A DNA stretch of 64,000 bases from Psychroflexus gondwanensis ACAM 44 (GTDB lineage Bacteria > Bacteroidota > Bacteroidia > Flavobacteriales > Flavobacteriaceae). Shown here one piece after another: positions 1 to 64,000 of the stretch; position 1 is the stretch's first letter, and each line of letters starts with the position of its first letter. The position numbers and the translations under genes were made by a program. The notes under the pieces were generated by a model. The model did no database searches, was not told the origin of the DNA, and worked only from the letters and a program-made list of their open reading frames with translations. The DNA lies in contig NZ_APLF01000004.1 in assembly GCF_000355905.1 (NCBI RefSeq), forward strand, positions 124,001 through 188,000. The letters are read 5' to 3'.

Positions 1-235
1 ACTTCAAAAAAGCAAATTCATCTAACATCACTTTAGGCTCCAAGGTTGTCGCTACTGGACGCTCATCGAAGTCTAAATAGACGAACACCTCCAACTGATT
101 TCCGATTTCAAACTGCTCTGGTTTGTATTTATTGGGGAGAAGAACCTCTTCTTCAGTAGAATCTTGTATTAAAAACAATCCTGGAGGGGTGTCTCTATCA
201 ATCGTTAAGGTATGCTTTACGCCTAAGTCTAACAT
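1..235 (-). CDS. CvfB-like S1 RNA-binding protein, N-terminal part
   Basis: The gene starts at the ATG at 235 and runs off the window start, leaving 78 codons. The visible protein opens with a small beta-barrel-like segment (residues about 3-50, with LLPNKY and VFVYLDFDERP) and ends in LDEFAFLK. This matches the beginning of the CvfB/YitL family, which carries tandem S1-like RNA-binding domains and affects post-transcriptional regulation in other bacteria. It lies 60 bases downstream of menD on the same strand and could be read through from the menaquinone operon. The C-terminal domains are outside the window, so the call rests on the N-terminus alone. Confidence 0.65.
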   Translation of the reverse strand, partial: MLDLGVKHTLTIDRDTPPGLFLIQDSTEEEVLLPNKYKPEQFEIGNQLEVFVYLDFDERPVATTLEPKVMLDEFAFLK

Positions 236-295
236 TAAATTTAATTTATTTGTAAAAGTAAGTAAAATTAAGCTTGCTTATAAATTAAGCCGCCA

Positions 296-2044
296 CTAAG
301 ACTTTAAAGATTTAGGTTGAAGCACAGACTTGAAATCAATATTATTTTTTAGGAAATCAAAATAACTCAATAAGACTTTGTCATTTTTTAATCGAGGGGT
401 GAAGATTTCAATAAGTTGTGGACTATTATTTCTTTCAAAAAAAGCGGGTAACTCCTTGTTTACCTCTTTTTGATCGTGTGCAGTTACGTAGTTTATGCCA
501 TACATAGCACATAAATGCTCAGCATTAAACTGATGGGTGGTCTCAAAGAAATTTTCAAAATAGTCCTCTTCTTTATTACCGGGTAGAATTCTAAATATTC
601 CGCCGCCAGCATTATTCAAGAGAATAATTTTGAAATTCTTTGGGATGTACTGGTTCCAAAGCGCATTAGAATCGTAAAAAAAACTCAAATCTCCAGTTAC
701 CAAAGTGGTTGGTTCTCGACTAGCTACAGCATAACCTATGGCTGTAGAGGTGCTGCCATCTATTCCACTAGTTCCCCTATTGGCGAAGGTCTTTATAGGA
801 CGTTTAGAATCAAATAAATTAGCATACCTAATGCTTGAACTATTGGCGAAATGAACGATTTCATCTTGAGGTAAGGTCTCAAAAAGGCTATAGTAAAAAG
901 CAAAATCTGTAAATTCTATGCGTTGCTTGTAAATCTCTCTATACTCTAGGGTTTTTAACTTAATAGCATTCCAAGATTCAAAGTAGGAAGAATGAACTTC
1001 ATCTAAGCTAGGCCTTACAATTTTAAAAAAGGAATTCACCGACGTTTCAAAATGCTGGGTCAAGGAAAAAAAGGTGTCATTTGCTTCTCTTGGATCGATA
1101 TGGAAATGCTGTTTTGGTTTGTATTGTCTTAAAAATTTCTTTATTTTTTTAGAGACAATCAACCCGCCAAAGGTAATAAGCATTTCTGGCTGCAGAGCTT
1201 CAAAAAGCGAAACCGAATCTGACTCCTGCTCTATTGGAGCCAGTATTGAGTCGATATTCGTAAAGAAATTAGCATCGGAGATATTGGAGGTAATTTCTGT
1301 CATCACAATAACCGAAGGATCTTCAGACAACAACTTCAAAACCTCTATGTCTATTTTTTCATCAAGATTTACCCCTACCAGGACCAATTTTTTCTTAGAA
1401 GAATTCCAAGCTTTCGCAAATGCAGAACTATCAAATTCAACCGACTCCAGATTAAATGCATCCTGACTAGAAATCTTAACGTTCAATTTCTCAACTTTAT
1501 GATACAAGGGCTCATCAAATGGGGCATTGATATGAACAGGACCTTGTTTTAGAATAGCAGTCTGTAAAGCTTTATGTGTTTCCTTAGCATTAAAATCATG
1601 AACAGATTTATCTTCAGAATTATGAAAGTCTCCTTTAAGATTAGCAGAATAGAGGATATGATTTTTAAAGACATTTGTTTGTCTTATAGTCTGTCCATCA
1701 CCAATGTCGATAAGGTGTTTTGGTCGATCTGCAGAGATCACTACCAAAGGTAAATTGCTATAAAAAGCTTCTGATACAGCTGGATAATAGTTTAAAAGAG
1801 CTGAGCCTGAAGTACAAACTACCGCAACTGGGGTATTGAAACGCTGAGTCATTCCTAAAGCAAAAAAAGCGGCACAACGTTCATCAACGATGCTATAGGC
1901 TTTTATTTTAGGGTGATGAGCAAGTGTAATAGTGAGTGGGGCGTTGCGAGAACCAGGAGAAATAACTACATGTTCGATGTGATTTTTTACACAAAGTTCT
2001 GTTATAATTTGAGCTGTAGGAATTGAAGAATAAATCTGCTTCAT
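296..2044 (-). CDS. menD: 2-succinyl-5-enolpyruvyl-6-hydroxy-3-cyclohexene-1-carboxylate synthase
   Basis: MenD is the thiamine-diphosphate enzyme that joins isochorismate and 2-oxoglutarate in menaquinone synthesis, in the cytosol. Visible hallmarks, numbered from the ATG at 2044, are ISPGSRN at 28-34, the cofactor-activating Glu in VDER at 55, RGTSGIDGS at 423-431, and the ThDP/Mg motif GDLSF at 451 with NN at 477-478. The 582-residue length fits the family. An in-frame ATG at 2059 would add MYFCI. I prefer 2044 because the family normally begins just before the IPTAQ segment and a TATTTTTG box (2049-2056) lies between the two starts. It follows menF by about 50 bases in one operon. Confidence 0.96.
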   Translation of the reverse strand: MKQIYSSIPTAQIITELCVKNHIEHVVISPGSRNAPLTITLAHHPKIKAYSIVDERCAAFFALGMTQRFNTPVAVVCTSGSALLNYYPAVSEAFYSNLPLVVISADRPKHLIDIGDGQTIRQTNVFKNHILYSANLKGDFHNSEDKSVHDFNAKETHKALQTAILKQGPVHINAPFDEPLYHKVEKLNVKISSQDAFNLESVEFDSSAFAKAWNSSKKKLVLVGVNLDEKIDIEVLKLLSEDPSVIVMTEITSNISDANFFTNIDSILAPIEQESDSVSLFEALQPEMLITFGGLIVSKKIKKFLRQYKPKQHFHIDPREANDTFFSLTQHFETSVNSFFKIVRPSLDEVHSSYFESWNAIKLKTLEYREIYKQRIEFTDFAFYYSLFETLPQDEIVHFANSSSIRYANLFDSKRPIKTFANRGTSGIDGSTSTAIGYAVASREPTTLVTGDLSFFYDSNALWNQYIPKNFKIILLNNAGGGIFRILPGNKEEDYFENFFETTHQFNAEHLCAMYGINYVTAHDQKEVNKELPAFFERNNSPQLIEIFTPRLKNDKVLLSYFDFLKNNIDFKSVLQPKSLKS

Positions 2045-2094
2045 GATACAAAAATACAAGGAACTATGCCTATACCTTAAGGTTATTCAAATTC

Positions 2095-3195
2095 TTATAG
2101 CACTTTTAACATCGTCCTAGATTTATTGACCGTTTCGGTCCATTCTTCTTCAGCAATACTATCTTTAGTAATTCCCCCACCTACGTATACATGCACCTTT
2201 CCATAATTAAAACTCATACATCTCAAATTCACATATAAATTGGAGGCTCTCACAATTGATTTGTAAGCTTGGTTTTCTTGATTTCTAGTTCTCTTGGATC
2301 GTTGTGTTTGCTTAGCCACGTTTAATTCTCCAAAAAAACCAGTATAAAACTGCCTATCATAGCCTTCATTCTCTTTTAAAAATTTGTAAGCCTTTGCTTT
2401 GGGAAGACCACAAACAGCTGGGGTGGGGTGTAAATCTTTTAAGACTAAACCCAATTTGGAAGAGTCTAAGTCTGTTGAAATGTCTGTTCTAAGATGAAAC
2501 AAATCTCCAGCCTGATCGGTTGTTCTAGGATGAACTTGCACATTTTGGGTGTGATTTTCCAAGGCACTCACGATTTCATCGGTTACGATCTGCTGCTCAT
2601 CTAGCTCTTTTTGTGTCCACTCCCGATTTTCATTTACTCGCTTTGTTCCAGCTAAAGCCATCGTTTCAAATTTGGTCCTATACGTTTTGGCAAATATTTC
2701 TGGTGAAGCTCCAGCCCATAAGCCTATTTCTGGATGAAACCAGACATAAGTAAAAGCTTCTGGATAAAAATGTATTAACTTCAAAAGCAACTCTTGTGGA
2801 TTTTCCAAAGTATAATCCTGGGTCATTACCCTAGAAACCACTACTTTTTTATATTCCTCGTTTTTAATTGCTGTAATGGTGTGCTGCAACAAATCTATGT
2901 ATTTATTCTTATCGGATAGAGTATTCTTTAGGCTGAATTTAGACACATAATCTATTTCAGCATCGATGAGCTCATACTTAAGAACATCAGAGTTCTCTTC
3001 AGAAAAAAAGATGGGCCGAGAGTTAACTTCAAAAGGTGAAAAGATAAATCCAGACTCTTCATAATTCTGAAGGTAACGTAAACCAGCTTCCTTTTGAAAA
3101 AAACAACTCACCTCTCCAGAATTTGGAGAATGATAGGCGACGAAAGGCAAGTTAGAAGCCCATTGTTTCTGTATATCTTCTTTTAGTTTTTGCAT
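2095..3195 (-). CDS. menF: Isochorismate synthase (chorismate-binding family)
   Basis: It converts chorismate to isochorismate, the first committed step of menaquinone synthesis. The 366-residue protein has the chorismate-binding fold: KKVVVSR (116-122) with the likely general-base lysine, AGASPE (161-166), LAGTKR (181-186), HPTPAVCGLP (256-265), FFGELN (287-292) and a terminal GGGITKDS (339-346). The start codon overlaps the stop of the upstream thioesterase by one base (TAATG), and menD follows, so it is MenF rather than a siderophore or salicylate enzyme. The family cannot be separated from EntC by sequence alone; the context decides. Confidence 0.93.
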   Translation of the reverse strand: MQKLKEDIQKQWASNLPFVAYHSPNSGEVSCFFQKEAGLRYLQNYEESGFIFSPFEVNSRPIFFSEENSDVLKYELIDAEIDYVSKFSLKNTLSDKNKYIDLLQHTITAIKNEEYKKVVVSRVMTQDYTLENPQELLLKLIHFYPEAFTYVWFHPEIGLWAGASPEIFAKTYRTKFETMALAGTKRVNENREWTQKELDEQQIVTDEIVSALENHTQNVQVHPRTTDQAGDLFHLRTDISTDLDSSKLGLVLKDLHPTPAVCGLPKAKAYKFLKENEGYDRQFYTGFFGELNVAKQTQRSKRTRNQENQAYKSIVRASNLYVNLRCMSFNYGKVHVYVGGGITKDSIAEEEWTETVNKSRTMLKVL

Positions 3196-3614
3196 TATTT
3201 CGCTTTTGGTAAAGCAATTGTAGTCAACTTTACAGCAGAAATAAGCCGTCCTTCTTCATCTTTCAGTTTGATGTCCCACACCTGAGTTGTTCTTCCCTTA
3301 TGGATGAACTGGGCTGTTGCAAATACGTCTCCACTACTCAAACTTCTTACATGATTAGCAGAAATTTCTAAACCGCGAATCATAAAATTTTTGGTATCCA
3401 AAAAAACAAAACAAGCTGCGCTCCCAACACTTTCAGCTAAAGCTACCATAGCACCGCCATGTAAAACTCCATCGGGTTGATGTACTTTTGGTGTTACAGG
3501 CATCTTAGCCACCAAAAAATCATCACCTACATCAACGTAAGTGATATCTAAAGTTTCCATTAACGTATTCTTATTATAAGCATTGCACTGCTCGAGTATC
3601 TTTTCTTTATTCAT
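3195..3614 (-). CDS. menI: PaaI-type hotdog thioesterase, probable DHNA-CoA hydrolase
   Basis: This single-hotdog thioesterase has 139 residues from the ATG at 3614. VHQPDGVLHGG (44-54) and the following ALAES with Glu61 are the active-site pattern of the PaaI/YdiI group. As first gene of the menF-menD operon it is the natural candidate for 1,4-dihydroxy-2-naphthoyl-CoA hydrolase, which releases DHNA in menaquinone synthesis; that assignment is from context. An upstream TTG at 3635 is also in frame, but it lies inside a TAATTTTG -7 box (3633-3640), so the ATG is the better start. The gene could instead be a general acyl-CoA thioesterase. Confidence 0.8.
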   Translation of the reverse strand: MNKEKILEQCNAYNKNTLMETLDITYVDVGDDFLVAKMPVTPKVHQPDGVLHGGAMVALAESVGSAACFVFLDTKNFMIRGLEISANHVRSLSSGDVFATAQFIHKGRTTQVWDIKLKDEEGRLISAVKLTTIALPKAK

Positions 3615-3632
3615 GATTGCTTTATCAGAATT

Positions 3633-3640
3633 CAAAATTA
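3633..3640 (-). promoter_or_regulatory. -7 element for the menaquinone operon
   Basis: Read on the minus strand, the bases are TAATTTTG, matching the Bacteroidota TAnnTTTG -7 consensus. It ends 18 bases before the ATG at 3614, which leaves a short leader. I see no TTG at the usual -33 distance, so this is a candidate only. Confidence 0.4.
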
Positions 3641-3720
3641 CAAAAGGAAATTCATTGCTTACTAGAAGTAAGTCGATTTTAAAATACTTTTATAACTTCC
3701 ATAAAACGTTAAAAAACGAT

Positions 3721-4743
3721 TTAATGGTCAGCATAAAATTCTTTGAGATAGGCTTCAGATTTTTTCCCCTGTATAGAAAACCGATTTCGATGTCGATCTG
3801 ATTTTAAATTATAGTAAGGAAACCACTTCCATAAAAATCCACCAGCAAACCAATCTTCTTTCCATAAGCTTTGGTGTAAAGCCTTTAACAGGTTGAGTTG
3901 TGCATTTTCATTTGACTTATCTTCCACTCTTTTAGAAACCCAAGGCTTCTCTCCTGCAAAATCTATACTCCTATATCCGTATTCTGTGAATAACACTCGT
4001 GTTTGAAAATCTTTAGAATAGGCCTTGAGATCTTCTTTTAAAATCTCCCACTTCAAAAAAGCCTCTTCAAAACCAGGAGTTTTAGAATTAGAAATGGGAA
4101 AATAAGCATCAATACCTATAAAATCTAGACTATCCCAAAAGTAAACTTCGGTATACGTATCCCAGTTTTCTGCGTAAGTGAGATCACCAGAATAAACAGA
4201 TTTGACTTCATCAATAAGCGAACACCAAAACACAGGTCTTTGATTTACAAAGCTATTTAGTTCAGTACCAATACAAAACAATTTAACTTTCATAGATTCA
4301 GCTAGATGTGCAAACGCTAAAATGTATTTTTTGTAATTGTCTTCAAACTGAATCCAATCCTCTTCAGAAAACATCTTGATATCTCCAGTAAAATTACCAT
4401 TCCAAACCCAAATGTGAGGTTTTAACATCACTCCTAACTTTTGAGCCTGTAGCGTTTCGATATCTGCTTTGATACCACTCATGGTTTCACCAAACCATTG
4501 TTTATTTGTATCAAAAACAAGTTCTGGTTGAGAGAGTTTAGGCATAAAAGCATAAGGCATAACACTTACGAAATTAGAATTTAAATGAACTATTGCCTTC
4601 GCATGATTTTGAGTGATGGCATTTCTGGAGGCTACCATACTTATTCCATTTATCTGTGTGTTTTCTTTAAATTGGGAGTGAAGTGAAGAACATCCAAGAT
4701 AGAAAATAAAGAAAATTGAAAAATAATGTCTCAGATAGCTCAT
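3721..4743 (-). CDS. Glycoside hydrolase family 113-like lipoprotein
   Basis: This is a 340-residue exported TIM-barrel protein. A hydrophobic leader ends in LGCSS, with lipidated Cys18, so it should sit on the periplasmic or outer membrane. The segments INGISMV, LKPHIWVW (107-114), CIGTELN with Glu161, and LFTEYGY with Glu254 match the clan A acid/base and nucleophile strands as found in GH113 beta-mannanases. The substrate is not evident: no SusC/SusD pair or other polysaccharide genes adjoin it. It is divergent from the esterase gene with 56 bases between starts, so both share one promoter region. Confidence 0.78.
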   Translation of the reverse strand: MSYLRHYFSIFFIFYLGCSSLHSQFKENTQINGISMVASRNAITQNHAKAIVHLNSNFVSVMPYAFMPKLSQPELVFDTNKQWFGETMSGIKADIETLQAQKLGVMLKPHIWVWNGNFTGDIKMFSEEDWIQFEDNYKKYILAFAHLAESMKVKLFCIGTELNSFVNQRPVFWCSLIDEVKSVYSGDLTYAENWDTYTEVYFWDSLDFIGIDAYFPISNSKTPGFEEAFLKWEILKEDLKAYSKDFQTRVLFTEYGYRSIDFAGEKPWVSKRVEDKSNENAQLNLLKALHQSLWKEDWFAGGFLWKWFPYYNLKSDRHRNRFSIQGKKSEAYLKEFYADH

Positions 4744-4799
4744 GTAAAGCGAAATTAATCAATTACTTTGATTTTTATAAAGAGAAAAAAAAAACAAGA

Positions 4800-5450
4800 A
4801 TGAGTCATCAGAATCAAGTGAGTTACCAAACAACCAATACTTACTCTACCCTCAATAAATTAACCAATAAAACACAAAATATATGGATAGCCTGCCATGG
4901 AATTGGCTTTTTGAGCAAGTATTTCATTAGTTACTTTGAGGATTTAAATCCAGAAGAAAATTATATCATCGCCCCTCAGGCTCCTTCTAAATACTACCAA
5001 ACCAAAGCCTATAAATATATAGGAGCCTCTTGGCTTACCAAAGAAAACAGAGAGCTTGATACAGAAAATATCTTAAATTATTTAGATGCACTCCTTACCA
5101 AAGAATCTCTTCCCACCGATAAAAATATAATTTTGATGGGGTTTTCCCAAGGCGTATCGGTCGTGACACGGTGGATGGCTCAACGCCATATAACTTGCGA
5201 TCATTTGGTTCTTCATTCTGGAAGCATTCCCGATGAATTTGATGCACAAGATTTTAACTATTTACCAGAATTAAAAACCAGTATTATTTATGGATCAAAA
5301 GATGGGTATTTAACCGAAGAGAAAATCCAAACTCAACTTAAAATAGCTTCTACTATTTTCCCTAACCCTGCTGAGATTCTGAAATTTGAAGGCAAACATG
5401 AAATGCATAAAGCAAGTCTTGAGAAAGTAGCTAGCGCTATAAATCTCTAA
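4800..5450 (+). CDS. Alpha/beta hydrolase, phospholipase/carboxylesterase type
   Basis: This 216-residue cytosolic serine hydrolase has the nucleophile elbow GFSQG at 114-118 (Ser116), an acid in GSKDGYL (Asp168) and a His near 200-203, giving the triad of the Abhydrolase_2 group. CHGIG at 32-36 is the likely oxyanion strand. The start is the ATG at 4800; an open frame continues upstream to 4716 but would overlap the divergent GH113 gene and adds a low-complexity lysine run. Its end overlaps the end of the convergent GreA-like gene by four bases. The substrate is unknown. Confidence 0.85.
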   Translation: MSHQNQVSYQTTNTYSTLNKLTNKTQNIWIACHGIGFLSKYFISYFEDLNPEENYIIAPQAPSKYYQTKAYKYIGASWLTKENRELDTENILNYLDALLTKESLPTDKNIILMGFSQGVSVVTRWMAQRHITCDHLVLHSGSIPDEFDAQDFNYLPELKTSIIYGSKDGYLTEEKIQTQLKIASTIFPNPAEILKFEGKHEMHKASLEKVASAINL

Positions 5451-5941
5451 TAATTAATTTCTAAAATTTCAATAGGCCGAGAATCTTGGCCTAGTTTAAA
5501 TTCAAAATTATCTCCTTCCTTTTTAGAAGTCATCGCTATTGCTAGTGGTGAGGTAAAGGCTATTTTCTTTTCTTTGATGTTGGCCTCATCCACTCCTACA
5601 ATTTTGAAGTCTTGAATGGAACCGTTCATTTTGAACTTTACAGTCGCACCAAACCGAATTTCGCTTTTATTTTGTTGTTCTGGATTTAGAACTTGTGCAC
5701 TATTTAATCTTTCATTGAGCAGCTTTAATTTTCCATCAATCACTGCCAATTCTCGTCTTCGCTCGGTATCGTCTTGAATATTAAGATCGGCTCTTTGTTT
5801 CTCTAGTTTTATTTTTTCTTCTCTGAGCATCTCTTTTCCTTGAGGAGTAACGTAATTGGTCACACCATCAGGCAAGGAGGCTCTTGGTGGTATTACAGGC
5901 GGTTCCTCTTGATCGCTTTCCTTTACAAATCCTCTACTCAT
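5447..5941 (-). CDS. GreA/GreB-family transcription elongation factor
   Basis: The 164-residue protein has a proline-rich N-terminal extension (MSRGF to about 25), then the GreA/GreB plan: YVTPQGKEMLREE, a charged coiled coil with RRREL (about 60-85), and a C-terminal FKBP-like domain with FGATVKF and SPLAIA. Gre factors bind the RNA polymerase secondary channel and rescue backtracked complexes. Most Bacteroidota carry a canonical GreA elsewhere, so this is probably the second, GreB-like paralogue common in flavobacteria. The gene is monocistronic and converges on the esterase. Confidence 0.86.
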   Translation of the reverse strand: MSRGFVKESDQEEPPVIPPRASLPDGVTNYVTPQGKEMLREEKIKLEKQRADLNIQDDTERRRELAVIDGKLKLLNERLNSAQVLNPEQQNKSEIRFGATVKFKMNGSIQDFKIVGVDEANIKEKKIAFTSPLAIAMTSKKEGDNFEFKLGQDSRPIEILEINY

Positions 5942-5967
5942 AATATATATTTGAATTCAATATAACA

Positions 5968-6010
5968 ATAAAGCTGTACAAAATGAAATTTTCACTCTGT
6001 ACAGCTTTAT
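5968..6010 (-). terminator. Stem-loop between DUF4136 gene and gre-like gene
   Basis: Arms ATAAAGCTGTACA (5968-5980) and TGTACAGCTTTAT (5998-6010) form a perfect 13-base stem. It lies just after the stop of the DUF4136 gene in reading direction. The T-run is weak, so the termination role is likely but not certain. Confidence 0.65.
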
Positions 6011-6038
6011 CTAACAAACTAAATAAACAACCATGAAC

Positions 6039-6575
6039 TTACTTCTGGTCTCTTTCTGGAGGATATTCCTCCAAGATTTTATTTACTATTTTATTAATTT
6101 TTTCTTCTTTCTTTTCCATATCAAGGCTCAAAATACCCGTTCCTAATCCTTGCCAAACCAATTCATTTTTTCGAGCATCAATAAAATCGATATACAGCGT
6201 TCCTTCTACATTACTTGATACTATATTATTTCCGCCAGGACCCCAGAAATAAGGATTCCATCCCCATCCATAACCAAAATTATTTTGATGAATATTTACA
6301 TTTTCTCTGGTTTCTGTAAAGATACTTATGAGTAAGTTTGGATTGGAAGCTTTAAACATGCCCTTAGCCTCTAATTCTCTTTCTATAGCTCTTAGAATTC
6401 TTTTTTTATCTAAATCAGAAATTTTAGCTTCGTCTATGCCAGGTTTAAAAAAAGCAAAAGACGTATACATTTTAAAATCTACTTCTTTATCATAATCTGT
6501 TGCGACTCTAACTGACGAACATGACATTATAGACATAATTCCTAAAAAAAGCAATAGGCGTTTATAAATTTTCAT
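6039..6575 (-). CDS. DUF4136 lipoprotein
   Basis: The 178-residue protein has a hydrophobic leader and lipobox IMSC with Cys19. The mature part follows the DUF4136 plan: VATDYDKEVDFKMYTSFAF near the N-terminus, an aromatic/glycine patch (GYGWGWNPYFWGPGG, about 105-119), then EGTLYIDFIDARKNELVWQG. The family is widespread in Bacteroidota and has no established function. The ATG lies two bases after the hutU stop, so it is co-transcribed with hutU. That association is probably incidental, though it could mean shared regulation. Confidence 0.82.
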   Translation of the reverse strand: MKIYKRLLLFLGIMSIMSCSSVRVATDYDKEVDFKMYTSFAFFKPGIDEAKISDLDKKRILRAIERELEAKGMFKASNPNLLISIFTETRENVNIHQNNFGYGWGWNPYFWGPGGNNIVSSNVEGTLYIDFIDARKNELVWQGLGTGILSLDMEKKEEKINKIVNKILEEYPPERDQK

Positions 6576-6577
6576 GA

Positions 6578-8602
6578 TTATAGTGTTTTTAATATTGAAT
6601 CTTCTACATGAAACGGTAAGGTTACTTTTAGCTTAGGTTCTTGACGCATAGCTCTTTTTATAGCGATTTCTGCACCTTCATTCCTAGCCCAAGATCGTCT
6701 GGCTACACCATTGTTTACATCCCAATGCAGCATAGATTTTAATTTCTTACCTGCTTCTATACTACCATCAAGTAACATGCCAAAACCTCCGTTGATAACT
6801 TCTCCCCAACCTACACCTCCTCCGTTGTGTATACTCACCCATGTCGCGCCTCTAAAACTGTCTCCTATTACGTTTTGAATTGCCATATCTGCTGTAAATT
6901 TACTTCCATCATAAATATTTGAAGTTTCTCTATACGGTGAGTCCGTTCCAGAAACATCGTGATGATCTCTACCCAAAATAATTTCACCAAGATCACCTTC
7001 AGCAATAGCATTGTTAAAAGCATCTGCAATCTTCATTCTCCCTTCTGCATCGGCATATAATATTCTCGCTTGAGATCCTACTACCAATTTATTGCCTTGA
7101 GCTCCTTTTATCCAAGTAATGTTATCTTGCATTTGTAGTTGTATATCTTTCTCGGAGGTTTTTATAAGCTCTTCTAGAACTTGAGTAGCAATATCATCTG
7201 TCTTCGCTAAATCTTCGGGTTGTCCTGAAGCACAAACCCACCTAAAAGGGCCAAACCCATAATCAAAACACATAGGTCCAATGATGTCTTGAACATAACT
7301 AGGATAGGCAAACTCTTTTGAATTTGATTCTGCATCTCTTGAACTAACACGCTGTCCTTTATCATTTTTATGAACTTTAGCTCCAGCTCTAGAAGCCTCC
7401 AGCAAAAAAGCGTTCCCATAATCGAAAAAGTAAGTCCCTCGATTTGAATGAGTATTTATAGCATCAACATGACGTTTTAAGGTGTTTTCAACTTCAGTTT
7501 TGAAAATTTCAGGTGAATTTACCATCAGTTCGTTGGCATCTTCGTAACTGAATCCAACGGGATAATAGCCGCCTGCCCAAGGATTATGAAGCGAAGTTTG
7601 ATCTGATCCTAAATCGATGTGGATATTTTGTTCTTCAAATTTCTCCCAGACTTCAACGATATTTCCTTGGTAAGCAATTGAAAGTACTTCTTTATTTTTC
7701 TTTGCTTGAGTTACTCTTTGGACTAAAAAATCCAAATCATCAATAACCTCATCTACCCAACCTTGCTCATGTCGTGTTTGTATAGCTTTTGGGTTAACTT
7801 CGGCACAGACTGTCACACAACCCGCTATATTACCAGCCTTAGGCTGTGCTCCACTCATTCCCCCAAGGCCAGAGGTTAGAAACAATCCTCCATTTGGAGA
7901 TTTATTAATTTTTCTAAATCCATTTAAAACTGTAATCGTCGTCCCGTGAACTATGCCTTGAGGGCCTATATACATATAGCTTCCTGCTGTCATTTGTCCA
8001 TATTGGGAAACTCCAAGGGCATTAAACCTTTCCCAGTCCTCTGGTTTAGAATAATTGGGAATAGTCATTCCGTTAGAAACCACTACCCTAGGTGCTGAAT
8101 TATTAGAAGGGAAGAGCCCTTGTGGATGACCAGAATTCATGACCAGAGTTTGGTCATCTGTCATTTCTGCTAAATATTTCATAGTTAACCTGTACTGAGC
8201 CCAATTTTGAAAAACTGACCCGTTGCCTCCATAAGTAATCAATTCATCGGGATGTTGAGCGACTGCCTTATCTAAGTTGTTCTGAATCATAAGCATAATA
8301 GCCTTAGCTTGAAGACTTCTGCCTGGATAATCTGAAATTGGTCTAGCATAAATCTCAAAAGTTGGCTTAAATCGAAACATATAAATCCTGCCATAAGACT
8401 CTAACTCTTCTTTGAATTCTTTTGCTAAAGTTTTATGGAAGTGTTGTGGAAAGTATCTTAGCGCATTTTTGAGGGCAAGAAGTTCTTCTGAAGCCGTTAG
8501 GCATTTTTTTCGTTTCGGGGCGTGATTGAGAGCACTATCATAATTTCTTGGTAATGGCAATTGTGATGGTATTCCTTCTAAAATTTCTTCGCTGAACGTC
8601 AT
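6578..8602 (-). CDS. hutU: Urocanate hydratase
   Basis: Urocanase adds water to urocanate using tightly bound NAD, the second step of histidine degradation. At 674 residues this is the long form seen in Bacteroidota rather than the roughly 555-residue proteobacterial form. Visible motifs are YGGNG (124-128), GLGGMSGAQPKAGN (245-258) of the NAD site, FRWVCASG with Cys457 near the active site, and GRDHHDVSGTDSPYRE in the C-terminal part. The other hut genes (hutH, hutI, hutG) are not in the window. It sits between a DUF5522 gene and a DUF4136 gene with two-base gaps on both sides. Confidence 0.95.
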   Translation of the reverse strand: MTFSEEILEGIPSQLPLPRNYDSALNHAPKRKKCLTASEELLALKNALRYFPQHFHKTLAKEFKEELESYGRIYMFRFKPTFEIYARPISDYPGRSLQAKAIMLMIQNNLDKAVAQHPDELITYGGNGSVFQNWAQYRLTMKYLAEMTDDQTLVMNSGHPQGLFPSNNSAPRVVVSNGMTIPNYSKPEDWERFNALGVSQYGQMTAGSYMYIGPQGIVHGTTITVLNGFRKINKSPNGGLFLTSGLGGMSGAQPKAGNIAGCVTVCAEVNPKAIQTRHEQGWVDEVIDDLDFLVQRVTQAKKNKEVLSIAYQGNIVEVWEKFEEQNIHIDLGSDQTSLHNPWAGGYYPVGFSYEDANELMVNSPEIFKTEVENTLKRHVDAINTHSNRGTYFFDYGNAFLLEASRAGAKVHKNDKGQRVSSRDAESNSKEFAYPSYVQDIIGPMCFDYGFGPFRWVCASGQPEDLAKTDDIATQVLEELIKTSEKDIQLQMQDNITWIKGAQGNKLVVGSQARILYADAEGRMKIADAFNNAIAEGDLGEIILGRDHHDVSGTDSPYRETSNIYDGSKFTADMAIQNVIGDSFRGATWVSIHNGGGVGWGEVINGGFGMLLDGSIEAGKKLKSMLHWDVNNGVARRSWARNEGAEIAIKRAMRQEPKLKVTLPFHVEDSILKTL

Positions 8603-8604
8603 AT

Positions 8605-8772
8605 CTATGAATTATCTCTTCCCTTTTTGTAACCGTATGGGCAATGTCTACAACCACTTTTACAACAGTAACCTCGCTTGAGGTGGTACTGTTCCGTAAA
8701 GCACCTATAGCCTTCTTTTGTTATGTAATAGTCACCCTCTTCCAAGGGTAATTGCTTTTTAAAATTAATCAT
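8605..8772 (-). CDS. DUF5522 small cysteine-rich protein
   Basis: A short gene of 55 codons starts at the ATG at 8772 and stops two bases before hutU. The product ends with the pattern GYCCKSGCRHCPYGY (34-48), four cysteines plus His, typical of the DUF5522 family of small Bacteroidota proteins and suggestive of a bound metal. An upstream GYRCF adds another Cys. The function is not known. Its tight coupling to hutU makes co-transcription very likely. Confidence 0.8.
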   Translation of the reverse strand: MINFKKQLPLEEGDYYITKEGYRCFTEQYHLKRGYCCKSGCRHCPYGYKKGRDNS

Positions 8773-8818
8773 TACTAGAAATTTAAATAAACCAGACTAC
8801 AAATTGAATTTAAGACTG

Positions 8819-8826
8819 TAATTTTG
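8819..8826 (+). promoter_or_regulatory. -7 element for the desulfhydrase gene
   Basis: TAATTTTG matches the TAnnTTTG consensus and ends 21 bases before the ATG at 8848. It overlaps an in-frame TTG at 8824, which argues against that TTG as a start. No TTG is found at the expected -33 spacing. Confidence 0.4.
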
Positions 8827-8847
8827 AATTTTATTCTGAATCTACCT

Positions 8848-9786
8848 ATGACTTCCACGTCTTTTTTTTCTAAAAATTTCTCATCGCCCAACCAATTTAT
8901 TGGAAAATTTAATGGCGTTGAGTTAGTTGTGAAACGAGAAGATTTAATTCATCCTATAGTCTCGGGCAACAAATTTAGAAAGCTTAAATATAATCTTTTA
9001 AAAGCTCAGGATGAAGGATTTACTAAAATCCTAACATTTGGTGGAGCCTACTCAAATCACATTGCGGCAACTTCAGAAGCCTGTCATATTCTCGGTTTAG
9101 AGTCTATCGGAATTATACGTGGGCAAGAACTAGGAGAAGATTTGCAGAAAACACTCGCCAGTAATCCAACGCTTAATTTTGCATACCAAAAAAACATGGA
9201 GTTGGTTTTTGTAACCAGAAAAGACTACAGGCTTAAAGAAGGTATTCCAAGCCTCAAAGACCTCTTTGAGTCAGATTTATCAATTTATAGCATTCCAGAA
9301 GGAGGCTCTAATGCATTAGCTATAAAAGGCTGCACTGAAATATTAACTGCAAAAGATGACAGTTTTGATGTCATTTGTTCATCGGCGGGGACTGGCGGAA
9401 CGGTTGCTGGCCTTATAGAGGCCTCAAAACCTCATCAACATGTCTTAGGTTTTTCTGCTTTGAAGGGAGATTTCCTTCAAAATGAGATCTCCAGATGGAC
9501 TTCAAAATCCAATTGGTCTCTTCAAACCGACTTTCATTTTGGAGGCTATGCTAAAGTAAATTCAGAATTGATAGACTTCATAAATTCCTTTCAAAGTAAA
9601 TATCAAATTCAACTGGACCCCATTTATACTGGAAAGATGTTTTACGGCATTTTTGAATTAATAGACTCAGGCTTTTTTTCCAAAAATACTCGTATTTTAG
9701 CAGTTCATACGGGAGGCCTTCAAGGAATTGAAGGTATGAACCGTAGTTTAAAACAAAAAGGACTTCAAACCATTACCCTTTTATGA
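8848..9786 (+). CDS. PLP-dependent D-cysteine desulfhydrase / ACC deaminase family
   Basis: This is a fold-type II PLP enzyme of 312 residues from the ATG at 8848. The Schiff-base lysine is in SGNKFRK (Lys42), followed by FGGAYSNH (64-71) and the phosphate loop SSAGTGGT near 185. These are features of the 1-aminocyclopropane-1-carboxylate deaminase / D-cysteine desulfhydrase family. Most bacterial members that were tested act on D-cysteine rather than ACC, so desulfhydrase is more likely. The stop codon overlaps the start of the next gene (ATGA), so it is translationally coupled to the glucosaminidase lipoprotein. Confidence 0.85.
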   Translation: MTSTSFFSKNFSSPNQFIGKFNGVELVVKREDLIHPIVSGNKFRKLKYNLLKAQDEGFTKILTFGGAYSNHIAATSEACHILGLESIGIIRGQELGEDLQKTLASNPTLNFAYQKNMELVFVTRKDYRLKEGIPSLKDLFESDLSIYSIPEGGSNALAIKGCTEILTAKDDSFDVICSSAGTGGTVAGLIEASKPHQHVLGFSALKGDFLQNEISRWTSKSNWSLQTDFHFGGYAKVNSELIDFINSFQSKYQIQLDPIYTGKMFYGIFELIDSGFFSKNTRILAVHTGGLQGIEGMNRSLKQKGLQTITLL

Positions 9787-10631
9787 AACTAAAAACCAGC
9801 CTCTATATCCTCTTAGTGATTTTAATATCATCCTGTGGATCTTCAAAAAAATCTGTAGCAACAATATCTAAAAAGACCGAGGCTTCCAGGGAAGTCCCTA
9901 GAGCCGATCCTCGACCAAAGGAGAATAAAGAGGTAGACAGAACAGAAGACTTGGTGGTTTCTGAAGCTGAAATAGACCTTGCCAGCTTAAGCCCAGTCGA
10001 TCGCTACATATACGATTATGCGGGTGTTGCCCAAGAAGAAATGAGACTCTACGGCATCCCTGCGAGCATTAAGATTGCTCAAGGAATTCTGGAATCTGGA
10101 TCTGGAAATGGCCCGCTCACAAGGCGCTCTAACAATCATTTCGGGATAAAATGTAACGGCTGGCAAGGCGAGAAGGTCTATCATGATGATGATGAGGCTC
10201 AAGAATGTTTTAGAAAATACAATGACCCCAAATATTCCTTCAGAGATCATTCTTTATTTTTATTTGAAAGAAATCGGTATGCTTTTTTGTTTGATTATAA
10301 GAGCGATGATTACACCTCCTGGGCTAGAGGATTAAAACGTGCAGGCTACGCAACAGACCCTAGATATCCTCAAAAATTGATAAGTCTCATTGAACGGTAT
10401 AACCTTAATGAGTTTGATAAAGAAGTGTTAGGAAAAAATGCAGATATGCCTTTACCGAAGCCACAGAGGGTTTCAAATAGCGATTTAGAATTCTATCTCG
10501 TCAAAAAAGGGGATACACTTTATAATATTTCTGAAAAATTTGACTTAACTGTTGAAGAATTAAAATTAATTAATAGGTTGAAGCATGACCACATCCAAAT
10601 TGGTCAAGAATTAAAAGTAAAAACAAGATAA
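9783..10631 (+). CDS. Glucosaminidase-LysM lipoprotein (peptidoglycan hydrolase)
   Basis: The 282-residue protein starts with a leader and lipobox ISSC (Cys18), a linker rich in charged residues (20-68), a mannosyl-glycoprotein endo-beta-N-acetylglucosaminidase-like domain (about 72-210) and a C-terminal LysM (238-281, with [11 protein letters not shown]). [11 protein letters not shown] places the catalytic Glu at 104, and NNHFGIKC follows as in the FlgJ/AcmA group. It should cut peptidoglycan glycan strands from the membrane surface. It is coupled to the gene before by ATGA and to hemL by a one-base gap. Confidence 0.92.
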
Positions 10632-10632
10632 T

Positions 10633-11922
10633 ATGATTTACAAACGAAGTAGTGCATTGTTTAATGAAGCCAAAAAGTACATTCCAGGGGGTGTGAATTC
10701 TCCTGTGAGAGCATTCAATGCTGTGGGTGGCGATCCTATTTTCGTAAAAAAAGCTAAAGGAGCTTATCTATATGACGAAGACGATAACAAACTGATTGAT
10801 TATATCTCATCATGGGGCCCTATGATTCTTGGGCATGCGCATCCAGCTGTTGTTAAAGCAATAGTGGAGCGAACAAAAGACGGAACATCTTTCGGTATTC
10901 CTACTGCTCTAGAAACTGAGATTGCTAAACTTGCAGTGAATATGGTTCCAGGAATTGATAAGATTCGATTTGTCAATAGTGGTACTGAAGCCTGTATGAG
11001 TGCCGTAAGGTTGGCGAGAGGGTATACCCAAAAAGATAAAATCATCAAGTTTGCAGGATGCTACCACGGACATAGTGACTCCTTTCTCATCCAAGCCGGA
11101 AGTGGTGCCGTAACTTTTGGTGAACCAAATTCTCCAGGAGTTACCAAAGGAACTGCAAAAGATACTCTGTTAGCAGATTACAATAATTTAGAAAGCGTTG
11201 AAAAGCTAGTAAAAGAAAATAAAGGAGACATAGCTTGTATTATTATAGAACCTGTCGCCGGTAATATGGGTTGTATTCTTCCCAAAAAAGGATTTCTTGA
11301 AGGTCTGAGACAGATTTGTGATGATAACAAGATCTTGCTAGTATTTGATGAAGTGATGACAGGCTTTAGGCTTGCACCAGGAGGTGTCCAAGAATTATTG
11401 GGAGTTGAAGCCGATATTGTGACGTTTGGAAAAGTTGTAGGTGGAGGTCTACCCGTTGGGGCTTTCGCTGGAAAATCAGAGATCATGAATCATCTTTCTC
11501 CGGACGGCCCAGTTTATCAAGCGGGTACTCTTAGTGGTAATCCCTTGGCTATGGCGGCAGGGTATACCATGCTCAAAGAGCTGAACAACAATAGAGAGAT
11601 CTTTGAAAGCCTTGATAAAAAGACTGCATATTTACATGAAGGCATGGCCAAGGTGCTTAACGACGCTAATATTGATCACCAAATCAACAGAATAGGATCT
11701 ATGATTTCTATTCACTTCTGCAAGGAACCTGTCGTCGATTTTGAAACGGCTGCTCATGGAAATAACCCTAAGTTTAAAACCTACTTTCATGGGATGCTGG
11801 ACCGAGGTGTCTATATGCCCCCTAGTGCCTTCGAGAGTTATTTTTTAAATGATGCTTTGTCTTATGAAGATATAGACCACACCGTCAATGCACTTTCTGA
11901 ATTTGTCCATGAGTTAAAATAA
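10633..11922 (+). CDS. hemL: Glutamate-1-semialdehyde 2,1-aminomutase
   Basis: HemL converts glutamate-1-semialdehyde to 5-aminolevulinate with PMP/PLP, the last step of the C5 route to heme. The 429-residue length is typical. Visible are [13 protein letters not shown] near the N-terminus, NSGTEA (115-120), YHGHSDSF (144-151), FDEVMTGFR (238-246) and the PLP lysine in [15 protein letters not shown] (Lys267). The family-specific [10 protein letters not shown] separates it from other class III aminotransferases. It follows the LysM gene by one base, so it is in the same transcript. Confidence 0.97.
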
Positions 11923-11989
11923 TTTTTTTGAAAATGCTTAGGATATTATTGACTAAATGTTAATTTTATCAAAATAAAAATCTAATCTA

Positions 11990-12295
11990 ATGGAAACTAA
12001 CCAAACTAAACCACCAATGCCCTCTAACCATTTGGCATTGGCTATCATTACTACTATTTTATGCTGTTTACCAGCGGGAATTGTAAGCATTGTTTATGCC
12101 TCTCAGGTTAACACAAAGTATAATGCAGGAGATTACGAAGGCGCAGAAAAGTCTTCTAAAAATGCGAAAACATGGTGGATTGTTGCCCTTATCGTTGGAC
12201 TTGTCATTGTGATCGCTTATGCATTATTTATTTTTGTATTTGCGGGTGAAGCTTTTTTGGATGCTTATAATGAAGAGATGCAAAATTATAATTAA
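11990..12295 (+). CDS. CD225/dispanin-type membrane protein
   Basis: The 101-residue protein has two membrane segments (about 14-37 and 64-92). Between them lies the loop ASQVNTKYNAGDYEGAEKSS, and LAIITTILCCLPAGIVSIVYA is replaced here only in detail from the CD225 signature (cysteines at 24-25 and the PxGxxSIVYA core). Animal relatives are the interferon-induced transmembrane proteins; bacterial members have no settled role. It is followed closely by two more small membrane-protein genes on the same strand. Confidence 0.85.
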   Translation: METNQTKPPMPSNHLALAIITTILCCLPAGIVSIVYASQVNTKYNAGDYEGAEKSSKNAKTWWIVALIVGLVIVIAYALFIFVFAGEAFLDAYNEEMQNYN

Positions 12296-12303
12296 AAGCA
12301 TAA

Positions 12304-12714
12304 GTGAAGAAAAGCATATCAATTCTTAAAAAAATAAGCATACCCATTGCGATTCTAGCCTTGGGTATGCTTTATTTTAATTTAAACCCAAAGTCTTTTG
12401 CCTACTTCCCAAAATGCCCCTTTTATAGTTTTACCGGTTTGTACTGTCCTGGATGTGGATCCCAACGTGCTTTTCATGAAATGCTCCACGGAAATTTATG
12501 GGTAGGCATCCAACATAATTTTCTTATAATCTTAGCTCTTTTGGTTATTTTCTATAAGTTTTATGTATTTTTCCATAATAGTTTTCAAAAGGAAAACACA
12601 GTTAAAAACATACTTTATCATAACGCAGCGCCATGGGTCATATTGGTAGTTGTGTTGAGTTTTTGGGTTTTGAGAAATATCCCGATGGATCCATTCATTA
12701 TTTTGGCTCCTTGA
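12304..12714 (+). CDS. DUF2752 membrane protein
   Basis: The 136-residue protein begins at a GTG eight bases after the previous stop. The FTGLYCPGCGSQRA signature (43-56, Cys48 and Cys51) with an extra Cys38, plus three membrane helices (about 12-28, 66-86, 104-121), defines DUF2752. The function is unknown; the cysteine pair may be redox-active or bind metal. The C-terminus keeps WVLRNIP as in family members. It is probably co-transcribed with the CD225-like gene. Confidence 0.82.
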   Translation: MKKSISILKKISIPIAILALGMLYFNLNPKSFAYFPKCPFYSFTGLYCPGCGSQRAFHEMLHGNLWVGIQHNFLIILALLVIFYKFYVFFHNSFQKENTVKNILYHNAAPWVILVVVLSFWVLRNIPMDPFIILAP

Positions 12715-12720
12715 TCCTAT

Positions 12721-13080
12721 ATGATGGTATTACAGATTTTAGTTTTATTTATAAGCGTTTCTTTCTTTTTTTATGGACTAGGATGTTTTTATAGTCCTAC
12801 CATGTATAAAGAATTTGAACGTTTTGGTTTATCTAAGGGGCAAAGGAAAATCACTGGATTTTTTCAAGTCTTAGGAGCTTGTGGCCTGAGTTATGGATTT
12901 TATTTCAATCCTATTTTAGGGTTCTCTGCTGCTTTGGGTCTTAGCGTTTTAATGAGTCTTGGATTTGGAGTCCGGCTAAAAATAAAAGACAGCTTCGTAC
13001 AATCCTTTCCTTCTTTATTTTTTGCGCTACTTAATTTGTTTGTCTCTTACCAATTCTATGCCTTGCTAATTTCAGTTTAA
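12721..13080 (+). CDS. DoxX-like small membrane protein
   Basis: The 119-residue protein has four predicted membrane helices and the family pattern FFYGLGCFYSPTMYKEFERFG near the N-terminus, then GFFQVLGACGLSYGF in the second helix. This fits the DoxX-like group (four-helix proteins of uncertain function). It is third in a run of small membrane genes. Its stop abuts the stop of the convergent SLC13 gene with no space between them. Confidence 0.68.
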   Translation: MMVLQILVLFISVSFFFYGLGCFYSPTMYKEFERFGLSKGQRKITGFFQVLGACGLSYGFYFNPILGFSAALGLSVLMSLGFGVRLKIKDSFVQSFPSLFFALLNLFVSYQFYALLISV

Positions 13081-14877
13081 TTAAACCAAATTAAAGTACC
13101 AAGGAATCATAAAACTTGAAATTACCCAGAATAAAAAATTCAAAAAGATCCCTACTTTAAAAAAATCTTTGAATTTATAATTTCCAGCACTATAGACCAT
13201 GGTATTGGTTTGATAACCAATGGGTGTCATAAAAGTAGCTGAAGCAGCAATCATAACCGTAACCAAAAAAGGTAAAACTTCTACGCCAGAGGTATGCGCG
13301 ATAGCTATCGCAATAGGGGTCATAAGAGCTGCAGAGGCATTGTTGGACATGACTTCCGTTAGCAGAGAGGTAGCTAAATACAATCCAGAAATCACCGCAA
13401 TAATTCCCATGGGCGCAAGTTGATCTACCAACGCTTCTGCGATAAACAAGTCAAGACCTGTTTTATTGATAGCTAAACCTAAACTAAGCGCTCCAACCAA
13501 TAAGAAAATTATCTTCCAGTTGATAGCTTCATAAATTTCTTTCATGCTAAGAATCTTAGCCAAAACAAGGATGATAACAGCTGAAATGGCCCCTACCATA
13601 ATATCTAAAATTCCAAGACTCGCTAAAACAACCATAATGGAAATAAGACCTATCACAATACCAAATTTCTTTTTATCAAATTCTGTGATATGATTTTCTG
13701 ATAAAAGAACAAAAGGTGTGTTTTGACCAGCTTCTAATTTATTTAGTTCTTTGACATAATGTGATTTTACTTCGGCCAGAATGACATCTCCTGCGCTCAG
13801 TTTAACATCGTATAAATCATCATGCTTAATATCTTCTTTATGCTTTATCGCCAGTGGTATAGCTCTATAGCGCCTCCTAAAATCGAGCTCTTTTAGGGTT
13901 TTTCCGTGAATTTCTGAAGAGGAGGTAATCACCATTTCTACCAAAGCTGAATTCTTACCAGATAGATCACTATCCCCTATTTTTAAGGGAGACACTGCTA
14001 AAGTTTTTGTTTTTCCTTTTAGGGATTTCAACTTTTCTACATCACATTTCACTTTCAGGATATCACCTTCATTTAATTCAAAATCACCTGGAGGTAAAGT
14101 AAATGAGTTGCCGTTTCGCCTTACTTCAATAATATCTATATTGAATTCTGTCACCAATTCGGAGTCCATAATTTTTTTGCCAATGGATGATGAATTGGAT
14201 AACAACTCGACTAAAGTGATGTAATTATTGACGTCAAATTTGGATTTTAAATCTTTAGAACGCCTTGATTTAGGTAATAATTTAATACCGAAAATCGACA
14301 TATACACCACACCTACAACAAGTAATACCCCTGCAATGGGAGTCATTTGGAACATACTTATAGCTTGTTCGCCCTCTTTTTCAGCTATCCCGCTCACCAA
14401 AATATTGGTAGAAGTCCCAATTAAAGTACACATACCACCGAAAATGGAAGCGAAAGAGAGAGGTATAAGCATTTTGGAAGGACTTTGCCCCGAAGCATGG
14501 GCAATTTGAATAACCACGGGAATAAAGACTGCAACGACCGGTGTATTATTCACAAATGCTGAAATAATAGCGATCATAAACATCATCATCAAAATTCCTG
14601 CATTGAATTTATATCGGAAAATTTTTGATAACCGATGAGCTAGGACTTGTAAAGCTCCAGTTTTGAGAAGTGCTGCACTCAATACAAACATAAAGGCCAC
14701 AGTAATGGTTGCTTTGTTACTAAAGCCCTCTACCCCTTCTTCAGGCGTAATGACTCCTCCTATTACCAAAATAATCATGATAGAAATAGCAACAAGGTCT
14801 ATAGGTAAGGCTTCTGTCGCAAAAAGAATAATTGCAAGAACAATGACACCAATAGTTATAATTGCAGCTGTGGTCAT
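13081..14877 (-). CDS. SLC13-family transporter with RCK_C domains, probable sulfate permease
   Basis: This 598-residue inner-membrane protein has N-terminal helices (1-205), two cytoplasmic RCK/TrkA-C domains (about 215-375, with GDILKVKCD and GDVILAEVKS) and C-terminal helices (395-598). FVNNTPVVAVFIPVV (about 108-122) and TEVMSNNASAALMTPIA are the paired SLC13 re-entrant signatures with SNT/NNT-type motifs. Proteins of this layout in algae and bacteria include Na/sulfate transporters. The neighbouring Rrf2 regulator and a dyad in the promoter support a role in sulfur uptake, by inference. Dicarboxylate transport is the alternative. Confidence 0.85.
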   Translation of the reverse strand: MTTAAIITIGVIVLAIILFATEALPIDLVAISIMIILVIGGVITPEEGVEGFSNKATITVAFMFVLSAALLKTGALQVLAHRLSKIFRYKFNAGILMMMFMIAIISAFVNNTPVVAVFIPVVIQIAHASGQSPSKMLIPLSFASIFGGMCTLIGTSTNILVSGIAEKEGEQAISMFQMTPIAGVLLVVGVVYMSIFGIKLLPKSRRSKDLKSKFDVNNYITLVELLSNSSSIGKKIMDSELVTEFNIDIIEVRRNGNSFTLPPGDFELNEGDILKVKCDVEKLKSLKGKTKTLAVSPLKIGDSDLSGKNSALVEMVITSSSEIHGKTLKELDFRRRYRAIPLAIKHKEDIKHDDLYDVKLSAGDVILAEVKSHYVKELNKLEAGQNTPFVLLSENHITEFDKKKFGIVIGLISIMVVLASLGILDIMVGAISAVIILVLAKILSMKEIYEAINWKIIFLLVGALSLGLAINKTGLDLFIAEALVDQLAPMGIIAVISGLYLATSLLTEVMSNNASAALMTPIAIAIAHTSGVEVLPFLVTVMIAASATFMTPIGYQTNTMVYSAGNYKFKDFFKVGIFLNFLFWVISSFMIPWYFNLV

Positions 14878-14891
14878 TTATTTTTTTTGTT

Positions 14892-14899
14892 CAAATATA
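14892..14899 (-). promoter_or_regulatory. -7 element for the SLC13 gene
   Basis: On the minus strand the bases are TATATTTG, a perfect TAnnTTTG -7 match, ending 14 bases before the ATG at 14877. The dyad at 14904-14924 sits directly upstream, where a repressor would block polymerase. Confidence 0.55.
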
Positions 14900-14903
14900 G
14901 AAT

Positions 14904-14924
14904 AGTCTACTAAATCTATAGACT
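14904..14924. promoter_or_regulatory. Inverted repeat, candidate Rrf2 operator
   Basis: AGTCTA and TAGACT are separated by nine bases, giving a 21-base dyad between about -13 and -35 of the SLC13 promoter. The size and the AT-rich centre resemble operators of IscR/CymR-type Rrf2 proteins, and an Rrf2 gene ends 25 bases away. Binding is inference. Confidence 0.45.
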
Positions 14925-14948
14925 TTATTTGTAAAAAAATAGATTCAA

Positions 14949-15386
14949 CTATAAATCGGTAATTAAATGACGTTCTCTTTTGATGATTTCCGCTAGATTC
15001 GCTTTCTTGAGGAGTTCCACAGTTTTGTTTCTTACTTCATAAAAAACATCCCTTATTCCGCAGGTTTCTTCATCCTTACATTCCTCACACCTTTCGTAAT
15101 ATTTGTAGGTCACACAGGGAAGAAAAGCGATAGGCCCATCAAAAAGACGCATCACATCAGCTAAGTTAATATCTTCTGGATTTTGTAACAGATAATAACC
15201 ACCGCCCTTTCCTTTTTTGCTAGCGAGAACCCCAGCCTTTTTTAGATTAAGTAGAATAGACTCTAAAAATTTTCTGGGAATATGTTCTTTTTCAGCAATT
15301 TCACTAATGACAATAGGTCCTTCTCCGTTTCGCTTTGCAAGATAAACCAAAGCGTTAATTGCGTATTTTGTCTTTTTTGAAATCAT
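14949..15386 (-). CDS. Rrf2-family regulator, cysteine-rich
   Basis: This 146-residue winged-helix protein from the ATG at 15386 has the Rrf2 pattern KTKYAINALVYLA (5-17), a helix-turn-helix with ISEIAEKEHIPRKFLESIL, the wing KKGKGGGYYL, then a cysteine group LPCVTYKYYERCEECKDEE with a further TCG. Four cysteines in this region could ligate an Fe-S cluster as in IscR or sense sulfur status as in CymR-like proteins. A longer open frame upstream overlaps recQ and lacks family similarity. It is divergent from recQ and its end faces the SLC13 promoter, which makes that gene a likely target. Confidence 0.87.
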   Translation of the reverse strand: MISKKTKYAINALVYLAKRNGEGPIVISEIAEKEHIPRKFLESILLNLKKAGVLASKKGKGGGYYLLQNPEDINLADVMRLFDGPIAFLPCVTYKYYERCEECKDEETCGIRDVFYEVRNKTVELLKKANLAEIIKRERHLITDL

Positions 15387-15391
15387 TCTTA

Positions 15392-15399
15392 CAAATATA
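15392..15399 (-). promoter_or_regulatory. -7 element for the Rrf2 gene
   Basis: On the minus strand this reads TATATTTG. Only five bases separate it from the ATG at 15386, so the transcript would have almost no leader. That supports this ATG as the start rather than codons further upstream. Confidence 0.45.
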
Positions 15400-15467
15400 T
15401 CATTATTCATCTTTAAAAAAATGGAACTGAAATTGTAATTTGCGATTTCAATTTCGAAATCCATTTC

Positions 15468-17552
15468 ATGACCTCTCAAGTGATAGCAAACAGTCTTTCT
15501 CATCTTAAAAAATACTTCGGTTACGATAGTTTTAGAAAAGATCAAGCTGAAATTATTAAACATGTTTTAGACGGTAAAGATGCCCTTGTCGTGATGCCCA
15601 CTGGTGGAGGAAAGTCGATGTGTTTTCAGCTTCCTGCCTTAGAATTTGAGGGACTTACTCTAGTTATTTCACCACTCATCGCTTTAATGAAAGATCAAGT
15701 TGATGGATTGAGAAGCAATGGAATTCCTGCAGATTTCTACAATTCTACCCAAACTCCTGAAGTCCAACTTGAGATTAAATCTAAAGTAGCCAACCGAAAA
15801 ATAAAACTGCTTTATACAGCCCCAGAAAGTTTATCTGGACTCCAAGAGATTTTAAGCGAAACTTATATCAGTTGTGTTGCTGTAGATGAAGCTCATTGCA
15901 TCTCTTCTTGGGGTCATGATTTTAGACCTTCCTACCAGCAACTTGGATTTTTAAAAAAGTCTTTACCTAACACACCCGTCATTGCTTTAACAGCAACTGC
16001 AGACAAAACTACCCGGAAGGATATTTTAAAGCAATTGGGGATCCCAAAAGCTAAAGCTTTCCTCTCTTCTTTTGATAGAGAAAATATTTTCCTTGAGGTG
16101 AGAGTTGCAGATAAACGCCTCAAACAAATTGAAAACTTTCTTTTAAGAAGGAAAGATGAAGCTGGCATAGTGTATTGTTTAAGTAGAAAATCCACTGAAA
16201 AATTAGCCAAAGATCTTACAAAGAAGGGATTTAAAGCGAAGGCCTATCATGCTGGTTTAGCATCTGAAGAGAGGTCCAAAATTCAAGAAGAATTTGTCTA
16301 TGATAAGACTCAAATTATTTGTGCAACAGTAGCCTTCGGAATGGGAATTGACAAGTCCAACGTTCGTTGGGTGATACACTATAATATGCCTAAAAACCTT
16401 GAAGGCTACTATCAAGAAATAGGTCGTGCTGGGAGAGATGGCTTGCAGGCGAATGCTCTTATGTTTCATTCTTATGCAGATGTGATACAATACAAACGCT
16501 TTATTGAAAATAGTATGAACCAAGAGGTTCAGGAAGCTAAACTGGACCGTATCAAACAATTTGCGGAGGCTACCTCCTGTAGAAGGCGTGTTCTATTAGG
16601 TTACTTCGGCGAACACCTTACAGAAAATTGTGGGTTTTGTGATGTTTGTAAGAATCCTCCTCGCTTTTTTGATGCCAAACTTACAGCACAAAAAGCACTT
16701 TCTGCTGTAGCGCGTGCTAAACAAAAAGAGCCTATAGGGATGATTATAGATATTTTGAGAGGGGCAAAAAATGCCGCGATCTACGACAAGGGATATCAAA
16801 ATATTAAAACCTATGGCATTGGTGACAACATAAGCTGGAAAGACTGGCAGCATTATATTTTACAACTTATTAATTTAGGCTATATAGAAATTGCATTTCA
16901 CAGAGGGAATGCTTTAGAGTTTACACCACTAGCCAAAAAGGTCTTATTTGAAGATGAACAGGTTTGGCTAACGAAACCTAAACAAGATCAGATTTCGTCT
17001 TCACAACCAAAACAAACCTTGAAATCTTCTAACTTGTTCACTCAGTTGAAACAATTGAGAATGCAAATATCTATTGAAGAAAACATACCGCCCTACTTAG
17101 TTTTTAACGATGCCACTTTAAAACAAATAGAAAAAGAGAGGCCACTTGACGAAGATGAATTTAAAACCATTAGCGGTGTAAATTCTTTAAAGTCTGAAAA
17201 ATATGCCGATAGCTTTATTGAAGTCATTGAGAAATTCAACATTAAAAAAAGAAAGAAAACCTCAACTTATGAGCAGACCTATACTCTTTTCAAAAATGGA
17301 AATAGCATTGAAGAAATTGCAAAAACAAGAAATTTAAAGTCGACGACAGTCATTTCACATCTCTGCACTCTAGTAGAAAAAGGTAAACCCATCGATTTAA
17401 GTAAACTGGTTTCATCTTCCGAAGTAAAAAAAGTCGAAAATATCCTCAAAGAAACAGACTACGAAGGAGCCCTAAAACCGATTTTTGAAGCTCTAGAAGG
17501 AAATATGAGTTACGAAAAAATTAGGCTTGCAGTAACAATTCTTAAAAAATAA
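15468..17552 (+). CDS. recQ: ATP-dependent DNA helicase RecQ
   Basis: RecQ unwinds DNA 3'-5' in repair and fork restart. The 694-residue protein has Walker A PTGGGKS (44-50), DEAH (140-143), ALTATA (173-178), the helicase C motif [10 protein letters not shown] (316-325), the RecQ zinc site with cysteines 371, 388, 391 and 394, an RQC winged helix (about 405-510) and an HRDC domain (about 520-595). About 100 further residues at the C-terminus carry a helix-turn-helix-like repeat ([18 protein letters not shown]), as in RecQ of many Bacteroidota and Firmicutes. The stop abuts the stop of the convergent gene. Confidence 0.96.
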
Positions 17553-18200
17553 TTATTTATTTCTAACAATAACAGTACTCGCTTTTACACCAGTCAACAA
17601 ATTCCAAACGTTTCTAGATATCATTTTTGAACCATCTATAATTTTCAACTCTGCAGTATTAGGACCTGCTTCACCTTGATTCAACGCAATAAACTCTATT
17701 TTATTGAAACCAATTTCTATAGGAATAGTAATTTCTTTATAAGCATTTTCGAGTAGTAGATTTTCTACGATAATCTTACCGTTTAACCTTACCTGTACGC
17801 GATCTCCATCATACATCATATGGTCTCTACAGATAAAAACAATCTTATCTGAAGAAGTCACGAATTCACCGAGACTCATGTCTTCAGCCCATTCTTCCTT
17901 CATGTTTTTATTCTCGTCCTCAGGCTTTCTATTCAGTTTATCTGTCCATATATCGCTAGGATTCGTAAACTGAGTCTTAGCCTTAAAATCAACACCCTCT
18001 TCATTTTTAGCAAAAATATCTTTGACTTTACTTCTATTGGGTACACCTAGTCTATTCATTCCCGAAGAAGAATTTGAAGACTTAAATTTTGGGTTATTGA
18101 TCACTTCAGATCCACGAGAAGGAAAGTCGCGATTTTGTGCATTCGCCATAAAAGCAACACAAAGTAAAAAGGGTAAGAAGCTGATTTTAAAGATTTTCAT
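17553..18200 (-). CDS. Exported protein of unknown function
   Basis: The 215-residue protein has a clear signal peptide (MKIFKISFLPFLLCVAFMANAQ) ending near residue 22, an Asn/Ser-rich linker to about 100, and a beta-rich C-terminal half (CRDHMMYDGDRVQVRLNGK, then IPIEIGFNKIEFIALNQG) that reads like a carbohydrate-binding or jelly-roll module. I do not recognise a named family. It follows the phosphopantetheinyl transferase gene by 65 bases on the same strand but probably has its own promoter. Confidence 0.7.
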   Translation of the reverse strand: MKIFKISFLPFLLCVAFMANAQNRDFPSRGSEVINNPKFKSSNSSSGMNRLGVPNRSKVKDIFAKNEEGVDFKAKTQFTNPSDIWTDKLNRKPEDENKNMKEEWAEDMSLGEFVTSSDKIVFICRDHMMYDGDRVQVRLNGKIIVENLLLENAYKEITIPIEIGFNKIEFIALNQGEAGPNTAELKIIDGSKMISRNVWNLLTGVKASTVIVRNK

Positions 18201-18265
18201 AATTCAAATATACTTAATCTTAATGTACATAAATTATACCACACGCAAAATTCTTTCTTAAAACC

Positions 18266-18790
18266 TCAAAATTGAATGGCAAAGTAAAGACCATGATGAG
18301 TTGTCGAGACAGGAATAATTTTAGAAACAATCTTTATAAATGGAAGGCCGTTCTTCAGTTTTAATAACTCTGGTTGCGATGACTCACCAAATTCCATTCT
18401 CAAGTTTTGTAGAAGTTCTTCCATTGAATTGGCGATAAGTGATCGAGTAAACGTTGAATAAGAGACACTACTATAAATATAATTCTCGCTATTAAAGGTG
18501 GTTGTTTTAACAGAGTTTCCCTCGAAATGAACCAAACCGTTTTCTAAATCAATAAGTTCACAATAAAATGCAAAAGGGTTGAAAATTGACTTAAAATTAA
18601 GTTCTCGCTGAAAGGCTTTATAGGCACTTTCTTTCATAGTCCAAAGCCGCCAAAACCTTTGTTCAGGGTTTGGACTTGATAAAACTAAATTTTGTTCATT
18701 TTGAGAAAGTACCTTTTCCATATACCTAGGTCTGAAGATATTTGAATCGGTTTTAGCTTTCTTTAGGTCTACAATGTCATTTCCAATCAC
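18266..18790 (-). CDS. 4'-phosphopantetheinyl transferase
   Basis: This short (174-residue) transferase moves phosphopantetheine from CoA onto a carrier-protein serine. MIGNDIVDL at the start and WRLWTMKESAYKAF (47-60) hold the Mg-binding Asp and the Glu/Lys of the AcpS/Sfp superfamily. It overlaps the stop of the adjacent acyl carrier protein gene by four bases, so its likely substrate is that carrier. It is the last gene of the type III PKS operon. It could also serve other carriers, but the overlap favours a dedicated role. Confidence 0.88.
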   Translation of the reverse strand: MIGNDIVDLKKAKTDSNIFRPRYMEKVLSQNEQNLVLSSPNPEQRFWRLWTMKESAYKAFQRELNFKSIFNPFAFYCELIDLENGLVHFEGNSVKTTTFNSENYIYSSVSYSTFTRSLIANSMEELLQNLRMEFGESSQPELLKLKNGLPFIKIVSKIIPVSTTHHGLYFAIQF

Positions 18791-19041
18791 TTACTTTTAA
18801 GTTTCTTTTGAATCACATTGACAGTCGCTTCTACGCTAATCATTTTTTCCATGTCGTCATTTTCAATCCGGATATCGAATTCATCTTCCACGTCTAGCAC
18901 TACATCCACTAAGTTCGCTGAATTGATTTGCAAATCGTTTATAAAATCGGATTTGGATGTCAAATTATCGAAATTTTCTTGATGATTGACATAAGGTTGA
19001 ACGATAACCTTCAATTTATCCTGTATTGCTTCAGCAGTCAT
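18787..19041 (-). CDS. Acyl carrier protein of the type III PKS operon
   Basis: The 84-residue acidic protein has the four-helix ACP plan. The attachment site is in DLQINSANLVD with Ser41, a variant of the usual DSLD. EDEFDIRIENDDMEKM forms the recognition helix. It is coupled to its phosphopantetheinyl transferase by a four-base overlap and lies downstream of the ketosynthase, dehydratase and reductase genes, so it should carry the growing acyl chain of that pathway. It is not the housekeeping AcpP, whose site is normally DSLD. Confidence 0.87.
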   Translation of the reverse strand: MTAEAIQDKLKVIVQPYVNHQENFDNLTSKSDFINDLQINSANLVDVVLDVEDEFDIRIENDDMEKMISVEATVNVIQKKLKSK

Positions 19042-19238
19042 ATGATCTTTTTGGAAGCAATTTACAAATTAGTTTTCGTAAATCAAGGATATGGGGAGAA
19101 GCCCATAAGGTTTATAGTTGAAGACTGATTTTGGAATTTCAAGGCAAACCTCTAGCAATTACACTTACAATAAGAGATTAAATCAGAAACCATCAAGCCA
19201 CTACAGTTGATATTCAGATTAAAAAGAAGAGATTACAT
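19042..19238. other. Intergenic gap inside the PKS operon
   Basis: This 197-base stretch between the small membrane protein gene and the ACP gene holds no convincing ORF or strong stem-loop. It may contain an internal promoter for the ACP-transferase pair; I could not identify one. Confidence 0.4.
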
Positions 19239-19469
19239 TTATTTTTTAGAACTCAGTTTTAACTTACACCTAAAACTTTCAAAAAGAAAGTTCACTCCTG
19301 TCATAATAGCTATAAGCGATAGTGTTCCTGCTAGAACCCACTTCCAAGTTTCGGCATCACTATGTTTCATAAAGCCACTTTCCACGAGTGCCGAGAGTCC
19401 AAAACCTAGTAATCCCGTTCCTAACCCACCAAATATCCAAAACCGTTTTTTAAGCTGAGTTGTCTCCAT
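19239..19469 (-). CDS. Small two-helix membrane protein in the PKS operon
   Basis: The 76-residue protein has two membrane segments (about 11-31 and 43-64) with a short loop containing SGFMKHSDAETWKW. The start lies 20 bases inside the end of the ketosynthase gene, so it is translated in the same operon. I do not recognise the family. A role in anchoring or exporting the lipid product is possible but is only a guess from position. Confidence 0.7.
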   Translation of the reverse strand: METTQLKKRFWIFGGLGTGLLGFGLSALVESGFMKHSDAETWKWVLAGTLSLIAIMTGVNFLFESFRCKLKLSSKK

Positions 19470-20736
19470 TACTGTATTTTTTCAAAATTACACAAGCGTT
19501 CACATCGCCAAAACCAAAACTAGCTTTAGCGATAATATTCAAGTTCTTTTTTAGTAAAGTCCTAGGGATTTTCTCCTTATCGACTATCTTCAAAATATTT
19601 GGATGTATAGTGTCGCAATTCAAATTTGGAAATATAAAGCCTTGGGATAATTCCAAAATAGAACTCACGAGTTCTACACTTCCTGCTGCGGCCAAGGCGT
19701 GTCCAACATGACTTTTTAAAGAATTGATGTAAGGGAAGTTTTTTCCGGATTTTTGTAAGGCTTCAGACCAATTCTGCACTTCAGTAGCATCCATAGCGGT
19801 AGCGGTAAGGTGAGCATTAATAAGGTCTATATCTTCTGAATTTACTCCTGCCTCTACTAAAGCTTTTGAAATACAACTTTTAACTGCTGAAGAATTAGGC
19901 GCGGTCATACTCCCCTGTTCTCTTTGCCCTCCAGAATTGATACAACCTCCTAAAACTTCAGCATAAATGGGGGCTTCTCTTTCTAGAGCAGATTCCAAAC
20001 TTTCTATAAGCATGGCTCCTGCGCCGCTGGAAGGCACAAAACCAGCTGCAGATTCGCTCATAGGCTTCGAAGCTTCCTCTGGCCTATCATTGTACTGATG
20101 CGGTAAAATACGGAGAGCATCAAAACCACCCCACACATAAGGTCCAGAGTCACTACAACTCCCGACTAACATTCGTTTAGCCTTCCCTGAAGAAATACGG
20201 TCATACCCCATTAGCAAAGCTTCTGTTCCTGTGGTGCAGGCGGAGGAATTGGTGGTAACTTGATTGCCACAGCCTAACTTACCTCCCAGAAAAGCACTTA
20301 TCCCGCTAGCCATTGTTTGCAGAACACTGGTACTTCCCAAGCGTCGGACTTGCTTTTGGTCTATACGGTGAAAGGCTTCTCTCAACTTATCTACACCTAA
20401 AACTCCAGTCCCAAAGATAATTCCTGAGTCTGGATCGACCTCCTCCGTAATGTCCAAACCAGCATCGGCCCAAGCTTCTTGACCAGCAATTCCTCCATAA
20501 ATAAGTCCCGTAGCTAATAAACCCCTTTGCTCCAAAGCGGTAAAATAGGTATCCATAAGCTCTTGAGAAATCTCAGGAATTCCTCCAATCTGACAACTAA
20601 ATTTCAACTCTTTTAAATTTGAATGAAACTGAATTCCACTTTTACCAGATTTTATAGCATCCGTAAAAGGGGAAACCCCAACAGCATTGGATGCCACAAC
20701 TCCTAAACCCGTAATCACTACTCTTTGTGTCTTCAT
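19450..20736 (-). CDS. Beta-ketoacyl-ACP synthase (FabF-like) of the PKS operon
   Basis: The 428-residue condensing enzyme has an intact Cys-His-His triad: Cys167 in TNSSACTTGT, His309 in NAHLTAT and His346 in SHVGHALAAAG. It elongates acyl-ACP with malonyl-ACP. In FabF the first His motif is normally NAHGT; here it is NAHLT, so it belongs to a divergent branch such as those found in Bacteroidota lipid and pigment clusters. It sits two bases after the dehydratase gene and overlaps the next gene. The likely job is making a special acyl starter for the type III PKS. Confidence 0.9.
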   Translation of the reverse strand: MKTQRVVITGLGVVASNAVGVSPFTDAIKSGKSGIQFHSNLKELKFSCQIGGIPEISQELMDTYFTALEQRGLLATGLIYGGIAGQEAWADAGLDITEEVDPDSGIIFGTGVLGVDKLREAFHRIDQKQVRRLGSTSVLQTMASGISAFLGGKLGCGNQVTTNSSACTTGTEALLMGYDRISSGKAKRMLVGSCSDSGPYVWGGFDALRILPHQYNDRPEEASKPMSESAAGFVPSSGAGAMLIESLESALEREAPIYAEVLGGCINSGGQREQGSMTAPNSSAVKSCISKALVEAGVNSEDIDLINAHLTATAMDATEVQNWSEALQKSGKNFPYINSLKSHVGHALAAAGSVELVSSILELSQGFIFPNLNCDTIHPNILKIVDKEKIPRTLLKKNLNIIAKASFGFGDVNACVILKKYSNGDNSA

Positions 20737-20738
20737 AA

Positions 20739-21176
20739 TTAAATTAAAATAACACCTGCGATGTCTCCTCTTAAAATTAAGTCTCCATTGATATTAAACA
20801 TTTTAACCGATGACTTCAACTTATTAAATCTAAAATAAATCTTCTCTGCTTCAATGATGACTTTTTCATCGGGCAAAATGGGTTTTAGAAATTCTATGTT
20901 GGTGCTGGTCATTGCAAGTCGAATCTTCCCTATGTCTGAATTCTTATCTTGAGAAAGTATGAAAAGTCCTAAACTAGCTAAGCCAATCTGAGCAGCACAT
21001 TCGGTGAGAATTACTCCTGGAGTAATGGGATGATCTTTAAAATGCCCTTTATAAAACCAAGAGGAGGCTTTGAAAGTGTAACTGCCTTTTATAAAATCTT
21101 CAGAGACGTCTTCAATTGTATCGACAAACAAAAAAGGGTGTTGATAAGGAAGTTGAGAGATAAGTTTGTTTTTCAA
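20739..21176 (-). CDS. 3-hydroxyacyl-ACP dehydratase (FabZ-like)
   Basis: This 145-residue hotdog protein has catalytic His45 in YKGHFKDHPITPGV and Glu59 in ILTECAAQ, the pattern of FabZ/FabA dehydratases. HPFLFVDTI at 13-21 is also typical. It removes water from 3-hydroxyacyl-ACP. Position between an enoyl reductase gene and a ketosynthase gene makes a dedicated role in the cluster's acyl chain likely. Housekeeping FabZ in Bacteroidota is usually fused to LpxC, so this is a second copy. Confidence 0.88.
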   Translation of the reverse strand: MKNKLISQLPYQHPFLFVDTIEDVSEDFIKGSYTFKASSWFYKGHFKDHPITPGVILTECAAQIGLASLGLFILSQDKNSDIGKIRLAMTSTNIEFLKPILPDEKVIIEAEKIYFRFNKLKSSVKMFNINGDLILRGDIAGVILI

Positions 21177-21244
21177 TAGATTTTAGTTTTGAATATTAAA
21201 ATTACACAGATAATTTAAAACTCCTATTCTACAATGCAAAGTTA

Positions 21245-22027
21245 TTACAAGCTCTCCCCGCCGTCTGCTTTGATGACGGTTCCATTAATCCAATTAGACT
21301 CCTCTAAACTCAGCAAATAGACTACATTGGCAACATCTTCTGGCGTAGTTAAGCGTTTAAAAGGATTTCGTATAATAGCTGAATTTTTTAAAACGTCATG
21401 CCCAGGTATCATTTTAAAAGACTGAGTTTCGACCATTCCAGCTTGAATGCAATTCGCTGTTATTTTAAACTCAGCAAACTCTACTGCCATATACTTCATG
21501 AGCGTTTCTAAACTGGTTTTGGCTACTGAAACGGCAGCATAATGCTTCCACACGCGTTGATTCCCTTCGCTAGTAAAGGCTAATAATTTTGACTGTTCGG
21601 CAAACAATCTGGCCTCAAGGATTGCTTTGGACCAGTCGTAAAAACTATAGGCCATAGCATTGGCGGTGATTTGCAAATCCATCTGATTGAGAGGTGAATC
21701 TCCTGTCATCGCCTTCAAATTTCCTTTAGCGATGCTATGCAAAAGCAGTTTTATCTTACCAGATTCCCCTAGAAGTTTTGGGAGTTCAGTGATAAATTCG
21801 TTTCTCTTTTCTGAATTTATCGCGTCAAAATTAAAGGTTTTCAATTCTACACCACACTGCTTAATCTCTTCAAATCTAGCTTCGATTTCTTGAAAATCAC
21901 TTCGCCTATCTCTATGAATGATAAGTAAATTCCAACCCTGCTGAGCTAACTTTAAGGCTGAAGCATACCCCAAACCTTGACTTCCCCCAAGGATTAAAGC
22001 ATAATTGTGTTGAGATGACTGTGGCAT
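21245..22027 (-). CDS. Enoyl-ACP reductase-like SDR (FabL-like)
   Basis: The 260-residue short-chain dehydrogenase has the nucleotide site GGSQGLG (14-20) and a catalytic Tyr163-X6-Lys170 spacing (YAAVSVAK). Ordinary ketoreductases use Tyr-X3-Lys; the six-residue spacing is that of enoyl-ACP reductases FabI and FabL, and the C-terminal half (VAKTSLETLMKYMAVE, ADGGESL) aligns best with FabL. It would reduce the enoyl-ACP made by the neighbouring dehydratase. No separate ketoreductase is present in the operon, so FabG from the cell probably supplies that step. Confidence 0.82.
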   Translation of the reverse strand: MPQSSQHNYALILGGSQGLGYASALKLAQQGWNLLIIHRDRRSDFQEIEARFEEIKQCGVELKTFNFDAINSEKRNEFITELPKLLGESGKIKLLLHSIAKGNLKAMTGDSPLNQMDLQITANAMAYSFYDWSKAILEARLFAEQSKLLAFTSEGNQRVWKHYAAVSVAKTSLETLMKYMAVEFAEFKITANCIQAGMVETQSFKMIPGHDVLKNSAIIRNPFKRLTTPEDVANVVYLLSLEESNWINGTVIKADGGESL

Positions 22028-22077
22028 AGGTATCCAATTATAAATGAGTTCATATCAAATTCAGAAGAAAATTTACT

Positions 22078-23130
22078 TTACCATTGAAGCAAAATTCTTT
22101 GTGCAGAAAATCCAGGCCCAAAACTTAGCATTAGTCCCTTTTCTCCTTTTTTCATATCTTTCTTTAGCATTCTTTCTAAAACATAGAGAACTGTAGCACT
22201 ACTCATATTCCCAAAAAGCCGAAGCACTTCTTTGGTATCATCTATGTTTTTGCCCATAGCACCAAACAAAGCTTCTACTGTATTAATTATTTTCTTGCCG
22301 CCGGGATGAAAAATAAGATGATTGATGTCTTCTATTTTTGTATCGTTAGCTTTAAGAAAAGGGTGAATAATATCTGGAAAATGATCGCTTATTTTTTCTG
22401 GTACATCTATATCTAAGATCATTTTTAGACCAGAATTAGTCAAGTCGAAACCCATCATATGGGTATCGTTATAAAAATGATACATAGATTCATCTATGAT
22501 TTCCGGACCTTTACAAGCCTCTTCTGAAGACATGAGCACACAGGCAGAACCATCGCCAAAGATGGCAGAACTTACCATATTGGCCATAGACAAGTCATTG
22601 AGTTGAAACGTGGCAGTTGGCGCTTCAAAAGATACAATAGCAGCTCTCTTATTGGGATTGGCTTGCAGAAATTGCTTGGCATAAATCATTCCCGAAATTC
22701 CAGCGGCACAACCCATCTCGGTTACGGGAAGTCTTACGATATCTTGCCGTAATTCCAAATCATTAATCAAGTAGGCATCTAAGGATGGGATCATAATCCC
22801 AGTGCAGCTTACTGTAATGATATAGTCCAAACTTTCTGGCGACCAGTCGGCTTGTTTTAAGGCCTTTTCTAAAACCTTTTTACCAAGTTTCTTCGCTTCA
22901 CGCACGTAGATTCTATTTTTATCCTCAAAAGAAGTCGCTATAAAAACCTCTTCAGGATTCATGATCGAGTAGCGTTTATCTACTTGAGCGCCTTCAAATA
23001 TTTTGATGACCTTTCGTTGAAATCTTTCGTCTTCATCTGCCAACCAAGTCTCTACAAAAGGAATAATATCTTTTGTTTCCTTAAAATATTCTGGATTCTG
23101 GGTAGCAACCGTTTCTATCTTAACACTCAT
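22078..23130 (-). CDS. Type III polyketide synthase (chalcone synthase-like)
   Basis: The 350-residue enzyme has the type III PKS triad: Cys141 in EMGCAAGI, His275 in FHPGGKK and Asn308 in FGNMSSATV. SCTGIMIPSLD (108-118) and GDGSACVL (192-199) are also conserved. Such enzymes extend an acyl starter with malonyl-CoA and cyclise to alkylresorcinols, alkylpyrones or phloroglucinols. A methyltransferase gene overlaps its start by four bases and a flavoprotein lies before that, as in the Streptomyces srs phenolic lipid operon. The product here cannot be read from sequence. Confidence 0.94.
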   Translation of the reverse strand: MSVKIETVATQNPEYFKETKDIIPFVETWLADEDERFQRKVIKIFEGAQVDKRYSIMNPEEVFIATSFEDKNRIYVREAKKLGKKVLEKALKQADWSPESLDYIITVSCTGIMIPSLDAYLINDLELRQDIVRLPVTEMGCAAGISGMIYAKQFLQANPNKRAAIVSFEAPTATFQLNDLSMANMVSSAIFGDGSACVLMSSEEACKGPEIIDESMYHFYNDTHMMGFDLTNSGLKMILDIDVPEKISDHFPDIIHPFLKANDTKIEDINHLIFHPGGKKIINTVEALFGAMGKNIDDTKEVLRLFGNMSSATVLYVLERMLKKDMKKGEKGLMLSFGPGFSAQRILLQW

Positions 23131-23837
23131 GAGCTATAAATAATCCACTGGTATCGGAAAGCCCAATACCATTTGATGTGGTGTTTTAGGTTTAAATTTT
23201 TGGCGTAAGTTTCAAAATCTTTTGCCTTAAAGCCTCTTAAGATGGAGGTTAATCCATCTTTCCTTGCAATATCTGAATTTACAAAGACTAGACAATAGAG
23301 TTTAAAAAGTTGATAGGCTAATTTATGTCTATGTAAATCGTTAATAAGCACGCCGTATTTTGTTTTTTTTTCAAGTACGGGGAGCAGTTTTTCTATAAAT
23401 TGATCTTCAAAATGATGAAGAGTTAAGCAGCACGTGATAATATCAGCTTGGAAATACTCAAAGTCCTCACTAAACACATCAATGACCCGATAAGAGATAT
23501 TCTTATAATCTACAGACAATTCTCTTGCAATCTCAATAGTATGTGGATTGGCATCTATGCCTATAAGTTGAAGGTTGAAATCTTGTGATTTTGCCCATTT
23601 GGAAATATGGCGTAAAGCATCTCCACTTCCACAGCCTAGATCCGCTATGACTAAATGTTTTTGATTTCTATCTTTCAGTAATGTTTTAATTCCCTCAATA
23701 GTTGCTCTGTGTCCCCCAAGTTGTGTATTGATTCTATCTATTGTAGCAAGGACGTGCTTAAGATCTTCTCCCTTAAAATCGAAACCATCCATGATTTCTT
23801 CTTGCTTACTTCTTTTTTTGGTTGAAATAGTACTCAT
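23127..23837 (-). CDS. Class I SAM methyltransferase of the PKS operon
   Basis: The 236-residue protein has the SAM motif DLGCGSG at 66-72, an acidic residue after strand 2 (GIDANPHTIE) and CCLTLHHFED in the motif region after strand 4. This matches UbiE/Coq5-like small-molecule methyltransferases. The start at 23837 is fixed by an ATGA overlap with the flavoprotein gene before it; an open frame extends further upstream inside that gene but has no support. Likely substrate is the phenolic or pyrone hydroxyl made by the type III PKS. Confidence 0.88.
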   Translation of the reverse strand: MSTISTKKRSKQEEIMDGFDFKGEDLKHVLATIDRINTQLGGHRATIEGIKTLLKDRNQKHLVIADLGCGSGDALRHISKWAKSQDFNLQLIGIDANPHTIEIARELSVDYKNISYRVIDVFSEDFEYFQADIITCCLTLHHFEDQFIEKLLPVLEKKTKYGVLINDLHRHKLAYQLFKLYCLVFVNSDIARKDGLTSILRGFKAKDFETYAKNLNLKHHIKWYWAFRYQWIIYSS

Positions 23838-24949
23838 TGAATTGGCTTTCCGTGGGTTTGCTGAATCATTTTTTTTAGCAAAAAGGGTGATTTTAAAACC
23901 ATCCACATTCCATAACGGGTGAGTTGAGGTTGCAATAATATCTTTTGAAAAATAGACCCGAAAATAAGTCTTTTTTGAAAGGTTTTCTTCCAAATACGCG
24001 AATAATTCGCTTCCAGTTTATCTCGATCTTTATGTTCGAAATAGCTCTTTATTTCATTAGAAACTAACTTGGCAGAATGTATAGCCATTGCCATACCATT
24101 TCCACACAAAGGATGAATGAGCCCTGCAGAATCTCCTGCCATAAGCATATGCTGTTCTACAGCCTTTTTATTTTGAAAAGAGACTTGAGAAATGGCTAGA
24201 TGCTTTTCGAAATCCATTTCAGAATTCTCTAAAAAAGATTTCAGATAGGGGTTTTGCGATAAGATTTTCTGGTTAAAATCTTCAATTGATTTTGCTTTTT
24301 TAAAGGTATCGTAATGAGCGAGATAACAAAAATTGACTGACCCAGTTTCTGTTTTTGATAATCCACAATACCCGCCCTCAAAATTATGCAATTGAACTAA
24401 ACCTTCAGGAAAATCAGTTGATGTATAGTGAGCTTTTATCCCAATCCAAGGGGTTTTTTGAGTAATGAAAGATCTATCCATCTTTTTATCTATGTTGGAG
24501 CGCTTCCCATAACTCCCAATCGCTAGGATAGACATAAAGGTTTGTTGTGCAGTTTTGATAATAAAGCGGTCATCGATAAATTCAATATCAGTTACCGTTT
24601 CAAAAACGAAATCAACTCCATTGGCTTTCGCTTTTTTAAACAAGAGATGATCGAAAGCATACCTTGAAATACCAAAGCCTCCGAGTGGTAGTTTTATTTC
24701 AACAAGTTGGCCTTTTCTGTCGCTCAATTGAAGGCGGTTAATATGATCTGGCGGAGTCGTTTCAAAGTTGACTCCCAAGCGATTTAAGTAGGGAAGCACT
24801 TCGTTGGAAACATATTCTCCACAAACTTTATGTTTTGGATAGTTGTCTTTTTCTACGAGCAGAACTCGCAAACCATCCTTAGATAAATCTATTGCAGAGG
24901 TGAGCCCCGCAAGACCACCACCAACTATAATGACATCATATATGTTCAT
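23834..24949 (-). CDS. FAD-dependent oxidoreductase, geranylgeranyl-reductase/hydroxylase type
   Basis: The 371-residue flavoprotein starts with a Rossmann motif (IIVGGGLAGL, 7-16), has KVCGEYVS (41-48) and the second FAD motif MAGDSAGLIHP (270-280) with CGNGMAMA after it. It fits the p-hydroxybenzoate hydroxylase fold group that includes geranylgeranyl reductases and phenol hydroxylases. First gene of the operon, it could hydroxylate the ring made by the type III PKS, as SrsC does in Streptomyces. A reductase role on an isoprenoid or acyl chain is the alternative. Confidence 0.87.
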   Translation of the reverse strand: MNIYDVIIVGGGLAGLTSAIDLSKDGLRVLLVEKDNYPKHKVCGEYVSNEVLPYLNRLGVNFETTPPDHINRLQLSDRKGQLVEIKLPLGGFGISRYAFDHLLFKKAKANGVDFVFETVTDIEFIDDRFIIKTAQQTFMSILAIGSYGKRSNIDKKMDRSFITQKTPWIGIKAHYTSTDFPEGLVQLHNFEGGYCGLSKTETGSVNFCYLAHYDTFKKAKSIEDFNQKILSQNPYLKSFLENSEMDFEKHLAISQVSFQNKKAVEQHMLMAGDSAGLIHPLCGNGMAMAIHSAKLVSNEIKSYFEHKDRDKLEANYSRIWKKTFQKRLIFGSIFQKILLQPQLTRYGMWMVLKSPFLLKKMIQQTHGKPIQ

Positions 24950-24970
24950 TCTTGAAATTTAGGCATAAAA

Positions 24971-24997
24971 AAAATCCTAAAGTTGATTTAGGATTTT
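24971..24997 (-). terminator. Rho-independent terminator after the OmpA gene
   Basis: Arms AAAATCCTAAA and TTTAGGATTTT with a five-base loop; read on the minus strand the stem is followed by a run of eight T. It lies between the OmpA-lipoprotein stop and the flavoprotein start, so it closes the upstream transcript before the PKS operon. Confidence 0.85.
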
Positions 24998-25015
24998 CTT
25001 GTGACTTCTTAAAGC

Positions 25016-25711
25016 TTATTGAGCTTTTTGTCTTGCTTCATCTTTTAACTCTTCACTGGCTACAATGGCGAGTTCTACTCTTCGATTTTTAGACCGACCT
25101 TCTGGAGTAGTATTATCAAACTTAGGCTGCTCTTCTCCATACCAATTGGTATTGATCCTTGAAGTAGATATCCCATTACTACTTAAGTAGTCGGTGACTG
25201 ATTGAGCTCTTCTTTTGGATAAGTCCATATTATAAGAATCACTCCCTGTAGAATCGGTATGGCCTTCTACAATAATATTTGTTTTAGGATACTTTTGAAA
25301 AATGCCGATCAATTTCAAAAGAGAAATTTCAGATTCCCCAGCAATATTAGATTTTTCAGTAGCAAAATAGACCCCTGAATTTTCGTCGAAAGTCACATTA
25401 ATTCCTTCTCCTACTCTTGTGACTTCTGCTCCAGGTATTTCTTGATCAATATCTTTAGCTTGCTTGTCCATTCTATTACCGATATAAGCACCAGCAGCGC
25501 CACCAACAACCCCTCCTATAATAGCGCCAAGAACAGAATTATCACCGTCTCCTGTGTTATTACCAATAACTCCGCCAATTACAGCTCCACCGGCAGCTCC
25601 TGCAGCTCCACCTCTTTGAGTCTTATTAGTATTTTTAACCGCTTCACAAGAGCTAAATAAAAAAGCAATGGCTAATAATAGTCCTAGTATTTTGTTTGTT
25701 TTTAATTTCAT
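25016..25711 (-). CDS. OmpA-family lipoprotein with glycine zipper
   Basis: The 231-residue protein has a lipobox (FSSC, Cys22), a glycine-zipper segment (about 34-82, GAAGGAVIGGVIG and GAIIGGVVGGAAGAYIG) and a C-terminal OmpA domain (about 108-218) with VEGHTDSTGS and NRRVELAI, the peptidoglycan-binding pattern. It should tether the outer membrane to the cell wall. It follows the lipocalin lipoprotein gene by three bases on the same strand and is closed by a strong terminator. Confidence 0.92.
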   Translation of the reverse strand: MKLKTNKILGLLLAIAFLFSSCEAVKNTNKTQRGGAAGAAGGAVIGGVIGNNTGDGDNSVLGAIIGGVVGGAAGAYIGNRMDKQAKDIDQEIPGAEVTRVGEGINVTFDENSGVYFATEKSNIAGESEISLLKLIGIFQKYPKTNIIVEGHTDSTGSDSYNMDLSKRRAQSVTDYLSSNGISTSRINTNWYGEEQPKFDNTTPEGRSKNRRVELAIVASEELKDEARQKAQ

Positions 25712-25714
25712 AAT

Positions 25715-26188
25715 TTATTGTTTTACAAATGTCATTTCAATAATGACTTCTTTATTTTCTAAGGTAACTTTTTGTTGCCACACCATTTGGTCTTCTAACA
25801 AAGATTTAATGCTTACTCTACTCCCTTCATCCACCGCTTTAGCCTTTTGGTTTGTGGTGATTTTGAATAACATTTCTGGGGTAGAACTCTCAACAGTTTG
25901 TTTATCGATATACCACACGAAATTCTGTTCTTGTTTATCACATGCATTGCCGTCCAAAATAAAATCGCCTGTTGCGTTATTTGAAACGAAACTCCATTGT
26001 GAATTTTCAAAACAAGTGACTTCTGCTAAATTGAAAATAGCAGTATCAAAAAATCCAGATGAATTGGGGAAGCTAACTTCTTCTAAAACCCAATCTCCTT
26101 TCAATTGTCTTTCAACTTTGTTTGCTAAATAAGCAGAGCCACATGAGGTTAGTAGCAGCGACAAAGCAATAATCGTAATATATTTCAT
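25715..26188 (-). CDS. Lipocalin-like lipoprotein
   Basis: The 157-residue protein has a leader and lipobox LTSC (Cys16), then KGDWVLEEVSFPN (about 30-42), the start of a lipocalin-like beta barrel common in flavobacterial lipoproteins. ECFENSQWSF and WYIDKQTVE-type strands follow. Its ligand is unknown. The gene directly precedes the OmpA lipoprotein gene, so the pair probably serves envelope maintenance. Confidence 0.75.
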   Translation of the reverse strand: MKYITIIALSLLLTSCGSAYLANKVERQLKGDWVLEEVSFPNSSGFFDTAIFNLAEVTCFENSQWSFVSNNATGDFILDGNACDKQEQNFVWYIDKQTVESSTPEMLFKITTNQKAKAVDEGSRVSIKSLLEDQMVWQQKVTLENKEVIIEMTFVKQ

Positions 26189-26221
26189 AAGTTATTTAAT
26201 TAATTCAAAAATGTAATAAAA

Positions 26222-26259
26222 AAATCCATAAGCCATTTTAAAAACAAACTTATGGATTT
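26222..26259 (-). terminator. Terminator after DUF1328 gene
   Basis: AAATCCATAAG (26222-26232) pairs with CTTATGGATTT (26249-26259). On the minus strand the stem leads into a T-rich stretch. It follows the DUF1328 stop by 15 bases. Confidence 0.7.
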
Positions 26260-26273
26260 AAACTAGATATTGA

Positions 26274-26435
26274 TTACTTCCTAAATAATCTTCCAATAAT
26301 GGAAATAACAAATAAGACTATAAAAATGTAAAAAATGATTTTGGCAATTTCAGCGGCGCCTTCCGCAATTCCTCCAAAGCCAAGCACAGCAGCTATAAGT
26401 GCAATAACTAGAAAGGCAATAATCCATCGTATCAT
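26274..26435 (-). CDS. DUF1328 small membrane protein
   Basis: This 53-residue hydrophobic protein starts [20 protein letters not shown] and continues [16 protein letters not shown], the signature of the DUF1328/YtjA family: two membrane helices joined by a short GIA(E/G)GAAxIAK turn. Such genes are often stress-induced in other bacteria, but no function is established. It lies between the E1 gene and the lipocalin gene on the same strand with its own terminator. Confidence 0.88.
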
Positions 26436-26494
26436 AATTTAAGGTTTTTGGTTGGTCTATCAATATAATAAAAAATTATGACGTTAGGATTATT

Positions 26495-28504
26495 TTAATA
26501 GTTATTTAATCTTTTGAGTTCGTTTTCAAATTTCAGTTTTGCTAAATATTGGTCCTCTAATTCTTTGGCAAATGGGATAGGTGTGGATAAACTAGCAACT
26601 CTTTTTATTGGTGCATCTAGATATTCAAAGCAATGTTCTGAAATAAGTGCGGAGATATCGGAAGCAATTCCTCCAAACAAAGAGTCTTCTTGGAGTATAA
26701 TTACTTTCCCAGTTTTCTTTACTGAAGTAAAAATAGCGGTTTCATCTAGGGGGGATAAACTTCTTAGATCCAAAACCTCAGCAGAAATCTCTGGACAACG
26801 TTCTAAAACTTCTAAAGCCCAATGAACTGCAGCGCCAAAAGTAATTACTGTAATACCCTTGCCTTCTTTTAAGAGGTTAGCTTTCCCAATTTCAATAGAG
26901 AAATAATCTTCATATACATCTTCTCTTATGCTTCTATATAAGGCTTTATGCTCAAAAAAGAGAACTGGGTTTGGGTCTTCTATAGCTGCTGCCAAAAGAC
27001 CTTTTGCATCTTGTGGCGAAGACGGATAAACCACTTTAAGACCAGGAATCTTTGTAAACCAAGCTTCGTTGGTTTGACTATGAAATGGCCCCGCTCCTAC
27101 TCCTGCCCCACAGGGCATACGAATAACAACATCTGCTTTTTGACCCCATCTGTAGTGAACTTTTGCCAGATAATTCGCAATTGGATTGAAACCAGAAGTC
27201 ACAAAATCACTAAACTGCATTTCAACTACAGATTTTATATCTTGTATGGATAGTCCCATAGCCGCCGAGACAATAGCAGACTCGCATATTGGGGTGTTTC
27301 TTACTCTATCCTTTCCAAACTTTTCGACAAAGCCATCCGTAATTTTAAAAACCCCTCCATATTCAGCTATATCTTGGCCCATAATAACCATCGTCTTGTA
27401 TTTCTCCATACTCTGCTCGAGGCCTTTCGAAATAGCATCAATAAATCGCATTTCAATTTTATGAGAAGGTTTTTGATGCTCATCGAGAGTGAACTGCTGG
27501 TATACATCCTCTAATTCTAGCTTTTCATCTGGCTCAATGCTAGGCTCTTTGTTGGTTCTCTTCAGATGTTCATTGATTTCTGATTTTATGTCAGATTTAA
27601 ATTTTGAAATCTCTTCTCTGGTTATAAATTCAGATTCAAGCAAGAACAGTTCATAATTTTCAACTGGATCTTGTTTTTCCCAATAGTCCATCAATTCCTC
27701 CGGAACATATTTAGTACCACTAGCTTCTTCGTGCCCTCTCCTTCTAAAGGTTTTAAACTCAATCAAAACAGGTCTAGGATTCTCTCTAACCTCTTCAGCA
27801 ATTTCTTTCATTTTAGTGAAGACTTCTACAATATTATTGCCCTCTATAATATGAGATTCCATACCGTAGCCCTTACCTTTATCTGCAATATGTTCACAGT
27901 TGAACTGTTCGGATACAGGAGTTGAAAGCCCGTAGCCGTTATTTTCTACGCAAAACAAAACAGGCAATTGCCAAACAGAAGCTATATTAAGAGCTTCGTG
28001 AAAATCGCCTTCACTAGTTCCTCCTTCTCCAGTAAACACTGCAGTTACAGCTTTTTCATTCTTTAACTTATGCGCTAAAGCAATACCGTCTGCTACACCA
28101 AGTTGTGGGCCTAAGTGAGAAATCATACCAATAATTTTATACTCTTGAGTACCAAAATGAAAACTTCGATCTCGGCCTTTTGTAAAGCCATTTGACTTTC
28201 CCTGCCATTGAGAAAATAAACGATACAAAGGAATCCCTCTCTCCGTAAACACCCCTAAATTCCTATGCATGGGTAAGATATATTCTTCTTTATTTAAAGC
28301 CTTGGTGACCCCTATAGCAATAGCTTCTTGACCAATGCCAGAAAACCATTTCGATATTTTTCCTTGCCTTAAGAGTATTAACATTTTTTCCTCTATAAGT
28401 CGTGGCTTTAGCAAACTGCGATAAAGATCAATATGATTTTCTCTGGAAAGAGAGTGATGTTTAAAATCCATAGGTGTTGTTTTGTAAGTTTTCAAATTTA
28501 TCAT
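26495..28504 (-). CDS. Fused alpha/beta 2-oxoacid dehydrogenase E1 component
   Basis: One 669-residue polypeptide holds both E1 subunits. The alpha part (about 25-330) has the ThDP motif GEGGTSEG (159-166) ending in NN at 188-189; the beta part (about 345-665) has MGQDIAEYGGVFKIT and PCGAGVGAGPFHSQ. Fusion proteins like this in Bacteroidota are annotated as branched-chain 2-oxoisovalerate dehydrogenase E1, giving acyl-CoA primers for iso-branched fatty acids; pyruvate as substrate is less likely. E2 and E3 are not nearby. An internal ATG at 28471 (MDFKHH) is an equally plausible start. Confidence 0.88.
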   Translation of the reverse strand: MINLKTYKTTPMDFKHHSLSRENHIDLYRSLLKPRLIEEKMLILLRQGKISKWFSGIGQEAIAIGVTKALNKEEYILPMHRNLGVFTERGIPLYRLFSQWQGKSNGFTKGRDRSFHFGTQEYKIIGMISHLGPQLGVADGIALAHKLKNEKAVTAVFTGEGGTSEGDFHEALNIASVWQLPVLFCVENNGYGLSTPVSEQFNCEHIADKGKGYGMESHIIEGNNIVEVFTKMKEIAEEVRENPRPVLIEFKTFRRRGHEEASGTKYVPEELMDYWEKQDPVENYELFLLESEFITREEISKFKSDIKSEINEHLKRTNKEPSIEPDEKLELEDVYQQFTLDEHQKPSHKIEMRFIDAISKGLEQSMEKYKTMVIMGQDIAEYGGVFKITDGFVEKFGKDRVRNTPICESAIVSAAMGLSIQDIKSVVEMQFSDFVTSGFNPIANYLAKVHYRWGQKADVVIRMPCGAGVGAGPFHSQTNEAWFTKIPGLKVVYPSSPQDAKGLLAAAIEDPNPVLFFEHKALYRSIREDVYEDYFSIEIGKANLLKEGKGITVITFGAAVHWALEVLERCPEISAEVLDLRSLSPLDETAIFTSVKKTGKVIILQEDSLFGGIASDISALISEHCFEYLDAPIKRVASLSTPIPFAKELEDQYLAKLKFENELKRLNNY

Positions 28505-28586
28505 AATGATAATTCATAATTAATAGGAATCTGAAAATTCTTGTTGAATAAAATTCATTAAATTTGTATTTCTAAAATTTCCACGT

Positions 28587-29543
28587 ATGTCTATGACCAA
28601 TATACCCAGTGTAAATCTATCAGATTTTTTATCTGATGACCCAAAAAGAAAACAAAAATTCGTCAATGAAATTGGCTCCGCCTACGAAGAAATAGGTTTT
28701 GTAGCTTTAAATCATCATTTTTTAGATGAAAAATTGGTAGAAGAACTTTACTCTCAAGTAAAAGCCTTTTTTGAACTTTCTGAGGATGCAAAAAAGAAGT
28801 ATGAGCGTGAGGATTTGGGGGGACAACGCGGATATGTTTCCTTTGGAAAAGAGCATGCTAAAGGCAAAAAAGAGGGAGATCTTAAAGAGTTTTGGCACTT
28901 TGGGCAAGAACCAGCTGAGAATGCAAATCTAACTGAAGAATATCCAGCAAACATAAACGTTGAAGAATTACCTCAGTTTAATAAGGTAGGTATGCAAGCT
29001 TATAAAATGTTGGAAAAGACTGGAATTTATGTTCTAAGAGCTTTAGCCTTATACATTGGGTTAGATGAGTTTTATTTTGACCACTGGGCAAGCAACGGAA
29101 ACTCCATACTTCGTCCTATCCACTATCCGCCTATTAAAACCGAACCAAAAGGGGCCGTAAGGGCAGGTGCTCATGGAGATATCAATCTCATTACTTTGCT
29201 TATGGGTGCCTCTGCTGGTGGCTTGCAAGTAAAAAGAAAAGATGGCGAATGGATTGATGCGATTCCCAAACAAGATGAGTTGGTTATCAACGTAGGAGAT
29301 ATGCTGGAAAGGCACACCAATAATAAACTCAAGTCCACTATACATAGAGTGACCAATCCTCCTAAAAAAGAGTGGGATAAACCAAGATATTCAATTCCAT
29401 TCTTCTTACATCCTAGAAGTGAAATGCCTCTAGACTGTTTGGAAGAATGTAGTTCTGAAGACAACCCAAAACAGTATGAAGATATTACCGCAGGCGAATT
29501 TCTAACTCAGCGCTTAATAGAAATTGGCCTTATTAAAAAATAA
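28587..29543 (+). CDS. Isopenicillin N synthase-family Fe(II)/2-oxoglutarate oxygenase
   Basis: The 318-residue oxygenase has an N-terminal DIOX_N domain (about 5-115) and a jelly-roll catalytic domain with the iron triad His196-X-Asp198 (AHGDIN) and His253 (STIHRV), plus RYSIPFF (267-273) that binds 2-oxoglutarate. The family hydroxylates or desaturates small molecules; the substrate cannot be read here. It is divergent from the E1 gene and followed by the SUI1 gene after three bases. TAAATTTG at 28559-28566 is a likely -7 element. Confidence 0.9.
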   Translation: MSMTNIPSVNLSDFLSDDPKRKQKFVNEIGSAYEEIGFVALNHHFLDEKLVEELYSQVKAFFELSEDAKKKYEREDLGGQRGYVSFGKEHAKGKKEGDLKEFWHFGQEPAENANLTEEYPANINVEELPQFNKVGMQAYKMLEKTGIYVLRALALYIGLDEFYFDHWASNGNSILRPIHYPPIKTEPKGAVRAGAHGDINLITLLMGASAGGLQVKRKDGEWIDAIPKQDELVINVGDMLERHTNNKLKSTIHRVTNPPKKEWDKPRYSIPFFLHPRSEMPLDCLEECSSEDNPKQYEDITAGEFLTQRLIEIGLIKK

Positions 29544-29546
29544 ATT

Positions 29547-29882
29547 ATGGATCTTAAAGATCAATTAAAGGATTTATTTCCAGATCACGAATCTCAGGAG
29601 AACAGTCAACCTCCATCCAAAAGTGAAGAGTTGGATATTTGGCTTCAAGACGATCCTCTTATTTGCGAATATTCTAAAAGAAAAGGGAAAGCAAACACCT
29701 TGATAAAAGGCTATTCTGGAGCAAAGAAAGATTTCCAAAACCTCACCAAAGTTTTAAAAAAAGAGATTGGTGTTGGAGGGAGTCATAAAGAGGAGGTCAT
29801 CATCATTCAGGGAGATTACCGAGATCAAATCATGCAAATCCTAAAAGATATCGGTTTCAATGTAAAGCGCGTTGGAGGCTAG
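29547..29882 (+). CDS. SUI1/eIF1-like translation factor (YciH type)
   Basis: The 111-residue protein has a charged N-terminal stretch and the SUI1 fold in its second half: LIKGYSGAKKDFQNLTKVLK, then GGSHKEEVIIIQGDYRDQI. This is the bacterial YciH relative of eIF1, reported to act as an accessory factor in initiation fidelity in E. coli. It is probably co-transcribed with the oxygenase gene because only three bases separate them. Confidence 0.9.
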   Translation: MDLKDQLKDLFPDHESQENSQPPSKSEELDIWLQDDPLICEYSKRKGKANTLIKGYSGAKKDFQNLTKVLKKEIGVGGSHKEEVIIIQGDYRDQIMQILKDIGFNVKRVGG

Positions 29883-30052
29883 TTTCAACCTAGGAATCTT
29901 ATAGCCTAAATCAAAATCCTATTAAGTGAATTGACCTCAAAAAACAAGTCTAGTTTCTACATCAAGAATCTATTGTTTGTCTAGATCAATTTCAATATTT
30001 TAAATAAAACATTTGGATTGGAAGTTCATCCCAATCCATCAAAACAATTAAT

Positions 30053-30925
30053 ATGCCTATAGCATCATCAGAATTAATCTTAAATCCAGACGGTAGCCTC
30101 TATCACCTCAATTTAAAACCAGAGGATATTGCCCATACCATTATCACCGTGGGAGATCAAGAACGGGTTGCAAAAGTAACCTCCTATTTTGATGAGATTA
30201 TTTTTGAAACTCAAAAGAGAGAGTTCAAAACTCAAACTGGATTTTATAAAGGCAAAAAAATCACTGTCATCTCTACAGGAATTGGTATTGATAACATAGA
30301 TATTGTTCTTAATGAACTAGATGCCTTAGTTAATATCGATTTAAAAACTAGGGAACTTAAAAAGAATCATCAGAAGCTAACTATTGTAAGGATAGGAACG
30401 TCTGGTGGGATTCAGCCTTTCGTAGACTTAGATAAATTTGTGATGAGTGAAGCTAGTGTTGGATTTGATGGCTTGCTGCATTATTATAAAAACGATGTGA
30501 CCAATGTAGAGGCGACAAAAGCTTTATGCGATCATCTAAAGGTTTCACCAAAAAAACCTCAACCTTACATCGTTGACGCAGATCAGACTCTCATCGACCA
30601 TTTCCTTAAAGAGTCAAATGTTGTCCTTGGATATACAGGAACGAATTTAGGCTTTTATGGACCCCAAGGAAGAACTTTACGTCTTCAGCTAGAAGATCCA
30701 GATTTTATAGACCAACTCGTATCCTTTAGATATGAAAATCATAGCATAACTAACCTGGAGATGGAAACCAGTGCAATTTACAGTTTAGCCAAACTTCTTG
30801 GCCATAGAGCTTTATCCATGAACGCCATCATTGCCAATAGAGCAACAGGCGGATTTAGTAAAGACCCCAAAGCGTCTGTAGATTCTCTTATTCGTTTCAC
30901 CCTAGACAAATTATCTAAGCTTTAA
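30053..30925 (+). CDS. Nucleoside phosphorylase (uridine/purine phosphorylase family)
   Basis: The 290-residue enzyme of the NP-I family has the phosphate-site pattern VGDQERV (33-39), STGIGIDN in the second motif, RIGTSGGIQ near 110 and NLEMETSAIY (about 236-245) with the ribose-binding Met-Glu. It splits nucleosides with phosphate in salvage. Compared with classical Udp it has a long N-terminal tail. The upstream 170-base gap holds only an eight-base palindromic GGATTGG/CCAATCC pair and no ORF. It is followed after one base by a binding-protein-like gene. Confidence 0.9.
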   Translation: MPIASSELILNPDGSLYHLNLKPEDIAHTIITVGDQERVAKVTSYFDEIIFETQKREFKTQTGFYKGKKITVISTGIGIDNIDIVLNELDALVNIDLKTRELKKNHQKLTIVRIGTSGGIQPFVDLDKFVMSEASVGFDGLLHYYKNDVTNVEATKALCDHLKVSPKKPQPYIVDADQTLIDHFLKESNVVLGYTGTNLGFYGPQGRTLRLQLEDPDFIDQLVSFRYENHSITNLEMETSAIYSLAKLLGHRALSMNAIIANRATGGFSKDPKASVDSLIRFTLDKLSKL

Positions 30926-30926
30926 G

Positions 30927-31787
30927 ATGATGAGTAATAAGATGAAACACATTAGAGTGGGTGGTGTCCCAGAACATTTTAATCTACCGTGGCATTTATG
31001 CATCGAAAATAAAGAATTCGAATCGCATGATATAAACCTCACTTGGACAGATTTTCATGGCGGAACAGGAGAAATGAGTGAAGCTCTTAAAAATGATGAT
31101 GTTGATGTTGCCGTTATGCTTACGGAAGGTTCCATAAAAGAAATCTGCGAAGGCAACCCATTCAAGATTTTACAAAGTTATGTGCAGACTCCCCTTATGT
31201 GGGGCATTCATGTTGATGCTAACTCCAAGCACCATGTTATGAAGGATTTAAGAGGTAAGACCGCTGCTATAAGTCGTTACGGATCTGGATCGCACCTTAT
31301 GACGTATGTGAATAGCAATAATAATAACTGGGATACAAAACATTTGGATTTTAAAATCATTAAAAATTTAAATGGTGCAGTAGAATCTCTTACTGAAGGG
31401 ACATCAGATTATTTTTTATGGGAACACTTCACGACCAAACCTTTAGTAGATAAAGGAATCTTTAGAAGAATAGATGATGTCCCTTCACCTTGGCCGTGTT
31501 TTGTAATTGTAACCACTGAAACATTTATAAAAAATAATTCTGAAGTTATTCCTGCTATTTTAAAACCGCTTAACCAGAAAAGCAAAGCTTTTAAAACAAT
31601 TGAAAACATTGAGGACTTAGTTTCAAAACGCTATCAACTTAAAATTGAAGATGTTAAACAGTGGCTTTCCATAACGGAATGGAGCCAAAAACAAATTTCT
31701 GAAGATGATGTTTTTATCACTCAAAAAAAATTAATTGACCTGGGGCTGATTTCAAAGGGAAAAACTTATTCTGAAATTATTTATTGA
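30927..31787 (+). CDS. Periplasmic-binding-fold protein without signal peptide
   Basis: The 286-residue protein has the two-lobe ligand-binding fold of SsuA/THI5-type substrate-binding proteins: KHIRVGGVPEHFNLPWHLC at the start, HGGTGEMSEALKNDDVDVAVML (about 50-70) and DLRGKTAAISRYGSGSH (about 107-123). Uniquely for that fold there is no leader or lipobox, so it should stay in the cytosol. No ABC permease or ATPase genes are near. It may bind a metabolite as part of an enzyme or sensor; the function is unknown. It is coupled to the nucleoside phosphorylase gene by a one-base gap. Confidence 0.8.
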   Translation: MMSNKMKHIRVGGVPEHFNLPWHLCIENKEFESHDINLTWTDFHGGTGEMSEALKNDDVDVAVMLTEGSIKEICEGNPFKILQSYVQTPLMWGIHVDANSKHHVMKDLRGKTAAISRYGSGSHLMTYVNSNNNNWDTKHLDFKIIKNLNGAVESLTEGTSDYFLWEHFTTKPLVDKGIFRRIDDVPSPWPCFVIVTTETFIKNNSEVIPAILKPLNQKSKAFKTIENIEDLVSKRYQLKIEDVKQWLSITEWSQKQISEDDVFITQKKLIDLGLISKGKTYSEIIY

Positions 31788-31860
31788 TCCACGCAACCAA
31801 TCCTATTATTTAGCATCTATATTAAAGGATAAAGCTTTATCCTGAAACCAAAAATTACTT

Positions 31861-32052
31861 ATGATTTATTTGATTATACTTATCTCTCTATTACTAATCA
31901 ATTTAGCACTACTCAAATTCAGCTGCGATTGTCCTGATTTTGTTTCTAAAAAATCGAAGAAGAAACTTTTGAAAAAGAATATAAAAATCAATACTCCAAA
32001 AGTCTGGTCTAAAGAAACAACTGCCTCAGACCCTGTACTTGCTGATAAATAG
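31861..32052 (+). CDS. Small membrane protein, unknown
   Basis: The 63-residue product has one N-terminal membrane helix (about 2-20), then FSCDCPDF and a lysine-rich tail. It starts at an ATG 73 bases after the previous gene and stops four bases before the convergent ung stop. No family is recognised. Codon use looks like the neighbours, so I think it is real, with moderate confidence. Confidence 0.5.
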   Translation: MIYLIILISLLLINLALLKFSCDCPDFVSKKSKKKLLKKNIKINTPKVWSKETTASDPVLADK

Positions 32053-32056
32053 AGAA

Positions 32057-32722
32057 TTACCAGTTTACTGGGGAAGTATTTTGTTTAACTAAAATCGTAT
32101 TCGTTTCACTGAAATGTTTGTTGCCAAACCAATAGCCTCTATTTGCGCTTAATGGTGAAGGGTGACCGGAAGTTAGAATATGATGCTTTACCGGGTTGAT
32201 TAATTTCGATTTCTTCTTAGCATAACCACCCCAAAGTAAGAAGACTATTCCTTCCCTTTCTGAAGATAATTTTCTGATCACTTCGTCTGTAAAAATCTCC
32301 CAGCCTTTATTTTGATGACTCCCTGCCTCGTGCGCTCTAACGGTTAAAGTAGCATTGAGTAGTAAGACTCCTTGTTTAGCCCAAGATTCTAAATTACCAT
32401 GCTCTGGGATTTCTATATTTAGATCTTCTTTCAATTCTTTGTAGATATTGATAAGGGAAGGAGGAGCCGATATTCCTTTAGGGACAGAAAACGATAAGCC
32501 ATGAGCCTGCTCCGGACCATGATAAGGATCCTGTCCCAAAATCACCACTTTGGTCTTTTCGAATGGGCAAAACTCGAAGGCATTGAAAATATCTGCCCCT
32601 TTAGGATAACAGGTATAGTTTTTATATTCAGTCTTTATGAAAGTTATAAGGGACTTGAAATAAGGTTTATTAAACTCATCTTTTAAGATTTTTTTCCAAT
32701 TTGCTTCAATCTTTACCTCCAT
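32057..32722 (-). CDS. ung: Uracil-DNA glycosylase
   Basis: Ung removes uracil from DNA in base-excision repair. The 221-residue protein has the catalytic motif GQDPYHG (63-69, Asp65 and the Tyr wedge), FSVPKG (76-81), LLLNATLTV and the C-terminal HPSPLSANRG (186-195), all of family 1. The length is typical. It is divergent from mutS2, 44 bases apart, so two DNA-repair genes share this promoter region. Confidence 0.97.
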   Translation of the reverse strand: MEVKIEANWKKILKDEFNKPYFKSLITFIKTEYKNYTCYPKGADIFNAFEFCPFEKTKVVILGQDPYHGPEQAHGLSFSVPKGISAPPSLINIYKELKEDLNIEIPEHGNLESWAKQGVLLLNATLTVRAHEAGSHQNKGWEIFTDEVIRKLSSEREGIVFLLWGGYAKKKSKLINPVKHHILTSGHPSPLSANRGYWFGNKHFSETNTILVKQNTSPVNW

Positions 32723-32766
32723 ATATTATGCGTATTTTTGCGAGACTACGAATGTAGAATTTTAGT

Positions 32767-34941
32767 ATGATAAACATTAGCGAAAAATCCTTAATAGATT
32801 TAGAATTTCCAACAATTTGTGGACAGTTGAGCACCTATTGTATCACCGAAAAGGGACAGCAAAAAGCTCTCGACCTAAAACCCTATACCTCTTATAAGTC
32901 CATCTATTTTCACCTGCAACAGACTGAAGAATACAAATCTTCAGCACTTCAGGAAAAACCTATCCCCAACCATGGCTTTGAAAGTGTAGATGAGGCCGTA
33001 AAACTTTTACACATTGAAGGGTCGGTGATGGAACTCAACGGCTTTAGAAAAATTTTAAATTTATCTGAGACCACGAATATTCACTTAAAATACTTTCAGA
33101 AGTATAAAGAACTATACCCTAATCTTTTCAGATCTACTCAACCTATAGAATATACAACTGATATTGTAGATGAGATAAGACGGATTATCGACAAATTTGG
33201 AGATGTTAAAAATGATGCCACTCCAGAACTTTTTAGAATTAGAAAGACTATAAACGTTGCTAAGGGTAAAATCAACTCTAGTTTTTCTAAAGCCTTATCA
33301 AAATATATTAGCTATGGTTACCTAGATGATATAAAAGAAACCATAGTAGATAATGTACGTGTACTTGCAGTAACAGCCATGCACAAGCGCAAAGTAAAAG
33401 GAGCTATGCTAGGGAGTTCAAAATCTGGAAATATTGTTTACATCCAACCTGAAGAAACACAAAATTCTGAAAGAGAACTAGATGAAGCTGAATATGAAGA
33501 AAAAGAGGAAGTCAATAAGATTTTAAAAGCCTTAACAAACTTCTTAAGACCTTACATAGATTTACTGAAGGAGTATCAAAATTATCTAAGTGAGATTGAC
33601 CTTGTTTCCGCTAAAGTGAAATATGCAGAGTTGTATGATGGATTACTTCCGAAAATAACCACAGATAAGGAAATCTTTTTAAAAGATGCTTATCATCCTT
33701 TATTATTGATCAATCATAACAAAACCGGAAAAAAAACCTATCCACAAGACATCACTTTAAACGATTCTCAACAAATTATCGTGATTTCTGGCCCTAATGC
33801 AGGAGGAAAAAGTATAACGCTCAAAACCATTGGCTTAGTCCAGATCATGCTCCAATCTGGTATGCTCATTCCGGTTCACGAATACTCTAGGATTTGCTTT
33901 TTCGATAAAATCCTTACCGATATTGGTGATAACCAAAGTATTGAAAACCATTTAAGTACTTACAGCTATAGGCTGAAAAACATGAAGAAGTTTTTAAAAG
34001 TCTGTGATGATAAAACTTTATTTTTAATCGATGAATTTGGTACTGGATCCGATCCTGAACTTGGTGGTGCCATAGCTGAAACCTTTTTGGAGGTCTTTCA
34101 TGAGAAAAAAGCCTACGGTATTATTACAACCCATTATGCCAACCTTAAAATGATGGCCAATGAGAATCCTGAAATCGTAAATGCTAATATGGCTTTTGAT
34201 AGCTATACTATGGAACCCTTATTTGAGCTGAAGCTAGGAGAAGCAGGAAGTTCTTTCACCTTTGAAGTTGCTCAAAAAAATGGAATCCCCTTCAGTTTGA
34301 TTAATCGGGCTAAAAAGAAAGTCGAGCGAGGTAAAATCAGGTTCGATAAAAGTATCGCTAAGCTACAAATGGAACGTTCTAAACTGGCTAAAACAAATTC
34401 AGAATTAAAATCTAAAACCACCGAAACCCAGAAAGAACAGGAAAAACTCGATGAAATTAATTCTAAAATCCAGCAGAAGCTAGAAAGTTATCAAGAACTT
34501 TACGATAGTAATCAACGTATGATTGGTATCGGAGAGAAGATCGATAAAATTGGACTACAGTACTTCAATAATAAAGATAAGAAACTGCTTTATTCCAATA
34601 TTTTAAAAGTCGTAGAAAAGGAAAATTCCAAGAGAATCAAACAGACCCGGAAAGACGAAAAAATCCAAAAGCAAAAGGAGCATAAGGTCAAGGAAGAAGC
34701 ACAAGAAAAGGTTGAAAAAATAAGGCAAAAGAAGAAAAAAGAGAAAACTAAAGAGGAAGAAAATGCTTCGAAAACTTCTGCAAAACCTATCTTCAAAAAA
34801 GGGGATTCTGTTAGACTACAAGATGGGCGTGCGGTTGGTACTATCGATAAATTTGAAAAAGGAAAGGTAGTCATCAATTATGGAATGTTTACGACCAGTG
34901 TCTCCGATAATCAAATTGAACTTGTAAAACGAGCCAAATGA
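32767..34941 (+). CDS. MutS2-type ATPase lacking the Smr domain
   Basis: The 724-residue protein has the MutS2 lever/clamp (about 1-300), Walker A GPNAGGKS (342-349), FLIDEFGTGSDP (Walker B) and TTHYANLK (H-loop), followed by a long charged coiled coil (about 515-670). It ends in an SH3/KOW-like domain with SVRLQDGRAVGTID. Classical MutS2 has a C-terminal Smr endonuclease domain of about 80 residues, which is missing. In other bacteria MutS2 acts on recombination intermediates or collided ribosomes. TATTTTTG at 32733-32740 is a likely -7 element. The next gene overlaps by four bases. Confidence 0.88.
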   Translation: MINISEKSLIDLEFPTICGQLSTYCITEKGQQKALDLKPYTSYKSIYFHLQQTEEYKSSALQEKPIPNHGFESVDEAVKLLHIEGSVMELNGFRKILNLSETTNIHLKYFQKYKELYPNLFRSTQPIEYTTDIVDEIRRIIDKFGDVKNDATPELFRIRKTINVAKGKINSSFSKALSKYISYGYLDDIKETIVDNVRVLAVTAMHKRKVKGAMLGSSKSGNIVYIQPEETQNSERELDEAEYEEKEEVNKILKALTNFLRPYIDLLKEYQNYLSEIDLVSAKVKYAELYDGLLPKITTDKEIFLKDAYHPLLLINHNKTGKKTYPQDITLNDSQQIIVISGPNAGGKSITLKTIGLVQIMLQSGMLIPVHEYSRICFFDKILTDIGDNQSIENHLSTYSYRLKNMKKFLKVCDDKTLFLIDEFGTGSDPELGGAIAETFLEVFHEKKAYGIITTHYANLKMMANENPEIVNANMAFDSYTMEPLFELKLGEAGSSFTFEVAQKNGIPFSLINRAKKKVERGKIRFDKSIAKLQMERSKLAKTNSELKSKTTETQKEQEKLDEINSKIQQKLESYQELYDSNQRMIGIGEKIDKIGLQYFNNKDKKLLYSNILKVVEKENSKRIKQTRKDEKIQKQKEHKVKEEAQEKVEKIRQKKKKEKTKEEENASKTSAKPIFKKGDSVRLQDGRAVGTIDKFEKGKVVINYGMFTTSVSDNQIELVKRAK

Positions 34942-35354
34942 ACCTACCAGAAGATAAAAAAATAGTCTTGTTTGATGGTGTTTGCAATTTCTGCAACGCT
35001 TCTGTACGCTTTATAATGAGAAGAGATAAAAAAGACCTGTATAGGTTTGCCTCTCTTCAAAGTGATCTCGGCAAAAAAATGACAGAAGAAAGGGGTATTG
35101 ATTCCTCTAAGGTGGATTCCATCATTTTAATAGATCCAGGACATGCTTATTATATTAAATCAACGGCTGCCCTCGAAATTTGTAAGGATCTAAATGGACT
35201 ATATCCTGCCTTGAGCATCTTTTTATTTATTCCCGAAGGTTTTAGAAATTTAGTTTACGATTATATAGCTAAGAATCGGTACCAATGGTTTGGAAAAACA
35301 GAAACCTGCCCTATGCCTTCAAAAGAAGAACAGACCAGGTTTCTAGATACTTAA
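34938..35354 (+). CDS. DCC-family thiol-disulfide oxidoreductase-like protein (DUF393)
   Basis: The 138-residue protein has the family hallmark VLFDGVCNFCNASVRF (10-25), with Cys16 and Cys19 as a thioredoxin-like CxxC pair, and AALEI-type helix near 75. It fits the DUF393/DCC group. Members are called oxidoreductases by motif, with no substrate established. It overlaps the end of mutS2 by four bases (ATGA), so it is in the same transcript. Confidence 0.9.
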   Translation: MNLPEDKKIVLFDGVCNFCNASVRFIMRRDKKDLYRFASLQSDLGKKMTEERGIDSSKVDSIILIDPGHAYYIKSTAALEICKDLNGLYPALSIFLFIPEGFRNLVYDYIAKNRYQWFGKTETCPMPSKEEQTRFLDT

Positions 35355-35356
35355 AA

Positions 35357-36637
35357 CTAGGATTTGAAAACTGGCAAAATCTTGGTCGAGACTTCACCAA
35401 AACCAATTCTAACTTCGTAATTCTGGTAATATCCACGTAGGGTTACCGTATCGTTATCTTCAATATATCGGCGTTCTTCACCACCATTTAATTTAACTGT
35501 TTTAGAACCTCCCCAAGACAACTCAAGCATAGAGCCGTAAGAATCTGGTGTGGGGCCAGAAATAGTTCCACTCGCCATCATATCACCACTATTCACAGGA
35601 CATCCATTAACCGTATGGTGAGCTAACTGCTGGCTCATATTCCAATACATATATTTGAAATTAGATTTTGTAATAACCATCTCATCAGAATTTTCTGGCT
35701 TAATTGCTACTGAGAGATTGATATCAAAACTTTTTTTATCGGTGGTTTGTAAATACGGTAATAGTTTCTTGACAGGCTTAGGCCCCTCTACTCTAAAAGG
35801 CTCTAAAGCGTCTAAAGTAACGATCCAAGGAGAAATTGAGCACCCAAAGTTTTTGCCAAGAAATGGTCCTAAAGGCACGTATTCCCACTTTTGGAGATCT
35901 CTAGCACTCCAGTCGTTGAAGAGTACCATACCAAAAATATAGCTTTCAGCGTCTTCTATTGGTATTGGTTCTCCCAAATGGTTACTATCCGTGGTAATAA
36001 ATGCCATTTCTAATTCGAAGTCTAACTGTCTGGTGGGCCCAAAAATTGGCTCATCAGATCCTTTAGGTAATTTTTGCCCTTGCGGCCTGTGAATAGGAAT
36101 TCCACTTGGCACTATAGACGAACTCCTACCATGATAACCGATTGGCGCATGGAGCCAGTTAGGCAATAAAGCATTTTCTGGATCTCTAAACATCTTACCT
36201 ACATTGGTAGCATGCTCCTTACTAGAATAAAAATCTGTATAATCTCCAACTTGGACGGGCATTTGCATTTCAATCTCATCCAAAGTAAATAAGACAGTTT
36301 CTTTGTCTTTTTCGTTGGACTTAAATTCATCATTATTAACGTCAAATAGTTCTGCAACTCGATTTCTGACAGATCTCCAGGTTTTTCTGCCATCTGCAAT
36401 AAAATCATTTAAGGTATCCTGCAAAAAAATATCATCTGTCAATGGAATATCTTTAAAATAGCCAAGTTGGTGCAAAGCACCTAGATCTATTGCATAATCA
36501 CCAATGCGCGTTCCTATGGTAATGATATCATCTCTGGTAAGAAAAACACCAAAAGGAATATTCTGAATAGGGAAATCTGTATTATCGGGGAGATCCAACC
36601 AAGTTTTTCGAGAAGGATCATTAGCTTTTAAAGACAT
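35357..36637 (-). CDS. fahA: Fumarylacetoacetase
   Basis: FahA splits fumarylacetoacetate to fumarate and acetoacetate in tyrosine catabolism. The 426-residue protein has the full bacterial/eukaryotic FAH form: an N-terminal SH3-like domain (1-120), then YTDFYSSKEHATNVG with the Mg-binding Asp, HGRSSS (about 167-172), DFELEMAF with two acidic metal ligands and LGKNFGCSISPW. The other tyrosine-degradation genes are not nearby. It is divergent from glyA across a 117-base promoter region. Confidence 0.95.
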   Translation of the reverse strand: MSLKANDPSRKTWLDLPDNTDFPIQNIPFGVFLTRDDIITIGTRIGDYAIDLGALHQLGYFKDIPLTDDIFLQDTLNDFIADGRKTWRSVRNRVAELFDVNNDEFKSNEKDKETVLFTLDEIEMQMPVQVGDYTDFYSSKEHATNVGKMFRDPENALLPNWLHAPIGYHGRSSSIVPSGIPIHRPQGQKLPKGSDEPIFGPTRQLDFELEMAFITTDSNHLGEPIPIEDAESYIFGMVLFNDWSARDLQKWEYVPLGPFLGKNFGCSISPWIVTLDALEPFRVEGPKPVKKLLPYLQTTDKKSFDINLSVAIKPENSDEMVITKSNFKYMYWNMSQQLAHHTVNGCPVNSGDMMASGTISGPTPDSYGSMLELSWGGSKTVKLNGGEERRYIEDNDTVTLRGYYQNYEVRIGFGEVSTKILPVFKS

Positions 36638-36679
36638 AGTATGATTTTAGTATGTTGAAATTAATCTTAAATCTTCCTT

Positions 36680-36687
36680 CAAATATA
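36680..36687 (-). promoter_or_regulatory. -7 element for fahA
   Basis: On the minus strand this is TATATTTG, a perfect match to the TAnnTTTG consensus, 42 bases upstream of the ATG. The -33 region is not obvious. Confidence 0.45.
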
Positions 36688-36719
36688 TTATTTTATGCGA
36701 ATTAACCGTTCCAAATAAT

Positions 36720-36727
36720 TAAATTTG
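36720..36727 (+). promoter_or_regulatory. -7 element for glyA
   Basis: TAAATTTG matches TAnnTTTG, 27 bases before the glyA ATG. It lies back to back with the fahA element. Confidence 0.45.
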
Positions 36728-36754
36728 GACCATATTTAACTTTAAAATGTAAAG

Positions 36755-38038
36755 ATGAAAGATAAAGCGATTTCAGACTTGATTCTTGAAGAAAAAAACA
36801 GACAAACTAATGGTTTAGAATTGATTGCAAGTGAAAATTTTGCAAGTCAAGATGTAATGGATGCCGCTGGGTCTGTACTTACCAATAAATATGCTGAAGG
36901 GTATCCAGGTAAACGGTATTACGGTGGATGTGAAGTCGTAGATAAAGTTGAAAACCTGGCTAGAGAACGTGCTAAAAAGTTATTTGGTGCCGAGTATGCT
37001 AATGTTCAACCACACTCTGGGTCTCAAGCCAACACTGCTGTTTTTTCCATGTGTTTAAATCCAGGAGATACTATTCTTGGTTTCGATCTTTCTCATGGTG
37101 GTCATCTTACCCACGGCTCTCCTGTAAATTTTTCTGGAAAGCTATACAGTCCTGTATTTTACGGTGTAGATAAAGAGACTGGACTTATCGACTATGATAT
37201 GGTGAGGGAAATGGCTCATAAGGAAAAACCAAAAATGATTATAGCAGGCGCGTCCGCCTATTCTAGAGAAATCGATTATAAAAGGTTTAGAGAAATAGCC
37301 GACGAAGTTGATGCCGTTTTGCTTGCCGATATGGCTCACCCAGCCGGTCTAATAGCTGCTGGACTTTTGCAAAGCCCACTACAACATTGTCATATTATCA
37401 CGTCAACTACTCACAAAACTATCCGTGGTCCTAGAGGTGGTATCATCTTAATGGGCAAAGATTTTGAAAACCCATTTGGTCTCAAACTCAAAAATGGAAA
37501 TTTAAAGAAAATGTCTAGCTTACTAGATAGCTCAGTCTTTCCTGGGAATCAAGGTGGCCCCTTAGTACATATTATCGCTGCTAAAGCAATAGCTTTTGGG
37601 GAAGCGCTTACTGAAGATTTTGTGACATACCAAAAACAAGTTATCAAAAATGCCTCGGCAATGGCAAAAGCTTTTATGGCCAAAGATTATAAAATCATCT
37701 CAGGCGGAACCGATAATCACATGATGCTTATCGACCTGCGAAATAAAAATATTTCAGGCAAACAAGCTGAAGAAGCTCTTGGCGTTGCTGGTATAACAGT
37801 CAACAAAAACATGGTACCCTTTGACGATAAATCTCCATTTGTTACTTCAGGAATAAGAATTGGAACCCCTGCCATAACCACTAGAGGTTTGGTGGAAAGT
37901 GAAATGTCTAAAATAGTAGATCTTATCGATGATGTTATCGTTAATCATGAGAATACATCACATCTAGAGTCGATAAAAGAACAAGTTCACGCTATGATGA
38001 GTCAAAAACCTTTATTTGCTGAAGCTGTAAAGAGCTAA
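36755..38038 (+). CDS. glyA: Serine hydroxymethyltransferase
   Basis: GlyA makes glycine and 5,10-methylene-tetrahydrofolate from serine. The 427-residue protein has LIASENF (23-29), the substrate region YPGKRYYGG (50-58), HSGSQAN (87-93), DMAHPAGL (192-199) and the PLP lysine in [13 protein letters not shown] (Lys221). Length and motifs are standard. A strong terminator follows, so it is monocistronic. Confidence 0.98.
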
Positions 38039-38070
38039 TAAGTCTACTAAAATCGAATTTGAGTTCTAGA

Positions 38071-38099
38071 AAAGCTACGTTGATAACGTGGCTTTTTTT
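38071..38099 (+). terminator. Terminator after glyA
   Basis: AAAGCTACGTT and AACGTGGCTTT form a stem with a short loop and are followed by seven T. It lies between glyA and the end of the convergent lipoprotein gene. Confidence 0.85.
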
Positions 38100-38101
38100 G
38101 T

Positions 38102-39652
38102 TTATTCCTCTTCAAATTGAATACTCTGATACGCACCCAAATCAGGATTCTGAGTTCTATTCACGCCCAAAATATCAAACGGAACCTGATTGGCAGTATT
38201 TTGATCTCCCAGGTTATTGGCTGCAGATTCCTCTCCGATGATTAATTGGTTATTTTGAGCATCTAGAAATTGTAGAGATTCATTCAAAAGTACATTTTCA
38301 AATAGGGAAGTATTATCAAAATCGTATAATTCATTTTCAGAAAATTGATTATTAAAATCATTGAAACGAATTAAGCAATTTTTAAAATTATAATTAAACG
38401 CAGCGTCTTCTACTTTATTAAACAAAAGTTCAATAGACTCATTCCCATAAATAATGCAGTTGGTAAAATTAGCTTCTATTAAATCTGCAATAAATAAGGT
38501 TTCTCCAGACTGAAGATTGTTCTCTATCAAGACTGAGGGAAATTGACGAAAGCTATTTTGCCAATAATTAGCAAAGGTACTATGGCGGAAATTATAACGT
38601 CCTCCAAGAGACAAATTTAATGATGCTTGGCCGCTATTGTTGATCACCAAATTCTCTGCATCTATAAATCCGGTTCTAGCTAACAAGCCGACGTTTGCAG
38701 AATTATAAATTTGAGTGTTTTTAATGCTGAGTGTCGGTTGTGCTGAGCCATCATTGGAATCCATTAAAATTCCAACTGTAGAATTTTTAATAGTCACATA
38801 TTCAAAGTTATGGTTTGTACTCCCTTCAGTTAACCAAATTGATGCCCATTGTCCTGGAATGTCGGAAAATTCTGGTTCTAACCGATCTCCTTCAAAAATA
38901 ATTTCATTTTCTAGCAATTCGGGGTCAGAACTTAAGCCTCCTACAGCCTGTACAGAAGCATTATTTGCTACAATAATTCCGCTGTTATTATGAAAATGGA
39001 TTCTAGCCCCAGGTTCAATTGTAAGCGTTTGACCAGAGGGAACTCCAGCAAAACCATAGATAACGTATGGTTTTTGGTTGGTAAAGGTAAGATGTTCTGC
39101 ATCCAAGATAAATCCATCAATTTGGATAGCTTCTCCTTCTTCATCTATGCCTAAAGTTAAGGTTTCTGAAGATCCATCTTCGAAGCGTTCCGGAAATAAA
39201 AAAATAGCATCTTGGACAAGAGTAACAAGTTCTACTTGCTGCAAATTGGCTCCTGAGTCGAAATTGATTTGATCTGAATATAAAAATGACACTTCATTTT
39301 GAGATAAATCTTGAATATCCGCTGTCACTTCTACAAACACAAAAATACTGTCTTTTGCCAAAACATTAATATTGGAAATCGACTTCCCTGCAACACCATC
39401 TACATTAAGTCTAAAGTTTGAACTTTCGCCTTGGTTAAGTTGAATGTTAGGGATATTAATATCCTGGCTACTCCTGTTATACACTTTGAAACTATAAGTA
39501 CTAGAGCCTATATCGGTAAAGACAGTGTCTAGATATACCGTGTCTTTTGAAAATTCCAGACTTCCAAAACTAGGCTCTGTTTCAAAATCATCTCGACATG
39601 AAGTTATTGAAAGTAGACCAAATGCTACTAGAATAAAGCAAATTTGTTTCAT
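38102..39652 (-). CDS. Beta-helix lipoprotein
   Basis: The 516-residue protein has a leader with lipobox ITSC (Cys19), a beta-sandwich stretch (30-150) and a right-handed parallel beta-helix region (about 180-400) with repeated strands such as TLTIEPGARIHF, WASIWLTEGS and FEYVTIKNSTVGILM. Similar outer-surface lipoproteins are common in flavobacteria; the substrate or partner is unknown. It is followed by the glutaminyl cyclotransferase gene on the same strand in the upstream direction. Confidence 0.83.
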   Translation of the reverse strand: MKQICFILVAFGLLSITSCRDDFETEPSFGSLEFSKDTVYLDTVFTDIGSSTYSFKVYNRSSQDINIPNIQLNQGESSNFRLNVDGVAGKSISNINVLAKDSIFVFVEVTADIQDLSQNEVSFLYSDQINFDSGANLQQVELVTLVQDAIFLFPERFEDGSSETLTLGIDEEGEAIQIDGFILDAEHLTFTNQKPYVIYGFAGVPSGQTLTIEPGARIHFHNNSGIIVANNASVQAVGGLSSDPELLENEIIFEGDRLEPEFSDIPGQWASIWLTEGSTNHNFEYVTIKNSTVGILMDSNDGSAQPTLSIKNTQIYNSANVGLLARTGFIDAENLVINNSGQASLNLSLGGRYNFRHSTFANYWQNSFRQFPSVLIENNLQSGETLFIADLIEANFTNCIIYGNESIELLFNKVEDAAFNYNFKNCLIRFNDFNNQFSENELYDFDNTSLFENVLLNESLQFLDAQNNQLIIGEESAANNLGDQNTANQVPFDILGVNRTQNPDLGAYQSIQFEEE

Positions 39653-39690
39653 AAAAACGATATAAGGTAGATAACGCTGTGCGTGATAGT

Positions 39691-40743
39691 TTATTTCTTT
39701 ATAATTTTAACTTCAAAAAGCTTATCCCAATTTTTTCCGGTTACGAAAAGTCGTTTAGAGCTTTTATGATAGGCGATACCATTTAAAACATCGAGTCTAG
39801 AATGCTGTTTAACTTTATCGCGAAGCCCTCTAAAATCAATCACCCCTTCTACTCCGCCATCATCAGGATTTATAATCACTACACCATCTTTTTGGTAAGT
39901 ATTAGCATAAATTTTATCCTCAACCCACTCTAATTCATTAAGTTGATTAAGGATCGTTTTATTGGTAGTAGGCTGAATATATCCTTCCTCTTCCAGAGTT
40001 TCTGAATTCAACATCCAAATTTTATCGGTACCATCACTTTTAAATAGTTTTTCTCCATTATTACAAAGTCCCCAACCTTCTTTACTGTTCGTGTAAGCAA
40101 ATTTATTAAGCAACTCCATTGTTTGTAAATCGTATACAAGACCTTCTTGAGATTGCCAGGTAAGCTGGTAAATTTTATTGTTTAAAATAGTCAAACCCTC
40201 ACCAAAGTAAAACTGGTCTAGCTCCACTTTATTGAGAACCTCACCAGTTTCATAATCCACTTTTCTCAGTGACGATTCCCCACGTTGACCAGTACTTTCA
40301 TATAAAGTATCTGCATGAAACTCTAAACCCTGAGTGTATGCCAAGATATCATGAGGATAGGTGTTTACAATTTCATAAGTGTAAAGTTTAGGTGAAATAC
40401 TACTCAAAAGTTTTATAGATTTTGAAAGTTCTACCTTCTCTCCATTCACTTTTAAATTCACTTTTAGATCATGGTTGCCTAGTTTAAATTCTGAAAGATC
40501 CACTGAAAAAGCTTCGAGACTCGTGGAATTCAAGATGATTTTATCTTGAAATTTAATCTCTACGGAACTCACCTCGTGATCTTTTAGAGCTTTAATACTG
40601 CCCTTAAGCAAATCAGAATCAGTAAAAGATTTGGCGTCTTTTTCTAAAGTAATTTTGAAGTCTTTCGACAAATCCTCATCACAAGACATGAAAACTATGG
40701 CTAAAAATATGATTGCCAATGAATTAAAAATACGCATCACCAT
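39691..40743 (-). CDS. Glutaminyl-peptide cyclotransferase, lipoprotein
   Basis: The enzyme forms N-terminal pyroglutamate on peptides. The 350-residue protein has a lipobox FMSC (Cys21), an N-terminal beta domain (30-115) and a five-bladed propeller (about 118-350) with YPHDILAYTQGLEF and STGQRGESSLRK, the pattern of the plant/bacterial type of glutaminyl cyclotransferase. It probably matures exported proteins whose signal cleavage leaves Gln at the N-terminus, frequent in Bacteroidota, by inference. Start at 40743 or the second ATG at 40737 is undecided. Confidence 0.88.
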   Translation of the reverse strand: MVMRIFNSLAIIFLAIVFMSCDEDLSKDFKITLEKDAKSFTDSDLLKGSIKALKDHEVSSVEIKFQDKIILNSTSLEAFSVDLSEFKLGNHDLKVNLKVNGEKVELSKSIKLLSSISPKLYTYEIVNTYPHDILAYTQGLEFHADTLYESTGQRGESSLRKVDYETGEVLNKVELDQFYFGEGLTILNNKIYQLTWQSQEGLVYDLQTMELLNKFAYTNSKEGWGLCNNGEKLFKSDGTDKIWMLNSETLEEEGYIQPTTNKTILNQLNELEWVEDKIYANTYQKDGVVIINPDDGGVEGVIDFRGLRDKVKQHSRLDVLNGIAYHKSSKRLFVTGKNWDKLFEVKIIKK

Positions 40744-40790
40744 TAAATTAAATTATGCAGTAAAAATAGGGAATTTGACTAGAAAACGCC

Positions 40791-40820
40791 TTGTTGCAAT
40801 TAAATAAGATTGTATATTTG
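40791..40820 (+). promoter_or_regulatory. Promoter of the SRP RNA gene
   Basis: TTG at 40791-40793 and TATATTTG at 40813-40820 are 19 bases apart, fitting the Bacteroidota -33/-7 promoter. The RNA begins about five bases downstream. It is the clearest promoter in the window. Confidence 0.75.
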
Positions 40821-40825
40821 CAGTC

Positions 40826-40919
40826 GGCAAGTCCTACACAACCAGCTCCTGTCGAATCCCCCAGGGCGGGAACGCAGCAAGGGTAGATGGTCGTAGCGGT
40901 GTGATGTAGGTCGCTTGCC
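40826..40919 (+). ncRNA. ffs: Signal recognition particle 4.5S RNA (small type)
   Basis: A 94-base RNA begins GGCAAGTCCTACAC and ends GTGATGTAGGTCGCTTGCC; the ends pair. The apical part has CAGGGCGGGAACGCAGCAAGGG, the conserved SRP helix 8 with its GGAA tetraloop. A run of T after 40919 acts as terminator. The small size matches SRP RNA of Bacteroidota. It pairs with Ffh in protein targeting. Confidence 0.93.
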
Positions 40920-40994
40920 TTTTTTTATTTCCAAAACTTTCTCTCATTTTTTTCTTAATACTATAAGTTAGATATTTGCCTAAATTAAATTTTA

Positions 40995-41798
40995 ATGCAA
41001 AACGTAATATTGATCACTGGAGCTTCTTCAGGAATTGGAAAATCTATAGGCGAATATTTAGCCAAACTCAATTACAAAGTATACGGTACCAGCAGAAATC
41101 CTAAACAGTCAGAATTAAACGGGGTTCACTTTCTTAAACTTGATGTTACCGATCTGGAAAGCATTCAAACTGCCATTGGTACAATCATTTCAAAAGAAAA
41201 AAAAATAGACTTCCTCATCAACAATGCAGGAGTAGGTATTACGGGACCTTTAGAGGAAATTCCTGAGGAAGAACAAAAAAAAATATTCGATACCAATTAT
41301 TTTGGCCCCCTTAGAGTCATCAATACTGTTTTACCTTATATGAGGGCTAGACAAGCTGGCTTCATAATCAATATCACTTCTATTGCTGGACATATGGGCT
41401 TACCTTTTCGCGGATTCTATTCAGCTTCCAAAGGGGCTTTAGAGTTAACCACTGAAGCCTATCGAATGGAGTTAAAGGCTTTCGGCATAAAAATGACTAA
41501 TGTTGCCCCTGGAGATTTTGCTACAAATATCGCTGCTGGCAGATACCATGCCCCGATTAAAGAGGATTCTCCCTATAAAGAGGTTTACGAACGAAGCTTA
41601 AAGCTTATGGATGCCCATGTGGATGAGGGCAAAGATCCTAATCTTATGGCTAGGAGCATCTACAGCATCATGCAAAAGTCCAATCCAAAGATTCATTATA
41701 AAGTAGGGGATTTCACACAGAAGATTTCAGTATTTTTAAAACATATTCTTCCTGATAAAGTTTTTGAAAATCTCTTACTTAAACACTATAAACTGTAA
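40995..41798 (+). CDS. Short-chain dehydrogenase
   Basis: The 267-residue classical SDR has TGASSGIG (7-14), NNAG in strand 4 (about 77-80), ITSIAG with the catalytic Ser and YSASKGAL with a Tyr-X3-Lys pair. The C-terminal extension past residue 210 with HILPDKVFEN suggests the group often annotated as retinol/oxidoreductase-like SDR in flavobacteria. Substrate unknown. It is followed after 23 bases by the transaldolase gene. Confidence 0.88.
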   Translation: MQNVILITGASSGIGKSIGEYLAKLNYKVYGTSRNPKQSELNGVHFLKLDVTDLESIQTAIGTIISKEKKIDFLINNAGVGITGPLEEIPEEEQKKIFDTNYFGPLRVINTVLPYMRARQAGFIINITSIAGHMGLPFRGFYSASKGALELTTEAYRMELKAFGIKMTNVAPGDFATNIAAGRYHAPIKEDSPYKEVYERSLKLMDAHVDEGKDPNLMARSIYSIMQKSNPKIHYKVGDFTQKISVFLKHILPDKVFENLLLKHYKL

Positions 41799-41821
41799 AT
41801 TTGTAACTAAAACGTATTCTT

Positions 41822-42475
41822 ATGAAATTTTTTATTGACACAGCAAATATCGACCAGATAAAAGAAGCTCAAGACCTAGGTATTCTTGATGGCGTCACTA
41901 CCAATCCTTCGCTTATGGCAAAAGAAGGGATTACTGGAGAGGAAAACATCAAAAATCACTATATCAAAATCTGTGAAATCGTAGATGGTGATGTAAGTGC
42001 CGAAGTTATTTCTACAGACTTTGACGGTATGGTAAAAGAAGGAGAAGCTCTTGCAAAGCTGCATGACCAAATCGTTGTAAAAATCCCTATGATAAAAGAA
42101 GGCATAAAAGCGATTAAATACTTTTCCGAAAAAGGAATACGTACCAATTGTACCTTAGTCTTTTCCGTAGGTCAAGCTCTACTAGCGGCAAAAGCTGGAG
42201 CTACTTACGTTTCGCCTTTTATTGGTCGCTTGGATGATATATCTACAGATGGATTGAATTTGATTGAAGAAATTCGTTTGATTTATGACAACTATATGTT
42301 CGAAACGCAAATTCTTGCTGCTTCCATAAGACATACCATGCACATCATAGATTGCGCAAAAATTGGTGCAGATGTTATGACGGGTCCATTATCTTCTATT
42401 GAAGGACTTTTGAAACACCCATTAACCGATAGTGGTCTAGAGAAATTTTTGGCAGACTACAATAAAAACAACTAA
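41822..42475 (+). CDS. Fructose-6-phosphate aldolase / TalC-type transaldolase
   Basis: This 217-residue class I aldolase has the short-transaldolase plan: FFIDTANI (3-10), DGVTTNPSL (23-31), VVKIPMI with the Schiff-base lysine (Lys87), NCTLVFS and SPFIGRLDD. The length separates it from long transaldolases. Members act either as transaldolase in the pentose phosphate pathway or as fructose-6-phosphate aldolase; in Bacteroidota the first is more probable. It is likely co-transcribed with the SDR gene. Confidence 0.93.
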
Positions 42476-42505
42476 TACTCTATTTATTTTTATCGAAGAA
42501 GCTGT

Positions 42506-42560
42506 AAAATACTTTTATTGTCACCTTTAACTTGTTTCAAGGTGACAATAAAAGTATTTT
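42506..42560. terminator. Long perfect hairpin between convergent genes
   Basis: A 22-base left arm (42506-42527) is perfectly complementary to the right arm (42539-42560), with an 11-base loop. Outside it, AAGAAGCTGT (42496-42505) pairs with ACAGCTTCTT (42624-42633), so the whole region can fold further. It lies between the transaldolase and threonine aldolase ends and can serve both strands, but the stem is longer than a usual terminator. Confidence 0.7.
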
Positions 42561-42638
42561 AATTAATTGAGATTCTGAAATAAATTCTGAATGTCAAAGA
42601 ATGACAAAATTTTAGGATTTTAGACAGCTTCTTTTATT

Positions 42639-43658
42639 TTATAAAGCCTTAATGGTTTCAAGAAAATAGCTATGCTGAGCTTCGGTGTAATCCAAATGGG
42701 TGACTAACCTCATCTTTCCATTTCCCATATTGCTTATTCGTATCCCTTTTTCTTCTAAATCTCTCATAAATTGAATTTCGTCCAAATGAGGCTGAAGATA
42801 AAAAATGACAATATTGGTTTCTACGTGATCTACCGCTTTTATGAATGGATGCTCCGACAAGGCTTTTTCAATGTCTTTAGCTCTTTGATGATCTACACTC
42901 AATCTATCCACGTGATGGTGTAACGCATAATAAGCACCTGCTGCCATATAGCCTACTTGTCTCATACCGCCCCCCAAAACTTTTCGAATACGTATGGCAT
43001 TTTTCATGAGGTCAGAATTTCCCATCAATACAGTACCCATAGGTGCTCCAAGACCTTTGGAAAGACATAACGAAATGCTGTCGAATAAATGACCAAAGTC
43101 TTTAGGATCGTGATTGTTGGCAACAATGGCATTATATAATCGAGCGCCATCCAAGTGAAGACCCAATCCATTTTTATCGCACACCGCTTTTATAGATCGA
43201 ATAGTCTCTAGATCATAACAGGCACCTCCGCCTTTATTGGTTGTGTTTTCTAGACACACCAAGGAGGTTAAAGGACTATGGTAAAAATCCGGTGGATTAA
43301 TAGCTTCCTCTACGAGTTGAGCTGTAATTTTACCTTTATCTCCATCCACGAGTTTGCAGGAGACTCCACTATTGAAAGAAACTCCTCCACCCTCATAATT
43401 ATAGACATGAGCCCATTTATCACAAATAAGCTGCTCGCCAGGTTGAGTGTGGAGTTTGATAGCGGCCTGATTGGACATAGACCCCGTTGGAAAATACAAA
43501 GCTGCATCCATCCCAAATAGATCTGCCAAATAAGATTCAAGTTTATTTACAGAAGGATCTTCTTTATAAACATCGTCTCCAACCTCAGCGTTCATCATAT
43601 AATCGAGCATTTCGGGGGTAGGTCTAGTAACGGTATCGCTTCTTAAATCGATTTTCAT
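42639..43658 (-). CDS. ltaE: Low-specificity L-threonine aldolase
   Basis: This PLP enzyme of fold type I splits threonine to glycine and acetaldehyde. The 339-residue protein has DLRSDTVTRPT (4-14), GDDVYKEDP (28-36), FPTGSMSNQ (56-64), HLDGARLYNA (168-177) and the PLP lysine in LSKGLGAPMG (Lys201). All are hallmarks of the family. It is monocistronic and converges on the transaldolase gene, with a large hairpin between. Confidence 0.95.
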   Translation of the reverse strand: MKIDLRSDTVTRPTPEMLDYMMNAEVGDDVYKEDPSVNKLESYLADLFGMDAALYFPTGSMSNQAAIKLHTQPGEQLICDKWAHVYNYEGGGVSFNSGVSCKLVDGDKGKITAQLVEEAINPPDFYHSPLTSLVCLENTTNKGGGACYDLETIRSIKAVCDKNGLGLHLDGARLYNAIVANNHDPKDFGHLFDSISLCLSKGLGAPMGTVLMGNSDLMKNAIRIRKVLGGGMRQVGYMAAGAYYALHHHVDRLSVDHQRAKDIEKALSEHPFIKAVDHVETNIVIFYLQPHLDEIQFMRDLEEKGIRISNMGNGKMRLVTHLDYTEAQHSYFLETIKAL

Positions 43659-43739
43659 GCTTATACTTTTTATTCGAAAATAAACATAATTAGGATGATG
43701 GCACTTCAGAAAATTTTTAAATTTGACAAAATTTTAATC

Positions 43740-44847
43740 ATGATCAATTCTGACTCTATTAAGACTATTAATGAGCGTATCACTTCTCTAAACCAATATC
43801 TTTGACTTAGATGCTAAACGCATAAAAGTTGCCAACGAAGAAGAAAAGACATTTGCTCCAGATTTTTGGGATAAGCCTCAAGAAGCTCAAAAACTTATGC
43901 AAGCAATCAATGATGAGAAACAGTGGGTCAAAAGCTTCGATTTTGCAAAACAAAAAGTAGAAGATCTAAATGTCTTATTTGAATTTTTTGAAGAAGGAGA
44001 TGTTTCTGAAGATGAGATTAAAGAAAAATACGCCGAGGCTTTAGAGTTAATTGAAGATTTAGAATTCAAAAACATGCTTTCTGAAGAGAGCGATCCCTTA
44101 ACGGCAATTCTACAAATCACAGCTGGAGCTGGTGGAACAGAAAGTTGTGACTGGGCAGAGATGCTCATGAGAATGTACATCATGTGGGCCGAGCGCAGAA
44201 ACTTCAAAGTAAGGGAACTCAACCACCAAGGTGGTGATGTTGCAGGAATAAAAACCGTTACTCTAGAAATTGAAGGAGAATATGCCTTTGGTTGGCTGAA
44301 AGGAGAAAACGGAGTCCATAGATTGGTTAGAATTTCTCCCTTCGATAGTAATGCAAAACGCCATACCTCTTTCGCATCGGTTTATGTATATCCCCTTGTA
44401 GACGACACCATTGAAATTGACATCAATCCCTCAGATATTAAATGGGAGTTTGCTAGATCTGGTGGAGCTGGCGGACAAAATGTTAATAAAGTGGAAACCA
44501 AAGCTATATTAACACACCATCCTAGCGGTATAGTGATACATAACTCAGAAACAAGATCGCAACTAGAGAATAGACAAAAAGCGATGCAAATGTTGAAATC
44601 TCAGCTATATGAAATTGAACTGAAAAAACAACAAGCTGCTAGATCTGAAATAGAATCTGAAAAGAAAAGTATAGAATGGGGCTCTCAAATTCGCAACTAT
44701 GTGATGCATCCCTATAAACTCGTTAAAGATGTTAGGACTGGTTTTGAAAGTGGCAATGTTGATGACATCATGAATGGCCATATCGATTCATTTCTAAAAT
44801 CCTATTTAATGAGTATTGGACAAAAAAAAGAAACTGATAGTTTATGA
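43740..44847 (+). CDS. prfB: Peptide chain release factor 2, programmed frameshift
   Basis: RF2 reads UAA and UGA. The first 21 codons (ATG at 43740 to CTT at 43800-43802) are followed by an in-frame TGA at 43803; a +1 shift at CTT-TGA-C continues as Leu-Asp-Leu-Asp through the 347-codon second part, giving about 368 residues. The second part has the RF2 SPF anticodon motif (RISPFDSN) and GGQ in GGAGGQNVNK. The purine-rich internal Shine-Dalgarno usual before this site is absent (AAACCAATAT instead). The stop overlaps the ArsC-like start by four bases. Confidence 0.94.
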
Positions 44848-45185
44848 TAAGTATATACCACAATCCACGTTGTAAAAAATCTAGAGAAGGCCTGACTATT
44901 TTGGAAGATTCTGGACAGGATTTCGAAACCCTAAAATACTTAGATGATACCCCTTCTCCAGAGGACTTAAAAATCATCATCAAGAAAATGGGCATTAAAC
45001 CCATAGAACTGGTTCGAAAACAAGAACAAATATGGAAAGAGAAGTTTAAATCCAAAGATCTTTCCGATTCTGAAATTATTGAAGCTCTCCATGACTTTCC
45101 CAAACTCATAGAGCGACCTATAGTCATAAATGGTGAGAAAGCGATCATAGGAAGACCTCCAGAAGATATTAAAGGAATTCTTTAG
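44844..45185 (+). CDS. ArsC-like arsenate reductase family protein
   Basis: The 113-residue thioredoxin-fold protein has HNPRCKKSREGL (6-17, Cys10) and IERPIVING with the Arg of the ArsC/Spx clan. Glutaredoxin-linked arsenate reductases look like this, but no ars genes adjoin it and many such orphans have other thiol roles. It is coupled to prfB by an ATGA overlap. Confidence 0.86.
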   Translation: MISIYHNPRCKKSREGLTILEDSGQDFETLKYLDDTPSPEDLKIIIKKMGIKPIELVRKQEQIWKEKFKSKDLSDSEIIEALHDFPKLIERPIVINGEKAIIGRPPEDIKGIL

Positions 45186-45246
45186 GGATTGTAATAACAA
45201 TGTATACGGGATCTTAGTAATTTACTGTTTTTAAAATTTGAAATAC

Positions 45247-46227
45247 ATGAATCATTATACTACTCAAAAAAATGTTCAAAACGACTATCAAAACTGGAAG
45301 CTTGCTCAACTTATACTCAAAGAAATAGCTAACTTTTTAGGTTCAAAAGCTAAATTCCAACACGTTAAAGCAGGTCTTGAAAATACCCTTATGAACACCT
45401 TGGGCGATCATCAAGTCCATGGAGTAGAACTTTTTCAAAAAGTAGATCAGCATTATCTGTCTTCAGGGTTTAGCTACGCAGATATTTCACTTGATGAGTC
45501 TGAGTCCAGTTCTTGCTTAGGTATTATCAATACAATAATCGCTGAGCATTCTAAGGAAATCAAAATACCTTCTGAAGTTGGTTCTTCTCCAGACACTTTA
45601 CTTATAGATGATTTTAAACTTAAAAGAAATCAATATATCGATAAAGCTTATCATTTTGTAAAATCTAAAACTGATGATGTTACCGCTACCAATGCAATCT
45701 TAAGATCTGCATTGCGGTATGGGTCCATTTATGCTGAAACACGACACATAGGACCTCCGCAGAAAGTTTACGACTTATTTTATAAGTGGGGCATCCGAAA
45801 TGAGGGTTTTGCCTCTCCATTCAATGCTAGATTATTAGGTAAGCCTAAAGCTCAATTTTATAGTCTTTTTGAAGATACCGATGAGATTTTTGGGAGTGGC
45901 GGAAGCTTTTTCAATTTAAATCACCCTGAAAATCCTGGACACTGGTGCTTAGATCCACCCTTTACTTCGGAACTTATGACGAAGGTAGACTCTATTTTAG
46001 CCTCTTGGTTAGAAACCTATAAGGATCTGAGTTTTTTACTTATTATTCCAGAAAGTCATGCTCCATCGAACGTACCCGATGAGAGCGTAACTCTCAAAAA
46101 AGACCTCCATTATTATGAGGGTTTGGAAGGTGTTTTAAAGCCCCTACCTGTCAACGTTTGTATACATAGGTATGGAAATATTGAAGGCTTCTCTTCAGAT
46201 GCCATCGAAGAGGGATATTCCAAATAA
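45247..46227 (+). CDS. PCIF1-like N6-adenine methyltransferase
   Basis: The 326-residue protein (ATG at 45247; a TTG three codons upstream is also open) contains the catalytic core known from eukaryotic PCIF1, the cap-adjacent m6Am writer. I see FASPFNARL (188-196), EDTDEIFGSGGSFF (209-222), the catalytic DPPF at 236-239 (NPPF in human PCIF1), LSFLLIIPES (261-270) and KKDLHYYEG (284-292), in the same order and spacing as in PCIF1. The N-terminal 160 residues are helical and novel to me, and no WW domain is present. The bacterial substrate is unknown. A terminator follows. Confidence 0.82.
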   Translation: MNHYTTQKNVQNDYQNWKLAQLILKEIANFLGSKAKFQHVKAGLENTLMNTLGDHQVHGVELFQKVDQHYLSSGFSYADISLDESESSSCLGIINTIIAEHSKEIKIPSEVGSSPDTLLIDDFKLKRNQYIDKAYHFVKSKTDDVTATNAILRSALRYGSIYAETRHIGPPQKVYDLFYKWGIRNEGFASPFNARLLGKPKAQFYSLFEDTDEIFGSGGSFFNLNHPENPGHWCLDPPFTSELMTKVDSILASWLETYKDLSFLLIIPESHAPSNVPDESVTLKKDLHYYEGLEGVLKPLPVNVCIHRYGNIEGFSSDAIEEGYSK

Positions 46228-46228
46228 A

Positions 46229-46258
46229 AAAAGCTGCCTTTTTAAAGAGGCAGCTTTT
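46229..46258. terminator. Bidirectional terminator between PCIF1-like gene and fumC
   Basis: AAAAGCTGCCT and AGGCAGCTTTT form an 11-base stem with A-run before and T-run after. It lies between two convergent genes, so it can serve both. Confidence 0.88.
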
Positions 46259-46279
46259 GAGAATGATTAATAAATTCAC

Positions 46280-47671
46280 TTAAGAATTTGTCATGTCTTC
46301 AGGTCTTACCCATTTATCGAATTCTTCTTCAGTAGTATACCCTAATTTTACGGCTTCTTCCTTTAAAGTAGTTCCATTTTTATGAGCTGTATTGGCAATT
46401 TCTGCAGCTTTATAATAGCCTATCTTTGTATTTAAAGCGGTCACCAACATTAAAGAATTTCTCAATAATTCATTGATGCGTTCTTGATTAGGCTCAATAC
46501 CTGCGGCACAATTTTCTTCAAAAGACACACACGCATCTCCAATTAATTGAGCAGACTGCAATAGGTTGGATGCCATGACGGGCTTAAAGACATTGAGCTC
46601 AAACTGACCTTGCATCCCTCCTACTCCAATAGCCACGTCATTCCCCATAACTTGAGCACAAACCATGGTAAGCGCTTCACATTGAGTTGGGTTTACTTTA
46701 CCAGGCATAATCGATGAACCAGGCTCGTTGGCAGGGATTGTAATCTCACCTATTCCACTTCTAGGTCCAGAAGACAACATTCTTATATCATTACCGATTT
46801 TATTTAAAGAAACCGCTAGTTGTTTTAAAGCTCCATGAGTTTCTACTAAAGCATCATGAGCCGCTAAAGCTTCAAATTTATTTTCTGCAGTAACAAAAGG
46901 AAGCTTTGTAAACTCTGCAATGTAATGGGCTACTTTTTCTGCGTAGCCTTCTGGTGTATTAAGCCCAGTCCCTACTGCAGTTCCACCAAGTGCTAATTCC
47001 TGAAGGTGAGGTAGTGTATTTTCTAATGCCTTAAGCCCATGGTTTAATTGGGAGACATAGCCGCTAAATTCTTGTCCTAAGGTTAACGGAGTAGCGTCCA
47101 TAAAATGAGTCCTTCCGATTTTCACAACGTCTTTAAAAGTCTCTGCCTTTTTCTGAAGCTGATCTCTCAATTGTCCAACACCAGGAATGGTGACTTCTAC
47201 AATTTTTTTGTAGGCAGCAATATGCATTCCTGTAGGGAAGGTATCATTAGACGATTGAGATTTATTTACGTCATCGTTTGGGGATACAAATTTATCACCT
47301 TTGCCTAATTCATGGCCTTGTAGTTGATGAATCCTGTTGGAAATCACTTCATTCACATTCATATTACTTTGGGTACCAGAACCGGTTTGCCATATAACCA
47401 AAGGGAATTGGTCATCGTGTTGTCCCTCTAAAATTTCGTCGCAAACTTTAGCAATCCAATCCCGCTTTTCTACTTCAAGAACTCCGAGTTCTGCATTGGT
47501 ATATGCTGCTGCTTTTTTCAAATACGCAAAGCCGTAAATAATTTCTAGGGGCATAGAAGCTTGGGGACCTATCTTAAAATTATTCCTTGAGCGTTCCGTT
47601 TGTGCAGCCCATAATTTGTCCGCAGGAACTTTCACTTCTCCTATGGTATCTTTCTCGATTCTATATGACAT
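46280..47671 (-). CDS. fumC: Fumarate hydratase, class II
   Basis: FumC interconverts fumarate and malate in the TCA cycle. The 463-residue protein has [10 protein letters not shown] (96-105), SSNDTFPT (140-147), [10 protein letters not shown] (186-195, His189) and the fumarase/aspartase signature [10 protein letters not shown] (318-327). Length is typical of the heat-stable, iron-free class. CAAATTTA at 47693-47700 reads TAAATTTG on the minus strand, a likely -7 element 22 bases upstream. An insertion sequence begins 58 bases upstream of the start. Confidence 0.97.
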
Positions 47672-47750
47672 TGTATTGGATTTTTAATTTCTCAAATTTA
47701 AGAAATTATAGCCTTAGATACGTTTAATACCAAATTAAACCTGTAATGTC

Positions 47751-47884
47751 ACAATTAATCTTTTTACCGAAACGAATTCGGCACAGGCTTTTTTCGCCTG
47801 CTTTTTATCAAAAATAATTACCGTAACTAAGGCTATGCTAATTATTTTTTATTTCAATCAATCAAAAAACCTGTGCTGAGCTAG
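47751..47884. repeat. Palindromic insert in the left IS end
   Basis: Arms GCACAGGCTTTTTT (47781-47794) and AAAAAACCTGTGC (47864-47876) enclose a second pair, AAAAATAATTA (47810-47820) and TAATTATTTTT (47839-47849). The insert is flanked by GTC on both sides (47748-47750 and 47885-47887), a possible three-base duplication. No ORF. It resembles a small non-autonomous palindromic element. Confidence 0.55.
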
Positions 47885-47956
47885 GTCGTAGTATAATTCA
47901 ATTTATTGAGTTAGTCATTTAGTTTCCGTATCTTGTTTTCAATAAAAACACTGGTT

Positions 47957-48859
47957 ATGGAAGTATTCAAAGGTCAAAATATACTCAGTTTTGTAAAAGA
48001 ACTACCAAATGATGAAGCTTGTAAAGCATATTTAGCCAAAATTAAATGGCAGGATGGTTTTAAATGTATGAAATGTGATCATACAAAAGGCTGTGAAAAA
48101 GCGGGTTATAGATATCATTGCTACGGTTGCAATCATGTCGAAAGTGCCACAGCAAACACCTTATTTCATAAGGTTAAATTTGGTTTACAAAAGGCATTCT
48201 GCGTTGTATTTGAAATGAGTACGAGTACTAAAAGTGTTTCCAGTATTCAAATGGGAAAGCGATTTGATATTCGACAAGGTACAGCTTGGTATTTTATGCA
48301 AAAGGTTAGAAAATCTATGAAAAGTAGTCAAAAGTATCCTCTAACTGAAATAGTTCATGTAGATGAGTTCACTGTAGGAGGCAAAGAAGAGGGAAAGCAA
48401 GGTAGAAGTTATGATTCAAAAAAGAAAAAGGCAGTAATAGCTGTTGAGTTGAACGTAAAACATCAAATAAAAAGAGTGTATGTAAAGTCTATAGATGATT
48501 ATTCAGCGAAATCATTAACTCCAATATTTGAAGAACATATAAGTCCTTCGGCAAAAATTGTTACCGATAAATGGAGAGGTTATGCTCCGCTTAAAAAAAG
48601 CTACGATATAGAGCAAAAACTAAGTAATAACGGGAGAAACTTTAAAGAACTACATGTAGTAATTATGCAGTTGAAATCTTGGTTAAGGGCTATACCAACT
48701 CATGTTAGCAAATGGCATGTGCAAAGCTATTTCGACGAATTCTGTTTTAGAATTAATCGATCTCAATTCAAACAAAGTGTTTTTCACAAGACTATTGAAA
48801 GAATGGTAATAGCTAAACCGGTTTATCATAAAGATGTAAAACAGAGGTTAAGTGTGTAA
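47957..48859 (+). CDS. ISXO2-like transposase
   Basis: The 300-residue transposase (ATG at 47957; a TTG at 47933 is also open) has an N-terminal zinc ribbon with cysteines 37, 40, 55 and 58, and the ISXO2-like DDE domain: HVDEFTVGGKEEG (134-146, Asp136), IVTDKWRGY (201-209, Asp204) and YFDEFCFRIN (258-267, Glu261). All parts look intact and no frameshift is seen, so the copy may be active, though the left end is disturbed. Confidence 0.92.
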   Translation: MEVFKGQNILSFVKELPNDEACKAYLAKIKWQDGFKCMKCDHTKGCEKAGYRYHCYGCNHVESATANTLFHKVKFGLQKAFCVVFEMSTSTKSVSSIQMGKRFDIRQGTAWYFMQKVRKSMKSSQKYPLTEIVHVDEFTVGGKEEGKQGRSYDSKKKKAVIAVELNVKHQIKRVYVKSIDDYSAKSLTPIFEEHISPSAKIVTDKWRGYAPLKKSYDIEQKLSNNGRNFKELHVVIMQLKSWLRAIPTHVSKWHVQSYFDEFCFRINRSQFKQSVFHKTIERMVIAKPVYHKDVKQRLSV

Positions 48860-48990
48860 CTCAATAAATTTATTTATACGACATTATAAATTTAATTTGG
48901 TATAACTTTCTATTTCTGCACAATTATTTTTGTCTTTTATAGGTTTGTATTTTTAAGTTTATTTATCTTTGTCAAAATAAATTTATTCTG

Positions 48991-49158
48991 ATGTTCGAAT
49001 TTGATCAATATTTAGGTTTTTTGCTCTTCTTACTTATACTAACCATCGGCTTTTGGTTATTGATTTTTCTAACGGCTATCATTCCTTATTGGGTTGGAGG
49101 CGCGCTAATCGAACGTCTGAAAGAAATTAAAGAAGGCAAAAAGAACAAAGACAAATAG
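48991..49158 (+). CDS. Small membrane protein, unknown
   Basis: A 55-residue product from an ATG just after the IS: one long hydrophobic helix or hairpin (about 8-38, with IIPYWVGGALIERLKEIKEG after it) and a lysine-rich tail. It is followed by a strong terminator, which supports a real gene. No family is recognised. Confidence 0.6.
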   Translation: MFEFDQYLGFLLFLLILTIGFWLLIFLTAIIPYWVGGALIERLKEIKEGKKNKDK

Positions 49159-49177
49159 TCACCACCATTCACAAAAT

Positions 49178-49211
49178 AAAAAAAGCAGAATCTTTCGATT
49201 CTGCTTTTTTT
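49178..49211. terminator. Bidirectional terminator
   Basis: GCAGAATC (49185-49192) and GATTCTGC (49197-49204) with loop TTTC, A-run before and seven T after. It lies between the small membrane gene and the convergent TonB receptor gene. Confidence 0.9.
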
Positions 49212-49226
49212 ATTTTGCATCTAAAG

Positions 49227-51674
49227 CTATGATCCACCGAAATCTCCGTCATCATCATCGCCCTTTCTATTTTGTTCTCGCTTTTGTTGATTAAACCTAT
49301 AGACAACTGTAGCTGTTACTTGTCTTACCCTCCATTGGAAAGAACTATTCGATGTGAAATTTTCTGCAATAGTGAATTGATCTCTTTTTCTTGAATTAAA
49401 TAAATCTCTAACATTTAAAGAAATAGTTAGATTATCATCTTTTAAAAAATCTTTACTAAAGGCCAAATCAATTGAGGCTATTGGGTCTGTTTCAGTTTGA
49501 GCATTTACCCTAGGCCCTCTATAAAAAGCATTGGTTTGCCATTGTATTTTCCAAGGTAATATAACATTAGAGCTAAATCTTCCAAAATAACTTTCGTTAG
49601 TAGCTCCATATTCAATACCCTCAAACGATCCCTCACTCTGAAATCTAAAATAATTGAAGCTCAAATTGGTTCTTAGCCACTTGGTAGGATTGTACAAGAT
49701 ACCAAGCTCAGCTCCATAACGCTCTTCAGAGGAAAGGTTAATAGGTATATTTTCATTAATTTGAATATTATCTTCCTCAGTACGCCTACCGGTATCTCTC
49801 TCAACGCGTTCAAAAGCATCAGTTTCTCTTTGGTAATAAATGGAACTGGTTAAGGTTAACTTTTCCCAGCGTTTTAAATAGCCTAAATCAAAAGCATTAG
49901 CAAAAGAAGGGTCTAAATCTGGATTACCCTGAAAAACATTTACCCTACTAGATTGTGAAGGAAATGGGTTTAAAAACCAGCTTCTAGGTCTGTTGATTCG
50001 TCTATTGTATCCAAGAGTAACATTCTCATCTTCCCCTAATTCATAAACCAAATTGACTGTAGGGAAAAATCCTCCAAAATTTTTATCGAAATCAAAATTT
50101 CTATCAAAATTTTCTGGAACCAGCGGCGTTGTAGTTCCCTTCAGCTGAGTTTGCTCATAGCGTAAACCCAATAAAAATGAAAACTTATCAAATTTATTGC
50201 CATATTGAGTGTATACAGCTGTAATATTTTGCTGAAAATCGAAATCACTTGAAACAAACTCATCTATTTCAAGATTACCAGTTTCAAGATTTTGCCTTTG
50301 GACCAAAAAACCTTGGGATTGATCTGAATAATCTCCTCTAAATCCAGCTTCAAATTGGGCATCACCCATAGGCTTTACGTAATCTGCCTGTATGAGATAA
50401 CTATCCCTTTTTTCAGTTTCTAGATTATCTTGGAAAGCTACTAAAGAATCGCTGGGAAGGATTTGATTTTCATTGATGATTCCAGTTTTTGTCTCATTAC
50501 TACTAGAATATTGAATATCGGCCGTTAATTTATGATCACGATTCTCTTTATCAAATCGCTTTTCGTAATTCATCGAGTATTGGAAACTCTCATCATCTTC
50601 TAATTCGTTTTCAATTCTAACCGTAGAACTATTTTCAATTCCATCTACGAATCGACTGTTAGTATTGGTCGTCACATCTCCATCATCACCGAGTCTAGCA
50701 AATAAACTAGCTGTAACCGACGACATATCATCGATAAAATACTCAGCTCCAGCATTCACATTATAATTTTGACCATTCCTATTATACTCTCTAACTTCAA
50801 TTATTCTATTGAAATCTAGTTCTGGGTTAGAGAATTCAGTGTCGAAAAATGCATTACCAGGTCTAGTCCTATCGGTATATCCTAGACTTGTAAAAACATT
50901 AAAATTATCTGTTCTTAAATTTAAGTCAATAAATGCTCCTGTATTTTTTGGATCCCCAAGCGTCCCTCGTATAGACCCATTAAAGCCAAGTGTTTTTTCT
51001 CTTTTTAGTATAATATTTATGATACCAGCAGTACCTTCGGCATCATATCTTGCAGAAGGACTAGTAATCACTTCGACGGATTCAATAGCCTCAGCAGGGA
51101 GTTGTTGAAACACATCTTGATCCCCAAATCCAGCAACAGAAGAGGGTTTGCCATTAATCAAAATTCTTACATTATTATTACCTCTTAAACTGATAGCTCC
51201 ATCTATATCTACCGTTACAGAAGGGACATTTCCTAAAGCATCACTTACTGTCCCTCCAGCTGTGGTTAGATCTTTTCCTACGGTATAGATCTTTTTATCA
51301 AGTCTCACTTCCACTTGTGTGGTTTCAGCTACGACGGTAACTTCACCCAGTTCTCCAGCTTTAGCTCTAAGCTTTATGGTTCCTAAATCTGTATCTTTAT
51401 CTATGGTGAAGTTTGAAATATATTTGACCTCAAATGAGATATATTCAATTTCAAGGTCATAAGTTCCTTTTTCTAGCTTTATGGAAAACATGCCTTCTCG
51501 GTTGGTTACTCCTCCATTTATAATACTTCCATCTTCAATGCTTTTAGCTGAAACTGATGCATATTCCAATGGAAAATCCATTGAAGCATCAATTACTTTT
51601 CCTGTCAATTCAAACTCCTGCGCAAATCCAATAATAGGAAGAAATGCCAGTACGATCATCATTTTTCTAATCAC
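49227..51674 (-). CDS. TonB-dependent outer-membrane receptor
   Basis: The 815-residue protein has a signal peptide (about 1-18), a carboxypeptidase-regulatory-like domain (about 22-105, LTGKVIDASMDFPLEYASV), a plug domain (about 115-230, with LRGNNNVRILINGKPSS and SPSARYDAEGTAGIINI) and a large beta barrel ending in a Gly/Asp-rich tail after an aromatic strand. It is the outer-membrane-beta-barrel type often called CirA-like. No SusD partner is adjacent, so glycan import is not implied; the ligand is unknown. Confidence 0.92.
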   Translation of the reverse strand: MIRKMMIVLAFLPIIGFAQEFELTGKVIDASMDFPLEYASVSAKSIEDGSIINGGVTNREGMFSIKLEKGTYDLEIEYISFEVKYISNFTIDKDTDLGTIKLRAKAGELGEVTVVAETTQVEVRLDKKIYTVGKDLTTAGGTVSDALGNVPSVTVDIDGAISLRGNNNVRILINGKPSSVAGFGDQDVFQQLPAEAIESVEVITSPSARYDAEGTAGIINIILKREKTLGFNGSIRGTLGDPKNTGAFIDLNLRTDNFNVFTSLGYTDRTRPGNAFFDTEFSNPELDFNRIIEVREYNRNGQNYNVNAGAEYFIDDMSSVTASLFARLGDDGDVTTNTNSRFVDGIENSSTVRIENELEDDESFQYSMNYEKRFDKENRDHKLTADIQYSSSNETKTGIINENQILPSDSLVAFQDNLETEKRDSYLIQADYVKPMGDAQFEAGFRGDYSDQSQGFLVQRQNLETGNLEIDEFVSSDFDFQQNITAVYTQYGNKFDKFSFLLGLRYEQTQLKGTTTPLVPENFDRNFDFDKNFGGFFPTVNLVYELGEDENVTLGYNRRINRPRSWFLNPFPSQSSRVNVFQGNPDLDPSFANAFDLGYLKRWEKLTLTSSIYYQRETDAFERVERDTGRRTEEDNIQINENIPINLSSEERYGAELGILYNPTKWLRTNLSFNYFRFQSEGSFEGIEYGATNESYFGRFSSNVILPWKIQWQTNAFYRGPRVNAQTETDPIASIDLAFSKDFLKDDNLTISLNVRDLFNSRKRDQFTIAENFTSNSSFQWRVRQVTATVVYRFNQQKREQNRKGDDDDGDFGGS

Positions 51675-51805
51675 TAGTCATTGTTTTAATTCAATACTAA
51701 GACTAGTTTATTTAAACGTGGTTTAATTGAAGCCCGTTAAAGTAGAGTTAACATTAAACAATTAATAGACCAATGAATTCTTATTACTGAATTCACTCAT
51801 TTTTT

Positions 51806-51836
51806 TTGTGAGGTAAGCTACTAGTTGTTATATTTC
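51806..51836 (+). promoter_or_regulatory. Candidate promoter of the DUF349 gene
   Basis: TTG at 51806-51808 and TATATTTC at 51829-51836 are 20 bases apart; the last base differs from TAnnTTTG. The ATG follows 31 bases later. The rest of the 193-base gap between the receptor and this gene shows no ORF. Confidence 0.4.
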
Positions 51837-51867
51837 AACCAATTTACGAACCTTAACATTGAAAGAC

Positions 51868-54171
51868 ATGTCTGAACAAGAAAATCCAAAAAATAAAAAC
51901 GAAGAAAGCCTAGGCGAATCTAAAGATATAGTCGAGTCTTCAGAAAAAGAAGAAAAGTCTACTCCTAAGGAAGAGGAAGCTTTGAAGAAAGAATCTAAAG
52001 TTGAAGAACAGGATATAGAAGATACCAATGCTGAAGATAGTAAAGAAGAAAAGTCTACTCCTAAGGAAGAGGAAACTCCGGAGAAAGAATTTAAAGTAGA
52101 AGAACAGGGCATAGAAGATGCCAATGCTGAAGATAGTAAAGAAGAAAAGTCCACTCCTAAGGAAGAGGAAGCTTTGGAGAAAGAATCTAAAGTAGAAGAA
52201 CAGGGCATAGAAGATGCCAATGCAGAAGATAGTAAAGAAGAAAAGTCTACTCCAAAGGAAGAGGAAACTTCAGAGAAAGAATCTAAAGTAAAAGAACAGG
52301 GCATAGAAAATGCAAATGCTGAAGATAGTAAAAAAGAAAAGTCTACTTCTAAGGAAGAGGAATCTTCGAAAAAGGAATCTAAAGTTGAAGAGCAGGACAT
52401 AGAAGATGCCAATGCTGAAGATAGCGAGGATGCTGATATTTCTAGACGACATGATATCGAAATGAAAGATTATCATGCGATGTCTCTCGATGAGTTGGTT
52501 TTGGAAATCGAAAATCTTGTTAAGAAAGAGAAGGTTCAGTCTATAAAAGATCACGTAAATAATATCAAAATTGAATTTGATAAGAAATTCAACGAAATTA
52601 CAGAAGAGAAAAAAGAAGAGTTCCTAGCAGAAGGTGGAAATATTATCGACTTTCATTATTCTTCACCTGTTAAGAAAAACTTCAATACTATTTATTTCGA
52701 TTATCGTGAAAAAAGAGATCATTACTATTCTCAATTAAAAAAGAATCTCAATACCAATCTTAAAACCAGACTGGGTATCATTGAGGAATTAAAAAATATG
52801 ATAGGCTCTGGAGAAAGTATGAATTCCAGTTTCAAACAATTTAAAGAATTACAGGAGCGTTGGAAAAATGCAGGTTCAGTTCCAAGAAACGACTATAATA
52901 CTGTCTGGAATAATTATCACCACCACATAGAAAGGTTTTATGATTTTTTACATCTAGACCGGGAGTTTAGAGATATGGATTTCAAGTATAATCTAGATCA
53001 AAAACTCAAAATTATAAATCGGGCTGAGGAGCTATCCCAAGAAGAAGATGTCAACAGATCTTTTCGGGAACTTCAGTTGCTCCACAAAATATGGAAAGAA
53101 GAATTAGGCCCAGTAGGAAGAGAATACAGAGATGAAATTTGGGATAAGTTTAGTGAAGCTACCAAACTAATCCACGAGAAGCGTCAAGCTCATTTTGAAG
53201 AGTTGGACCAAAAACGCGAGGAACACCTATTGGTTAAAAAAGATATTATCCTACAGATAGAAAAGCTGACTGAAAAAGAGATTACCCAACATAAGAACGC
53301 TCAGGAACGAATCAAAAATGTAGGTCAGCTTAGGGATTTATTTTTTAAAGCTGGAAGCGTTCCAAAATCTAAGCAAGATGAAACTTGGGATGCTTTCAGA
53401 AAAGTGACTAGAGAATTCAATAAAAAGAAAAATGATTTCTATAAAGACCTTAAGAAAGACCAATACGATAATCTTGAAAAGAAGAAAAAACTTATAGAGA
53501 TAGCGGAAAATCATAAGGATAGTGAGGACTTTAAAGTGACTACTCCCCTCATGAAAAAAATCCAAAACGACTGGAAAAGCATAGGTCATGTGCCTAGAAA
53601 AGATTCGGATAAGATTTGGAAACAGTTCAAAGCTGCTTGTAACGCTTACTTCGACAAATTCCACACGCATAAAAACGAGGAGAACAATGAAGAAATACAG
53701 GCATTTAATGAAAAAAGAGACCTCATCACAAAACTTAAAGACGAAGTCTTAAGCGATGATGACGAGGTTAACATCAAGCTGGTGAAATCTTATATTTCTA
53801 AATGGAATGACATCGGGATGGTGCCCAATCAAAAACGCTATGTAGAGAATAAATTCAACAGAGCTCTAGACCAAATTTTCAAAAAAATAGATGTGAGTAA
53901 AACAGATGCTGAATTGATGAAGTATCAGAATAAACTCCAAAACCTTGAAGACACTGACGATTCCAACAGCATTTATAAAGAGCAAACTTTTTTAAGGAAA
54001 AAAATTGATGAAACAAAAGCTGAACTTCAGCAACTAGAAAATAATCTTCAATTTTTCTCCAATGCAGATCGAGAAAACCCGTTAGTAAAAGACGTTTATA
54101 ACAATATGGACAAGCTGAAAGAAGATCTGGAGATGTGGAAGACTAAATTGCAAAAAATAAAAGCTTTGTAA
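51868..54171 (+). CDS. DUF349 protein with acidic tandem repeats
   Basis: The 767-residue protein has an acidic, lysine-rich N-terminus (1-190) made of five 32-residue repeats, then a coiled-coil region and at least five DUF349 repeats (about 280-690), each with a W-K-x-x-G-x-V-P-R-type motif followed by W-x-x-F. It ends in a charged coiled coil. Cytosolic, probably a scaffold or nucleic-acid-associated protein; function is unknown. The ATG at 51868 is preferred over the in-frame TTG at 51859. The next gene starts two bases after its stop. Confidence 0.87.
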   Translation: MSEQENPKNKNEESLGESKDIVESSEKEEKSTPKEEEALKKESKVEEQDIEDTNAEDSKEEKSTPKEEETPEKEFKVEEQGIEDANAEDSKEEKSTPKEEEALEKESKVEEQGIEDANAEDSKEEKSTPKEEETSEKESKVKEQGIENANAEDSKKEKSTSKEEESSKKESKVEEQDIEDANAEDSEDADISRRHDIEMKDYHAMSLDELVLEIENLVKKEKVQSIKDHVNNIKIEFDKKFNEITEEKKEEFLAEGGNIIDFHYSSPVKKNFNTIYFDYREKRDHYYSQLKKNLNTNLKTRLGIIEELKNMIGSGESMNSSFKQFKELQERWKNAGSVPRNDYNTVWNNYHHHIERFYDFLHLDREFRDMDFKYNLDQKLKIINRAEELSQEEDVNRSFRELQLLHKIWKEELGPVGREYRDEIWDKFSEATKLIHEKRQAHFEELDQKREEHLLVKKDIILQIEKLTEKEITQHKNAQERIKNVGQLRDLFFKAGSVPKSKQDETWDAFRKVTREFNKKKNDFYKDLKKDQYDNLEKKKKLIEIAENHKDSEDFKVTTPLMKKIQNDWKSIGHVPRKDSDKIWKQFKAACNAYFDKFHTHKNEENNEEIQAFNEKRDLITKLKDEVLSDDDEVNIKLVKSYISKWNDIGMVPNQKRYVENKFNRALDQIFKKIDVSKTDAELMKYQNKLQNLEDTDDSNSIYKEQTFLRKKIDETKAELQQLENNLQFFSNADRENPLVKDVYNNMDKLKEDLEMWKTKLQKIKAL
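51949..52428 (+). repeat. Five 96-base tandem repeats in the DUF349 gene
   Basis: Each unit codes for 32 residues starting EEKSTPKEEE and ending NAEDSK. Units differ by a few substitutions, and all keep the reading frame. Similarity at DNA level makes copy number likely to vary between strains. Confidence 0.85.
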
Positions 54172-54172
54172 G

Positions 54173-54841
54173 GTGAAACGCTCTTCAGAAGCCAAAAGTT
54201 TACCTTGCCCGCTTTGTGAGCAACAAGCTGACTATTTTTGTAAAATAGGTCGAAAAGGCAGATTTTATTACAAGTGTTCAACCTGTCAATCTGTCTTTTT
54301 GATTCCTAAGAAATATGTAGATCACTCATCAGAAAGGGCGCGTTATGAAGAGCATAATAATGATGTAGAGGACCTTAGATATCAAGAATTTGTAAGTCCA
54401 ATTACGAAGGCAATTCAGGATCACTTCCCTACCAATGCAGAAGGTTTGGATTATGGCTGCGGAACTGGGCCAGTAGCTTCAGTGGTTTTGGAAGATTTGG
54501 GCTATAAAACTCTAGCCCTCTACGATCCTTTTTTTCAACCCGATGAAGGATATCTTTCCAAATCCTACGATTATATAATTTGCTGCGAGGTCATGGAACA
54601 TTTTTATTATCCCAAAAAAGAATTTTTGAAATTGAGGAATTTACTTAAGCCCTTCGGAAAATTATTTTGCAAAACAAGTCTTTTGAAAAGCAAGTCTAGT
54701 GTAAAAGAGTTTAGTGATTGGTGGTATAACAATGACCCCACTCATGTCTTTTTTTACACTGTGGAAACTCTAGAGTACATATCGAGACACTTTGGCTTTA
54801 AAAAGGTTAAAATAGAACCTAAGTTAATCACCTTTAGTTAA
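54173..54841 (+). CDS. Class I SAM methyltransferase with N-terminal zinc ribbon
   Basis: The 222-residue protein starts at a GTG one base after the DUF349 stop. Cysteines 12, 15, 35 and 38 (PCPLC and KCSTC) form a zinc ribbon, then a SAM-binding motif LDYGCGTGP (92-100) and CCEVMEHFYYP. Cases of this build are annotated as methyltransferases without known substrate. Tight coupling to the DUF349 gene suggests joint expression. Confidence 0.86.
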   Translation: MKRSSEAKSLPCPLCEQQADYFCKIGRKGRFYYKCSTCQSVFLIPKKYVDHSSERARYEEHNNDVEDLRYQEFVSPITKAIQDHFPTNAEGLDYGCGTGPVASVVLEDLGYKTLALYDPFFQPDEGYLSKSYDYIICCEVMEHFYYPKKEFLKLRNLLKPFGKLFCKTSLLKSKSSVKEFSDWWYNNDPTHVFFYTVETLEYISRHFGFKKVKIEPKLITFS

Positions 54842-54850
54842 AATAACCTT

Positions 54851-56212
54851 CTAGTCAAGTTTGAAGGAAGGAAATAATTCATTCAAAACAAAACTATAGT
54901 GAGTATCCAGCTGTATAGCTTTGTTGTAGTGCATTTTTGAATTTTTATAATCTCCCAATTCAAAATAAACACCCGCGTATCTATATTCTAACTCTGCGAA
55001 ATCTGTAAAGAAATCCTCGGCCTGATTTAGAGTTTGCAAAGCATCCTTAAAATGCCTTAGTTCTATAAGAATATCCAAACGAGTTATCCAAGTATCTAGC
55101 TCATAATTTCCAAGTTCAAGACTTTTTTTAAAACCAAAAGCTGAATCTTTTATATTATCCAATTCAAGATTAATGATGGCGAAATGCTTCCAGTAAAGCA
55201 CATTTTCTTCATCTATATTAATGGCTTTATTGATATAATACAAAGCCTTCTTATAATCTTTAATTTTGACGTGATAGTCTGAGAGTGCAAGCCACACTTT
55301 GTCCAACAAAGGATCTTCGTGAAGTGCTTTTTTGTAGTGCTTTAATGCTTTTTCAGGTTCATTCAGTTTCAAAAAGCACTTCCCAATTCTCAAATAGGCA
55401 AAAGCAGTAGGATCATCAATTTGAAGAGTGAGTATATAGCATTCTATAGCTTCTTTATAGCGCTTTAGACGTTCAAGTACCTTCCCTTTCTCTAGGTAAG
55501 CCCCTATAAAATATTCGTCTGAGATAATGGCATATTCGAAAGCCTCTAAGGCGTTATCGAACAGTTTATTTTCGAAATATATTTTTCCGAGTTGATGCCA
55601 AGCGACTTCGCAATAGGGTTGACGATCCAAAAAAGATTTTAAAAACTGAACTGCTTCTTCATTTTGATTTAAAAAGTCGAAGCAATAAATAATATTATAT
55701 AAGGCGGTAGAGTCGCTTTCATCGTTCTCTAGACATTTGATGTAACTTTGCTTAGCATTTTCAAAATCTTCTAGAAACATATACTCCATTCCCATAATAC
55801 TATGGATTTCTAGGAGATCATCGGCAAAGTTTAAAGATTCTTTTAAAATTTGAATAGCATCTAGATGAAGATCTTGCTTTGAGTAAATATTTGCAATAAG
55901 AATATATATTTCTTCATTATTGGGTTCCAAAGATTTTAGGCTTTCCAATAAATCCATAGCTTTTTCAAACTTATCTTCAAAAGAAAGCAATTCTGCTTTC
56001 ATCAAAAGTAAATTAACCGACTTTGGATGTTGATCTAAAGCAAGTTTTAAGGCCTTTTTAGCTAGAGCTAAGCGACCACTATCGATATAATGACCTATGA
56101 TATTTTCAAACTCCGTGGCATCGAAAAACAATATCTCATTGGTTTTCAACATCATTTCAAATTTCTCTATAGGAAAATCGAAGTCATCGTGATGAGAGGA
56201 TCCTAATTGCAT
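54851..56212 (-). CDS. Tetratricopeptide repeat protein
   Basis: The 453-residue protein is made almost wholly of TPR helices (from about 40 to the end), with repeats such as VAWHQLGKIYFENKLFDNAL and AFAYLRIGKCFLKLNEPEKAL. No signal peptide or catalytic motif is visible, so it is a cytosolic scaffold. Its gene is monocistronic, ending near the convergent methyltransferase gene. Confidence 0.9.
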   Translation of the reverse strand: MQLGSSHHDDFDFPIEKFEMMLKTNEILFFDATEFENIIGHYIDSGRLALAKKALKLALDQHPKSVNLLLMKAELLSFEDKFEKAMDLLESLKSLEPNNEEIYILIANIYSKQDLHLDAIQILKESLNFADDLLEIHSIMGMEYMFLEDFENAKQSYIKCLENDESDSTALYNIIYCFDFLNQNEEAVQFLKSFLDRQPYCEVAWHQLGKIYFENKLFDNALEAFEYAIISDEYFIGAYLEKGKVLERLKRYKEAIECYILTLQIDDPTAFAYLRIGKCFLKLNEPEKALKHYKKALHEDPLLDKVWLALSDYHVKIKDYKKALYYINKAINIDEENVLYWKHFAIINLELDNIKDSAFGFKKSLELGNYELDTWITRLDILIELRHFKDALQTLNQAEDFFTDFAELEYRYAGVYFELGDYKNSKMHYNKAIQLDTHYSFVLNELFPSFKLD

Positions 56213-56291
56213 ATAAAATGATTTAAGTTTTGGTTAAGGTAAAGGTCTTTTTTCAATTTAAATCGAGATTTAATAAAATGTTATCCACAAG

Positions 56292-57491
56292 TTATTCAGC
56301 TTTTTTGTGTTTAGAATACTCATTCAATATATCAATAATAATGCCACAGCCCTTGGTTATTTCTTCCTCAGAAATGGTTAATGGCGGGGAAATTCTTACA
56401 GCTTTTGTTTCGTAAAGTAACCAGAATAAAATAAGGCCTCGATTCTTGGCTTCAAGCACTAAATAATTAGCAATCTCATCACTTTTAAATAGCGGAGCTA
56501 GCATGAGTCCTTTGCCCCTTACTTCTTCAATAAGATCATGCTGAAGCAACTCTCTAAATAGTTTTTCTTTATGATCCACATCCTGTATAATAGTCGTGGA
56601 AAGAAGCACCTCTAAAGTAGCTTTACAAGCTGATGCGATCACAGGATTACCGCCAAAGGTCGTGATATGCCCAAGTTTCGGGCTGTCACTTAGTAGACCC
56701 ATTAAAGCTTTGGACGCTGTAAACGCCCCCACTGGCAATCCAGAAGCCATAGCTTTTCCTAAAACAAGAATATCTGGGACCACATCAAAATGTTGGAAGC
56801 CAAAAAGCTTTCCTGTTCTTCCAAATCCAGGTTGGATTTCATCTAAAATCAACAAGGCTCCAACCTCTTCACAGCGTTGTTTTACTTTTTTTAAATAATC
56901 ATTTTGAGGTAGAATGAACCCAGCCCCCCCTTGGATAGTTTCTAATATAACAGCTGCGGTTTGCTCTGTTATAATATCAAAGCAAGTTTCTGTATTAAAT
57001 TGCAAATGAGTGATATCTCCAACTAAGGGTCTGAAGGGTGCTACACGCTCCTCATAATCCATCAAACTTAAGGCTCCATAAGAATTACCATGATAGCACT
57101 TTTTGGCAGCTATAATCTGACTTCTACCCGTCGCTCTGCGGGCCAACTTCATCGCACCATCAATGGCTTCTGTACCGCTATTTACAAGGTAAGTTTGAGA
57201 TAAAGGCTCAGGTAATTGCTCTGCCAAAAGTTTGGTAAATTCTACCGCTGGAGATTGTATGTATTCCCCATACACCATGACATGCATGTATTGATCTAGC
57301 TGATTTTTTATAGCTTCAATCACTTTGGGATGTCTATGACCCAAACCGCAGGCAGAAACACCTGCCACAAAGTCTAGATATTGGGTTCCATCTTTTGCAT
57401 AGATATAAGAGCCTTCTGCAGAGACTACCTCAACTCCTAAGGGATGAGGAGTCGTTTGCGCCTGAAAATCTAAAAAATCACTTTTCATCAT
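56292..57491 (-). CDS. Class III aminotransferase
   Basis: The 399-residue PLP enzyme has NSGTEAIDGAMKLAR (104-118), YHGNSYGA (133-140), LDEIQPGFGRTG (216-227) and the PLP lysine in VLGKAMASGLPVGAF (Lys246). This fits the acetylornithine/4-aminobutyrate aminotransferase group. No arginine genes are adjacent, so the substrate is open. Its start overlaps the end of the OstA-like gene by 14 bases. Confidence 0.9.
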   Translation of the reverse strand: MMKSDFLDFQAQTTPHPLGVEVVSAEGSYIYAKDGTQYLDFVAGVSACGLGHRHPKVIEAIKNQLDQYMHVMVYGEYIQSPAVEFTKLLAEQLPEPLSQTYLVNSGTEAIDGAMKLARRATGRSQIIAAKKCYHGNSYGALSLMDYEERVAPFRPLVGDITHLQFNTETCFDIITEQTAAVILETIQGGAGFILPQNDYLKKVKQRCEEVGALLILDEIQPGFGRTGKLFGFQHFDVVPDILVLGKAMASGLPVGAFTASKALMGLLSDSPKLGHITTFGGNPVIASACKATLEVLLSTTIIQDVDHKEKLFRELLQHDLIEEVRGKGLMLAPLFKSDEIANYLVLEAKNRGLILFWLLYETKAVRISPPLTISEEEITKGCGIIIDILNEYSKHKKAE

Positions 57492-59184
57492 CTGTTTGTA
57501 CAGCTTTTATTTTTCTTAACGGTAATTTTTCATCCTCTGGGACTTCATCTGTATTTGAGGGTTTTAAGTTTGCTTTTTCTAAATTTGAATTTGAATTTAA
57601 CTCTCTTATTCCTTCAAAAAAGTCATCGTAAATCTCAGGATCTTCTAGTCCTTTTATCTTAGGCAAGACTAGGCTATCTCTACCTTCAAATAAGTCAGCT
57701 TTGCTCGTCAGCCGCTCATCTCCCCTCCAACTGAAGTCTTTTAATTTCCTAGCATTATCTGGAAACATAGAACTTGGATGCGTTTTGGAATCCACTTCAT
57801 TGTAATAATAGACATCCACGATTTCTTGTTTTTCCAACAAGATTTTAATTTTAGCCGAGATCGATTTATTGATGCCTAAAAGATCTGAGGTATCATCCCT
57901 CAAAAAGAATAAGGATTCTGTATTTCGAATAATATTAACTTCATAAATTTCATTATCTCTAAATAAACCGTAAAGTTCCTTTCCCTTAATTTGATTGTAA
58001 CCTTCGATGGAATCTTTTTGGATCATAAACGCATTATAAAAAACTTTAAGAGAATCTAATTGCTCCGTTTCAGTATTACTGATTAAATGAATGGTATCTC
58101 CAGTGATTTGACTTTCACCTGACCACAGAATTGGATCTCGAATTAATTTAGTAAGTCCGGTGACTTCATTACTATGTATAGAGTCTGCTTTTCCGCTCAA
58201 ATCCGATTTATACAATCTAGCATCATAAAAAGCCCGTATGTCTCTATTTCCAGTCTTTCCTGTAACCATCAATGTATCACTTGCAATAAAGACTGAATCC
58301 TTCTCTTGTTTTATAGCTGCAAGCGGATTTTTAGTAATAAACAGGGAGTCCTTCATCCTAAATACCTCCGCATAATGACCTTTAATAACCGACTGATTCA
58401 CCGTGTCGGTGACTTTGATATTGTTGGTTGCAGAAGCGAAACCTGTGGGCCTGTCAAAATAAATACTATCGCCTTCCAATAGTCTATTTTCGTAATCGAT
58501 TTTAGAATTCTTTACAAAGAAACCATTATCTTTTCGCGTATCATAAAATCCTCTCTCGCAATACACGGTACTCGTTTCGCTTGTTATCGTAGAAGGACCA
58601 TATAAATAAGCATGACCTTTCTCAGAATAAAAATCTAAATAATCTGAGTCAATATCATACTCTGGATTTCTGACCTTAACTTCTTTCCGAAACGAAAATT
58701 TTTCTTGATTCATAAAATATCTACCTATCACGCTTGTAATCGTAGATGCAGAATCCTTTACAGCGCCGCCACTTCTGTAAAAAGCCTGTTGCTTGAGTCT
58801 ATTGAAAAATAAGGAATCTGTTGTGAGTCTATTGCTAGGCGTTGTTAATACCACATCTTCACTAGCAAAAGCAAATTGGGTATTTCCATTATACTCGGCA
58901 TACTTACTAGTCATATTCACCGTATCACCCTGCTTCATTCTTACATTCCCAAAAGCTCTAAAGAAGTCATCTGTTTGATAAAAAATAGCCCGATCGCACC
59001 AGATCTCAATACCCTCATGAAGGAAGTAAACCTGATTATTGACTTTCGATAAGATAAAAGCTCCGGGGTAGTTTGCTTCATCCACACGAGTTCTATCGCT
59101 AGTGTAATCTATTTTTTTTCCTTGTTGAGAATATAAAATGTTTCCAAAAAGCAAAAAAGATACTAAAACTATAAGGTATTTCAA
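57478..59184 (-). CDS. OstA/LptA-like LPS transport protein
   Basis: The 568-residue exported protein has a signal peptide (1-20) and an N-terminal LptA-like beta-jellyroll stretch (about 22-160: FLHEGIEIWCDRAIFY, GNVRMKQGDTVNMTSKYAEYNG) repeated further on. Bacteroidota use such long OstA-like proteins in lipopolysaccharide transport; that is the likely role. The C-terminus is Lys/Glu/Pro-rich. It is coupled to the aminotransferase gene downstream. Confidence 0.88.
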   Translation of the reverse strand: MKYLIVLVSFLLFGNILYSQQGKKIDYTSDRTRVDEANYPGAFILSKVNNQVYFLHEGIEIWCDRAIFYQTDDFFRAFGNVRMKQGDTVNMTSKYAEYNGNTQFAFASEDVVLTTPSNRLTTDSLFFNRLKQQAFYRSGGAVKDSASTITSVIGRYFMNQEKFSFRKEVKVRNPEYDIDSDYLDFYSEKGHAYLYGPSTITSETSTVYCERGFYDTRKDNGFFVKNSKIDYENRLLEGDSIYFDRPTGFASATNNIKVTDTVNQSVIKGHYAEVFRMKDSLFITKNPLAAIKQEKDSVFIASDTLMVTGKTGNRDIRAFYDARLYKSDLSGKADSIHSNEVTGLTKLIRDPILWSGESQITGDTIHLISNTETEQLDSLKVFYNAFMIQKDSIEGYNQIKGKELYGLFRDNEIYEVNIIRNTESLFFLRDDTSDLLGINKSISAKIKILLEKQEIVDVYYYNEVDSKTHPSSMFPDNARKLKDFSWRGDERLTSKADLFEGRDSLVLPKIKGLEDPEIYDDFFEGIRELNSNSNLEKANLKPSNTDEVPEDEKLPLRKIKAVQTDDEK

Positions 59185-59293
59185 ATCGATTTCTTTAGGC
59201 TCACAAAATTACATTTTTATTAAAACAAAATCAGCAATTAACTGCTGCTTTAAGTGTATCGAATAACTTCACATTAAATCCCTTCAAAATCTA

Positions 59294-60871
59294 TTAAAGA
59301 AGGTAATCTGTACTCACAAAATTGGACGTTTTACTTTCCAAAAGTTTACGAATAATATCATTATTGTGAGGATTGTCTTTTGATGCTAAAAAGGTTCTTA
59401 TAGAAAAAGACCTTAGGGCATCGTGAACACTCAAGGTTCCAACTGCAGAATCTTTTCGCCCTGTAAATGGTAAGACATCGGGTCCTCGTTGGCAAGAGCT
59501 ATTTAGGTTGACTCTACACACTAGATTTACCAATACATCTATGAGTGGTGCAAGGGTATCGACATTTTTGCCAAATAAACTAACCTGCTGTCCATAATTA
59601 GATCTTGCCATTTCGTCCAGCAGCTCTTGTGTATCATTAAAAGATTTTATAGGCACCACAGGCCCAAATTGCTCTTCTTGATATACGCGCATAGATTCGT
59701 TGACGGGGTATAATACTGCAGGGTAAATATAATTATCGGTAACAGTTCCTCCTTTTTTATTGAGAATCTTCGCTCCCTTTTCTTTGGCATCATCTATTAG
59801 TTCTTTTATATAAGCAGGCTTGTTAGGCTCTGGAAGTGGTGTCAATTTTACGCCTTCTTCCCAAGGCTGACCAAATTTAAGCTCATCCACTCGTTTTGAA
59901 AATCGCTCATTAAACTCCTCCTTAATTTTATCGTGGACATATATAATTTTAAGAGCTGTACAGCGCTGGCCATTATAAGATAATGACCCATTAATACACT
60001 CTTCAATAGCTAAATCTAAATCAGCATCTGGAAGAATGATCGCTGGATTTTTGGCTTCTAAACCGAGTATAAGTCTTAATCTATTTTTGTAGGGATGTTG
60101 ATCCTGAAGGGCAATGGCAGAAGTTGAGTTTCCTATAAGCGCTAAGACATCAATCTTACCCGTTTTCATGATGGGTGCTGCAACTTCTCTTCCTCTTCCA
60201 TAGATTACGTTTATAACTCCAGCAGGAAAACTTTTTTGAAAAGCCTCTAGCAAAGGAGATAACAAAAGAACTCCGTGCTTGGCGGGTTTAAAAACAGCAG
60301 TATTTCCCATCATCAGTGCTGGAATAAGCAAAGCAAAGGTTTCGTTCAAGGGGTAATTGTAAGGTCCTAAACATAGAACAACCCCGAGCGGCCCTCTTCT
60401 GATATGAGCATTGATTCCATCTATTTTTTCAAACTTGGCACTATCCCTGTCCAGCTGTTTGTAATCATCTATTGTATCATAGATATACTGAACAGTTCTA
60501 TCAAATTCTTTTTCTGAGTCTGGTAGCGTTTTTCCAATTTCCCACATCAGTAGTTTTACAACTTCAGTTCGTTTGGTTTGCATATGCTTCACAAAAGATT
60601 TCATACAGTCAATTCTTTCTTTTACGCGCATAGTTGGCCAATCCCCTTTTCCTTTATCGTAGGCATTTACTGCAGAATTTAAAACTCCCAAAGCTGTTGG
60701 CTCATCCATATGAGGAACAGTGCCAAGCAAGGTCGGCTTATATTCTGAACTTGTAGAAATTGTAGAATGCACCTCATCCATTTTTCCATCCCAGTTGACT
60801 AGTTTACCGTTATCTAAATATGTATTTTGATGAAGTAACGAGTCAATTGTATCTAAATTTGTATTTACCAT
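59294..60871 (-). CDS. gapN: NADP-dependent glyceraldehyde-3-phosphate dehydrogenase (GapN type)
   Basis: The 525-residue aldehyde dehydrogenase has catalytic Cys304 in NGQRCTALK, general-base Glu272 in LGLEAKNP, Asn173 in GPYNYPLNE and [12 protein letters not shown] before it. The segments [10 protein letters not shown] and [10 protein letters not shown] place it with non-phosphorylating GapN rather than general ALDHs. It gives NADPH and 3-phosphoglycerate from glyceraldehyde 3-phosphate, bypassing the ATP-yielding step. It is monocistronic. Confidence 0.85.
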
Positions 60872-61150
60872 AATGTTTTAAGGGTTTTTATTGAAATATA
60901 TGACAATTTAGATAAACTAACTTATCGTCCTGTCATAACCAAATAAAATGATTTGTTAAGCTTTAGTGATGCATACGTTTTGATAAAAATCCGCACAACT
61001 ATTTCTAACCTCAAAATATCTAAAAAAGCAGAGGAGAATTTCCAATAATGAAGACTAACCTAGATGAAAGAATTTTACGTTTCTTCTAGGACAGACATTA
61101 TTAAGCAAATCTTAAGTTCACAAAATTAAAAATGCACTACATTTGTAGTA
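60872..61150. other. Intergenic region before the metal-efflux operon
   Basis: About 280 bases. It holds no convincing gene; a 13-codon frame at 61048-61089 has no support. TACATTTG at 61138-61145 is a likely -7 element for the next gene. Confidence 0.5.
61138..61145 (+). promoter_or_regulatory. -7 element before the efflux operon
   Basis: TACATTTG matches the TAnnTTTG consensus. The ATG at 61151 lies only five bases after it, so transcription would start at or next to that codon. A second in-frame ATG is at 61160. A TTC at 61117 sits near the -33 position. Confidence 0.45.
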
Positions 61151-61531
61151 ATGAAGAATATGTTTTCATATCTACTAGTTATGCTTTTTACCCTACAATC
61201 GTTTGGTTTAAACGCTGCTAATTTAGTCAACCTCACTAGTTTGGCGGAACATTACGAGCTTCATAAAACTGAACATCAAAATTCATTTTTAGAGTTTTTT
61301 GAGCTGCACTATGGTAGTCAGAAAGAGGCGCACGAAAAGGAACACGATGAACATCAAAACCTTCCTTTTCAAGAATGCCACCATTATTCCAACAATTTTT
61401 TCTTTGAATTACCTCAGGTCATAAGTATAAAGCTAACAGCCCCTCTTGAAATAGTTCAGAATAATTTTAATTATACTTCACAATTTAATTTATTGATTGA
61501 AACTGATATTCTTCAGCCGCCGAAACATTAA
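61151..61531 (+). CDS. Exported histidine-rich protein upstream of czcA
   Basis: The 126-residue protein has a signal peptide (about 1-23) and a His/Glu-rich middle (about 70-85: EAHEKEHDEHQN, then ECHHYSNN). It ends in a beta-rich tail. The histidines suggest binding of Cu, Zn or similar ions. Small proteins of this kind often precede HME-RND pumps in Bacteroidota, but I do not know this family by name. The RND gene follows by 48 bases. Confidence 0.72.
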   Translation: MKNMFSYLLVMLFTLQSFGLNAANLVNLTSLAEHYELHKTEHQNSFLEFFELHYGSQKEAHEKEHDEHQNLPFQECHHYSNNFFFELPQVISIKLTAPLEIVQNNFNYTSQFNLLIETDILQPPKH

Positions 61532-61579
61532 ACTCTGATGTCATCCAAGTTTATTGTTTCATTTTCAATTTAAAATTTC

Positions 61580-64000
61580 ATGTTATCAAAAATTATTGAA
61601 TTTAGCTTAAAGTCTAAATTCTTTATCCTATTAATGGTGAGTGGTATTGTTGGTTTTGGGGTTTATTCCTTAACCCAAATACCGATTGGTGCCGTACCCG
61701 ATATCACCAACAACCAAGTACAAGTCATCACAACATCACGTAACCTTTCTACCACCGATGTTGAACAGTTTATTACCTATCCCGTCGAATTGGAAATGGT
61801 GAATTTACCAGGCGTCAAAGAAATACGCTCGGTCTCTAAGTTTGGCCTTTCGGTGGTTACCATAGTCTTTGAAGATGATTTAGGCACGTATTTACCACGC
61901 CAACTCATTGCCGAAAAACTAAAATCTGCAGCTGAAAATATTCCTTCAGGGTTTGGTACTCCAGAAATGGGACCTATTACAACTGGTTTAGGCGAGATAT
62001 ATCAATATACTTTAGAAACCAAACCGGGCTACGAAGACCAGTATGATGCTACCGAATTGCGTACCATTCAAGATTGGATTGTTCGCCGACAATTATCTGG
62101 AATTCCTGGCGTCGTTGAAATTAACACTTGGGGAGGCTTCTTAAAAGAGTACGAGGTCAGCATTAATTCGAAGCGCCTACAGGCCAATAACATCACTATT
62201 GCTGAAGTTTTTCAAGCCCTTGAAAACAACAATTCTGTAGCTGGTGGTAGTTATATCGAAAAAAATGAAGAAGCCTATTTTATAAGAGGCGAAGGACTTA
62301 TTAAAAGTTTAGAAGACATTAAAAATATAAGTGTTACCACTCGAAACAATCAACCTGTTTTCATCAAGGATATTGCTGAAGTAGGTTTTGGTTACGCCAG
62401 ACGCTTTGGTGCTATAACTGGAAATGGAGAAGGCGAAAAAGTTTTGGGGCAAGTGATGATGCTCAAAAATGCCGATTCCAAACGTGTCATTGATGCGGTA
62501 AAGACACGTATAGCTGAAATTGAAACTACTTTACCTGAAGGGGTGTATATCAACGGTTTTTTGGACCGCTCAGAATTAATACAACGCACAACTACTACTA
62601 TTGCTGAGAATTTGTTGTTAGGGTTTTTGGTGGTTGCCTTTATTGTGGTTTTACTTATCGGCGATTGGCGTGCTGGTTTAGTGATTTCTTCTATTATACC
62701 GCTTAGTTTTTTAGTAGCGATAAGCTTAATGTACATCTTTGGTGTTGACGCCAATTTAATGAGCCTAGGTGCTTTAGACTTTGGAATCATCGTTGACGGT
62801 GCTGTTATTATAGTTGAGTTTGTCGCCTTCAAAATGTGGCAACGCTCCAATGAGTTTTCCAACAAAACATCGACCGAGATCAGTAAATTAAAAGATAAAA
62901 TCACTTCTAAGGGAGCATCTAAAATGCTTAATTCAGCCATTTTTGGTCAGTTGATTATCTTGATTGTATTTATCCCAATTTTATCGTTGAGTGGCATAGA
63001 AGGTAAGATGTTTAGACCTATGGCGCTTACGTTTAGCTTTGCTCTTATTGGTGCTATGGTATTGTGTTTTACCTGGGTCCCAGTAGCCTGTAGTTTGATT
63101 TTGAAACCACAATCTAAGTCAAGTTTCACCATATCTACTAAACTCCTCAATGGCGTTAAACGCGTTTATTTACCGTCCATTAAATGGTCTTTAAAACATA
63201 CTAAACCCGTACTGATTTCAGCGGTCGTTTTACTTGCACTTGGCGTGTTTACGTTTACTAGAATGGGAGGTGAATTTGTTCCCACACTCGATGAAGGTGA
63301 CTTTGTCATTCAACCCATTTTAAAAACGGGGAAATCCTTAAAAAGCACAGTTGAACGCACTACTGCAATAGAAAAAATACTGCTTGAGCAATTTCCTGAA
63401 GTCACCCAAGTAGTCTCTCGTATTGGTGCTGCTGAAGTACCAACCGATCCAATGTCGATGCAGGATTCAGATGTAATTGTGCGCCTGAAACCCAAATCAG
63501 AATGGACATCTGCCGATACCAAAGAAGGCTTAGCCGAAAAATTTGAAGAGGCTTTATCTGTTTTTCCAGGAATGGAACTCGAGTTTACTCAACCTATTGA
63601 AATGCGTTTTAATGAATTGATTACTGGAGTTCGTTCAGATATTGCCATAAAGGTATTTGGTGAAGATTTAGATATTTTAGCTAGAAAGGGAAATGAAATA
63701 AAGTCGCTTATCGAAAATGTAGATGGGGCTGCAGACATCTCCGTAGAAAAAATTGTGGGTTTACCACAAATGTTGGTAAATTTTGAGCGTGATAAGATTG
63801 CACGATACGGTCTTGATATCAAAACTATTAACGATATTATCACCACAGGATTTGCAGGAAAATCTACCGGTGTTGTCTTTGAAGGTGAAAAGCGATTTGA
63901 CTTAGTGGTAAGGCTTCAAGATACCCAGCGCCAAGATATAAGTGATCTTAGAAACTTAATGATTGATGCACCTGGTTATGGTAAAATCCCTCTAAATGAA
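61580..64000 (+). CDS. Heavy-metal RND efflux transporter CzcA/CusA, N-terminal part
   Basis: The gene starts at 61580 and runs off the window end after 807 open codons of about 1040-1450. It begins MLSKIIEFSLKSKFFILLM, has PIGAVPDITNNQVQV (about 35-49), the porter domain, and the HME-type TM4 pattern LDFGIIVDGAVIIVE near 395, whose Asp/Glu residues carry protons. It is the inner-membrane pump of a tripartite Co/Zn/Cd or Cu/Ag exporter. Adaptor and outer-membrane genes are expected next, outside the window. Which metal is exported cannot be told. Confidence 0.93.
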   Translation, partial: MLSKIIEFSLKSKFFILLMVSGIVGFGVYSLTQIPIGAVPDITNNQVQVITTSRNLSTTDVEQFITYPVELEMVNLPGVKEIRSVSKFGLSVVTIVFEDDLGTYLPRQLIAEKLKSAAENIPSGFGTPEMGPITTGLGEIYQYTLETKPGYEDQYDATELRTIQDWIVRRQLSGIPGVVEINTWGGFLKEYEVSINSKRLQANNITIAEVFQALENNNSVAGGSYIEKNEEAYFIRGEGLIKSLEDIKNISVTTRNNQPVFIKDIAEVGFGYARRFGAITGNGEGEKVLGQVMMLKNADSKRVIDAVKTRIAEIETTLPEGVYINGFLDRSELIQRTTTTIAENLLLGFLVVAFIVVLLIGDWRAGLVISSIIPLSFLVAISLMYIFGVDANLMSLGALDFGIIVDGAVIIVEFVAFKMWQRSNEFSNKTSTEISKLKDKITSKGASKMLNSAIFGQLIILIVFIPILSLSGIEGKMFRPMALTFSFALIGAMVLCFTWVPVACSLILKPQSKSSFTISTKLLNGVKRVYLPSIKWSLKHTKPVLISAVVLLALGVFTFTRMGGEFVPTLDEGDFVIQPILKTGKSLKSTVERTTAIEKILLEQFPEVTQVVSRIGAAEVPTDPMSMQDSDVIVRLKPKSEWTSADTKEGLAEKFEEALSVFPGMELEFTQPIEMRFNELITGVRSDIAIKVFGEDLDILARKGNEIKSLIENVDGAADISVEKIVGLPQMLVNFERDKIARYGLDIKTINDIITTGFAGKSTGVVFEGEKRFDLVVRLQDTQRQDISDLRNLMIDAPGYGKIPLNE

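Follow-up and report, generated by a model that had tools for sequence, protein, structure and literature searches.

The presence of a type III polyketide synthase (T3PKS) gene within a run of fatty-acid genes raises the question of whether these enzymes serve the synthase, and what they would make together. In Psychroflexus gondwanensis ACAM 44, such a run occupies positions 18266-24949 of the window, i.e. the whole 64,000-nt stretch analyzed, to which all coordinates refer. The nine consecutive minus-strand genes listed in the preliminary description are all present and collinear, and the four-base overlaps mentioned there number three, between FMO and MT (23834-23837), MT and T3PKS (23127-23130), and ACP and PPTase (18787-18790).

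23834..24949, minus strand: FMO, FAD-dependent oxidoreductase (group A monooxygenase / geranylgeranyl-reductase superfamily) that may hydroxylate the ring (PF01494, predicted fold)
23127..23837, minus strand: MT, class I SAM methyltransferase, proposed ring C- or O-methylation (PF13649)
22078..23130, minus strand: type III polyketide synthase, Cys141-His275-Asn308 (PF00195, PF02797)
21245..22027, minus strand: ER, FabL-like enoyl-ACP reductase, Tyr163-X6-Lys170 (NCBIfam FabL, motif)
20739..21176, minus strand: DH, FabZ-like 3-hydroxyacyl-ACP dehydratase, TTG start, His45/Glu59 (PF07977)
19450..20736, minus strand: KS, FabF/FabB-like ketosynthase, Cys167-His309-His346 (PF00109, PF02801)
19239..19469, minus strand: SMP, small membrane protein with two predicted helices and motif ESGFxKH, accessory (hydrophobic stretches)
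18787..19041, minus strand: ACP, attachment motif NSANLVD, Ser41 (sub-cut-off profile matches, invariant Ser)
18266..18790, minus strand: PPTase, 4'-phosphopantetheinyl transferase, GTG start (PF01648)

KS and SMP overlap by 20 bases, and the intergenic gaps comprise 2 (DH-KS), 50 (PKS-ER), 68 (ER-DH) and 197 bases (SMP-ACP). Based on these overlaps and short gaps, a single transcript for all nine genes is likely, although the 197-base gap before ACP leaves room for doubt. The MT start is most likely the ATG at 23837; the mechanical ORF begins further upstream, at a TTG. Pfam matches were obtained for eight of the nine proteins, that of ACP falling below the curated cut-off, and SMP had none; the fatty-acid proteins are encoded separately, at 84 to 428 aa each. 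The terminator scan gave 5 hits versus 5.7 expected, the promoter scan on both strands gave 35 versus 24.9 (sd 5.4), and 112 TANNTTTG boxes were observed in the whole window versus 85 expected; these counts were given no weight in the interpretation.

The synthase displays the features of its class, namely the Cys-His-Asn triad, the CHS N- and C-terminal domains (PF00195 and PF02797, both above cut-off) and the thiolase fold. The catalytic residues described earlier as intact are conserved in the cluster alignments, Cys141, His275 and Asn308 being invariant across 61 rows, as is Tyr163-X6-Lys170 of ER in every genuine ER row among those listed; the lone exception is an unrelated SDR in locus L062. 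PKS11 gave the top sequence score in the PDB, and the closest folds to the T3PKS model were PKS11 (Foldseek TM 0.90) and CylI; for CylI, structures are available with an acyl, a beta-ketoacyl or a resorcinol ligand. THNS is also among the nearest structures and shares a VSCTG stretch with the cluster enzyme. The best NCBIfam model was DpgA (NF042429), at 170.7 bits versus a cut-off of 425, and identity as a 3,5-dihydroxyphenylacetyl-CoA synthase was not assigned. The cluster T3PKSs form their own clade, which meets THNS and PKS11/CylI at a polytomy of the tree; this node favors neither a malonyl-only nor an acyl-primed reading. Prediction of the cyclization type through ArsB Trp281 was abandoned, as the position could not be mapped and ArsB and ArsC were absent among the PDB matches listed.

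The fatty-acid proteins are related to the housekeeping enzymes and carry intact active sites, and the cluster proteins all score below the NCBIfam curated cut-offs that define housekeeping FabF, FabZ, FabL and ACP. For KS (PF00109 and PF02801, 89 bits), FabF reached 250 bits (cut-off 494) and FabB 221 bits, and Cys167, His309 and His346 are invariant (59 rows); the best PDB sequence match was 3u0f, a 'beta-ketoacyl synthase' (177 bits) that we take to be FabB-type, and the best named synthase 2 (FabF) scored 161 bits. DH matched PF07977 (53 bits) and FabZ (62 bits, cut-off 113), with His45 and Glu59 invariant (59 rows), and ER matched FabL (142 bits, cut-off 328), with FabL 3oic as its sole PDB match at 1e-20. 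ACP reached 17.7 bits in Pfam (cut-off 20.8) and 46 bits in NCBIfam (cut-off 71), and Ser41 is invariant (58 rows). PPTase matched PF01648 (54 bits), with the motifs GND..D and KE...K invariant (42 rows); the genome holds a second PPTase at C7:13854 and no further one. The full ACP motif NSANLVD occurs in 49/57 locus rows, and all eight variants (NSAHL, NSSHL or NSTHL) fall within the 16/57 rows lacking PPTase. A role of PPTase as the partner of this odd motif was weakened, as NSANLVD occurs in clusters with and without PPTase. SMP belongs to no Pfam or NCBIfam family, and its relatives share two hydrophobic stretches. Eight strong matches in 299 genomes were all accompanied by the T3PKS, and six of these lay at the cluster itself. 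Of the 18 weaker matches, 17 lay in genomes without the T3PKS, which speaks against SMP as a cluster-only part; it is therefore regarded as accessory.

Concerning the tailoring enzymes, MT (PF13649, 45 bits; PRK06202, 126 bits, cut-off 243) is 31-41% identical to the methyltransferases of five T3PKS-MT-FMO triads. Relatives of MT and FMO accompany a different T3PKS clade, and UbiA adjoins four of five such loci. FMO matched PF01494 (50 bits) and the NCBIfam model GG-red-SF (114 bits, cut-off 159), and Foldseek with its AlphaFold2 model (pLDDT 86.7) returned halogenases first, followed by a GG reductase-like protein, UbiI and 3-hydroxybenzoate 6-hydroxylase. The stretch HPLCGNGM presumably resembles those of hydroxylases and GG reductases, but by predicted fold FMO may also be a halogenase.

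The relationship between the two halves of the cluster was addressed in a family sample of 299 Flavobacteriaceae genomes from 236 genera, in which T3PKS orthologs were observed in 103 and KS orthologs in 101. All 101 KS genomes also contain the T3PKS, 97 of them within 6 kb. A stop lies within the aligned stretch of 26/101 KS matches, with open frames of at least 423 aa, and these are read as alignments that probably extend beyond the true stop. Of the two T3PKS genomes without the cluster KS, one reaches a contig end (L130) and the other (G427, L129) holds only FMO-MT-PKS-ER, without DH-KS-ACP, so that the T3PKS may work without this unit there. In four genomes both halves are retained but lie apart or on separate contigs. 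Three of these were fetched, and in each (3/3) the cluster is split between ER and DH, with every half complete; the halves are 355 kb apart on the same contig in G475 and on different contigs in G433 and G560. In the phylum sample, KS was found in 25/25 genomes with a close T3PKS. The gene order exceeds chance expectation, as FMO-MT-PKS-ER-DH-KS was observed in all 22 named loci found with T3PKS, 21 of which also include ACP, the contig ending first in the remaining one; 45 distinct related clusters are collinear (L055 repeats L007). Because KS is invariably accompanied by T3PKS in the family sample, even where unlinked, the view that the fatty-acid genes and T3PKS would act as one unit is supported at the level of gene content.

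The individual parts are not equally constant. KS, DH and ACP are nearly constant across related clusters, PPTase is missing from 15/55 tree rows, and ER is missing from 9/103 T3PKS genomes of the family sample and from 22/55 tree rows, six of which had been fetched for their lack of ER. ER thus appears dispensable, leaving KS, DH and ACP as the putative constant dedicated parts. The earlier claim of a dedicated ACP system tied to the synthase is thus upheld by the co-occurrence of KS and T3PKS and has to be narrowed in two respects, as ER is not constant and DH-KS-ACP is not always beside T3PKS. A polyene reading of the ER-less clusters as one product class is not preferred, because ER presence switches eight times on the tree, better fitting replacement by a housekeeping reductase. 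The absence of a ketoreductase (KR) was borne out, as none was found among the nine genes or in the related clusters listed, whose internal gaps of >250 bases were examined; the inserts of L017, L071, L073 and L134, inspected by eye for a hidden KR, are unlike reductases. Elsewhere in the genome, a housekeeping FabG (C5:240393, 340 bits versus a curated cut-off of 298), a FabI-like protein (C4:234105, 143 bits, below cut-off), a separate FabF-like protein (31% identical to KS) and a FabZ-type domain were observed, the last being the only other FabA/FabZ-family domain of the genome and lying in a 470-aa frame. The cluster copies are additional to these proteins, and in this sense the fatty-acid set is indeed the cluster's own, as had been described.

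Herein, we propose a ring-decorated phenolic lipid as the product of the cluster: a private acyl-ACP supply would feed the T3PKS, with MT and FMO decorating the ring, and we consider this reading probable. The dedicated ACP would be activated by PPTase, and the acyl chain would be built on it by the dedicated KS and DH. As the cluster has no KR and ER seems dispensable, ketoreduction would have to be borrowed, from housekeeping FabG, and likewise enoyl reduction where ER is missing and needed, so that this step might be performed by the cluster ER or by housekeeping FabI. The chain would then be passed from ACP to T3PKS, which would add malonyl-CoA units and close an aromatic ring, probably giving a 5-alkyl(enyl)resorcinol, and the ring might be methylated by MT and hydroxylated or otherwise oxidized by FMO. 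We infer the FabG/FabI borrowing, the acyl-ACP hand-over, the ring type, the tailoring order and a membrane or redox role. The unusual acyl starter and the quinone-like compound suggested in the preliminary description are best regarded as conjectural. Weighing against the proposed pathway are the clusters that lack ER or PPTase, the T3PKS of G427 without DH-KS-ACP, the DH-KS-ACP units of other loci and the halogenases that head the fold matches of FMO.

Several other explanations were weighed against this pathway. FabA-FabB and FabN-FabO pairs divert fatty-acid intermediates into an unsaturated chain, and DH-KS might likewise draw ordinary intermediates into such a chain on the private ACP, the product being an alkenyl- or polyenyl-phenol whose saturation only is set by ER. 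The near constancy of DH, KS and ACP, which contrasts with the consistent absence of KR and the variable presence of ER, the 3u0f match of KS and the confinement of the only other FabA/FabZ-family domain to a 470-aa frame speak for this explanation; however, KS scores higher with FabF than with FabB, and DH carries the FabZ-type Glu without evidence of isomerase activity, and we regard it as unlikely, although deserving some weight. A lack of encoded KR would also be accounted for if T3PKS took the beta-ketoacyl-ACP of the last KS step, just as CylI, the second-best fold match, takes beta-ketoacyl thioesters. KR is absent from the cluster gaps as well, but a reduced intermediate is needed by DH and by ER, the former present and the latter usually so, and the genomic FabG is a simpler account of the missing KR, which makes this route decidedly unlikely. 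A synthase primed by malonyl-CoA alone, like DpgA or THNS, would yield a small aromatic subsequently extended or acylated by the KS set, and DpgA as the best model (171 bits) and the proximity of THNS with its VSCTG stretch are consistent with this; nevertheless, the DpgA cut-off is 425 bits, the highest-scoring sequence is that of PKS11, the closest folds are those of PKS11 and CylI, and the nine genes include no DpgB-D-type partner, so that we give this explanation little credence.

The locus might also combine two independent pathways, one for a lipid made by T3PKS-MT-FMO(-ER) and one run by DH-KS-ACP, which would agree with the splits between ER and DH and with DH-KS-ACP units beside other neighbors, but the lack of any KS genome without T3PKS (0/101 in the family sample), even where unlinked, renders it highly improbable. 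Those other units, distant from any T3PKS, were observed in four genomes (4/296), near DarB or with GNAT and glycosyltransferase genes; in L145, a same-family ER-DH-KS-ACP-PPTase set lies divergent from a DarB gene (635 bits versus a cut-off of 550), 1.7 kb off. Tentatively, DH-KS-ACP, often with ER and PPTase, could be a mobile cassette by which Bacteroidota supply private acyl chains apart from housekeeping fatty-acid synthesis, and it would have been combined with three or more unrelated lipid-head systems. The proposed partners are T3PKS-MT-FMO in Flavobacteriaceae and sporadically in two other families, a dialkylresorcinol cluster with DarB (family f3, one genome), and a locus with GNAT and glycosyltransferase genes (family f23, three genomes). 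This is made less likely by the distant T3PKS that all four genomes hold elsewhere, which the unlinked unit may serve in trans. If it is true, a borrowed KR (and ER where missing) with private KS, DH and ACP would be a general way to reserve a distinctive acyl chain for a single membrane lipid.

Returning to the ring-decorated phenolic lipid, type III PKSs account for 10.74% (PMC10734526) and 9% (PMC7440613) of predicted Flavobacteriaceae biosynthetic clusters, with no product names given in the available text of either report. In agreement with the earlier statement that the product is undescribed in flavobacteria, none was found for such a cluster in the open-licence papers searched. The ACP-based chain builder makes the conserved cluster form a defined target, as the lipid would be common to 103/299 genomes, about one third of the family sample. 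It also offers a discrete type II system for the study of the hand-over from ACP to type III PKS, a step described for type I systems in the available sources, with the natural ER-less and split clusters as ready-made variants.

Among known systems, DarB of the flexirubin dialkylresorcinol clusters is a KAS III-type enzyme, whereas the cluster enzyme is a T3PKS, and no DarB match was found among the nine proteins; the likeness lies in the fatty-acid set near DarB in L145. Within the phylum sample, the T3PKSs most closely related to the cluster enzyme (at most 37% identity) belong to the T3PKS-ICMT pairs of other Bacteroidota, presumably BpsA/BpsB-like. An ICMT-family methyltransferase neighbors 19 of 35 distant T3PKS loci analyzed (PF04140 confirmed on one), no FMO or KS set was found at the T3PKS-ICMT loci, and a KS, DH or ACP of the cluster kind was not found in the stretches fetched around 36 distant T3PKSs. 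In the Azotobacter ars operon, ArsB and ArsC take acyl chains directly from the ACP of a dedicated fatty-acid synthase (PMC6274091, available text), as proposed here; however, ars uses the type I synthase ArsA, and the nine-gene cluster contains no multidomain type I gene, encoding instead single-function type II proteins without KR, together with MT and FMO, which the available text does not mention for ars. The CylI cylindrocyclophane pathway similarly passes an ACP-bound chain to a resorcinol-forming T3PKS (PMC8086630, in part), with type I PKSs elongating the chain and different tailoring. The comparison with srs in the preliminary description is supported: FMO, MT and T3PKS are adjacent in one direction, and T3PKS-methyltransferase-oxidoreductase triads of Planctomycetota, cyanobacteria and actinobacteria yield alkylresorcinols or quinones according to the available parts of PMC10896814 and PMC9927152. 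By gene content, the cluster resembles srs, pkq, hid and the planctomycetal operons, each of which combines a T3PKS with a SAM methyltransferase and an FAD oxidoreductase, and a ring-modified resorcinol lipid would be expected. In the same sources, most of those operons have only three genes, and starters activated by CoA are depicted for the planctomycetal route, unlike the ACP-based KS-DH-ER-ACP-PPTase set added here. Such operons are thus known, and what appears new, as judged from sequence, is the attached private type II fatty-acid set, with a methylated phenolic lipid as the probable product.

The preliminary observation of the cluster was correct, and its interpretation was largely so in outline: the cluster is real, widespread and coupled. 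All nine consecutive minus-strand genes were present, with three four-base overlaps between them, in a source genome of 3.31 Mb in 62 contigs.

24949 to 18266, minus strand: FAD oxidoreductase (FMO), SAM methyltransferase (MT), type III polyketide synthase (T3PKS), FabL-like reductase (ER), FabZ-like dehydratase (DH), FabF-like ketosynthase (KS), small membrane protein, ACP and PPTase
25016-25711: OmpA-like gene flanking the cluster

A Pfam match was obtained for eight of the nine proteins, the ACP match falling under the cut-off. Because the NCBIfam scores for FabF, FabZ, FabL, ACP and DpgA were far under the curated cut-offs, the proteins are, judging from their sequences, members of the broad families and not the standard equivalogs. 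The T3PKS was 83-90% identical to Psychroflexus proteins, which very probably places the genome in that genus, and its predicted model (pLDDT 85.0) best matched PKS11 and CylI (TM over query 0.87-0.92); FabL was the sole match of the ER in a PDB sequence search at 1e-20. For the FMO model (pLDDT 86.7), halogenases scored best, followed at near scores by a geranylgeranyl reductase-like protein, UbiI and hydroxybenzoate hydroxylase. The model indicates a group A-type flavoprotein, for which hydroxylation would be the likelier role. A hairpin followed by a T run was seen by eye at 24967-24997, in the stretch that separates the FMO start from the OmpA-like lipoprotein gene upstream of it. The terminator scan did not report this hairpin, which could terminate the upstream transcript or belong to the FMO leader.

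A T3PKS scan of genome contigs gave 22 named loci from Psychroflexus, Salinimicrobium, Salegentibacter, Maribacter, Croceitalea, Flagellimonas, Winogradskyella, uncultured Flavobacteriaceae and two Taibaiella. The order FMO-MT-PKS-ER-DH-KS was found in 22/22, the ACP in 21 (the contig of locus L024 ends before it), the PPTase in 17 and the small protein in 10. In a sample of 296 genomes across the phylum, 131 had a T3PKS match at 1e-20, the identity jumping from 66% to 37% with nothing between, and only 25 of these matches were of the same kind as the window's. The loci examined from this sample were 24 of the 25 with a close T3PKS, i.e. an ortholog of the cluster's own (the window's was left out), and 36 of the 106 with a distant relative. 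As L055 repeats L007, 45 distinct related clusters were available besides the window: FMO, MT, PKS, DH and KS were present in all 45, the ACP in every one except L024, and the ER inside 29 (L055 left out). No KS, DH or ACP match was observed at the 36 distant T3PKS loci, with 11-20 kb examined around each. At L137:7206-10166 (genome G439), the FMO and T3PKS are each split over two open frames, and this copy is decaying or mis-sequenced.

Coupling was examined in 299 Flavobacteriaceae genomes from 236 genera. The KS ortholog was present in 101, the ER in 96 and a T3PKS in 104, including a 33% relative in G365; all 101 KS genomes held the T3PKS ortholog. Two T3PKS genomes had no KS match: in G577 the contig end falls within the KS, and G427 (99% complete) carries FMO-MT-PKS-ER at L129:7087-10990, with no DH-KS-ACP on the examined part of the 15.9 kb contig. 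The KS and T3PKS starts lay <6 kb apart in 97 of 98 same-contig cases. The two genes are separated by 355 kb on one contig in G475 and lie on different contigs in G433, G560 and G359, the last a draft of 240 contigs; in three of these four unlinked genomes (G475, G433 and G560) the split pieces were FMO-MT-PKS-ER and DH-KS-ACP. In the phylum sample, the KS accompanied the close T3PKS in 25/25 genomes. Co-occurrence of KS and T3PKS even when unlinked is the strongest evidence that the two halves function together. In the related genomes G325 and G541 (L121:8657-9448 and L122:8860-9651), an intact ER stands alone, where relatives carry the cluster, adjoining the OmpA-like gene that borders the cluster in the window; a weak T3PKS remnant precedes it in L122.

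A dedicated ACP system feeding the PKS had been proposed; this coupling supports it, but the constant part was smaller than described. A tree built by a quick method from five proteins of 55 clusters left 18 of its 52 inner branches open; on it the ER was gained or lost eight times and the PPTase twice, the ER missing in 22 clusters and the PPTase in 15. The ER was also missing in 9 of 103 T3PKS genomes of the family sample, and in the phylum-sample set 16 of 25 genomes had no reported match to it at 1e-25 at any position. No ketoreductase (KR) was found in cluster gaps >250 bases, as had been stated for the window. It follows that KS, DH and ACP form the private constant core, and that the KR, plus the ER where missing, must be borrowed. 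The genome's FabG (340 bits against a cut-off of 298) and FabI-like protein (143 bits, under the cut-off; 23% identity to the cluster ER across 175 columns) are, we infer, the natural source of the missing activity. Elsewhere the genome encodes a FabF-like protein with 31% identity to the KS of the cluster, a FabZ-type domain within a 470-aa frame, presumably LpxC-FabZ, and one further PPTase. The ACP motif variants NSAHL, NSSHL and NSTHL (versus NSANL) occurred only in PPTase-less clusters, in 8 of 16 (L123, L125, L131, L132, L133, L136, L137 and L138).

Judging by homology, two modules seem to have been joined to form the cluster. Its T3PKSs form one clade (support 100), which sides with PKS11, CylI, THNS and those T3PKSs of other Bacteroidota that have an ICMT-family methyltransferase as neighbour; some of the forks in this region are open. 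Within the sample, the FMO (36-43%) and the MT (31-41%) have their nearest relatives in five T3PKS-MT-FMO triads of another T3PKS group (L104, L110, L111, L113 and L114), four of which have a UbiA-like prenyltransferase neighbour by clustering (two were also checked with Pfam); prenylated phenols or quinones are possible products of these triads. The DH-KS-ACP unit has relatives of its own: four further genomes of the phylum sample (loci L145 to L148) carry a KS at 45-49% identity, which the KS tree puts outside the T3PKS-linked clade (support 99). L145 holds an ER-DH-KS-ACP-PPTase set divergent from a DarB/DarH dialkylresorcinol (flexirubin-type) cluster (L145:8279-11786 and L145:13462-16041), with a distant T3PKS on another contig of that genome. 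L146:9100-14246 carries GNAT-ER-DH-KS-ACP adjoining a GT2 glycosyltransferase; a few kilobases from this set lies a BioF/serine-palmitoyltransferase-like gene. L147:8609-12856 and L148:7325-11686 carry GNAT-DH-KS-ACP-glycosyltransferase (GT2). The GNAT-family proteins of these three loci have 378-416 aa (46% identity between the two compared), and the loci may belong to a different lipid pathway that has a chain supply of its own. Because all four genomes (G099, G046, G077 and G127) hold a distant T3PKS elsewhere (31-34% identity), their DH-KS-ACP unit may instead serve a T3PKS in trans; distant T3PKSs occur in 106 of 271 genomes without a close one, which gives 0.023 for four of four by chance.

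Among known systems, the DH-KS pair may be compared with FabA-FabB and FabN-FabO, and the T3PKS and ICMT pairs of other Bacteroidota with BpsAB. A T3PKS-methyltransferase-oxidoreductase operon and polyketide quinones are described in PMC9927152, planctomycetal operons yielding alkylresorcinols and the hierridin operon in PMC10896814, the passing of acyl chains by the FAS ArsA to ArsB and ArsC in PMC6274091, and CylI in PMC8086630. T3PKSs account for 9% (PMC7440613) and 10.74% (PMC10734526) of flavobacterial clusters, with no product named in the passages concerned; passages on other or predicted T3PKS clusters likewise give no flavobacterial product (PMC7587189, PMC3098273, PMC12565237, PMC9323603, PMC9860996 and PMC10752948). 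No work on the nine-gene cluster was found in the open-licence literature, judged by titles and abstract openings. Its product, starter and ring chemistry are what we infer; the cluster itself belongs with the FAS-fed or triad-type T3PKS operons already known, as a further variant.
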